Assembly (NCBI GenBank): GCA_001776635.1 | Contig: MFCP01000008.1 | Coordinates: 1-41,860 of the forward strand | Source of the DNA: Candidatus Daviesbacteria bacterium RIFCSPHIGHO2_01_FULL_40_11 | GTDB taxonomy: Bacteria; Patescibacteriota; Microgenomatia; Daviesbacterales; UBA10151 | Direction of reading: 5' to 3' | Length of the DNA stretch: 41,860 nt | Shown: positions 1-41,860 of the stretch, in pieces | How positions within the stretch are numbered: the first letter of the stretch is position 1 | How the letters are laid out: every line of letters begins with the position of its first letter | The notes under the pieces: model-generated | What the model was told of the DNA's origin: nothing | The model's database searches: none | Seen by the model: only the letters and a program-made list of their open reading frames with translations | Program-made: the position numbers and the translations under genes

Positions 1-186
1 GAAGTGCTGGTGGTTGGAGATACCATTGAGGAGGTGGAAATTGGTAAAAACTTGGGCTGCTACACTGTGGCGCTGACCCATGGTAACTGCTCTGTGGCCC
101 GTTTAAAAAAGGCAAACCCTGATTTTCTAATTAGTAATCTAAAAGAAGTCATAAATATTATTAAAAAGCTTAAATACTATAAATAA
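1..186 (+). CDS. HAD-superfamily hydrolase, C-terminal fragment truncated by window edge
   Basis: [25 protein letters not shown] resembles the HAD motif IV (GDxxxD-like) and following region; frame is open from base 1. Confidence 0.6.
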
Positions 187-190
187 AGTT

Positions 191-733
191 ATGGAATTGG
201 CAACTTTGGCAGGAGGTTGTTTTTGGTGTACAGAGGCCATCTTTAAAAGGCTTAAAGGAGTGGATTCAGTTATCCCTGGCTATATCGGAGGGGAAATGGA
301 TAATCCCTCATATGGTGAAGTTTCTACAGGTAAAACTGGTCATGCCGAAGCTGTCCAAATAAAGTTTGATTCAAAAGTCATCTCCTACAATAAATTACTG
401 GAAGTTTTCTGGGTTATTCACGATCCAACCACACTTAATCGGCAAGGATCAGATGTGGGTACTCAGTACAGGTCGGCTATTTTTTATCACGATGAGGAGC
501 AAAAACGTATTGCGGAAGATTCAAAAAGAAAGCTTGAAAAATCCGGCCTGGAAAGTGGTAAAATTGTGACTGAAATTAAACCTTTCATCGAGTTTTACGG
601 TGCTGAAGAATATCACCAAAATTATTACGAAAGGAACAAGGACTTAAATCCCTATTGTTCAATTGTCATCGACCCAAAGATTGAGAAACTTTTAGAAAAA
701 TTTAATAAAGATGCAAAAGAGGAATACAGATGA
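191..733 (+). CDS. msrA: Peptide-methionine (S)-S-oxide reductase MsrA
   Basis: GGCFWCTE active-site motif, [24 protein letters not shown]; stop overlaps msrB start (ATGA). Confidence 0.97.
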
Positions 734-1113
734 AAAACATTAATGACCTAAAGAAGAAATTAACACCGGAACAATACAATATTTGTTTCTTAAAAGGGAC
801 TGAGCCGCCTTTTTCCGGTAAATATACTAACAATCATGACCCGGGGATGTATACATGTGTAGTTTGTGGTGCTCCCCTTTTTTCATCAGATGCCAAGTTT
901 GACTCCGCCACCGGTTGGCCTTCTTTTGATAAGCCATCAAAAAATGAAAATATTTCCTATGAGGATGATTATTCTTTGGGTACTCATAGAATTGAGGTTA
1001 TGTGTAAAAACTGCGGCGCTCACTTAGGCCATGTCTTCGATGACGGTCCCACCAACACCGGCAAGCGTTTTTGCATCAACTCCTTAGCCTTACATTTTAT
1101 CTCTAAAAAATAA
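730..1113 (+). CDS. msrB: Peptide-methionine (R)-S-oxide reductase MsrB
   Basis: [44 protein letters not shown]: typical MsrB with two zinc-binding CxxC motifs. Confidence 0.97.
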
Positions 1114-1118
1114 ACTGC

Positions 1119-2408
1119 CTATTTTAGGATTTCCTCAACTGAATCGACCAGAACCGGAGAATTAAAATATACAAGGAGTTGTTCTGACCAATTGGGATCC
1201 TTAATATTAATATCCGGTTCCACTCCCCTGCCTTCAATTGGCAAATTATCATCCCGCAAAGTGATGGAATGGACTAAAAATATCGAGTACTTTTCTTTTT
1301 GGCTGATTTGGGTTTCCAGAGGAAAAACTCTCTCAACTGTCCCCCAGCCTTTGGTGGACATCCCTACCAATACTCCCATATGATATTTTTTCAAAGAAGC
1401 TGCCATCATTTCTGCAGAAGACTGGGTATTTTGATCCACGAGCACAACCATCTGTTTATATTTGCTAATGCTGGGTAGTTTATCTGTGGGCGTTTTAAAT
1501 GGTAAATATTCGCCTTTATGGTAAAAATCAAAAGCATATTGGCCTTTTCCCAGGAAATACCCTAGAAAGTAACCTGTTGCGTCTATTGCCCCACCAACAT
1601 TGCCCCTTAAGTCAAAAATCAAGGCGCTGAGTCCAGGAGAATCTTTGTATCTATCAAAAGCCTTTTGGAATTCATCTAAAGATGTGGGTGAGAATTTCTT
1701 AAACTGTACATACAAAACGCCTGGTCTGGTGATTTTGGTAAAAATGGTGGGTTCAACCTGATTTTGATCATACCTTTGCTTGGTATCTTGCTGGGTTAGG
1801 GTGTCTCTGGCATAGGTAAGTGCTTTAAGTTTTTCCTGCGCTTCCGGAGATTTATCTTTAGCCAGTTCGGAAGCTTTATTTTGGTAAGCTTGCTGTACTG
1901 CAGTCTCTGAGGCGCCTTTTTGTAATCCTAAATCCTTGTATAAATCTTTCTCCGGGTTAATATTGGAAACAGTATTTTTAAGTTGCTCCTCCTGTTTTTG
2001 TGTATATAGCCCTGATCTTCCGGCAGGAGCTAATGAACTTAAAACTGAACTCACTGCGGTGGCGAGGAATTGACTTCTTTGTTCCTCCTTCATACCAGCT
2101 GTCGCTTTATTAATGGCTTCCAGAAGCTTGTCTTTATTTTCAAATTTGGCAACTGTTACATTCCCGCCCGCCTTCTCCATGGACAGCTTGAATAAGTCCA
2201 GGAGTTCCGCATCGGAAATATTGTTCCAATAGTTTTCCTTGATTTTATCGTAAATCTCTAAGACAAATGCGTGAGGGGTATTTTTTTCAATTTTTTGGTT
2301 CTCTTGATTTTTAGTGAAGTATTCACGGCCAAGACTTAAACCCACGGTAAAAACTATGATTAAAATAAGTAGTTTAACGAAGATTTTTCGGTTAAAAATT
2401 TTGGGCAT
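1119..2408 (-). CDS. S41 (C-terminal processing) peptidase-like membrane-anchored protein with an internal DnaJ-like domain
   Basis: N-terminal TM; DLYKDLGLQKGASETAVQQAYQNKASELAKDKSPEAQEKLKALTYARDTLTQQDTKQRYDQ is J-domain-like; LIFDLRGNVGGAIDATGYFLGYFL and NTQSSAEMMAASL are S41-like. Confidence 0.85.
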   Translation of the reverse strand: MPKIFNRKIFVKLLILIIVFTVGLSLGREYFTKNQENQKIEKNTPHAFVLEIYDKIKENYWNNISDAELLDLFKLSMEKAGGNVTVAKFENKDKLLEAINKATAGMKEEQRSQFLATAVSSVLSSLAPAGRSGLYTQKQEEQLKNTVSNINPEKDLYKDLGLQKGASETAVQQAYQNKASELAKDKSPEAQEKLKALTYARDTLTQQDTKQRYDQNQVEPTIFTKITRPGVLYVQFKKFSPTSLDEFQKAFDRYKDSPGLSALIFDLRGNVGGAIDATGYFLGYFLGKGQYAFDFYHKGEYLPFKTPTDKLPSISKYKQMVVLVDQNTQSSAEMMAASLKKYHMGVLVGMSTKGWGTVERVFPLETQISQKEKYSIFLVHSITLRDDNLPIEGRGVEPDINIKDPNWSEQLLVYFNSPVLVDSVEEILK

Positions 2409-2451
2409 GTTGTCTTGTGACTAAATTTGTACTAATGTATTGTAATTAAAG

Positions 2452-3369
2452 ATGGATTTTTTATCAATTCTAATAATAGTTTCGGGACTGGTGCTTTTTG
2501 AAACGATTTCCTCAATTGATAATGCGGTTATCAATGCCGAAGTCCTCTCTACCATGAGCCAGCGGGCCAAGAGATGGTTTTTGCTTTGGGGGCTTTTGAT
2601 TGCAGTTTTCTTGCTTCGGGGAGCACTCCCTTGGGCCATAGTTTGGGCTGTTAACCCAGGCTTAGGTCCTATAGGATCATTTACGGCTGCTTTAAGTTCT
2701 GACCCGGCAGTAGCAGAAGCGATTGAGAGTTCAAAACATATACTGCTTTCGGGTGGAGGCATATTTTTAGTTTTCCTATTCTTCCACTGGCTGTTTCTGG
2801 AGCCCAAGAATTTCGGCCTGAAGGGGGAACGTTTTTTTCAGCGGCAAGGTGTTTGGTTTTATGCGGTGGTTTCCGTGATTTTGGCAGCAGTTGTTTGGTT
2901 TGCCATACAAAAAGACCCCATGATGGCCTTTGGGGCTGTGGTGGGCTCCACTGCTTTTTTTATTACCCATGGGTTTAAGGAAAACGCCAGGCAGGCTGAA
3001 GAAAAACTCCTTAAAAAAGGAGATACAAAACTTTCCGATGTCAGCAAAATCCTCTATCTTGAGGTGATTGATGCTACCTTCTCAATAGACGGTGTGGTGG
3101 GAGCCTTTGCTTTTACCTTGTCTGTTCCGTTAATTCTACTGGGTAATGGTATAGGTGCACTGGTTGTCCGACAACTAACTATTTCAAATATAGATAGAAT
3201 TAAACGTTTTATATTCCTTAAAAACGGTGCCATGTATTCAATCTTCTTCCTGGGTACTATCATGCTTGTAGATAGCTTTGGTTTGCATATTCCCACTTGG
3301 TTTTCCCCTCTTGTCACAGCTTGCGTGGTAGGCTATTTCTTTCTAAAATCCAAGAAAGCCTTGAGTTAA
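2452..3369 (+). CDS. TerC/DUF475-family integral membrane protein
   Basis: MDFLSILIIVSGLVLFETISSIDNAVINAEVLSTM and later EVIDATFSIDGVVGAFA; multi-TM. Confidence 0.85.
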   Translation: MDFLSILIIVSGLVLFETISSIDNAVINAEVLSTMSQRAKRWFLLWGLLIAVFLLRGALPWAIVWAVNPGLGPIGSFTAALSSDPAVAEAIESSKHILLSGGGIFLVFLFFHWLFLEPKNFGLKGERFFQRQGVWFYAVVSVILAAVVWFAIQKDPMMAFGAVVGSTAFFITHGFKENARQAEEKLLKKGDTKLSDVSKILYLEVIDATFSIDGVVGAFAFTLSVPLILLGNGIGALVVRQLTISNIDRIKRFIFLKNGAMYSIFFLGTIMLVDSFGLHIPTWFSPLVTACVVGYFFLKSKKALS

Positions 3370-3370
3370 A

Positions 3371-5059
3371 TCACCAGAAGAAGCGAGTTTTTTTAATTCC
3401 GAAAAGCGTATTGCCCAAGGGACTTTGTGGGAAAAGCGACAGTCCAGTCCTGGCAAACTTTTCCGCCGATTCAGGATGTCCTATTTGAACCAGGAAAAGT
3501 GAAAGCCTGAGGTATGAAATGTAGGAGTTATATGAATAAGCAGCCGGATCTAATTTCGACAGGTCAATAGATTCCAGGGTGTCCCCTTGTGAAGCTACAT
3601 CGCTTTTCACTAAAACTATCATAAAATCATCCAGATATACTGTTTTCCAACCCGGATTTTTGACGATTGAAGCTAAGAATGCTTTTCCCCAAGGGGTTTG
3701 ATCCGTATGGGAAAAAATGATGGTTTTAAAACTTAATTTTTGGTCAAGTTCTTTAAATTTCTGCGGTTCATATTGAACAGGAATATAAACTTCCTGGAAA
3801 AATTCCTTAGGGTATTCTCCCGGCCTGCCGTCAACAAATATGCGGTATTTTGGGTAAGCACGGTAGGTAATATAGCTGCCGATGTCAAAATTGTTAAATA
3901 CGGGCTGGGGCAAATTATTTTTTAAAACAAAATCTAAGGCGCCCCTTCCACCCTCTTTAAATTCAAGCCTAGGATTAGTATCGCTATCAGTGTACTTATA
4001 GTAACTTCCGTTTAGGTAAAGAAAACTTTCAATAAGAAGAAGCGCTGCGGTGATCGAAATTAGCATTTTCGTCCAAAGGAAAGATTTGGCAGCGCCAAAA
4101 TTTTCTAATACTGCAGGGAAAGAAATTAATGCCAGATATGGGAAACTTCGCACATTCAACATGGTCAGCAACAATCCTAAGCCGGCCAGCCCCAGATTTT
4201 TAAGCAATAGCCTTCTTTTGAAAAAGGCAATCAGTATCGACAATATGATGATGCCTGTAGCCAATTTTACAAACAAAAAGTTGGGGTTCCTAAAGCCGAT
4301 GTTTTCCAGAAAGAACATTGTCTGGTTTTCAACAATGGTGTAACCATAATTTTGATTAAAAGTTAAAGGGTTAAGAAAACCTCTGATGCCGCTGGGATTG
4401 ATGAGACTTGCCATAACTGATAGTAAGAAGATTACCCCCAATGGTTTTATTGCGTCAGCAACAAACTTGTTTATATTGACACCCTTGGGGTGGGAACGTA
4501 GATGTTGGTAACCTAGGTGAACAAGATAAATAGCCTGTAGAAACAGGCCTACTATAAAATAGATATGGCTATTAACCCAAAGAAGCTGGATAAGTGGCAA
4601 TGTAAAGATAAGTTTCGTTTTTGTTTTCTCATATCTATCTAGTAGGTAGAAAGTTGCTCCGGTAAATAGGAAACTAAGTATTTCTGGCCTAAGTTCTGGT
4701 CTTTCCCTTAGAGTATGTAGGAAGATAAAACCAATGGGCAAAAGTAAATATTGATTTTTAGGAACAACTTTCAAGACCAGCCAGACAGCCAGTAAAATAA
4801 TGGCTACTTTCAAAAAAAGAAGTGCCTGCAGGCCGATTGTTTGTTGCCCTAAATAGACCAACACTTCAAACAACCAATGACTATTAATAAAAGGAAAATC
4901 CGGGTAGGTATAGGAAAAAAGGTTGGTTTGGGGGACGCTTTTGGTTTGGAGAATAATTTCACCTAATCGTAAGTGCCTTCCCAAGTCTTGGTCAAAAGAG
5001 TAGTCGGTCCTAAAAAGAAAGGAAAAAACAAAGAAAAGAAGCAGGATTTTTGCCCACAT
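3371..5059 (-). CDS. Multi-spanning membrane protein, GT-C glycosyltransferase-like
   Basis: 562 aa; FDQDLGRHLRLGEIILQTKSVPQTNLFSYTYPDFPFINSHWLFEVL plus many TM segments; soluble C-terminal part. Confidence 0.6.
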   Translation of the reverse strand: MWAKILLLFFVFSFLFRTDYSFDQDLGRHLRLGEIILQTKSVPQTNLFSYTYPDFPFINSHWLFEVLVYLGQQTIGLQALLFLKVAIILLAVWLVLKVVPKNQYLLLPIGFIFLHTLRERPELRPEILSFLFTGATFYLLDRYEKTKTKLIFTLPLIQLLWVNSHIYFIVGLFLQAIYLVHLGYQHLRSHPKGVNINKFVADAIKPLGVIFLLSVMASLINPSGIRGFLNPLTFNQNYGYTIVENQTMFFLENIGFRNPNFLFVKLATGIIILSILIAFFKRRLLLKNLGLAGLGLLLTMLNVRSFPYLALISFPAVLENFGAAKSFLWTKMLISITAALLLIESFLYLNGSYYKYTDSDTNPRLEFKEGGRGALDFVLKNNLPQPVFNNFDIGSYITYRAYPKYRIFVDGRPGEYPKEFFQEVYIPVQYEPQKFKELDQKLSFKTIIFSHTDQTPWGKAFLASIVKNPGWKTVYLDDFMIVLVKSDVASQGDTLESIDLSKLDPAAYSYNSYISYLRLSLFLVQIGHPESAEKFARTGLSLFPQSPLGNTLFGIKKTRFFW

Positions 5060-5083
5060 GCAAAGATTGTAGCATAGACTGTC

Positions 5084-5168
5084 TGCGCGATAAGTTGCGC
5101 GATTATTGCGCGATTATTGCGCGATTTTAAAAAAGGGCTTCGCGATAGATTTCGCGATTTTTTCGTGA
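5084..5168. repeat. Short-period GCGCGAT/TCGCGAT array upstream of the Fic gene
   Basis: tgcgcgataagttgcgcgattattgcgcgattattgcgcgatttt...cttcgcgatagatttcgcgattttttcgtgat; about 11 bp period in the first part. Confidence 0.85.
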
Positions 5169-5188
5169 TAATATGATAGAATATATAT

Positions 5189-6247
5189 ATGTTTAATCCA
5201 AAATATACGATCACCCCTACAATTCTTTCCAAAACTGCAGAAATAGCTGAAATTAAAGCAGCTGTTGAACGCTCTCGGGTATTACCCTTGAATGAAGCCC
5301 AACTGCGGCGTCAAGCAATCCTTAGGATGGCATACACCTCCACTTCAATAGAAGGTAATAAACTGGCTCAATTTGAGGTCGGTAAGGTGTTTGATGGTCA
5401 AACGGTGAGAGCTCCACAAAAAGATATTTTAGAAGTTGAGAATTATTTGAATGGATTGAAACTTCTGGATGAGCTTTCAAAATCATCGCATAACTTAATT
5501 TTAAGGGAAATTTTAAGAACTCACAAAGTAGTAATTGCCGGTTTAGTTGATCAGGATAAAGTAGGTGCAATCAGACCAGCCGATGTGTATGTTCTTGATG
5601 ATTTAGGCGATGGACGGGAGATGTTAAGATTTAAAGCTCCGCCTACGTCTCGTGTGCCAAAATTGCTAACAGATCTTCTAGATTGGCTCAAAACCGCAAA
5701 GGACGAATCAATACACCCTATCATTATAGCCGGGATATTCCACTTGGAATTTGTCTCTATCCATCCTTTTACGGATGGAAATGGTAGGGTTGCCAGGCTT
5801 TTAACTCAGTTGCTGCTTTATAGACTTGGGTGGGATTTTAGGAAGATTATTGTCTTAGAGGATTATTACAACCAGAATAGATTGGCTTATTATAATGCTC
5901 TGCATGCGGAGGAAGGGAAAGAATATGTCCAAGGTCGGGAGTTTACCAATTGGCTGGAATATTTCACAACCGGTTTTTTAGTTGAAGCTCGAAAAGTTTT
6001 AGATAAGATTCAATCTATTGGTTATGGGCAAGTCAGTAAGAAAGCAGAACAAATATTTTTAGATAAGGACGAGATTCAAATAATGGATTTTCTCTCAACC
6101 ACTGGTAGGATTACCTCTGATGATATTTCGGATATTTTAAATGTAACCAAAAGGGCTGCTCAACTTAAACTGAAAAAGCTTATTCAAAATAAATTAATTA
6201 AAGTTGTTGGAAGCGGACCCAGTACATACTATATTTTGAATAAATGA
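5189..6247 (+). CDS. Fic-family (Fic/DOC) protein with C-terminal winged-helix domain
   Basis: HPFTDGNGRVARLL Fic motif; TSTSIEGNKL fits the inhibitory (S/T)xxxE(G/N) motif; C-terminal QIMDFLSTTGRITSDDISDILNVTKRAAQLKLKKLIQNKLIKVVG is HTH-like. Confidence 0.95.
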   Translation: MFNPKYTITPTILSKTAEIAEIKAAVERSRVLPLNEAQLRRQAILRMAYTSTSIEGNKLAQFEVGKVFDGQTVRAPQKDILEVENYLNGLKLLDELSKSSHNLILREILRTHKVVIAGLVDQDKVGAIRPADVYVLDDLGDGREMLRFKAPPTSRVPKLLTDLLDWLKTAKDESIHPIIIAGIFHLEFVSIHPFTDGNGRVARLLTQLLLYRLGWDFRKIIVLEDYYNQNRLAYYNALHAEEGKEYVQGREFTNWLEYFTTGFLVEARKVLDKIQSIGYGQVSKKAEQIFLDKDEIQIMDFLSTTGRITSDDISDILNVTKRAAQLKLKKLIQNKLIKVVGSGPSTYYILNK

Positions 6248-6279
6248 CTTCGCGATAGATTTCGCGATTATTGCGCGAT
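6248..6279. repeat. Downstream copy of the Fic-flanking repeat
   Basis: cttcgcgatagatttcgcgatt at 6248-6269 is identical to 5138-5159; gattattgcgcgat at 6266-6279 matches 5101-5114 and 5112-5125. Confidence 0.9.
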
Positions 6280-7295
6280 GATTATGAGGCGTTGGTACAT
6301 GTTGGTATCGCCTATGTTTATTGCATGAAGGAGACTCATACTAAAAAAGAGTCTATCTTTTTCGACAATGCCAAACTTTTCCCCAATAAATCTTCCATAC
6401 CTTTCTCTCCCACCAATCTCCCCACGTAAAGCAGCCAGCATTCTTACACCATTGTCCAGATCAAAGCCGATCCTTCCCTGTAAGTCCCTTATCAAATTAA
6501 CCTGAGACTCAATTCCCATATCAGAAGCGGTTAAATAAGTCGCAATTTGTGGTCTGCCTCTTTTTTTGCTACAAAATCACCGATGATAAATGCTTCACTT
6601 TCTTCTAGATTCTCAAAAGTGCTTTTACGTACACCATCAGCATATGCTTTAACTTCTGCTCCCATCACCATATCCGGAGTAATTTGTTTCCCTCTAATAT
6701 TCTTATCATTAGCAAACATTTTTCCGTAAACGAGATCATGTAGTTCAACGGAGGGATAATTTGAGGCAGACCAATGGGAAAATTCATGGTAAATAATCCA
6801 TTCAACCAAATTTTCTCTCGCTCTAATTCCCTGCTCGGTTGCAGGAAGAGATCTTGTTAACTCATCAATTGCATCTTTATAGAGAAAAATTTGTACTCCA
6901 GACGAAAAAGAGGAATCAGTCGTAATACCTGGTCTGTCTTTTTCGTTTGAAGGTTGATAATCGATCTCTGATTCTTTTAAAATATTTTGATAAAGGGCAA
7001 GATCCGAAACAAGATGGACTTTACTGGCTGCATCCTTTTCGGGTATGCTTAAACCCAGGACTTTATTGAAATCGCTGATACAGCGCAGTGCTATAGTTTT
7101 TACATCACCCTCTGTAATTTCCGGCAGTCGTTTTGTTGTTTCAACTTTAACAGAACACCCTCCAAGAAGTGCGCTAACCCCTGCCACTACCCCCACTTTT
7201 ATTAAATCTCTTCGGGAGAAATCTATATCCCAAAAACTTAATTTTTCAGCTTCAACCATAACGCGAATTATAACAAAAAACGCATTAATTTTCAC
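6268..7295 (-). pseudogene. Tat-type lipoprotein with HExxH metalloprotease-like motif, apparently frameshifted (ORFs 6531-7295 and 6268-6519)
   Basis: SRRDLIKVGVVAGVSALLGGC (twin-Arg plus lipobox); WIIYHEFSHWSA (HExxH). One extra A in the A7 tract (plus-strand T7 at about 6561-6567) joins it as VAKKRGRPQIATYLTASDMGIESQVNL... Confidence 0.6.
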
Positions 7296-7397
7296 CTTCA
7301 GAGCAAGTTGGTTTAAATTTAAACTGGATTGTTGCTATTTTCAAGAATATATGGGACAATTAAGGAGTGAGTAGAGTGTATTTAGTGTTTTTACAGT

Positions 7398-7440
7398 AAT
7401 TCACCTCCACAGAAATCTTAAAAAGAAAGAGAGGTGAATT
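7398..7440 (+). promoter_or_regulatory. Perfect 10-bp hairpin sequestering the RBS of the RRM gene
   Basis: aattcacctc (7398-7407) / gaggtgaatt (7431-7440); SD gaggtg at 7431-7436, TTG start at 7444, T7 tract at 7439-7445. Confidence 0.7.
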
Positions 7441-7443
7441 TTT

Positions 7444-7704
7444 TTGAATAACAAGAAATTGTTCGTAGGTTCTTTACCTTGGGCTGTTGATGACGCCAAA
7501 CTGGCTGAGCTTTTTGCTCAAGCCGGAAACGTTGTTTCAGCACAAGTTGTCAAAGACCGAGAAACAGGCAGATCCAGAGGTTTTGGTTTCGTTGAGATGT
7601 CTACCGATGAGGAAGCTCAAAACGCAGTCAAAAACTTAAACGGTACAGATGTTGAAGGTCGCAAGATCGTTGTTAACATCGCTCGTCCTCGAGAAGATCG
7701 CTAA
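7444..7704 (+). CDS. RRM-type RNA-binding protein
   Basis: KKLFVGSLPW (RNP2), RSRGFGFVEM (RNP1), single RRM, 86 aa. Confidence 0.95.
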   Translation: MNNKKLFVGSLPWAVDDAKLAELFAQAGNVVSAQVVKDRETGRSRGFGFVEMSTDEEAQNAVKNLNGTDVEGRKIVVNIARPREDR

Positions 7705-7848
7705 AAATCCCTTTAACGTAAGTTAGATTAAAGCCTATGCTTTTTAGTGATAAAAGGTATAGGTTTTAGTGGAATTTTTTGAAGGTCTTTAGGAAGCGCC
7801 TGTTTCCAGTTTTGGAAAATGTCAATGGTTTTTTGCTAAAGTATTTAT

Positions 7849-8511
7849 GTGATTAATATAAATCGCATAGAATCCGCTGATTTATGGTATGTGGTAGGTT
7901 ACATTGCAACTGATGGGTATTTAAGTATTGATGGTCGACATATAAACATTACCTCAAAAGATAGAGACCACCTTTATAAAATAAGATCTGCTTTAAAATT
8001 GGATAATAAAATAGGAAGAAAATCCAGAGTGGCTCATGATGAAAAAAGATTTTCTCAATTACAGTTTGGGGATGTAAAGTTCTACCGATTTTTAAAAGGG
8101 CTTGGGCTTGTTTCAAGGAAATCCTTAACTTTAGGCCCGCTTAATATTGATGATAAATTTTTCAAAGACTTTTTTAGAGGAGTTATTGATGGTGATGGAA
8201 ATATAAGTACCTGGATTCATAGGACTAACCATAACCGTCAGTGGTGTTTAAGGATATATTCAGCATCAAAAGTATTCATTGAATGGTTAAATAATAGAGT
8301 AAATCAGGAGTTTGGTATAAAAGGCAGGTTATACTCAAAAAAAGACAAGGATAGAGATAACTTTATTTACCTCTTAAAATTCGGTAAATTGTCTGCATTA
8401 AAAATTCTGAAAAGAATCTACTACGATAAAAGTCTGTTTTTAGAAAGAAAATTTTTACAGGCTCAGTTATGTTTACAAGAAGGGCAGAAAAATGGTAAAT
8501 TATACACCTAA
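7849..8511 (+). CDS. LAGLIDADG homing endonuclease-like protein
   Basis: YVVGYIATDGYLS and DFFRGVIDGDGNIS are the two LAGLIDADG helices; stop TAA 8509-8511 directly abuts tRNA-Leu. Confidence 0.88.
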   Translation: MININRIESADLWYVVGYIATDGYLSIDGRHINITSKDRDHLYKIRSALKLDNKIGRKSRVAHDEKRFSQLQFGDVKFYRFLKGLGLVSRKSLTLGPLNIDDKFFKDFFRGVIDGDGNISTWIHRTNHNRQWCLRIYSASKVFIEWLNNRVNQEFGIKGRLYSKKDKDRDNFIYLLKFGKLSALKILKRIYYDKSLFLERKFLQAQLCLQEGQKNGKLYT

Positions 8512-8597
8512 GCCCAGGTGATGGAATGGCAGACATTCAGGACTTAAAATCCTGTGACCGCAAGGTCGTGAGGGTTCGAATCCCTCCCTGGGTACCA
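8512..8597 (+). tRNA. tRNA-Leu(TAA), CCA encoded
   Basis: Acceptor gcccagg/cctgggt, anticodon stem-loop caggacttaaaatcctg, variable arm gaccgcaaggtc, T-loop ttcgaat, acca 3' end. Confidence 0.95.
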
Positions 8598-8669
8598 CGG
8601 GGTGTAGGTCATCGGTAGACCGCTGCGTTTGGGACGCAGATGTAGAGAGTTCAATTCTCTCCACCCCGA
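8598..8669 (+). tRNA. tRNA-Pro(TGG), CCA not encoded, 0 nt after tRNA-Leu
   Basis: Acceptor cggggtg/caccccg, anticodon stem-loop ctgcgtttgggacgcag, T-arm gagagttcaattctctc. Confidence 0.93.
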
Positions 8670-8703
8670 CTTAAAGAAAATCCCCGGGTGAGATACTACA
8701 AAA

Positions 8704-9222
8704 TTAAACAACTGGAGTTTGGCCAAAGATACGAATTGGGGTAGTAAGATCCATCCAGAAGTAGAGTTTTTGCATATCCTCTGTCCGAAGATTGACACAA
8801 CCATGGCTCATCGGGTAGCCAAAATTGTTATGCCAATAAGTGCCGTGCAAACCATAGCCTCTGGTGTTGGGAACCTCTTCGTTACCGAAATAAATCACGA
8901 AAGGAACGTTTGGCAGGTCGTAGTAGGTTCCATACTCAACACTTCCTCCCTGCATCCTGGAAGAAAGAAGCTTGATCCAGGGTTTAAATGTGCCGACGGG
9001 TGTTGGCCACCAGGGCTTGCCGGAAGAGATCACAAAATCATAAATCTTTTGGCCCCCTTCAAAGGCATAAAGCCTTTGGTTTGTCAAATCTATCTCCACC
9101 TTCTTTGAGGTTTCCTCAGCCAAAACAGAGCTGGCCGGAGCGAATGTCAGCAGAAAGATTGCTATCAGCACAATCTGTACTAATAATCTTTTCAACCATT
9201 TCATATTTATAGACATAGACAA
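8704..9222 (-). CDS. L,D-transpeptidase (YkuD domain), secreted
   Basis: Signal-like N terminus; YGLHGTYWHNNFGYPMSHGCVNLRTEDMQKLY with the SHGCVNL catalytic motif. Confidence 0.95.
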   Translation of the reverse strand: MSMSINMKWLKRLLVQIVLIAIFLLTFAPASSVLAEETSKKVEIDLTNQRLYAFEGGQKIYDFVISSGKPWWPTPVGTFKPWIKLLSSRMQGGSVEYGTYYDLPNVPFVIYFGNEEVPNTRGYGLHGTYWHNNFGYPMSHGCVNLRTEDMQKLYFWMDLTTPIRIFGQTPVV

Positions 9223-9260
9223 AAAAATACTAACACCCCTCTTTTTAGATATCAGTAAGA

Positions 9261-9288
9261 TTGCTTACGTTTCTGTTTCTGCTATAAT
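9261..9288 (+). promoter_or_regulatory. Sigma70-type promoter, TTGCTT-N16-TATAAT, close to the ATG at 9298
   Basis: ttgctt 9261-9266, tataat 9283-9288; predicted start site at or just before the start codon. Confidence 0.6.
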
Positions 9289-9297
9289 ATCCGCCCT

Positions 9298-10362
9298 ATG
9301 TTTTGGGTAATCCTGTCCACCATATTAATAACTTTATTGACCACTGCTTTTTATCTAGGTTCCATCAATGGTCAGTTGCTCATCTCTCCCCAACTCAGCT
9401 CATCTGAGATGACACCTTTACCGACAACCTCGCCTACCCCAGCCATATCTCTTGCCAAACCTCCTCCCGTCAAAATTATTCCTCAAAAACTTCAGGTTTT
9501 CCAAACCTTTAATAACTGCGGCCCGGCCGCTCTTTCCATGGCCCTGTCATATTTTGGGATAAATGAGTCACAACAAAAATTAGGCAATGAGCTGCGTCCT
9601 TACCAAAATCCCCAGGGAGACAATGATGACAAATCAGTCACTTTAGACGAACTGGCAGGTAAAGCAAAAGAATACGGGTTGCTGACCTATCATCGGCCGG
9701 CTGGCGACATTGGGCAAATGAAACTCTTTATTTCTTATGATATGCCGGTAATTGCCCGCACCTGGCTAAAGCAGGGAGATGACATCGGTCACTACCGCCT
9801 TGTCCGAGGATACGATGATAACCTAGGGCAAATTATCCAAGACGACTCTTTGCAAGGAGCAAATTTAAAGTACACTTATGAAGATTTTTTAAAGCTTTGG
9901 CAAGGATTTAACTATGAATACTTAGTGCTGGTACCAAAGGAAAAGAGAGCTGTTGCAGAAGCTATTTTAGGTGAGAGTTTAGATGAGAAAGTTGCCTGGG
10001 AAGAGGCTTTAACAACTGCCCGGAGGGAGCTTGTCCAAGATCCTGATAATATCTTTACCAAATTTAATCTTTCGGTAGCCTATTATTATTTAGGCGATTT
10101 CCAAAGATCAGTGGAAACTTTTGAAAGTGTGGAGGGAAGACTTCCTTTCAGAATGTTGTGGTATCAGATTGAACCGATTCTAGCCTATCAAAAATTAAAA
10201 AATTATACCAGAGTTTTTCAGCTGACAGATAAAATTTTGAATACCTACAACCGGGCTTTTTCCGAGCTTTATCAAATCAGAGGAGAAATTTACCAAGAGC
10301 TGGGCAAAGTTGATTTAGCCGAAGCCGAATTTGGAAAGGCGCGATTTTACAAACCTACTTAA
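9298..10362 (+). CDS. C39-like peptidase family protein with C-terminal TPR repeats
   Basis: QTFNNCGPAALSMALSYFG (Cys region), DIGHYRLVRGYDD (His region), TPR-like NIFTKFNLSVAYYYLGDFQRSVETF. Confidence 0.85.
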   Translation: MFWVILSTILITLLTTAFYLGSINGQLLISPQLSSSEMTPLPTTSPTPAISLAKPPPVKIIPQKLQVFQTFNNCGPAALSMALSYFGINESQQKLGNELRPYQNPQGDNDDKSVTLDELAGKAKEYGLLTYHRPAGDIGQMKLFISYDMPVIARTWLKQGDDIGHYRLVRGYDDNLGQIIQDDSLQGANLKYTYEDFLKLWQGFNYEYLVLVPKEKRAVAEAILGESLDEKVAWEEALTTARRELVQDPDNIFTKFNLSVAYYYLGDFQRSVETFESVEGRLPFRMLWYQIEPILAYQKLKNYTRVFQLTDKILNTYNRAFSELYQIRGEIYQELGKVDLAEAEFGKARFYKPT

Positions 10363-11401
10363 GAATTTTATCAAAGAACTCTACTGAGCGGTTAAGAGCC
10401 AAAGATAAATTCCGGGAGAGATTATGGTCATCCCCTTCATATGTATAAAATTCTACACTTTGGCCTGCATTTTTCATTGCCTCATTTAACCTTTCACTAA
10501 AAAGTAATGGCACATCTTGATCCGAAGTCCCGTGGTGAAGTTGTAAGGGTCCGGAAATATCTTTAACAAAAGATATCGGTGAGATAGACTGCCAAAATGC
10601 CGGATTTTTATCAGTATTGCCGTACTTGTCAATCAGCGCCTGCCTGCCAGGTCTTCTGAAAGCCCGTTCGCTTTCGGACAGCATAAAGGGTCTGGCCCTT
10701 CTCCAGTTTTTGATCATGTCATCGTATGATGCCACTACCCCGGCCCAAATCACCCCGGCTTTAATATCTTCGGTCACCACCATAGAGCGCAAAGTGATAC
10801 TTCCTCCCATTGAGTGTCCCCACATGCCGATTTTGTCCGGATTTACATTGGGGTATTTTTTGACAGAGGCAACAGCGTTTAAAACATCAGTGGTATAAGC
10901 CGTAGAATAATATGCCCCTTCGGGGTTGCCTTCAGAATCTCCGTGTCCCCGGTAGTCCGGTTTAAAAACAATGTAACCATTGCGGGAAAAGATGTCTGTA
11001 TAAGCAGCGTAACGCCCGGTGGTGGAATACTGCGCCGGAGGGATATAGCCATGGTTAAATATAATCACCGGCCACCCGCCGACCGGTTGGTTACCTTGGG
11101 GTACGGTTAGGAGAGCGTAAATTTTCAAGCCTTCGGATCTGTAAGAAGCCAGGTACTGTCTGTAGTTACTGCCGGATGCAAGATCCCTTTCGATAGTAAT
11201 CTCGCTACCAGGATATTCCTTCTTTCTCATGTCGGCAATCTGCAAAGGGTGGACATCTTCTTGCTGTTGGGATGGCTGGATTACAGTCCCAGGGTTTTCC
11301 AGAGAGGGGTTATTACCTGATTTTCTAACAGAAACCACTCCCACCAGTAACAAAGCCGAAACTACCAATAAACCAATTACCAACTTTTTGCTGGAACTCA
11401 T
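10355..11401 (-). CDS. Alpha/beta hydrolase (prolyl oligopeptidase/dienelactone hydrolase-like), secreted
   Basis: VIIFNHGY, GMWGHSMGG nucleophile elbow, LQLHHGTSDQDVP, EGDDHNLS. Confidence 0.9.
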   Translation of the reverse strand: MSSSKKLVIGLLVVSALLLVGVVSVRKSGNNPSLENPGTVIQPSQQQEDVHPLQIADMRKKEYPGSEITIERDLASGSNYRQYLASYRSEGLKIYALLTVPQGNQPVGGWPVIIFNHGYIPPAQYSTTGRYAAYTDIFSRNGYIVFKPDYRGHGDSEGNPEGAYYSTAYTTDVLNAVASVKKYPNVNPDKIGMWGHSMGGSITLRSMVVTEDIKAGVIWAGVVASYDDMIKNWRRARPFMLSESERAFRRPGRQALIDKYGNTDKNPAFWQSISPISFVKDISGPLQLHHGTSDQDVPLLFSERLNEAMKNAGQSVEFYTYEGDDHNLSRNLSLALNRSVEFFDKILK

Positions 11402-12576
11402 ATTTTTGAAGGATCAATTTTGATTATTTTATCGTCGCCTTCTTGGACCCGGCCTCTTCCGTCACGGTTGCTGGTGGTAATATAGAGGAAATTATCCGGC
11501 CCTAAGACTACATCACGAATCCTGCCAAACTGTTCCTTAAATTGTTCTTTCAGAGTTCCCGTGGAGATGTCATATTGAAAAAGTGCCTCACCACGAAGTC
11601 CTCCAAAGAATATTTTTTCTTCCAAGAAAGCTGTCCCAGCCGGAGCCCAGGTGCTGGAGCCGGAATTTATCACCGGAGTTTCTAAGCCATCTCTTTTTTC
11701 ATCTCCCTGAATAGTTGGCCAGCCATAATTTTTTCCCATTTCTATTAAATTGAGCTCATCTTTAGTGGATGGTCCATGCTCTGTTGCCCAAAGCCGGCCC
11801 TGGCTATCCCAAGCTAGTCCCTGAGGGTTCCGGTGACCATATGAGTAGACCAAATTACCAAAAGGATTTCCGGGTGCTGCGCTCCCCTCGTCTGTTACCC
11901 GCAAAATCTTTCCTGCCAGAGAATTTCTATCTTGTGCTCGGGAAGGATTCCCCGCATCTCCGGTGGTAATGTATAAGAAGTTATCAGAGCCGAACTTAAT
12001 CCTTCCGCCATTATGATTGGCTGCCCCTGGAATGTTGTTTACAATAACTTGCTCATTTACTAACTTTCCGTTCTCAAACTTAAATCTTACTACTTTATTT
12101 AATGTATTATCTCCAGTGCTAGAGTAAGTATAGTAAAGATAAACATAGCCGTTTTCTGCAAAATCAGGATGGAGAGTAATCCCCAACAGCCCACCTTCGC
12201 CGATATGTTTGACAGCAGAAATGGTGACAACTGGCGTGGGTGAGAGCTTACCATTTTTATCAATCATTCGAACCCGCCCGGTCCGTTCTGTAAAAAGGAT
12301 ACTTTTATTAGGGAGAAATACCAAACCCCAGGGAATTTCCAAATTTTGAGCAATTACTGTTATTTGAGCAGACTGATTTTGGTCCGGGCATGGAGCAAAT
12401 TCACAATTCGGCGGTACTCTTCCCACAGCCGAGCCGTCCGGACAGATTTTGGCTTCCTGAGTACAGACAATACCATCACCAGAAGGTTCCTTTTCAAAAA
12501 AATTCTTACCAGAGAGTATTGCACCCAAGGTAATCAGGGAAATCACTACTACGGCCGTTATTATTTTGGGAGACAT
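11398..12576 (-). CDS. PQQ-dependent glucose/sorbosone dehydrogenase-like protein
   Basis: NLEIPWGLVFLPNKSILFTERTGRVRMID, HNGGRIKFGSDNFLYITTGDAG, YSYGHRNPQGLAWDSQGRLWATEHGP. Confidence 0.93.
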   Translation of the reverse strand: MSPKIITAVVVISLITLGAILSGKNFFEKEPSGDGIVCTQEAKICPDGSAVGRVPPNCEFAPCPDQNQSAQITVIAQNLEIPWGLVFLPNKSILFTERTGRVRMIDKNGKLSPTPVVTISAVKHIGEGGLLGITLHPDFAENGYVYLYYTYSSTGDNTLNKVVRFKFENGKLVNEQVIVNNIPGAANHNGGRIKFGSDNFLYITTGDAGNPSRAQDRNSLAGKILRVTDEGSAAPGNPFGNLVYSYGHRNPQGLAWDSQGRLWATEHGPSTKDELNLIEMGKNYGWPTIQGDEKRDGLETPVINSGSSTWAPAGTAFLEEKIFFGGLRGEALFQYDISTGTLKEQFKEQFGRIRDVVLGPDNFLYITTSNRDGRGRVQEGDDKIIKIDPSKI

Positions 12577-12597
12577 TTGGTATAATAATTATATCAA

Positions 12598-13338
12598 ATG
12601 AAAACCTATGCGATACTGGCTATTCCTATCCTGGCCTTTTTTGTCATGTTATTTGTCTACACCAAAGCAGTCGGCCCAATCCCCTTTTCTGTTAGTAGCG
12701 TTACTACTTCCAAGACGGATACTTTTAATGTAACAGGGGAAGGTATAGTGGTTGCAAAGCCGGATATAGCTACCTTAAGTGTTGGTATTACAGCCCAGGC
12801 CTCTACAGTCAAGACAGCCCAAGACCAGATAAGTTCTGCCATCAATAAAGTCTCTGATGCCATTAAAAAGCTGGGGATTGAACAAAAAGATATCCAAACA
12901 CAAAATTATCAAATCAACCCCAATTATGACTTCCAGGGTCCTACCCAGCGGATTACCGGCTACTCCGCCTCTACCAACCTGTCAATAAAGGTCCGAAACA
13001 TTGACTTGGTGAACCAGGTAATTGATTCTGCCACCGAAAACGGCGCAAATCAGGTAGGTGGAATCAATTTTGATGTGGATGATAAAGCTAAGGTGGAAAA
13101 TGAGGCCAGGCAGAAAGCAGTAACCGCAGCTAAAACAAAGGCTGAAAACGCAGCCAAAATTGCCGGATTTAGGCTGGGTAGGCTGGTAAATTATTCGGAA
13201 AATTTTGAAGGAGAACCTAGGCCAATCCCTCTTCGGGTAAGTGCCGGGGCACCGGAAGTTCAAGAACTTGAAACAGCAGTGGAGCCAGGATCCTCTGAAA
13301 TCAGGGTGGTAGTTACCTTAAGCTACGAAATTTTCTAA
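12598..13338 (+). CDS. SIMPL (DUF541) domain protein
   Basis: FNVTGEGIVVAKPDIATLSVGITAQASTVKTAQ...IQTQNYQINPNYDF...GYSASTNLSIKVRNID. Confidence 0.92.
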   Translation: MKTYAILAIPILAFFVMLFVYTKAVGPIPFSVSSVTTSKTDTFNVTGEGIVVAKPDIATLSVGITAQASTVKTAQDQISSAINKVSDAIKKLGIEQKDIQTQNYQINPNYDFQGPTQRITGYSASTNLSIKVRNIDLVNQVIDSATENGANQVGGINFDVDDKAKVENEARQKAVTAAKTKAENAAKIAGFRLGRLVNYSENFEGEPRPIPLRVSAGAPEVQELETAVEPGSSEIRVVVTLSYEIF

Positions 13339-13547
13339 ATATCCTTTATCTCCTTGGCAAAAGGTCTTTGTTGATCTCTGTCAAAGCCTATCTCGTAGAC
13401 TTTACTACTTGGTAATCTAGCAGATAACTCATCAAAATAGTCTCCCCTGTTTCCATAGATCCGGTGAGAGCCCGAGTCCATCCTCCTCAGGCCTGAAAAT
13501 GCCCTTGAAATGAACTGGCCAAATTCAACTTTTCCCATACCTAACAT
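13335..13547 (-). CDS. Small hypothetical protein
   Basis: 70 aa ORF filling the gap convergent to the SIMPL gene; no recognised motif. Confidence 0.35.
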   Translation of the reverse strand: MLGMGKVEFGQFISRAFSGLRRMDSGSHRIYGNRGDYFDELSARLPSSKVYEIGFDRDQQRPFAKEIKDI

Positions 13548-13625
13548 TTACGATATTTAAGATTTAGTTCAAAGTCAAGGGAGCAATTGAAAAAGGTAGA
13601 GTACTTCAGATAGAATATGGAATAC

Positions 13626-13700
13626 GCGGGTGTAATTCAGCGGTAGAATGTCACTTTTCCAAAGTGAACGTCAGGGGTCCGACTCCCCTCACCCGCTCCA
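13626..13700 (+). tRNA. tRNA-Gly(TCC), CCA encoded
   Basis: Acceptor gcgggtg/cacccgc, anticodon stem-loop tcacttttccaaagtga, T-arm aggggtccgactcccct (TCC instead of TTC in the T-loop), tcca end. Confidence 0.92.
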
Positions 13701-13718
13701 GACGGGGCAGTTTACCTC

Positions 13719-14525
13719 CTAGGATATTGAAGCCACTGTTGTGTTTATACTTCGTCTTTTTCTCCAAAGCAAAAAGATTAGAGTTAATGCCGCAATAAGG
13801 GAGGCAGCATAATTTATAGCTATTTTGGATGGATCCATCGTTTTGTTTATAAAAGAAGCTAGGAAATGAAATATTAAGAAAAGATAAGTAAAGAAATACA
13901 GATTTGATAAATTCATCATTTTTCCTCGTATCACAAACCAAATTAATATTAAAATTACTCCTAAATCATTTTGCTGGCTAAAAACAACTATCAAAGAAGC
14001 TAAAATAATTAGGACAGTCTTCTCTAGATGTTTTAAACCTAATCCTGCTACCAATTTTCCCACCTGTCCATATTTCTTTATTAAAATCAACATAATGATT
14101 AGAACAGATCCTAATATTAATGAATCTGGATAAGCAAAAGGAATCAGCCCTGCCATCAATACATAAAGAATCAATAGATACAAAATTGACAGAATATAAC
14201 CGATCTTTCCTAAAAATGGTCGTTTTTCTCCAGGAATTAAAAAGTTAGTTAAAAGATAGGGAAAAGTTACGGTTACTGCGCTGTGGCCTAAAGCCAGAAG
14301 AAGTGTTAAAAAGAAGGGATTTTTGATATAAAAAGCCTCTTCCAAAATACCATAAAGTATGCCAATAAGAAAAATGCCCAGAATGGATAGTTTTTTTCTG
14401 AGAATAATATCTGCCACGACGGCTAACTGTATTAAATAATAGGAAAAAGAAAAGATGACTGTACTAAGATCTATCCTATTAAAAAGAGTAGAAACCGTTA
14501 CAATCTCAGCTGAAAACCAACCCAA
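13719..14525 (-). CDS. Hypothetical multi-TM membrane protein
   Basis: Hydrophobic 268 aa ORF; start uncertain, since the frame stays open upstream of the TTG at 14525. Confidence 0.6.
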   Translation of the reverse strand: MGWFSAEIVTVSTLFNRIDLSTVIFSFSYYLIQLAVVADIILRKKLSILGIFLIGILYGILEEAFYIKNPFFLTLLLALGHSAVTVTFPYLLTNFLIPGEKRPFLGKIGYILSILYLLILYVLMAGLIPFAYPDSLILGSVLIIMLILIKKYGQVGKLVAGLGLKHLEKTVLIILASLIVVFSQQNDLGVILILIWFVIRGKMMNLSNLYFFTYLFLIFHFLASFINKTMDPSKIAINYAASLIAALTLIFLLWRKRRSINTTVASIS

Positions 14526-14629
14526 GAATCCAAATAACCAGACCCACTTAGGAAATAGAAAATACTTTTGTTTGATGGAAAATTTCCCCTATTACTCTTT
14601 TTAACAAAATATATATTACAATTCAACCC

Positions 14630-14763
14630 TCGACTGCCTGATACGCTCTCATCAATTTGTTAAAATGAGACAGGTAGTTGAGCAGGATTAGTTCAAAATA
14701 ATTTGCGTGTCCTGCTCATTCACTTTGTGAATGAGCGAGGCTCGCCCAAAGGGCGGCCCGCTC
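14630..14763 (+). promoter_or_regulatory. Chain of four consecutive, partly overlapping inverted repeats ahead of the GIY-YIG gene
   Basis: tcgactgcctg/caggtagttga (14630-14640/14671-14681); gagcagga/tcctgctc (14680-14687/14710-14717); gctcattcac-ttt-gtgaatgagc (14714-14736); gagcg-a-ggc-t-cgccc-aaa-gggcg-gcc-cgctc (14733-14763). Confidence 0.7.
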
Positions 14764-14769
14764 TCCATA

Positions 14770-15018
14770 ATGTATTTCATTTACGTTCTACAAAGCCTTA
14801 AAGATCAGAGAACATATGTTGGTTATACAGATAATGTAGAAAGAAGATTTATTCAACATAACTCTGGTTATGTGAGATCTACCAAACACAGAATTCCTTT
14901 TAAATTGCTTTTTACTGAGAATTTTTTAACATCTGCAGAGGTAAAGAAACGTGAGTTATATTGGAAAAGTGGAGCAGGTAGGCGAAAACTAAAGGACTAT
15001 TTTCAAAAGGGTTGCTAA
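14770..15018 (+). CDS. GIY-YIG nuclease domain protein (UPF0213-like)
   Basis: MYFIYVLQSLKDQRTYVGYTDNVERRFIQHNSG...ELYWKSGAGRRKLKDYF; start moved to the internal ATG at 14770. Confidence 0.93.
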   Translation: MYFIYVLQSLKDQRTYVGYTDNVERRFIQHNSGYVRSTKHRIPFKLLFTENFLTSAEVKKRELYWKSGAGRRKLKDYFQKGC

Positions 15019-15121
15019 AATTAGTTAAAATTCGATCCTATAACCAAGAACCCTAACGGGAATCGAACTAGCCAGTAATTTGCATTTTGCTTGAGTAACT
15101 AATAAACTATCTTTATAAGAT

Positions 15122-16291
15122 ATGAGAATATCTCTAAGTAAGCAAGATATATTTAATGAGTTAAAAGCATTTGTAGCTGCCATAGGAGTCTGGACACTAA
15201 CTTCCTTAGTTTTAATGCTTATTACCTCATTTATTTTCGGAGTAACCCCAAATAAAATCGGTATTCTAGCAACTATTATTGGATTGGCTGCAGGTATCTT
15301 CGTCGCGTACACCATAAATGATCGTAAAATTCCTAAATTAACATTGGGAATGATGATTATTGTAGGCGCTATATTTTATATTCTTACCTCTTTTATCGGC
15401 AGATCAATGGTGTTTGGTCCAGGAATGGAACCATCTTATAAAGATAGAGAAGGAATCTGGGTGGATCGTTTTACAGTTGAGTTTAACAAACCAAAACGAG
15501 GAGATGTCGTTTTGGTGCAAAATTCATCAGGCGGAGATTCTATTAAAAGAGTTATTGGTCTCCCTGGTGAAGAAATTAAACTGCTTGGTAGCATGGTAGT
15601 TATCAACGGAGATAGCGTTCTCGTGGAACCCTATGTAAAAACTACGGAAAGATGTGCTATGGGGGTTTCTTTTATCAATCCCTATGTGTCTACATACAAA
15701 CTTGATTCCTATGAATATCTTGTTTTATCCGATAATAACAGATTAGAATTGCAACCTCCGACTGTAGTTTCACAAACAAATATAATAGGCAGGGTTCTTG
15801 GACAGAAAGGCCAACCTACCATAACTAAACTATCACCTACTGGATTAAAAGAATATAATAATCCAGAATTAAAAATAAGTTTTCAATATTCATCGGGTTG
15901 TTTAGTCGAAAGTAAAGAGAAAAATAAAATAACAGTTAAAGAATCGCAATCAGGCTCTGCATTGTTAGATATCACTTTATTTGCACAAAACCCTAAAAGA
16001 CTGACTACAGAGGAGTGGATAAATGATAATTATAAAGTTGTTGAGAGTATCTATTGCAAGCAAAATGAAAATTGTCGTGTAAGACCAGGGGATAAAATTT
16101 TTCAAATTACAGAAAGGTTCACTATTGATGATTTACAATATGTGGCTGGTAGTTATAAAGATTCTAAGTACCTAGGGAAGGATTTAACTACAGGATATGG
16201 TCTTTTTGTTGCTGCGGGAGATAACGTTTATTTGATTAGTTCAGGTACTGATAAAAAACTCCTAGAAACTATTAACTTTTTACAACAATAG
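15122..16291 (+). CDS. Signal peptidase I (S26)-like protein, probably catalytically altered, with extra C-terminal domain
   Basis: VFGPGMEPSYKDREGIWVDRF, RGDVVLVQN, GDSIKRVIGLPGEEIKLLGSMVVING follow S26 boxes; the box B Ser is Gly. Confidence 0.8.
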   Translation: MRISLSKQDIFNELKAFVAAIGVWTLTSLVLMLITSFIFGVTPNKIGILATIIGLAAGIFVAYTINDRKIPKLTLGMMIIVGAIFYILTSFIGRSMVFGPGMEPSYKDREGIWVDRFTVEFNKPKRGDVVLVQNSSGGDSIKRVIGLPGEEIKLLGSMVVINGDSVLVEPYVKTTERCAMGVSFINPYVSTYKLDSYEYLVLSDNNRLELQPPTVVSQTNIIGRVLGQKGQPTITKLSPTGLKEYNNPELKISFQYSSGCLVESKEKNKITVKESQSGSALLDITLFAQNPKRLTTEEWINDNYKVVESIYCKQNENCRVRPGDKIFQITERFTIDDLQYVAGSYKDSKYLGKDLTTGYGLFVAAGDNVYLISSGTDKKLLETINFLQQ

Positions 16292-16294
16292 TTA

Positions 16295-16531
16295 TTGTAC
16301 TTTATTGTACATAAAAAACTAGTTACTGGACAAGAATTAAAAGGGGTTACTAACACTTATTTTGAGGAAGGAGGAAATTTTAAGGTAAAATTAGCCTCCA
16401 ATTCGTATAAAAAATCTGGTAAAATAGGCGAGGAGCTAAATTCTTGGATAAATTCTGGCAGTCTGGCTAAGATCACGTCAGGAGCTCACGGATCTCTGAT
16501 TCTTTCACTTTTGGGTGCACATTTAAGATGA
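16295..16531 (+). CDS. Small hypothetical protein
   Basis: 78 aa ORF beginning at a TTG immediately after the S26-like gene; no recognised motif. Confidence 0.4.
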   Translation: MYFIVHKKLVTGQELKGVTNTYFEEGGNFKVKLASNSYKKSGKIGEELNSWINSGSLAKITSGAHGSLILSLLGAHLR

Positions 16532-16552
16532 TTAGATGGTACAATACTGTCT

Positions 16553-17137
16553 ATGGGAAATTTTAACCGTGGTGATCGTGGCGGCAGATCCGGTGGAGCT
16601 TTTGAAAGACGTGGCTACAGTGACAGAGGTAGAAGAGGGCCTGTAGAGATGCACCGTGCAGTTTGTGATAATTGCAGAAAGAATTGTGAAGTGCCTTTCC
16701 GGCCAACCAGCGGCAAGCCTATTTTTTGCAATGATTGTTTTCAAAGCAACCGTGGTTCTGACTCAAGAAGATCTACTAATTCTGATGACCGGCAAATGTT
16801 TGAAGCAGTTTGTGATGAGTGTGGACAAAGTTGCAAGGTGCCTTTTCAGCCAAGCGACGGAAAGCCGGTTTATTGTAGCAACTGTTTTGGAGAGAAAAAG
16901 GGAGCCGGAAACAGAAACAGAGAACAATCTCAACCTCAATACAAAAACCAGCTTGCGGAGTTAAATAATAAACTGGATAGAATATTACTAATGCTAGCTC
17001 CTAATGCTTTTGAAACAGCAGTTCCGGTAGTTGCTGAGGAGATAGTGATTGATGAAGTATCTGACCAACCGATTGAAGAACAAGTTGTTGAAGAAAAAAT
17101 AAAAGCACCTAAGAAAAAATCCTCAAAAAAGAAATAA
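16553..17137 (+). CDS. RGG-rich protein with two tandem CxxC...CxxC zinc-ribbon repeats
   Basis: VCDNCRKNCEVPFRPTSGKPIFCNDCF and VCDECGQSCKVPFQPSDGKPVYCSNCF; RG-rich N terminus, Lys-rich tail. Confidence 0.85.
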   Translation: MGNFNRGDRGGRSGGAFERRGYSDRGRRGPVEMHRAVCDNCRKNCEVPFRPTSGKPIFCNDCFQSNRGSDSRRSTNSDDRQMFEAVCDECGQSCKVPFQPSDGKPVYCSNCFGEKKGAGNRNREQSQPQYKNQLAELNNKLDRILLMLAPNAFETAVPVVAEEIVIDEVSDQPIEEQVVEEKIKAPKKKSSKKK

Positions 17138-17171
17138 TCTTTCTTAAATTTTCCTTGCCCGCTCAGAAATG

Positions 17172-17200
17172 TTGAAAAACAAAACCAATCCTGCTAAAGT
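17172..17200 (+). promoter_or_regulatory. Sigma70-type promoter TTGAAA-N17-TAAAGT
   Basis: ttgaaa 17172-17177, taaagt 17195-17200, ATG at 17209. Confidence 0.5.
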
Positions 17201-17208
17201 CACAACCT

Positions 17209-18072
17209 ATGGCAGTTGAAGATTTAACAGAACCACTTTCACGAATTTATGGTTCTAGTGCTATCTATGTTGAACAGATTGAAAAACTTGGTGAAAAAAA
17301 TGGAACCAAGAGCGCAAGATGTTTTTATACTGTTTCTTCCATCCATGCCAATCGCCCAGATGACCCGCCTGCTTTAGACGGATTCGAACCGCATACAAAC
17401 GGAAAACCTGTCGGTATCCTAAATGTTACACCCGGACATACAGTTGGCCACTTTAAACAAACTCCGGTATTCCCTGGGCATAAAGGAATTAGGGCAGCAG
17501 TAGCATACGTTGATACGTTTGTGAATTCTTCTGTCCCTTACCATTTACATCCTAATCAGGTACGTTTGTCCAGCTTTGATAGTGTAGTTTTTAAAGGCTT
17601 CGTACTTCCCGGTACCCAATTAAAAGTGTTTGAATCAGGAGATGATTTAAGACGTCGGACGTTAGATATTGAAATCAAAAAAGGTGATGATGTTATAACC
17701 GAAATTAATGGATTAAGAGTTATTTTCCATCCTACTGAAAGACCACTTCTAGCTGCACTTTTAGAAGACCAGCTTATAGAAGCTATGGTTCAGTCAGCTG
17801 CTGCAACAGCGCTTGATTTAAATCAAGAATTAGATGGAATACCTATGTTTCAGAGCATAGGCAGGACAAGTTTTTCCTTTGACCGAGCGCTAGAAGGTTT
17901 AACAGTAGAAATGAGGACAGAAACTACTGCTGCTGACAAAAGGGGGTTCATAGGAAATGTTAAAGCCTATGTAGATAGGAAAGAAATCGCCCAGAGTTTT
18001 GATACGAAAGCTATGATCATTACGAAAAGAATAGCCGAAAGAATGATGGGAATCAAGCTTGACAAAAGTTAA
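17209..18072 (+). CDS. Double-hotdog 3-hydroxyacyl-ACP dehydratase-like (FabZ/FabA-like) protein
   Basis: HTVGHFKQTPVFPGHKGIRAAVAYVDTF resembles GHFPGxPVFPGV; second hotdog LIEAMVQSAAATAL...FIGNVKAYVDRKEIAQSFDTKAMI. Confidence 0.75.
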   Translation: MAVEDLTEPLSRIYGSSAIYVEQIEKLGEKNGTKSARCFYTVSSIHANRPDDPPALDGFEPHTNGKPVGILNVTPGHTVGHFKQTPVFPGHKGIRAAVAYVDTFVNSSVPYHLHPNQVRLSSFDSVVFKGFVLPGTQLKVFESGDDLRRRTLDIEIKKGDDVITEINGLRVIFHPTERPLLAALLEDQLIEAMVQSAAATALDLNQELDGIPMFQSIGRTSFSFDRALEGLTVEMRTETTAADKRGFIGNVKAYVDRKEIAQSFDTKAMIITKRIAERMMGIKLDKS

Positions 18073-18093
18073 TATATAGGATAAAACTCATTT

Positions 18094-18900
18094 ATGGCAG
18101 AAAGAGCTGGTTTGTTAGAGGGTAAGCAAATTTTAATCATGGGTTTAATTAATACCAAAAGCTTTGCCTGGACAATTGGACAAAGGGCGACTGAGGCAGG
18201 TGCCAGTGTTACTTATACTGTTCAGAATGAAGAATTCCGCCATGGCTTTCTACGAAGGTCTTTTAAGCAGGAAAAATTAAATTTTGAAGACTACAGAATT
18301 CTTCCATGTGATGTAACAAGTGATGAAGACATTAATAAACTATTTGCTCAAATTGAAGCTCCTTTGGATGGTTTAGTACACTGCATTGGTTTTGCTAATC
18401 CCCAAACTTGCATGCAGGAATCAATGTTCGGATCCCCACGGGCAGATATTTTAAAGGCTTTAGAGATTTCTGCCGTCAGTTTAGCGTTAGTGGCTGAGGC
18501 AGCCCGGGAAAAGTTCATCAGAGGCGGATCGATCGTGACAATGACTTTTGATTCGGAAAAGGTTTACCCTAATTATAACTGAATGGGGGTATGCAAGTCA
18601 GCCTTAGAAGCTAGTGTTAGATATTTGGCCAGAGACTTAGGATCTCTTGGAGTTAGAGTCAACAGTCTTTCAGCCGGTCCCCAAAATACCACGGCAGCAA
18701 CTAAAATCCCTGGCTTCGATAGAATTGCCGCCCATTGGGACGGACGCTCACCGCTTGGGTGGGATCTGAATAAGGATCGTGAAGCAGTTGCTGATAGTGT
18801 TATTTATCTATTGAGCGATCTTTCCAGAAAAGTAACAGGTGAAATTCATCATGTAGATGGCGGATTCCACAGCGTCAGTCTTCCCATAAAGGAAGGTTAA
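18094..18900 (+). pseudogene. fabI: Enoyl-ACP reductase FabI with in-frame TGA at 18580-18582 (disrupted or recoded)
   Basis: GKQILIMGLINTKSFAWTIGQRATEAGASVTYT...[44 protein letters not shown]; both halves lie in the same frame. Confidence 0.85.
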
Positions 18901-19242
18901 TTAGAGTTGCCCCAGATCTTGATCTACCGGGGTAAAATCACTATCTATTTCGCCTTCCACATCAATACTCCTTAAATCATTTTCCAGATTTTCTTGAGGT
19001 AGGGTTACAGGAGTCTGCAAAGGGGTAATTTGTGACTTTGGGGCAGATGTCTGTTGTTTGCTTAAGAATAGATATATTCCTCCTACCAAGGCAACTACTA
19101 TTACTAGTCCAATCAGTAGCCAAAGAATCATTTTATTTGAATCACCCGAAGAAGAATCAGGCATCAGTGTTTGAGGTACTGACGGTTGTGACGGTGACAT
19201 ATTTGGTGTTGGCATTTGAGGAGTTTGGTTACTATTGTCCAC
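18901..19242 (-). CDS. Hypothetical single-TM protein
   Basis: Pro/Ser-rich N terminus, TM KMILWLLIGLVIVVALVGGIYLFL, acidic C terminus. Confidence 0.6.
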   Translation of the reverse strand: MDNSNQTPQMPTPNMSPSQPSVPQTLMPDSSSGDSNKMILWLLIGLVIVVALVGGIYLFLSKQQTSAPKSQITPLQTPVTLPQENLENDLRSIDVEGEIDSDFTPVDQDLGQL

Positions 19243-19924
19243 TGCTTGTTCCCTCCTTCCTAAGACCAGGAATCAATGCTTTGCCTGATTTAGCTACTCT
19301 TATTGCATTTGCAACCGCCTGTTTTGCATCTATAACTATTTTTCTAAGGGCCAGCAAATCAGTATGCAATTTATCTCTTTGTGTTTTAGCATCTATTCTG
19401 ATATTAGATTCAGAAGTGACCACAATTGTATAATCTTTAAGTGCCTGATCTGAAACAGCAGCAGAAGCCGATGCTATAGCATCTCTTGCAGAAGCAATAG
19501 CTGCGCTAGCGCTGGCAGAGCCTTTTATATCCGGCGTTCCACTATTTACTCTTGCTTCCAGTTTATCCAGGATTTCAGACATTCTATCCAGATGTTTTTG
19601 CATCTGAGTAGTTCGGTTTTGGTTTATTTTATTTAAATTGGCACTAACTCTCTCTGCTATCTCTGCCTTTTTGGTATCCTTAAATGCTTGTAGTTTTAAC
19701 TTTAAAGCTGCAGCTTTGGAGGCCAATTTTTCTCTCATGACTTCAATTCTATTCTCTAAATTTTCTCTTTTGGTTTCTATTCTCTCCTGAACAAGTTGAC
19801 TTTTAACTACGGGTCTGATTGCCTTAGGCGTTAATTCTTGGGCAAAAACAGGGTAAGTAGCAAAAGCTAGTAGTGATAAACTAAGCAAAATTACAGAGGT
19901 TTTTAGCATGGTGTATTGGGACAT
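19232..19924 (-). CDS. Secreted coiled-coil hypothetical protein
   Basis: Signal peptide VILLSLSLLAFATYPVFAQ; heptad-rich body. Confidence 0.7.
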   Translation of the reverse strand: MSQYTMLKTSVILLSLSLLAFATYPVFAQELTPKAIRPVVKSQLVQERIETKRENLENRIEVMREKLASKAAALKLKLQAFKDTKKAEIAERVSANLNKINQNRTTQMQKHLDRMSEILDKLEARVNSGTPDIKGSASASAAIASARDAIASASAAVSDQALKDYTIVVTSESNIRIDAKTQRDKLHTDLLALRKIVIDAKQAVANAIRVAKSGKALIPGLRKEGTSSGQ

Positions 19925-20004
19925 TATTTCCTACTCTATCAAAAGGCTAGATATCTGTCAACCCTTCGGTAAAACATGATATAATCCACCCCTAAGGAGC
20001 AACA

Positions 20005-21693
20005 ATGCTAAGTGATCTTAAAATCGCCCAAGCGGCAAAATTAAAACCCATCCTAGAAATTGCAGCCGATATGGGGTTTAGCGAGGATGAGATCGAGTTA
20101 CACGGCAAATACAAGGCTAAGGTTTCACTTGAAGTACTTAAAAGATTAAAGGACAAACCAAATGGTAAGTATATTGACGTGACGGCCATCACTCCTACTC
20201 CGCTCGGAGAAGGCAAAACTACCACCACAGTTGGCCTAGGTCAGGCTCTAAATAAGATCGGAAAAAAAGCGATCATTTGCATCCGCCAGCCATCCTTGGG
20301 ACCGGTTTTCGGTATCAAAGGAGGTGCGGCTGGCGGCGGCTATTCTCAGATTATCCCGATGGAGGACTTCAACCTGCACTTAACCGGCGATGTTCACGCC
20401 ATTGGCCTTGCTCATAACCTCTTGGCTGCTTTTGTGGACAACCATATTTTCCATGGCAACAAGTTAAATATTGACCCTCAGGCAATAACTCTCCGCCGGG
20501 TGGTAGATGTTTCCGATCGGACCTTGCGCAACATCATCATCGGTTTAAATAAAGAAGGCATGGTTCGGGAAACAGGATACGATATTACTGTAGCCTCTGA
20601 GGTGATGGCCATTTTGGCCCTGACAACTGGACTGCAGGATCTGCGGAGGCGCTTAGGCAAAATAGTCATTGGGACTACCAAAGATGGTAAGCCGGTAACT
20701 GCAGAGGATCTCAAGGTGGCTGGGGCAATGACAGTGCTTTTAAAAGATGCTATCAAACCAAATTTGATGCAGACACTGGAAAATACGCCCGCTTTTGTCC
20801 ATTGCGGCCCGTTTGCCAACATTGCCCACGGCAACAGTTCTATCTTGGCAGATGCCATTGCCTTGAAGCTTTCTGATTATGTGGTGACAGAAAGCGGGTT
20901 TGGAGCAGACTTGGGGGCGGAGAAATTCATGAATATCAAGTGCCGTACCAGCGGTCTGGTACCGAATGCCGCGGTGATTGTGGCCACCATCCGGGCCCTC
21001 AAGATGCACAGCGGCCGTTTTAAAGTTATCGCCGGAAGACCACTGGATCCCGGACTGGCAAAAGAAAACTTGGCTGCTGTTCGTGAAGGTTCCGCAAACC
21101 TCGAAAAACAAATCGAAAATATGCGATATTTTGGAATCCCGCTGGTAGTAGCAATTAATCGTTTTGCTAGCGATACCGATGCTGAAATCGAGCTGGTGAA
21201 AAAGGTATCGCTAGCATCTGGCGCCTTTGCAGCTTGCACCAGTGATATTCATGCAAGAGGCGGCAAGGGCGGAAAAGAACTGGCTGAATCCGTGGTTTTA
21301 GCCTGCGAGCAACCGAATAATTTCCGGTTCCTGTATTCACTGGAGGCCTCGATAAAAAGCAAGATTGAAACTATTGCCAAGAAAATTTACGGTGCAGAGG
21401 GAGTCACCTATCTGCCTGTAGCAGAAAAGGCCATCGAGATGTATACGCAGATGGGGTACGCCAACTTACCTATTTGCATGGCCAAGACTCATGAGTCCTT
21501 ATCTCACGAGAAACATCTTAAAGGTAGACCAAGAGGATTTACAGTTCCTATTCGCGATGTCCGGTTATCAGCGGGTGCAGGTTTCCTCTATCCTCTCCTG
21601 GGTGAGATGCGGACCATGCCGGGTCTGCCCTCTTCTCCTGCCGGAGAAAAGGTGGATATTGACTCAAAAGGCCGCATAGTGGGATTATTTTAG
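20005..21693 (+). CDS. fhs: Formate--tetrahydrofolate ligase
   Basis: TPTPLGEGKTTTTVGLGQAL, RQPSLGPVFGIKGGAAGGGYSQIIPMEDFNLHLTGD, full length 562 aa; SD aaggagc upstream. Confidence 0.98.
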   Translation: MLSDLKIAQAAKLKPILEIAADMGFSEDEIELHGKYKAKVSLEVLKRLKDKPNGKYIDVTAITPTPLGEGKTTTTVGLGQALNKIGKKAIICIRQPSLGPVFGIKGGAAGGGYSQIIPMEDFNLHLTGDVHAIGLAHNLLAAFVDNHIFHGNKLNIDPQAITLRRVVDVSDRTLRNIIIGLNKEGMVRETGYDITVASEVMAILALTTGLQDLRRRLGKIVIGTTKDGKPVTAEDLKVAGAMTVLLKDAIKPNLMQTLENTPAFVHCGPFANIAHGNSSILADAIALKLSDYVVTESGFGADLGAEKFMNIKCRTSGLVPNAAVIVATIRALKMHSGRFKVIAGRPLDPGLAKENLAAVREGSANLEKQIENMRYFGIPLVVAINRFASDTDAEIELVKKVSLASGAFAACTSDIHARGGKGGKELAESVVLACEQPNNFRFLYSLEASIKSKIETIAKKIYGAEGVTYLPVAEKAIEMYTQMGYANLPICMAKTHESLSHEKHLKGRPRGFTVPIRDVRLSAGAGFLYPLLGEMRTMPGLPSSPAGEKVDIDSKGRIVGLF

Positions 21694-21872
21694 GGACGCT
21701 GGCCGATAATCAAGTTATTGGGAAACCAATTTTTGATTGGTTTGGGGTGTTTTTCAACCGCAGATAAACTTAATTTTTCGCCGTCAATAGGAACTGTCCA
21801 GAGTGTGAATAATGCTCCGAAGATTGATTCTTTCAAGACCTTTTTCATAATAATCTTTATAATCTTTTTCAT
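21690..21872 (-). CDS. Possible small basic protein convergent with fhs
   Basis: 60 aa ORF, Lys-rich start MKKIIKIIMKKVLKES; no family recognised. Confidence 0.25.
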   Translation of the reverse strand: MKKIIKIIMKKVLKESIFGALFTLWTVPIDGEKLSLSAVEKHPKPIKNWFPNNLIIGQRP

Positions 21873-22148
21873 ATTCTTTTCTCAGTTGAAGGGTAGGCCC
21901 GAGAAGTGTTTAGGTAGATATTTATGTTTTTATTAGATCTCCCTTTTCTTCTTGGATCTAGTTTGACATCTCATCCTATCAAACTTTTCCTACCCTCAAC
22001 CTGAGTAATCCTTTTATATACCCCAGAGACCTTCTTTTCAGTGATATTTATTACAAATATTATGTATATATGTAAGATTTATCACTGAAATAACCTTGTC
22101 AAATGGTTTATATTTTGGCTGTCTAATTGGGAAAGGAGGTGAGAAAAG

Positions 22149-22478
22149 ATGTATTTATTAGTCGGTCTTTTAGGATTAATGTCAATAGTTTCGCCATACT
22201 TATTTGGATACAGCGAAGATGCGATTGCTCTTTGGACTAGTTTAGGCTTAGGAGCTGTTTTAGTAGTAGCTTCTATCCTGGAAGGGATTGCGGCAGATAA
22301 GGAAAGATGGGAATACTGGGTAGTGGGTGTGGCTGGAGTAGGTGCGGTCCTGGCGCCGTTTGTTCTGGGCTTTAGCGCGCTCACAGCTGCTTTATGGACT
22401 TTAGTGATAATAGGTGTGGTAACGATACTAACCGCCTGGATGAAGCTTTTTCCGGGAAGACCACACTACTTTAGATAG
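22149..22478 (+). CDS. SPW-repeat-like small membrane protein
   Basis: Two similar halves (MSIVSPYLFGYS..ALWTSLGLGAVLVVASILEG / AVLAPFVLGFS..ALWTLVIIGVVTILTAW); strong SD aaaggaggt at 22132-22140. Confidence 0.8.
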   Translation: MYLLVGLLGLMSIVSPYLFGYSEDAIALWTSLGLGAVLVVASILEGIAADKERWEYWVVGVAGVGAVLAPFVLGFSALTAALWTLVIIGVVTILTAWMKLFPGRPHYFR

Positions 22479-22495
22479 ATCCGTTAGTGGAATGA

Positions 22496-22595
22496 GCAGA
22501 AGGAAGAATTTGAGCCGCCGGAGAGTCGGACTCCGGTCTGTCTTCTTTCCATTTCTGAAAGGAGGCTGTTCTGCTGTTGAACTAGCGACTCTCCG
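22496..22595 (+). other. Candidate structured RNA or 3'UTR element downstream of the SPW gene
   Basis: cggagagtcg (22519-22528)/cgactctccg (22586-22595), gcagaa (22496-22501)/ttctgc (22569-22574), ctttc (22545-22549)/gaaag (22557-22561). Confidence 0.45.
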
Positions 22596-22700
22596 CCATA
22601 TTAAACCTTAATCAACATTATTTCAGTAAGATTTATTACAGAGTAACAAATAAGTAAATAGCTCATATGATTGAGTAATCGTCTGATATATAATCGCTTC

Positions 22701-23318
22701 ATGAGTACTCCTTTGGTGGAAATACCTGCAAATGTTGCTGTCGACGCAGATGAAACTTTAGTTCAATTCCGTCAAGGGGTAGTTGACTATGCATGGGCAA
22801 AATTGAAACGGGAGTACACCGCAGACCAAATATACCCTGATCCCTACCAAAACGGAGATGACGAATTGGCTAGAATTATAGAGGATTTCTTAGATCAGCC
22901 CGATGAAGTGGAACAGCTTAAGCCGTACCTTGGCGCTGCTTTGGGTTTGCACATTTTACGCGAGGAAGGATATGTTTCCCACTTAATTTCATCACGTAGA
23001 GCGTCTGTCTTACAGAAAGCAACTGACTATTGGGTAGATATAAATGGTCTCCGACCCTATCTTCCGGGAATACACTTAAGTGATGGGTGGTTTGGCCCTA
23101 AATTTAAAGTAGACAAAGCAAAGGAGTTAAAAGTAGTGGCGGCATTTGATGATGATGATTTTATAGCCAGAAGCTATGCATCTTCAGGAATCCCAGTCTT
23201 TCGCATCTGTAATTCAAACAGACACAGATTAATGTTGGTAGCAGGTATCCCTCTTATTACCCAGCATCCTTCATTTCTAGAAGCAGTCCGTGCGTTCATA
23301 AGCAAACAGACTCTCTAA
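22701..23318 (+). CDS. HAD-superfamily hydrolase
   Basis: NVAVDADETLVQF (DxDxT motif I), SHLISSRRAS, KAKELKVVAAFDDDDFIARSYASSGIPVFRI; start at ATG 22701. Confidence 0.75.
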   Translation: MSTPLVEIPANVAVDADETLVQFRQGVVDYAWAKLKREYTADQIYPDPYQNGDDELARIIEDFLDQPDEVEQLKPYLGAALGLHILREEGYVSHLISSRRASVLQKATDYWVDINGLRPYLPGIHLSDGWFGPKFKVDKAKELKVVAAFDDDDFIARSYASSGIPVFRICNSNRHRLMLVAGIPLITQHPSFLEAVRAFISKQTL

Positions 23319-23329
23319 AACAACTTCGG

Positions 23330-23402
23330 CGCCCCCGGAGGGATTCGAACCCCCAATCTAGTGATTAGAATTCACTTGCTCTATCCGTTGAGCCACGGGG
23401 GC
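23330..23402 (-). tRNA. tRNA-Arg(TCT), CCA not encoded
   Basis: Reverse strand gcccccg...agtgaattctaatcact...gggggttcgaatccctc...cgggggc. Confidence 0.94.
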
Positions 23403-24077
23403 AAATATTTTAAAGTTTTCTAGGATTCCCAACTTCCAACCCATTATCTTCCTGAATAAATTCTTATCAGAAATAACTATCCTACACGTCCCCATATAAG
23501 AGGGATTTCTTTTACCCTTTAGAAGTGTTTGTTTAATACGTGTTTTATTGAACCTACTTAGAGGTATTCCAGTAATTTCTGACCAAAATCTCTCTGATAC
23601 ATTTTTATCGTGCAAAGTCATAATGCTTAAGACTACTCTAAACTTTTCTTCGCTCGCTCCACAAACTTCCCTAAACCATCTCATTATAAACTGAATCATT
23701 GCAGGGTCAGCGTTTGTAAAACCAACTCGTTCTTGAGACTTATCCCCCTCTGCCCAATAAAGCATAATTCCCATTGTAAAAAAGGGGTCCTGCATTCTTT
23801 TTCCAGCTTCTTCCTTAGCATTATTAATAATCTGAAAAGTAGTTTCTATTCTTTTTTGGCGATTTCTAAATGCTCCCTTAAGTCTTCCTTTGTCAGCCCC
23901 TTTCTCCATTTTGGCAAATAGCCTTTGCTTTTGCTCCTCAGACAATTCAATTCCTTTAAGCCACCCGTTAAGAGTACCCTTAGAAAGATTTGGTATTTTC
24001 TGCATGATCTCACTAAAACTGAGTCCTTGTTTCCTTAGCTGTCTTGCCAATATTCTTTCGTTTAATCTAACTCTCAT
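23358..24077 (-). CDS. HTH protein with LAGLIDADG-like (WhiA/homing-endonuclease-like) domain; 3' end overlaps tRNA-Arg
   Basis: HTH LARQLRKQGLSFSEIMQKIPNLSKGTLNGWLKG; MGIMLYWAEGDKSQERVGFTNADPAMIQFIMRWFREV is like a degenerate LAGLIDADG motif; last residues APVAQRIEQVNSNH are tRNA sequence. Confidence 0.65.
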   Translation of the reverse strand: MRVRLNERILARQLRKQGLSFSEIMQKIPNLSKGTLNGWLKGIELSEEQKQRLFAKMEKGADKGRLKGAFRNRQKRIETTFQIINNAKEEAGKRMQDPFFTMGIMLYWAEGDKSQERVGFTNADPAMIQFIMRWFREVCGASEEKFRVVLSIMTLHDKNVSERFWSEITGIPLSRFNKTRIKQTLLKGKRNPSYMGTCRIVISDKNLFRKIMGWKLGILENFKIFAPVAQRIEQVNSNH

Positions 24078-24206
24078 ATCGAGACCTATGCAATTAGTAT
24101 ACACTATTTGCCAGTTCAGATGTTAATGTGCGATTAATGACTATTTTACCAATTCGCAGCGAGTTTAGCAAAACTAAAGGAATCCTACCTCGAAGTGGGA
24201 ATGAAG

Positions 24207-25166
24207 CTACACCTGGGGTTTTTGCATGGTTTGTAAATACACAATTAATTTTTTCAAACCCTCTTCAAGCTCCACCTTAGGCTCCCATCCCAACTTTTCT
24301 CTGGCTTTAGTAATATCCGGACAGCGCCTCAGCGGATCATCCTGCGGTAAGCTTTCAGTGAACTCCACTTCAGAAGTAGCACCTGTGAGTCTTTTGACAA
24401 TCTCAGCTAATTCCAGAACCGTAAACTCATGAGGATTCCCCAAGTTATATACTTCCCCTTTGTCACCTTTTTCCATGGCCGCAATAATCCCGTCCATTAA
24501 ATCGGATACGTAACAAAAAGACCGGGTTTGTTTGCCGCCACCGAAAATTGGAAAAGGTTTATTCTGCAGCGCTGCACTGATAAATTCAATGACCACCCTG
24601 CCGTCCGCAGCCATTCTGGGACCATAGGTATTAAAGATACGGACGATCCGAGCATCTAACTTGTTGTAACGAACGAAGGCAGAAGTAACAGTTTCGCCAA
24701 ACCTTTTTGATTCATCATAAACAGATCTTGGTCCGGTAGTTGAAGTGTTGCCTCTGTAGCTTTCTTTTTGCGGGTGTTCCAACGGATCTCCATAAACTTC
24801 GGAGGTGGAGGCGAATAAAAACTTGGCACCGCGGGCAGTAGCTTCCTCACACAAGCTCCATGTCCCTATGGAATTTATCTGCATAGTTTCAAAGGGAAGC
24901 GCAATGTAACTTTTGGGGTTACTTTTATTAGGAGAAGCAGGTGAAGCCAGGTGATAAAGTTGGTCAAAATCAAGGTCTTCTGGCAGATTTTCAGTTGCAT
25001 CAGCTTCTACAAACATAAAATCCGGGCTGCTTTGCAAATGGGCAATATTGTCAACGCTGCCTGTCGAAAGGTTATCTATACAAAAGACCTGATCACCTCG
25101 CTCAATTAATTTGTCGCATAAATGGGAACCTAAAAATCCGGCTCCACCGGTAACAATAATTCTCAT
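24207..25166 (-). CDS. NAD-dependent epimerase, UDP-glucuronate decarboxylase-like
   Basis: VTGGAGFLGSHLCDKL, YHLASPASP, ASTSEVYGDP, YDESKRFGE, RIFNTYGPRM. Confidence 0.93.
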   Translation of the reverse strand: MRIIVTGGAGFLGSHLCDKLIERGDQVFCIDNLSTGSVDNIAHLQSSPDFMFVEADATENLPEDLDFDQLYHLASPASPNKSNPKSYIALPFETMQINSIGTWSLCEEATARGAKFLFASTSEVYGDPLEHPQKESYRGNTSTTGPRSVYDESKRFGETVTSAFVRYNKLDARIVRIFNTYGPRMAADGRVVIEFISAALQNKPFPIFGGGKQTRSFCYVSDLMDGIIAAMEKGDKGEVYNLGNPHEFTVLELAEIVKRLTGATSEVEFTESLPQDDPLRRCPDITKAREKLGWEPKVELEEGLKKLIVYLQTMQKPQV

Positions 25167-25222
25167 CTCATTAAATATACTACTTTTTCTTATAATTAAC
25201 TACAGACTTATAATGGTAAAAT

Positions 25223-25800
25223 ATGCATTCAAGTATTATGACCGGCAAAAGAACTAAAATTGTTGCAACTATCGGGCCTGCTTCCTCACATCCTACAACT
25301 CTTCGGGCTTTAATTAAAGCCGGCCTTAATGTAGCTAGGCTAAATTTTTCTCATGGTACATACGAAGAAAGAAAAGAGCAAATAAATAGTATCAGAAGCA
25401 TTGCCAAAGAGCTCAACAGACCTGTGGCCATTATGGCAGATCTGCAAGGGTCTAAACTCCGCTTAGGATCATTTGAGGGAATAAAAGAGATTAAAAAGGG
25501 CAGTATTATTTCGCTTAGCGCTTCCCCTTCTCAAAATGAAATCCCGATACAGTTTGACCTTTCTCCTTAAATATAAATCTAAGATCAAAATCGTTGCTAA
25601 GATCGAAAATCAGTGCCATAGTTTCATCCGCAGCAAATATTGCTTACAAAGTCAATGCTAAGACTTTTGTAACAAAGTTTACCAAAGATTACGATGTTTT
25701 TTGGAAACTAATAATTAATACAATAAATAAGAATAGGATAGCCGCCAAGGGAGATAAAGTGGTAATAGTCAGTTTAATGGGTCAAAATTCTCTTTCCTAA
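25223..25800 (+). pseudogene. pyk: Pyruvate kinase pseudogene with large internal deletions and frame changes
   Basis: TKIVATIGPASSHPTTLRALIKAGLNVARLNFSHGTYEERKEQI...ADLQGSKLRLG (frame 1); YKSKIKIVAKIENQ at about 25572-25613 (another frame); SAIVSSAANIAYKVNAKTFVTKFTKDYD...GDKVVIVS (third frame). Confidence 0.92.
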
Positions 25801-26382
25801 AATCTTGCCTTTACTATCAATCTCAAAGATATAAATCTCCCCAAACCCCAATTCAAGTCTGGCAATATCTTCATCAGAAATATTTTCTAAATACTTCATT
25901 AAAGCCCTCAAAGTATTTCCGGAAGAAATAACCAAAACATTTTTCCTTTCCTTTAAGTCTCTCAAAATACGTTCTTTGTAAAAAGGCACTACTCTATTGT
26001 ATACATCCACTAAACTTTCCCCTTCCGGAATTGGATAATCCCATCCTCTTCTGATTTGAATAAATTTCTCATGCCCTAACTGTTTTTCAACTTCCCATTT
26101 ATTTTTGCTGGTATAAATACCATAATCTCTTTCATTTAAAGCCGGATTGTGAAAAACCGGACAGGACAAACTTAAACTGTTACAAATTTCCTGGTACATT
26201 TGTTTTGTCCTGCTTAACTCCGAGGTATAAACCTCATCAATTCTCATACCCCTTAATATCTCTGCCACTTCCTTAGCCTGCTTTTTCCCCTCCTTACTTA
26301 AAAATGTATCAGTTAAACCTTGCCATTTACCTTCTATATTCCAATCAGTAATCCCATGTCTAATTAGTATTAGATAAGCCAT
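25774..26382 (-). CDS. Histidine phosphatase / phosphoglycerate mutase family
   Basis: LILIRHGITDWNIEGKWQGLTDTFLSKEGKKQA, ERDYGIYTSKNKWEV, VLVISSGNTLRALM. Confidence 0.93.
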   Translation of the reverse strand: MAYLILIRHGITDWNIEGKWQGLTDTFLSKEGKKQAKEVAEILRGMRIDEVYTSELSRTKQMYQEICNSLSLSCPVFHNPALNERDYGIYTSKNKWEVEKQLGHEKFIQIRRGWDYPIPEGESLVDVYNRVVPFYKERILRDLKERKNVLVISSGNTLRALMKYLENISDEDIARLELGFGEIYIFEIDSKGKILGKRILTH

Positions 26383-26393
26383 AAGCTCTATTC

Positions 26394-27578
26394 TTAATTC
26401 TTTATTCTTGATTCTATTTCCAAAAGCCTTTCATATTTTACCAATCTTTCTTTCTGCAGTGGGCAACCGCTTTTTAATCCAGCAGCTCCCAGACCAACCG
26501 CTAAATCCGCAATAAAATCATCCATAGTTTCTTCACCCCGGTTAGCCACAATAATTTTCCAACCAAAACTTTTGGCAAGATTAGCAGCTTGAATAGTTTC
26601 CGAAACCGTACCTATTTGAGTAGTTTTAATAATAACGGCATTTACTGCCTCTTTTTCTGCAGCCATTTTTATCGTTTTGGGGTTGGTAGTTGTCAAATCA
26701 TCTCCCACTATCCAGGTTGCACTCCCCAAACTTTTGGTGATTTTTGCAAATCCATCCCAGTCTTCTTCTGCAAAAGGATCCTCAATAGCAAAAAGTTGGT
26801 AGTTGGTAGTAAGCAACTGGTAGTAAGAAAGCAGATCATTATTACTCATTATTTTCTCTCCCATCCTATACGAACCATTTTCAAAGAGAGTCGAAGCTGC
26901 TACATCCAGTCCTAAATTTGTATCTAACCCGCGCTCTTTTATAACTTCTTGGAGAATTTTTAAGCCGTCTTCAGCATCTTTTGAAGGCACTGTGAAACCA
27001 CCTTCTGACCCCATCTTTACCTCTCCATATTTTGCCTGAATTTTCTCTCCCAAGAATTTAAGCAAGCTTAAACATTTATCTAAAGCCTCTTTAGGTGAAT
27101 TTGTTTTAGGGATAAACCAGTATTCTTGAAAAGGTAAAGAATCAGTTGTATGCACTCCTCCCTCAATAACATTAAAAAAACAAAGTGGCAACCCAGGTTT
27201 AGAACCGGAAATCTTGGCAATCAGCTGCCAAACTTCCAAATTACTCTGTTTTGCCAGAAGCTTTGTAAAAGCTAAGCTTAAAGATAAAATAAAATTGGCC
27301 CCCAAATTTGATTTATCAGGTGTTCCGTCTAAAGTATTAAGAAATCCATCAAATTGTTCCAAGGTAATAAAATCCTGATTTTTCATTTGAGTCTTCACCC
27401 AGGAAGCTTTTTCCAAAGCCGCTTTAGGAACGATAACTTTTGTTTCGTTTCTGCCGGTACTTTCTCCTGCTGGCACAGAAGCGGTAATCCTGATCCCACC
27501 GGATTCCATTTCAGCCTCCAAAGTATCTTTTCCCTTGGAATCAGGTATTATCTTTATATCAATTTCATTAATTTTCAT
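26394..27578 (-). CDS. eno: Divergent enolase
   Basis: ITASVPAGESTGRNE, MGSEGGFTVPSKDAEDGLKIL, AIEDPFAEEDWDGF, IVGDDLTTTNPKTI, VIIKTTQIGTVSETIQA; start at ATG 27576-27578. Confidence 0.9.
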   Translation of the reverse strand: MKINEIDIKIIPDSKGKDTLEAEMESGGIRITASVPAGESTGRNETKVIVPKAALEKASWVKTQMKNQDFITLEQFDGFLNTLDGTPDKSNLGANFILSLSLAFTKLLAKQSNLEVWQLIAKISGSKPGLPLCFFNVIEGGVHTTDSLPFQEYWFIPKTNSPKEALDKCLSLLKFLGEKIQAKYGEVKMGSEGGFTVPSKDAEDGLKILQEVIKERGLDTNLGLDVAASTLFENGSYRMGEKIMSNNDLLSYYQLLTTNYQLFAIEDPFAEEDWDGFAKITKSLGSATWIVGDDLTTTNPKTIKMAAEKEAVNAVIIKTTQIGTVSETIQAANLAKSFGWKIIVANRGEETMDDFIADLAVGLGAAGLKSGCPLQKERLVKYERLLEIESRIKN

Positions 27579-27628
27579 ACTGAGACGAGCTAACTTTTGT
27601 GCGCCGACGAGCCGACTTATCAAAATAA

Positions 27629-30007
27629 TTATTTCTGTTCTATTTTATCAACAGCAAGAGTTGTTTGAACCAAGGCATCGGGGTTTAGGGAAATACTATC
27701 TATCCCTTCTTTAATTAAAAACTCTACAAATTCCGGATAATCCGAAGGGGCCTGTCCGCAAATGCCAATATATTTTCCTTTAGCCTTGCACTTTTTAATT
27801 ACCTCCGAAATCAACTCTTTTACTGCCGGATCATTTTCATTGGAAATGCCTTTTATTTTTTCATTTCCATCCCGGTCAATTCCTAAAGTTAGCTGGGTTA
27901 GATCATTGCTGCCAATACTCATCCCGTCAAAAATCTCTAGAAACTGCTCAGCCAAAATAACATTAGCCGGTATTTCACACATCACATAAATTTTTAAATC
28001 TCTATATCTTTTTTTAGATAACCCCTGTTTTTCCAAAAGTGCTAGCACCTTTTTACCTTCCTCCAGAGTCCTACAAAACGGCACCATCACGGCAGTATTT
28101 TTAAGTCCCATTTCTCCAATTACCTTTTTTATGGCCTCAATTTCTAAAATAAAAGCCGGGGCAAAATCTTCGGAATAATATCTGGAGGCTCCCCGGAAAC
28201 CTATCATGGGATTTTCTTCTTTTGGTTCATATAAATCTCCGCCCAGCAAAGATCTATATTCATTAGTTTTAAAATCCGAAAAGCGGACAATCACCGGGTT
28301 TGGGTAAAAAGCTGCCGAGATTTTAGCAATGCCGTAAGAGAGTTTATCAATATAAAACTTCTTCTTGTCAGGATAACCGGCTGTTTTTTGGTCAACGGAT
28401 TCTTTAATGGCTTTTGATAAGGTACCGTAGTTTATCAGCGCTAAAGGATGAATACCGATATCAGAAGCAATAATAAATTCCTCCCTGGCCAAACCAACTC
28501 CTTTATTCGGTAAAAACGATTTTTCAAAAGCCGTGTCCGGGGTGGCAATATTCATCATGATTTTAGTTTCCGTTTCCGGTAAATTCTTAACATCCCGCTC
28601 AGTTACTTTAAACTTTAATTTGCCCTTAAAAACAATCCCTTCTTCCCCTGAACAATCTACAGTTACTTCCTCCCCATTTTTAATTTTAGTAGTGGCATTT
28701 TTACAGCCGACTATTGCTGGTATACCCAACTCCCGGGAAACTATGGCTGCATGGGAGGTCCTACCGCCTTGATCTGTCACAATGGCTGAGGCAATTTTCA
28801 TAATCGGTTCCCAATCAGGGTCTGTCATTTTGGTGATCAACACTTCGCCTTCTGCAAAGATAAGGATATCTTTAGGATTTAAAATAATTCTGGCTTTACC
28901 AGCACCAATCTTATTGCCAACCGAAGCGCCCTTTACTACCGGAGTTCCATTTTCAAGCCTTACATATTCTTTAATAATGGAAAAGTTTCTTTCCGCATGG
29001 ACTGTTTCCGGCCTGGCCTGGATAATGTAGAGTTTTCCATCCAAACCATCCTTCGCCCATTCCATATCCATCGGGGTCCACTTGCCGTTTTTACTGCTGT
29101 AGTGCTCCTCTATTTTCATTCCCCAGCCGGCCAGTTTCAAAATCTCTGAATCCGAAAGTGTAAAAGATTCCTGCTCTTTTTGAGAAGTTTCAATAATTTC
29201 GGTTGGCTTATCTTTGCCATAAACCATCTTCTTCACCTTTGACCCCAGCTTTTTACTTATCACTGCCTTGGTGCTCTTAAACACCAAAAATTCATCCGGC
29301 GTTACTTCCCCTTGCACTATCATCTCTCCCAATCCCCAAGAGCCGTTAATTAACACTACATCTTTAAAACCTGTTTCAGTATCCAAACTAAACATCACTC
29401 CAGAACAAGCTAAATCCGAGCGAACCATCTTTTGCACTCCTACAGACAGATAAACCTTGAAATGATCAAATCCTTTGTCCTCGCGATATGAAATTGCCCG
29501 GTTAGTAAACAAAGATGCCATGGCCGCTTTAATGGCTATCTCGGTATTTTGCTCACCCCTAACATTTAAAAATGTTTCATGCTCTCCGGCAAAAGAAGCT
29601 CCTGGTAGATCCTCAGCTGTAGCAGATGAACGGACTGCAAAATCAGCTCCTTGGCCATATTTTTTCTCGGCTATTCTGAACGCCTCTTTAATTGCCTCCT
29701 TCAACTCATCCGGAAACTCCGTGCTTTTAATTTTTTCCCGAATATTGTTGCCTCGTTTTTCTAAATCTGCCAAGTTTTTAGTATTCAAACCTTTTAACTC
29801 TTGTTTGATGAAATTGTCCAAGCCGGTTTGTGATAAAAAGAATTTATAAGCACTAGTAGTCACTACAAATCCACTCGGGATATTAATATCACTGCCGCGA
29901 AAAGCTTGGATCATCTCCCCCAACGAGGCGTTTTTCCCACCCACTTCTGACATATCACGGATATTTACTTCTTCAAAAAGCTTGATAAACTGTTTATTCT
30001 TTAACAT
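27629..30007 (-). CDS. ppsA: Phosphoenolpyruvate synthase
   Basis: SEVGGKNASLGEMI, FAVRSSATAEDLPGASFAGEHETFLNV, TDQGGRTSHAAIVSRELGIPAIVGC, GSNDLTQLTLGIDRDG, GICGQAPSDYPEF. Confidence 0.97.
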   Translation of the reverse strand: MLKNKQFIKLFEEVNIRDMSEVGGKNASLGEMIQAFRGSDINIPSGFVVTTSAYKFFLSQTGLDNFIKQELKGLNTKNLADLEKRGNNIREKIKSTEFPDELKEAIKEAFRIAEKKYGQGADFAVRSSATAEDLPGASFAGEHETFLNVRGEQNTEIAIKAAMASLFTNRAISYREDKGFDHFKVYLSVGVQKMVRSDLACSGVMFSLDTETGFKDVVLINGSWGLGEMIVQGEVTPDEFLVFKSTKAVISKKLGSKVKKMVYGKDKPTEIIETSQKEQESFTLSDSEILKLAGWGMKIEEHYSSKNGKWTPMDMEWAKDGLDGKLYIIQARPETVHAERNFSIIKEYVRLENGTPVVKGASVGNKIGAGKARIILNPKDILIFAEGEVLITKMTDPDWEPIMKIASAIVTDQGGRTSHAAIVSRELGIPAIVGCKNATTKIKNGEEVTVDCSGEEGIVFKGKLKFKVTERDVKNLPETETKIMMNIATPDTAFEKSFLPNKGVGLAREEFIIASDIGIHPLALINYGTLSKAIKESVDQKTAGYPDKKKFYIDKLSYGIAKISAAFYPNPVIVRFSDFKTNEYRSLLGGDLYEPKEENPMIGFRGASRYYSEDFAPAFILEIEAIKKVIGEMGLKNTAVMVPFCRTLEEGKKVLALLEKQGLSKKRYRDLKIYVMCEIPANVILAEQFLEIFDGMSIGSNDLTQLTLGIDRDGNEKIKGISNENDPAVKELISEVIKKCKAKGKYIGICGQAPSDYPEFVEFLIKEGIDSISLNPDALVQTTLAVDKIEQK

Positions 30008-30082
30008 TAATCTCATAATTGCAAGAAAACTCCATGTTGTCAACACAAGTAAAAAAGAAAAAATGGTAAAATAACGAGAACC

Positions 30083-31810
30083 ATGTCGACCTTTGTATTT
30101 TTAGGCTTATTGCTTTATTCTTTATTCTTTATTCAACCTGTATTTGCAATTGTCAATCCTCTCTCCGTCCCCAACAACAAGTTCGGGATCCACATCATCC
30201 AAGCTACCCCGGATGAATCTTCACCTGCAGCTAAGCTTGTTAATACTAACGGTGATTGGGGTTATATTACAGTTTTGGTCGAAAGTAAAGATAGAGATCA
30301 TAATAAATGGCAGGAGTTTTTTGATGACCTGCGCCGCAGACACTTGATTCCGCTGGTAAGGCTGGCCACAGAGCCGCAGGGAAACTTCTGGAAAAGACCC
30401 TATGAGAAAGAGGAGGAGGCTTGGGCAGATTTTTTAGATGCCTTAAATTGGCCAACTAAAAACCGTTATGTCATCGTTTACAACGAACCTAATCACGGTA
30501 CAGAATGGGGAAATAAAGTTGACGCGTCCTCTTATGCAGAAGTTCTAGATAAGACTATTACAGCGCTTAAAAACAAAAATCAGGACTTTTTTGTACTCAA
30601 CGGCGGCTTTGATGCTTCCACCCCCTCCAAACCTCCCGTATATGAAGATCAGATAACATTCATGAAAGAAATGAATAAAGCCGTACCGGGTATTTTTGAA
30701 AAATTGGATGGCTGGGTTTCTCACTCATATCCTAACCCGGCTTTTGCAGGATCTCCGGCGGCAGTTGGCAGAGGAACCGTAAGGAATTGGTTTTGGGAAA
30801 TACAGCAACTTCGAAATCTTGGTGTAACTTATAACTTACCGGTTTTTATTACCGAAACAGGCTGGAAACATGCGGAAGGCTTAAGCTACGATTCAAGATT
30901 GCCGGACGAAGAAACTGTAGCCAAGTATTACAAAGAAGCCTTTGAGACTGCTTGGAATATCGACAGGATTGTTGCCATAACTCCTTTTTTATTAAGCTAT
31001 CAGGAGATTCCTTTTGACCACTTTTCGTTTAAAAAACCGACTGGAGAGAAACAAAATATCAAAGTCTTGAGTGTTGCGTATCCTGAGTATTATTCTATGT
31101 ATCAAACAATACAGGATTTACCAAAAGTTACAGGTAAACCTGTTCAGGAAACAAAAGCGCTTCTTACAAAAGGCGAAATTTATAGCTCCATAATTTCAGG
31201 GGAAATCTACACAATTTCTTTAACCTTTAAAAACATAGGCCAGTCAATCTGGAATGATAGGCAGGCAGTAATGCTGCAACCTATTGAGGGAGGTCAAAGC
31301 CTGGGGATTACAGGTATTGAGCTACCTGAAGATAGAAAGATTGAACCCGGACAGGAATACACATTTAATCTAAATTTAAAAGCGCCTCAAAGCGGAACGT
31401 ACAAAGTCTCCCTTAATTTGTTTGATGGGAGCAGTCAATTTGATTCAAAACCTGTTGAATTTACCACAGAAGTTAAGTCCCCTGTCGTTTTGAAAATTTT
31501 GTCTACGCTGGGATGGAAAAAAGATTTTGCAGGAGCTTATGTCCTAAGAATTAAAGGGATAAGCGAAGAAAGCGCCCAAGCCATAACCTTAAATACGGAA
31601 GGGGTATCTCCCGAAATAGAAGCAAGATATCTGCTGCCGGATTATTCCTTTGAGTTCTCTTTGGAAAAACCTTTTTACAAACCCAAAACTATAAATCAAA
31701 AAGTCTCTGCCGGAGTTAATACCTTAGATTTTGGGGTCCTGCAGCCGGATATATTTACCGCAATCTTACATCCTAAGGAGCTTTGGAAACTGTTACCTTT
31801 TTCTAATTAA
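30083..31810 (+). CDS. Secreted clan GH-A-like glycoside hydrolase with C-terminal Ig-like domain
   Basis: Signal peptide; VIVYNEPNHGTEWG (possible acid/base Glu), LPVFITETGWKH (possible nucleophile Glu). Confidence 0.75.
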   Translation: MSTFVFLGLLLYSLFFIQPVFAIVNPLSVPNNKFGIHIIQATPDESSPAAKLVNTNGDWGYITVLVESKDRDHNKWQEFFDDLRRRHLIPLVRLATEPQGNFWKRPYEKEEEAWADFLDALNWPTKNRYVIVYNEPNHGTEWGNKVDASSYAEVLDKTITALKNKNQDFFVLNGGFDASTPSKPPVYEDQITFMKEMNKAVPGIFEKLDGWVSHSYPNPAFAGSPAAVGRGTVRNWFWEIQQLRNLGVTYNLPVFITETGWKHAEGLSYDSRLPDEETVAKYYKEAFETAWNIDRIVAITPFLLSYQEIPFDHFSFKKPTGEKQNIKVLSVAYPEYYSMYQTIQDLPKVTGKPVQETKALLTKGEIYSSIISGEIYTISLTFKNIGQSIWNDRQAVMLQPIEGGQSLGITGIELPEDRKIEPGQEYTFNLNLKAPQSGTYKVSLNLFDGSSQFDSKPVEFTTEVKSPVVLKILSTLGWKKDFAGAYVLRIKGISEESAQAITLNTEGVSPEIEARYLLPDYSFEFSLEKPFYKPKTINQKVSAGVNTLDFGVLQPDIFTAILHPKELWKLLPFSN

Positions 31811-31864
31811 AATTGGTATATTTTGACCTATTTTGTCTTAGTTGACAAGGGATATAATTTAAGT

Positions 31865-31978
31865 GTAGAGTGATAGAACCTGTTAAAAACTTTAAGTCGC
31901 AAGACAAAAAGTTTGCATCAGTCGAAAGACAGATATTGACAGGTTCTCTAAGGAAGCCCCGCAAGGGGCTTTTTTAGT
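31865..31978 (+). ncRNA. Candidate standalone structured small RNA with two GNRA tetraloops
   Basis: 12-bp stem agaacctgttaa/ttgacaggttct; hairpins aacttt-aa-gtc-gcaa-gac-..aaagtt and atc-a-gtc-gaaa-gac-a-gat; TATAAT at 31853-31858; terminator follows. Confidence 0.7.
31954..31975 (+). terminator. Rho-independent terminator
   Basis: aagcccc-gcaa-ggggctttttt. Confidence 0.9.
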
Positions 31979-31988
31979 ATAAATTATC

Positions 31989-33050
31989 TTAGGGTGTCGC
32001 CTTTGGTTTTCCAGTGGTAATTAATATATCTACGTCCAGTGAGTCGAGATCATTCTGGATTGAAACATTATCAAACTCTTCCTGAAGCAGGGCAGCTATC
32101 TCATTCTGTAAATCTGGGGCCACTATAGGGGAGAAAATGACTATTGTATCTGTGGTAGATGCTCCTCCGGCATTATCTACTTCAATTTTTGACAATCCTA
32201 ACGGGATAAGAAGATTCTTAATTTTAACGGCCTGGCCCGCTATGCCCGTACCGTTTAAGATACTCACCCGCAACCGATCCTTAGCTAAAGTTGCAGACTC
32301 TGTGGAGGTTTCAGGTGCCGCAGACTCGGTGCTGATAGAGGTGGGTGAAGCTTCTAAAGTTGCCTCTGTTGTCTTAAGGTCTTTTTTAAATGCAGTTCGG
32401 GATTGCTTCAAATATATATTAATTAGAAAGAAACTTAGGATGATAACAATTGCGAGCAGAAACAAAATTATAGCTAAAGCCTGCTTGCTTTTACCTCCAT
32501 TGCTTAAGACAGAGCTGTCATTTAAAAAATTTGCGCTCTTAAGGAATCCCCTATCTTTGTATATCTTCCTTACAATATCTTCATTTAAGCTATTATCAGC
32601 GGAATAAAGAGACAGCGGCACCACCGCCAAAACCTTAAAACCCAACCCTTCCAAGGTTTCCAAAACTATTTCAAATAATTGTTTATTAACTGCAAAAAGA
32701 TAAATATTCGCATTTAATTTAACAGTCTTTTTAATTAGTTTCCCACTTTCAAGGGGTATCATTTCTGTAAAGTCTGCCAGTTTTTCATCCAGCAGTTTTA
32801 AGTCTGTGGCGGGAATTAATTTTTTAAAAATAATCTCCTCTGATAGCACCAGTAAAACCCTCTGGCTTTTTATGTTTTCAGCAGTAATAAAATCCGCAAT
32901 AAGCTTACTGTATTTAGCAGGGTTTATAATATCTTCTTCAGAAACAGTATCTTCCGGGAACTCAAGATGTTTTTCCTCGCCATTTATATAGAAGCTCAGG
33001 GAATTTTTTTGAATATAGATTGCCGAAGGGTACTTCTCAAAAAAAATCAT
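31989..33050 (-). CDS. PilM-like protein with C-terminal LytR_C-like domain
   Basis: Actin-like/PilM-like N part, central TM ALAIILFLLAIVIILSFFLINIYL, then RLRVSILNGTGIAGQAVKIKNLLIPLG...TDTIVIFSP typical of LytR_C. Confidence 0.65.
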   Translation of the reverse strand: MIFFEKYPSAIYIQKNSLSFYINGEEKHLEFPEDTVSEEDIINPAKYSKLIADFITAENIKSQRVLLVLSEEIIFKKLIPATDLKLLDEKLADFTEMIPLESGKLIKKTVKLNANIYLFAVNKQLFEIVLETLEGLGFKVLAVVPLSLYSADNSLNEDIVRKIYKDRGFLKSANFLNDSSVLSNGGKSKQALAIILFLLAIVIILSFFLINIYLKQSRTAFKKDLKTTEATLEASPTSISTESAAPETSTESATLAKDRLRVSILNGTGIAGQAVKIKNLLIPLGLSKIEVDNAGGASTTDTIVIFSPIVAPDLQNEIAALLQEEFDNVSIQNDLDSLDVDILITTGKPKATP

Positions 33051-33083
33051 AACTTAAATACATTTTAGCAGTTTTTAATAAAA

Positions 33084-33596
33084 TTATCTGGAGACTGAAA
33101 TTGTGGTGGTTCCGTCAGTATAGCAAGCCTTGACAGTTACTATGCCGTTCGAATCTCCTTGCACGGAATAACCGGTTTTAGCATCACTTCCTAAAGTTGT
33201 ATCCGGGTCAAAGGGCATAGTTTTAAGGTATTTGCTAACGTTTTGTGATCCAGTCATTAAATCAGTACAAGCTGCTGCTGTAATGGTACAGTCAGAATTG
33301 CTAATTGTGCATCCGGCAGCATCAGTCCCCAACTGCACTTCGGTTCCTGCAGCCGGCATGTTGGATGGATAAGTCCCTTTATTATCCACAATGGATTGGT
33401 GAATAGCGGATAAAATCGAATCCAAGTCCGATGCCCGTCTGGCATCCTTAGCATCTTTTAATCTCTGAGCGGGGTTTAAAGCTACAAATACCGACACAGC
33501 CAGTATTGCCACAATCGTTATGGCAACAAGTAATTCAATTAAGGTAAAGCCTTTTTGCTTACTCTGAAGTAATCTGAAATGGGCAGAAATTCTCAT
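33084..33596 (-). CDS. Type IV pilin-like protein
   Basis: QKGFTLIELLVAITIVAILAVSVFVALNPAQRLKDAKDARRASDL. Confidence 0.95.
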   Translation of the reverse strand: MRISAHFRLLQSKQKGFTLIELLVAITIVAILAVSVFVALNPAQRLKDAKDARRASDLDSILSAIHQSIVDNKGTYPSNMPAAGTEVQLGTDAAGCTISNSDCTITAAACTDLMTGSQNVSKYLKTMPFDPDTTLGSDAKTGYSVQGDSNGIVTVKACYTDGTTTISVSR

Positions 33597-33648
33597 AACT
33601 ATATCAGCTTATTAAAATCTTAATACCTTGTCAAGACCCATTTAGTGG

Positions 33649-34023
33649 CTAAATTTCTTTCCAGCTGGTTAAACTAATACCGGTAGGATTTCTGGTGAAA
33701 ACAACATTGACTTTTCTTTGGTAAGCAGCAGATAAAGAGGTAATAGTAATATCCCAGTTGGACGGGCCGCCTGAATTATAAGTAATTGAACAAGTCCCCT
33801 CTGGTCTGGTAATAGATGTTCCATTGTAGGAGCTGTTGGCCCGGATTTTCAGCATCACGTCTTCGACACATCCCTCAACAAAATTTAGATTATCTTCCCC
33901 TTTGTATAAAGATAGGGATGATTGAGCTTCGCCTATGGACAGGAGCGTGACAGTGGTCGCAATTGCCACCACTACTACGCTCAAGATTAGTACCGTTGTA
34001 ATTGCAACAAAGCCATCTTTCAT
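33649..34023 (-). CDS. PilX-like pilus assembly protein
   Basis: MKDGFVAITTVLILSVVVVAIATTVTLLSIGEAQ; position in the pilin operon. Confidence 0.7.
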   Translation of the reverse strand: MKDGFVAITTVLILSVVVVAIATTVTLLSIGEAQSSLSLYKGEDNLNFVEGCVEDVMLKIRANSSYNGTSITRPEGTCSITYNSGGPSNWDITITSLSAAYQRKVNVVFTRNPTGISLTSWKEI

Positions 34024-34027
34024 AATT

Positions 34028-34522
34028 CTAATTGCTACGCAGTTCTGCGCTTGATTCCGCTGCTATTGCCGGAGCATCATATTCTTGTCTGGAACCGGTG
34101 TAATTATCATCAATTGTGAAAGCAAACTGGATATGCTTAGTCTTGGCGTCTGCAGAACTGTAGTCAGAAAAAGTTAGGTTGGTTACATTTGTATCATTTG
34201 AGTTTAGATTAACCGGTGTTCCACCTGCTCCATACTTAATCCTGATTTTTCCCCCCGCATAGTCTATGACTGTGGTAGCATTGGTGTCCGTATTTAGATC
34301 TATGCTGGTTGCCGAAATGCTATTGATAGCATTTGCATTTCTGATTTCATATTTGATCCTTTCAGAAACATATCTTGCCTGAGATGAAACTTCTTGTTCC
34401 GCACTACTTTTGACCCCTCCTTCTATCACGTCCCACGCAAAAGGAATTAATGCCCCCATCACTATGGTAATAATAGCTATGTAAAGAATGAGCTCGATCA
34501 GTGTAAAACCATTTTTTTTCAT
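34028..34522 (-). CDS. Pseudopilin (PilW/GspJ-like)
   Basis: MKKNGFTLIELILYIAIITIVMGALIPFAWDVIEGG; start at internal ATG. Confidence 0.85.
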   Translation of the reverse strand: MKKNGFTLIELILYIAIITIVMGALIPFAWDVIEGGVKSSAEQEVSSQARYVSERIKYEIRNANAINSISATSIDLNTDTNATTVIDYAGGKIRIKYGAGGTPVNLNSNDTNVTNLTFSDYSSADAKTKHIQFAFTIDDNYTGSRQEYDAPAIAAESSAELRSN

Positions 34523-34523
34523 A

Positions 34524-36263
34524 TTAAGGCGCTGATATATCAACCCTGAAATATACCGGTTCAGCAGAAATAGGGCCGGCCCAAATGGTATTTTCAGCAT
34601 TCCAAGAAGTCCCGCCTCCTGTTAAATGTGATTCCCAAATATCATCAGTTTTGGATGTTGCCGATTCATAAATCCCCGCAAATATTGCACCGGAGTTAAG
34701 ATCAGCTTTTAGCCTAATAAATGAGGTGTCATCGCTTCCGGTTAAAGTAGTGGCTGAACCCCAGGCAGATCCTGACCACTGCTTCTTGGAGATGGCGGCA
34801 CCATCTCCCCACAGGATCCATGCCTTTCCCGGATTAGCTGAATTTGTTTCCCAGACTAAATCAAAGTTCATGGAGGTAATATTTTCTACAGCCTTATCGT
34901 ACTCAGGATGCTGGGTATCAGTGTCCCAGGCACTACCAGACCATTTGCGGGTATTCAAGTCAGCTTTTGCATCCTGTACTCCATACATCAGTTCGTTGGA
35001 GTTGGGTCTTGTAACTAACTTTACCCAATTAGCCACACCACCTGAAGCTGGGATGTCCAAGAGGGTAGCAGCAGTTAAACTCGAGCTGTTCCAGATCCGA
35101 TAATACTGGTCAGTTGCAGTTGCATCACCCCAGATAAACATGGCTCTCCCAGATGTTTGCTCATAAGCCACATCAACTGCTTTTCTGTCGGCAGTGGACG
35201 CTGTAGCATCCCAGACTGTGGCAACACCCATATTGCTCCATCCGGAGCCGCTCCAAGTCATTCCATAGACATCGATGTTAGCATCCAGCATGATCATGGC
35301 AATTTCATTACTGGTACTTATCGGATTTTGAGCTGTTTCAATCCACCTAATAACACCTGTAGTAGGTGGTGCTGTAATAGTGGTTGCAGGAGTCCAATTA
35401 CTTCCATCCCAAATACGGTAGGCGGGATCAACAGATGTTGAGTTTGGGAGAAAAACAATCACTGAGCGGTCGTTACTTTTTTCATATTCAAGATCAAAAC
35501 TTCGATATACAGCAAATGTTGTTCCAACATTAGCCATTAGTGTTGGCGTCCCCCAGCTAGTACCATCCCAAACTTGAGCATAAATATTACCATTTGAATC
35601 TAGAGTAGCTAAAACAGCCTCATTTCTGGTACGTGAGCTTTTAAGAACAATATAATTAATGTTTCCTCCAACATTTTGAGCTGACGCCTCTGCGCTCCAA
35701 GCTGAACCATCCCATATTCGGTAGAAGGGAGTAGAAGTAGTTTTAGAATAAACCATCATAATAGGTCCACCGCTGACTATTGGTTTTCTCCAATCGGATA
35801 AATAACTAATTAAAGAAGTAGTTTCCGGCCTGGCAGAGTTAAAGTTCCAGGTAACTGTTGAGGTAATTTTTTTGGTGTCAGGGTCCAGAGCGCCTCCAGA
35901 GGAAACGACGTTTCCGCTGCCGTCACGATTAACGTTTTCTACTTTAACGGTTCTGACATAGTTATCGCTATTGTTGTGAGCTAAAATATTATTTGTTCCT
36001 TCTGTCTTAAACTCCCAGTAATTTCCCGGATTGTTTCTTTGTAATCCTACTGCATTAAAATTTGTTAAATTTGAATATCCCCTGTTCTTAATTGACCTTA
36101 CTGCCTCTGCTCCTTCTGCTGCAAATTGAGAAGCCACTGTATTTTCTGTGCCTAATCTGTTGGTATTATAACCTTGAACAACTGTCATAACCGCCCCGGT
36201 GGAAAATATCATGAAAATTGCCACTGCCAGGATCACTTCCAAAACCGAAAAGCCATTCTTCAT
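34524..36263 (-). CDS. Prepilin-like N terminus fused to a large repeat (propeller-like) domain
   Basis: MKNGFSVLEVILAVAIFMIFSTGAVMTVVQGYN then repeated YRIWDGSAW, AQVWDGTSW, YRIWDGSNW, GMTWSGSGW, TRKWSGSAW, KKQWSGSAW. Confidence 0.85.
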   Translation of the reverse strand: MKNGFSVLEVILAVAIFMIFSTGAVMTVVQGYNTNRLGTENTVASQFAAEGAEAVRSIKNRGYSNLTNFNAVGLQRNNPGNYWEFKTEGTNNILAHNNSDNYVRTVKVENVNRDGSGNVVSSGGALDPDTKKITSTVTWNFNSARPETTSLISYLSDWRKPIVSGGPIMMVYSKTTSTPFYRIWDGSAWSAEASAQNVGGNINYIVLKSSRTRNEAVLATLDSNGNIYAQVWDGTSWGTPTLMANVGTTFAVYRSFDLEYEKSNDRSVIVFLPNSTSVDPAYRIWDGSNWTPATTITAPPTTGVIRWIETAQNPISTSNEIAMIMLDANIDVYGMTWSGSGWSNMGVATVWDATASTADRKAVDVAYEQTSGRAMFIWGDATATDQYYRIWNSSSLTAATLLDIPASGGVANWVKLVTRPNSNELMYGVQDAKADLNTRKWSGSAWDTDTQHPEYDKAVENITSMNFDLVWETNSANPGKAWILWGDGAAISKKQWSGSAWGSATTLTGSDDTSFIRLKADLNSGAIFAGIYESATSKTDDIWESHLTGGGTSWNAENTIWAGPISAEPVYFRVDISAP

Positions 36264-36700
36264 CTGCTGACCACTCCTTGAGAATTGATGGTGACAGTCT
36301 TGCTGTTGCTGCCGGAGCTGATGGTAATAGTGGCAGTGACAGGCGTAGGCAAACCGGTGACGCGGGCGTAGTCAATGTCAGAAATGCCGCTTACAGAAAC
36401 CGCCGGATTGACGCTGAATTCTTCATCAAAAGCAGGATCCCGGCCGGCAAAGCTTAGGCCTTTATATAAAGTAATGGTGTTTGAACTAAAATTTACTGAC
36501 CAGGTACTGCCCTGCTTTCCCGCCATGGCGTAAGTTTGGGCTTTCCTTAAACTGCCGCTAAGCTCGTCCACAGTGTTATCTACCGCATTTTGCACTAAAA
36601 ACCTGGCAAAGAAAGGAGAAGAAAGCAAGGCTATAAAAGAAATTATAGCTATGACCAAAATCAGCTCAATTAGTGTAAAACCATTATTCTTACGTTGCAT
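36260..36700 (-). CDS. Pseudopilin (GspH/FimT-like)
   Basis: NNGFTLIELILVIAIISFIALLSSPFFARFLVQNAVDNTVDELSGSLRKAQTYAMAGKQ. Confidence 0.88.
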   Translation of the reverse strand: MQRKNNGFTLIELILVIAIISFIALLSSPFFARFLVQNAVDNTVDELSGSLRKAQTYAMAGKQGSTWSVNFSSNTITLYKGLSFAGRDPAFDEEFSVNPAVSVSGISDIDYARVTGLPTPVTATITISSGSNSKTVTINSQGVVSR

Positions 36701-36701
36701 C

Positions 36702-37778
36702 TTATCTCCTGATGCCGCCTGTAAGCTGATAAATCGGTGAAATAATGGCCAAGGATACCAAAGCTACCGCCACTCCGATCACCAGCAGCAAAACCGGCTC
36801 CAAAACATTGGATAAATTCCTGGTAGTATCGTCTACATCATCTTCAAAAAAATCTCCCATATAGATAAACACATCCTCAAGCTTACCGGTATCCTCCCCC
36901 ACCCCGATCATCTTTGGTACAATGGTGGGAATAAAGGGGTATTTGTTGCTTGACAGCTCCGTAGATAATTTTTTGCCCTTTTCCATGGTTTTTAAAAGGT
37001 TGCCGAAATAGCTTTTGTAAATCAGGTTGTCGGTCGCGTTAAATTGAGTTCTAAGCGAATCAGTGATAGTCAATCCGCTCTTTAGCATCACCCCCATATT
37101 CCGGCAAAAAGAGGCCATTTCAATATTCTGGTTAAGGCTGCCGATCAGCGGTAAGGACACAAGCATCTTATGCCATTTAGGCTTTATAAAAGAGGTCCTT
37201 AGCAGGAAAGAAACCAGGACGGCAGACCCAAAAAAGGCCGCCACGATGATTGTTCCGTAGCCTTTCATCAGGTTGGCGATGTACAGAAGAATTTTGGTAC
37301 TGAGGGGCAGTTCTACCTCCAGTGAGTTGAAAAGATCAACCAGTTTAGGCAGGACAAAAAGCGACATAAACATGCCCATGATGACAGTAGCGGCTAAAAT
37401 AAGCTTTGGGTAAAGTATTGCACCCTGGATTTTTTTATTAAAGTCGTAACTTTTTTTTAGCTGCTGTGCCAAATACTCTAAAGTAACCTCTAGGCTTCCG
37501 GATTTTTCCCCTATCCCGATTAGGCTGATATACAAAGAAGAAAATACACTTTTCTGTTTGGCAAGCGAAGATTCCAGTGTTTGGCCGTTTTCAACATCAG
37601 CTTGGATTTTACCTAGAATCTCTTTAAAAGTGATATTTTTGGTTTGATCCTTGAGTGTGGTAATTGATTCAGCGAGGGGAATACCGCTTTTTAGCATGAC
37701 TGATAAATGCTTGGTAAAAAACAAAATATCCAGCGGGCTGACCCGCAATAATATATGGGTTATGGAAGGCAGTTTCAT
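36702..37778 (-). CDS. pilC: Type IV pilus inner-membrane platform protein PilC/GspF
   Basis: FFTKHLSVMLKSGIPLAESITTL, GEKSGSLEVTLEYLAQQL, GVGEDTGKLEDVFIYMGDFFEDDVD, ISPIYQL. Confidence 0.96.
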   Translation of the reverse strand: MKLPSITHILLRVSPLDILFFTKHLSVMLKSGIPLAESITTLKDQTKNITFKEILGKIQADVENGQTLESSLAKQKSVFSSLYISLIGIGEKSGSLEVTLEYLAQQLKKSYDFNKKIQGAILYPKLILAATVIMGMFMSLFVLPKLVDLFNSLEVELPLSTKILLYIANLMKGYGTIIVAAFFGSAVLVSFLLRTSFIKPKWHKMLVSLPLIGSLNQNIEMASFCRNMGVMLKSGLTITDSLRTQFNATDNLIYKSYFGNLLKTMEKGKKLSTELSSNKYPFIPTIVPKMIGVGEDTGKLEDVFIYMGDFFEDDVDDTTRNLSNVLEPVLLLVIGVAVALVSLAIISPIYQLTGGIRR

Positions 37779-37784
37779 TTTAAT

Positions 37785-39461
37785 CTAGGATTCTTTTGTG
37801 ACTCTCATGACTTCTTCAATAGTAGTTATCCCCAACTGGATTTTATCCAGGCCGTCCTCCATCATAGTAGCCATACCCTCCTCGATGGCTTTTTTAGCTA
37901 TCATGTCCGAATCAGCTTTTTGGGTAATCAATTTCTTGATTTCTTCGCTTAATTCAAGGATCTCAAAAATGCCGATCCTGCCGCTATATCCGGTAGTATG
38001 GCAGACTTCACACCCGGTGCCACCGTATACCCTGATTTCTTTGGTGTCACCAAAGTGTTTTTTTACCACATCGGCGGCGAATAACTTGGCCATTTCATCG
38101 AAGGTTTTGATGGATGAAGCCTTGCATTTTTCGCAAATTTTCCTGACCAGCCTTTGGCCAATAATGATATTGACTGTCGAGGCAACCAGAAACGGCTCAA
38201 TACCCATATCAATCAACCTGGGTAAGGCTGTGGCTGCATCATTGGTATGCAAGGTGGATAAAACCAGATGTCCGGTCATAGCTGAGTTGATGGCAATATC
38301 TGAAGTTTCACCGTCCCTAATTTCGCCCACATAAATAATATCTGGGTCCTGCCTTAGGATTGACCTTAAGCCTTCCGCAAAAGTCAAGTTCGTCTTGGGG
38401 TTAACCTGAATTTGGTTAATGCCTCCGATATCATATTCCACAGGGTCTTCTATGGTGGCAATATTTTTCTCCCTGGTATTAAGAATTTTTAAGATGGCAT
38501 AAATCGTCGTAGTCTTACCAGATCCGGTTGGCCCGGTCGAAAGCACCATCCCAAAAGGTTTGGTAAAACCAGCTTTGACCTTTTTCATATCCTGTTCGTC
38601 CATGCCCAGGTCAGTCAAACCAAATTGCCGGTATCTGGAGGTCAGTAGTCTTAACACAGCTTTTTCCCCCTCCACTATCGGGACAATTGAAACCCGGACA
38701 TCCAGTTCTTCTTCTTTCAGCTTGATTTGCAGCTTGCCATCCTGGGCGCTTAAGTGTTCATCTGTCCTTAGCCTTGATAGAACCTTGATTCTGGTGATTA
38801 CCTGGTCGTGCAGGTTAATAGGCAAAGTCAGTACATCGTGCAAAATACCGTCTATCCTAAACCTGACAAGCGATTTGCCCTCTTCCGGTTCAATATGGAT
38901 GTCTGATGCTTTATTTTCGTAGGCATACTCGATTAAGGTATCTACCATCTCTGAAATAGGCGCTTCGGAGTCTGATTTACCTGCCTGGTCAACCTGTTGC
39001 TTTAAAAGTTCGTCAAAAGTTTTTTGGATTTCTTTTTTGTAAAGGTTGAGGGTCTCTTTGATATCGTGGGGAGTCGCAAAATAAACTTCTACTTTCCGGC
39101 CGGTTTTTTTGGTAATCAGACTTTCAAATTCCTGGCTGCGGGATTTTGAGGTAGCAATCTTTAAATTATCATCAGTTTTGCCAAAGACTATGGTTTGCTG
39201 CGACCTGGCCACTGATTCCGGAATAGTCTGTAGCAAGTTTTGGGGGATCGGAGTTTTATTAAGCACCACAAAAGGCAATTTCAAATTATCAGCGATGAGC
39301 CTACCCAGGTTTTCATCCGTTATCAGATCGCTCTTTATCAGAGCATCATAAAAAGGAATTTTTTCAACCTCTGTCTGATCATGGATCTTTTTTAATTCTT
39401 CTGCCGAAAGTATTTCGTTTTGCAGTAAGAGGTTGTATAAATCCTTATCAGATATAACCAT
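37785..39461 (-). CDS. pilB: Type IV pilus assembly ATPase PilB/GspE
   Basis: STGPTGSGKTTTIYAIL Walker A, DPDIIYVGEIRDGETSDIAI, TGHLVLSTLHTNDA, CEKCKASS...CEVCHTTGYSGRIGIFEIL. Confidence 0.97.
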   Translation of the reverse strand: MVISDKDLYNLLLQNEILSAEELKKIHDQTEVEKIPFYDALIKSDLITDENLGRLIADNLKLPFVVLNKTPIPQNLLQTIPESVARSQQTIVFGKTDDNLKIATSKSRSQEFESLITKKTGRKVEVYFATPHDIKETLNLYKKEIQKTFDELLKQQVDQAGKSDSEAPISEMVDTLIEYAYENKASDIHIEPEEGKSLVRFRIDGILHDVLTLPINLHDQVITRIKVLSRLRTDEHLSAQDGKLQIKLKEEELDVRVSIVPIVEGEKAVLRLLTSRYRQFGLTDLGMDEQDMKKVKAGFTKPFGMVLSTGPTGSGKTTTIYAILKILNTREKNIATIEDPVEYDIGGINQIQVNPKTNLTFAEGLRSILRQDPDIIYVGEIRDGETSDIAINSAMTGHLVLSTLHTNDAATALPRLIDMGIEPFLVASTVNIIIGQRLVRKICEKCKASSIKTFDEMAKLFAADVVKKHFGDTKEIRVYGGTGCEVCHTTGYSGRIGIFEILELSEEIKKLITQKADSDMIAKKAIEEGMATMMEDGLDKIQLGITTIEEVMRVTKES

Positions 39462-39473
39462 ATTCTTCTTTGT

Positions 39474-39839
39474 CTATTTGAGGAATCCTTTAACCTTATC
39501 GATAACTTGGGAAGGGGTATAGTTTGATTTAATGAGGTATCCTACTGCGCCTTTTTTGACAGCTGTTTCCGTATCAGCAGTGGCTGATAAGTTGCTTAAG
39601 ACTAGAATAGGAATACTTTGGGTCTCGGGATCAGCCTTTACCCTTTCGATTACCTCCAAGCCGTTTAGCTTGGGGAGCATCACATCCAGTAAGACTAAAT
39701 CCGGTAAAAAGGATTTAAACTTGGCCAATCCCTCTTCACCATCTTTGGCTATCTCAACCTCAAAACCCTCCACCTGAAGTTTTTTAGCATACATCTTCAA
39801 TAGAAATGGATCATCCTCTACAATTAATATCTTAGGCAT
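39474..39839 (-). CDS. Single-domain receiver (response regulator)
   Basis: KILIVEDDPFLLKMYAKKL, PDLVLLDVMLPKLNG, IPILVLSNLS, KKGAVGYLIKS. Confidence 0.95.
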   Translation of the reverse strand: MPKILIVEDDPFLLKMYAKKLQVEGFEVEIAKDGEEGLAKFKSFLPDLVLLDVMLPKLNGLEVIERVKADPETQSIPILVLSNLSATADTETAVKKGAVGYLIKSNYTPSQVIDKVKGFLK

Positions 39840-40212
39840 GGGTGTTTAAATATTTTTCAACGTTTTGGAAAACCTCAGAGGGGGTGACCTGATCTTTTCT
39901 CCAGTAGGCCACGACTTTTGACATTAAATCAGGGTTGTCTTTTAAAACCAGGTCCTTCTGCACAACTGTTAATGCCGCTACCGGGATATCCTCAACAGCC
40001 GGGGTACTCTTTAGCCTTTTTAACACCTCAAATCCATCAACCTTGGGTATCCTTAAATCAAGGATAATAAAATCAGGGCGATTTTTTACGGTTTCACCAA
40101 ACCCTTGTTCACCATCTGTGGCCGTGATGATTTGATAGTCCCCTTTTTTAAATCTATTCGCATACATTTTCAGTAAAATTGGGTCGTCTTCAATAATTAA
40201 TAGTTTTCTCAT
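39832..40212 (-). CDS. Single-domain receiver (response regulator)
   Basis: KLLIIEDDPILLKMYANRF, PDFIILDLRIPKVDGFEVL; start at ATG 40212. Confidence 0.93.
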   Translation of the reverse strand: MRKLLIIEDDPILLKMYANRFKKGDYQIITATDGEQGFGETVKNRPDFIILDLRIPKVDGFEVLKRLKSTPAVEDIPVAALTVVQKDLVLKDNPDLMSKVVAYWRKDQVTPSEVFQNVEKYLNTHA

Positions 40213-40222
40213 TATTTTTAAA

Positions 40223-41701
40223 TTATAGCATACTGCTAACCAGAGGCAGCGCAAAAGTAAAGGTTGTACCTTTGCCGGGTTCCGAGTGTTCTATCCACAT
40301 ATTTCCACCCAGCCCCCTGGTAAATTCCCGGGAAAGATATAGACCTAAACCTGTTCCCAGCGGTCTGCCCATTTGAGATGTGCTGATTTGAGAAAATTTT
40401 CCAAACAATTTTTCCTGGTTCTCTTTAGAGATTCCAATTCCCGTATCAGTCACTGAAATATAGGCAAATTTTCCATATGGTCGGAAAGATATGGTGATCC
40501 CGCCTTGATCAGTAAATTTTAGGGCATTGCTTACCAAATTAATCAGGATCTGTTTGACTTTATCTACATCAGCCCTGACTTTGTTGATAGGCGACTGTGA
40601 AACCGCCAATTTGATATTCTTTTGGGAAGACAGCGGTTTTAGTGTCTCTACAATCTCATTTGCCACATCAGGTATTGATACCTCAGTTATAGCATACTTA
40701 ATCCTGCCTGATTCAATCCGGGATACGTCAAGCATATCGTTAACCAGTTGAATTAACCGTTCTGTGGACTGGGCAATATCTGATAAAGGATCTTTTAACT
40801 GCTCATTGACACTGCCGTAATCCCCTTCAAAAATCATTGAGATTAATCCTTTTATAGCCGTCATGGGTGTGCGTAGCTCGTGTGAAGCCAGGAAAACAAA
40901 TTCATCCTTCATTTTCTCCAGTTCTCTTTCTTTGGTAATGTCTTTTAGCACCACCACTACACCTGTAACCCTTTTATTGCCTTCGAATATGGGCGAACTG
41001 GTATATAGAACCGGCATCATATTCCCGTCTGTCTTTTGAAGTATAATCCTGCTTCCGCTGATTAACTTTTCGCCTTGTAAAGCCATACTGATAAAATCAG
41101 CAGCCGGGGTATAGTCTTTTTCATTCATCAGTTTTAATATTGTCAGGTAAGGTTGTCCTACAGCCGCGGTAGGATTTATTCCGATCATCTTGCCAGCGGC
41201 ATCATTTAGTAGAATTATCCTTTGTTGGTTATCAATCGCAATCACCGCATCACCAATACTGGTCATTAGTGCCTCGTCCTTAGCCCTTTCCCTGTCCAGT
41301 TCCAAATAATTGGCGGCCAACTCTTTTTCTTTTAATTTCTCATCCCGTAAAGAGTTAGCCATGTTTTGCATTCCGCTGGTTAAATTATTAATAACGGTAT
41401 TAAAATTTTGCGCCAGCTCTCCGATTTCATCTGTGGATTTTATCCCTATCCTTCGGCTTAGGTCTCCGGTTGCGATCGTTTTGGCAACTGAATTCAGACT
41501 ATCAATTGGATTGATAACTAATTTTTTAAGAACCAATAAGACTATTAAAGTCGAGGGGATTACCGCCAAGCATAAAATGAAAAGTATCCTTATTGCCTCC
41601 GAGAAATTTACAGTTAAAGGTAGGATCAGAAAATTTGTAGCCGAAAGACCTAAAATTATTCCGGCCAAAACAACGATGATTATTTTAAGAGAAAGTTTCA
41701 T
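40223..41701 (-). CDS. Sensor histidine kinase (2 TM, HAMP, PAS, HisKA, HATPase_c)
   Basis: HAMP NPIDSLNSVAKTIATGDLSRRIG, PAS GDAVIAIDNQQRIILLNDAAGKMIG, H-box FLASHELRTPMTAIKG, N-box KQILINLVSNALKFT, GTGLGLYLSRE. Confidence 0.97.
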   Translation of the reverse strand: MKLSLKIIIVVLAGIILGLSATNFLILPLTVNFSEAIRILFILCLAVIPSTLIVLLVLKKLVINPIDSLNSVAKTIATGDLSRRIGIKSTDEIGELAQNFNTVINNLTSGMQNMANSLRDEKLKEKELAANYLELDRERAKDEALMTSIGDAVIAIDNQQRIILLNDAAGKMIGINPTAAVGQPYLTILKLMNEKDYTPAADFISMALQGEKLISGSRIILQKTDGNMMPVLYTSSPIFEGNKRVTGVVVVLKDITKERELEKMKDEFVFLASHELRTPMTAIKGLISMIFEGDYGSVNEQLKDPLSDIAQSTERLIQLVNDMLDVSRIESGRIKYAITEVSIPDVANEIVETLKPLSSQKNIKLAVSQSPINKVRADVDKVKQILINLVSNALKFTDQGGITISFRPYGKFAYISVTDTGIGISKENQEKLFGKFSQISTSQMGRPLGTGLGLYLSREFTRGLGGNMWIEHSEPGKGTTFTFALPLVSSML

Positions 41702-41812
41702 CTAGGCAGGCTACTGCATTAATCATACAATAAACCGGAAAACACTAAAAGCTCTCAAGGCAGATCCCTAAGTAGAGAATTAGCAAATAAACTGTTAAAA
41801 TAACAATCACAT

Positions 41813-41860
41813 GGTGATCGTAGCTCAACGGCAGAGCGCCAGATTGTGGATCTGGTGGTT
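41813..41860 (+). tRNA. tRNA-His(GTG), truncated by window edge; G-1 encoded
   Basis: g-gtgatcg-ta-gctcaacggcagagc-gccagattgtggatctggtggtt; anticodon loop ttgtgga. Confidence 0.9.

Follow-up and report, generated by a model that had tools for sequence, protein, structure and literature searches.

The window, that is the whole stretch of 41,860 nucleotides analysed here, carries a + strand gene for a 575-aa protein (30083-31810) and a - strand gene for a 353-aa protein (31989-33050), and the 178-base gap between the two holds a predicted small RNA gene. Against Pfam, the sole match of the 575-aa protein is DUF4832, weak and sub-threshold. A LytR_C domain was found in the 353-aa protein, and a pilin-type methylation motif in the one encoded next to it at 33084-33596; both are consistent with the pilus operon that a previous, sequence-only reading of this DNA had proposed. 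The 'GH-like' label that it gave to the 575-aa gene stays tentative. In the gap that reading saw an apparently undescribed, stand-alone RNA, built as a three-way junction with two GNRA tetraloops and a terminator. A check of the sequence finds all the elements it named at the positions it gave, among them a + strand stem of 12 bp with one G-U (31875-31886/31936-31947), and the ORF positions agree with its remark that no coding sequence follows the RNA on the same strand.

Promoter and predicted transcript ends

The features of the locus, as revised by our analysis, are the following.

31813..31841, + strand: conserved block 5' of the -35 box, with TTG triplets at ~10-bp spacing (TTGGTATATT TTGACCTATT TTGTCTTAG) that run into TTGACA
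31842..31847, + strand: -35 box TTGACA, its distance to the RNA fixed in relatives
31866..31871, + strand: -10 box TAGAGT after an 18-bp spacer; relatives have TATAAT, TATAGT or TAAAGT in the equivalent place
31878..31976, + strand: predicted small RNA of ~98 nt, from a putative start at A31878 to the terminator T-run, based on start motif, fold and covariation
31878..31886, + strand: 5' strand of P1, pairing with 31936-31944, from fold and covariation
31888..31913, + strand: P2 hairpin with an internal loop and a GCAA tetraloop (GTC-GCAA-GAC), backed by covariation
31917..31934, + strand: P3 hairpin with a GAAA tetraloop (GTC-GAAA-GAC), often a CYYNAAAA-type loop in relatives
31936..31944, + strand: 3' strand of P1, from fold and covariation
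31945..31947, + strand: UCU linker from P1 to the terminator stem, conserved in sequence (UCUC if the first terminator base is counted)
31948..31976, + strand: intrinsic terminator, CTAAGGAAGCCCC-GCAA-GGGGCTTTTTTAG, previously placed at 31954-31975

Related genomes with a BLAST match number 19 out of 56, and a covariance model (R1) built from 11 of these 19 finds the RNA, at E <= 0.01, in 34 of the 45 genomes of the family, i.e. about three quarters, mostly Candidatus Daviesbacteria of the Candidate Phyla Radiation (CPR). Usually there is one copy per genome (two in G030), and about a quarter of the 45 family genomes searched gave no R1 match. Mostly Candidatus Daviesbacteria also account for 16 pattern matches, and no viral contig has an exact match to the terminator-side pattern. 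Weak R1 hits in G002, G004, G010 (its second), G016, G022, G023 and G064 have no promoter/P1 arrangement and resemble terminators occurring by chance.

As for the promoter, the sequence-only reading had offered two boxes, of which TTGACA at 31842-31847 is indeed the -35 of the RNA promoter with its spacing conserved. Its partner is TAGAGT at 31866-31871, not the TATAAT at 31853-31858, which lies only 5 bp from TTGACA and off the conserved -10 position. When the best -35/-10 pair was taken per locus, and likewise in the controls, a pair scoring at least 13 was found just upstream in 33 of 35 loci, as opposed to 4.2% of control windows. Moreover, a start motif, [AG]C[CT]T, lies 6-7 nt past the -10 box in 32 of the 35 loci (controls: 23 of 947 windows). 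Transcription probably begins at A31878, which would leave the outer AGA/TCT pairs untranscribed and the UCU linker single-stranded; hence, all 12 bp of the closing stem are present in the DNA but P1 as transcribed probably has ~9 bp, in an RNA of ~98 nt. A start at A31878 fits with the linker, whose UCU sequence is kept in most relatives, even where no 5' partner exists. That the RNA stands alone, as first proposed, agrees with an independent promoter being retained in relatives whose neighbour genes differ.

Further upstream, the TTG-triplet block (31813-31841) is kept by most relatives within the genus and several within the family, and a pattern search for the TTG-phased promoter matched the window at 31813-31846 with zero mismatches. 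The block is possibly an UP-like element or a direct-repeat site for a regulator. A wider regulon of this promoter was not evident, since most of what the pattern search of 18 genomes returned was coding sequence or the RNA, and two other promoter-like hits precede protein genes.

Fold, covariation and variable architecture

Folding of the window RNA gives a minimum free energy of -46.6 kcal/mol (z -7.86; none of 200 dinucleotide shuffles was as stable), and the fold drawn in the sequence-only reading turns out to be both the minimum free energy and the centroid structure. Without its terminator the body still reaches a z of -6.1. The bodies of homologues, folded freely and without any model (L078 in G061 was omitted for want of a clean promoter), are more stable than shuffles in 34 out of 34 cases, with a median z of -4.5 (range -2.75 to -7.6), and each of them reproduces the layout.

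For covariation, 22 relatives were aligned to R1 (alignment A2), a fit to the model that favours structure and against which the following values are to be read: 95.4% of cells are paired compared to 78.5% in column shuffles, both-sided changes occur at 24 of 37 pairs, and the covariation score is 0.371, compared to 0.143 +/- 0.010 when shuffled and <=0.081 when slid by 1-3 columns. At the level of single helices in A2, P1 has double changes at 3 of 9 pairs, P2 including its inner stem (helices 2 and 3) at least one at 9 of 9 modelled pairs and P3 at least one at 5 of 5 modelled pairs; in the terminator, 98.3% of cells are paired and 7 of 14 pairs show double changes. Conservation of P1, P2 and P3, along with that of the terminator, is thus backed by compensatory changes among these 22 relatives.

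What does not survive comparison is the three-way junction as the defining feature, since the number of hairpins, most of them with GNRA caps, ranges among relatives from one to at least three. Seven genomes (G003, G005, G007, G012, G014, G057, G060) have one hairpin plus terminator in ~60 nt, three-way-junction relatives measure ~85-118 nt, and G025, G028 and G065 have three or more arms and up to ~170 nt. Invariant across relatives are the ends, 5'-ACYU...ARGU-UCUC-terminator, and conservation lies in the promoter, these ends (5'-ACYU and ARGU-UCUC) and the terminator.

Also weakened is the suggestion that the two GNRA loops of the window RNA, with their identical GUC/GAC closing pairs, point to tertiary docking. 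GNRA caps are over-represented, closing 50 of 64 body loops, whereas in shuffles the GNRA share is 1.3% over all loops and 5.6% among loops of four bases. However, several relatives are single-hairpin, and P3 of three-way-junction relatives often carries an A-rich loop of 8-9 nt of the CYYNAAAA type (CCTTAAAA, CCTAAAAA, CTTTAGAA) where the window copy and several relatives have GNRA, and this frequent replacement weakens the specific docking idea. On these counts GNRA caps are a real feature and the window's particular pair of loops is not; given how strongly they are over-represented, the caps may make an A-minor contact. We rejected a pseudoknot between the P3 loop and the terminator CUAAG, the complementarity being seen by eye in G006, G008 and G020 (UUUAGAA/UUCUAAG) and not in others.

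A search of Rfam 15, over the whole window and then over the locus alone (351 bases), returned for the window tRNAs, two sub-threshold matches on tRNA-containing stretches and nothing else, and for the RNA no family at its gathering score. This places the RNA outside every curated family and agrees with the sequence-only reading, which recognised no known class in it. It has its own promoter at a conserved distance, an intrinsic terminator and a structure with compensatory changes, as expected of a stand-alone sRNA, and we take it, with a probability of about 95%, to be a real, conserved and undescribed RNA gene of the Daviesbacteria lineage.

Possible function and rival explanations

Comparison of the loci shows a sigma-70-type promoter at fixed spacing to the RNA, a probable start at the first base of helix P1, and a body folded into P1 plus one or more mostly GNRA-capped hairpins ahead of the intrinsic terminator, with compensatory change keeping the helices as the arms vary in number and sequence. 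Synthesis may be constitutive or under simple promoter control, and since almost no base is left unpaired and a helix takes in the 5' end, the RNA is expected to be very stable. Our preferred, albeit tentative, suggestion for its mechanism, to which we give somewhat less than even odds, is that the RNA serves as a scaffold or sponge that binds a protein. This protein would recognise the invariant parts, namely the base of P1 (ACYU/ARGU), the single-stranded UCU linker and the base of the terminator stem, and the hairpin arms would be modules that are dispensable or add avidity. That the P1 base and linker are invariant while other helices change freely points to sequence-specific recognition. 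Alternatively, promoter escape could account for the constancy of the 5' end, and shared ancestry could in part explain why both ends are conserved.

A protein-binding scaffold or regulatory sRNA seems most likely, and likelier than an antisense RNA: a scaffold or sponge better accounts for a transcript with hardly any free sequence, a 5' end in a helix, an invariant linker and P1 base, and arms that appear dispensable. In the antisense alternative the sRNA would act in trans, with an exposed loop or the UCUC linker pairing to mRNAs. This alternative remains because of the A-rich P3 loops, which could act as a base-pairing seed; many three-way-junction relatives share the CYYNAAAA-type loop, the UCUC linker is conserved, and purine-rich ribosome binding sites could be targets of both. 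Yet P3 is GNRA-capped in the window copy and several relatives, the one-hairpin relatives offer no free seed but UCU, and unstructured stretches never exceed a few bases, and to our minds antisense action is unlikely.

A broader idea is that of a class-wide Microgenomatia RNA acting by shape, as an RNP scaffold in apparently SRP-less cells. A strong promoter would drive a very short transcript made only of one to several mostly GNRA-capped hairpins and a terminator, and the RNAs of f1 (Daviesbacteria) and of families f6 and f29 would be versions of one gene. R1 run across 382 genomes of the class gave weak hits in 7 further genomes (E 6e-4 to 0.009). Those in G081, G220, G201, G150 and G259 look like chance, as does a weak hit in the archaeal record L089; the remaining 2 of the 7 belong to one f29 genus, and in them two hairpins and a terminator come after a promoter. 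At four f29 loci (L106, L110, L131, L132) a TTGACA-17/18-TATAAT-type promoter likewise precedes two hairpins and a terminator. Some relatives (G014, G019, G027, G057) use a TTGGGGNGTTGACA promoter box, which a scan of the same 382 genomes found at 35 places in 33 genomes versus 2 for the reversed control. Among 30 of these loci that were read, 4 are the Daviesbacteria RNA, 5 are f6 units and 10 are leaders of small membrane proteins. The f6 loci (L135, L136, L137, L139, L140) hold a nearly invariant unit of ~55 nt with a GNRA hairpin (GCTTATCGCAAGATAGGC) and a terminator, and the f6 and f29 units are similar in layout to the Daviesbacteria RNA. The class-wide reading as a whole is, in our estimate, rather unlikely. 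As a separate observation, at the leader loci (G000:C15:24863-24876, L142, L145, L147, L150-L155) the TTGGGGNGTTGACA promoter is followed by a T-run hairpin, a possible attenuator, and a gene for a small membrane protein of ~125-150 aa, two members of which were tested and gave no Pfam match over cut-off.

Could the RNA instead be a mere 3' UTR or transcription-termination module of the upstream gene, with no trans function of its own? At 16 of the 35 loci a member of the 575-aa gene family directly precedes the RNA on the same strand, in the window by 66 nt, and the terminator would end both transcripts. In the other 19 loci, however, neighbours or their arrangement are different and the RNA and its promoter stay together, and conservation with covariation is not confined to the terminator but takes in the P1-P3 body. 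The differing neighbours speak against a simple 3' UTR of the 575-aa gene, which we hold to be quite improbable, and argue in favour of an independent gene, often placed behind it.

About as doubtful is the idea that, in a reduced genome, the RNA stands in for a housekeeping RNA such as a 6S-like or other RNP RNA. It would go with the single copy in most hosts, the strong conserved promoter and the lack of matches to standard counterparts: 6S RNA (RF00013) has no match in the genome itself at E<=10 (control detected in 8 of 14 genomes), and small SRP RNA (RF00169) has nothing above cut-off in 43 family genomes (0/43) and no match on the window RNA. These searches led us to reject identity with 6S and, together with the protein domains, with SRP RNA. 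The Ffh M domain (PF02978) and the SRP54/FtsY GTPase domain (PF00448) are over cut-off in 0 of 14 Microgenomatia genomes each (G000-G008, G033-G037; SRP-search controls detected in 12-14 of 14), and with SRP RNA and SRP protein domains both below cut-off, it looks as though the pathway is missing and has not been replaced. A replacement is further opposed by the lack of a 6S-type long bulged hairpin, by the mere ~60 nt of some relatives and by the family genomes in which R1 finds no match. Scarcely credible is a chance fold or a mobile, palindromic repeat of the MITE/REP type: conserved ends, a variable interior and no fixed gene neighbour would suit a mobile repeat, but nearly all hosts have a single strong copy, the promoter and terminator distances are fixed, and copy number and strong covariation already contradict the idea.

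Significance and comparison with known RNAs

To our knowledge, very little is known about small RNAs of the CPR, and full-text searches of an open-access library found no paper on small RNAs of this sort in that group. A gene present in about three quarters of a family with genomes of roughly 1 Mb makes an accessible case for studying structured RNA in reduced genomes. Its ends are invariant and hairpins come and go in its interior, and it can be used to ask what a reduced genome keeps a structured RNA for; the RNA also provides a concrete probe for metatranscriptomes.

Among curated families, the best sub-threshold match to the locus is Atu_C8 (RF02502; 21.0 bits, gathering score 50, E 0.081), which resembles it in having a GC-rich terminator hairpin behind a structured body; the aligned pairing is chiefly that of the terminator, and the window RNA is not a member. 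The Bacteroides sRNA BTnc231 (RF04180) does not match the window RNA and scores 36.8 bits, versus a gathering score of 80.4, on the f6 units (L135-L140), where the alignment crosses promoter sequence and rests chiefly on the terminator stem, so this resemblance is one of layout only. With type III toxin-antitoxin RNAs the comparison fails on two counts: no conserved toxin gene adjoins the 35 loci, where the sole recurrent immediate neighbour is the 575-aa family, whose window member has no Pfam toxin match, and there are no tandem near-identical repeats, the arms differing in sequence within each RNA. Like 6S RNA, the window RNA is stable, highly folded and stand-alone, but it lacks the long hairpin with a central bubble. 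Sponge RNAs of the CsrB/RsmZ type are stand-alone, vary in hairpin number, end in a terminator and show GGA in their loops for CsrA/RsmA. The Daviesbacteria RNA shares with them its stand-alone nature, the variable count of similar hairpins and the terminator, and differs from them in presenting GNRA tetraloops rather than an array of GGA loops.
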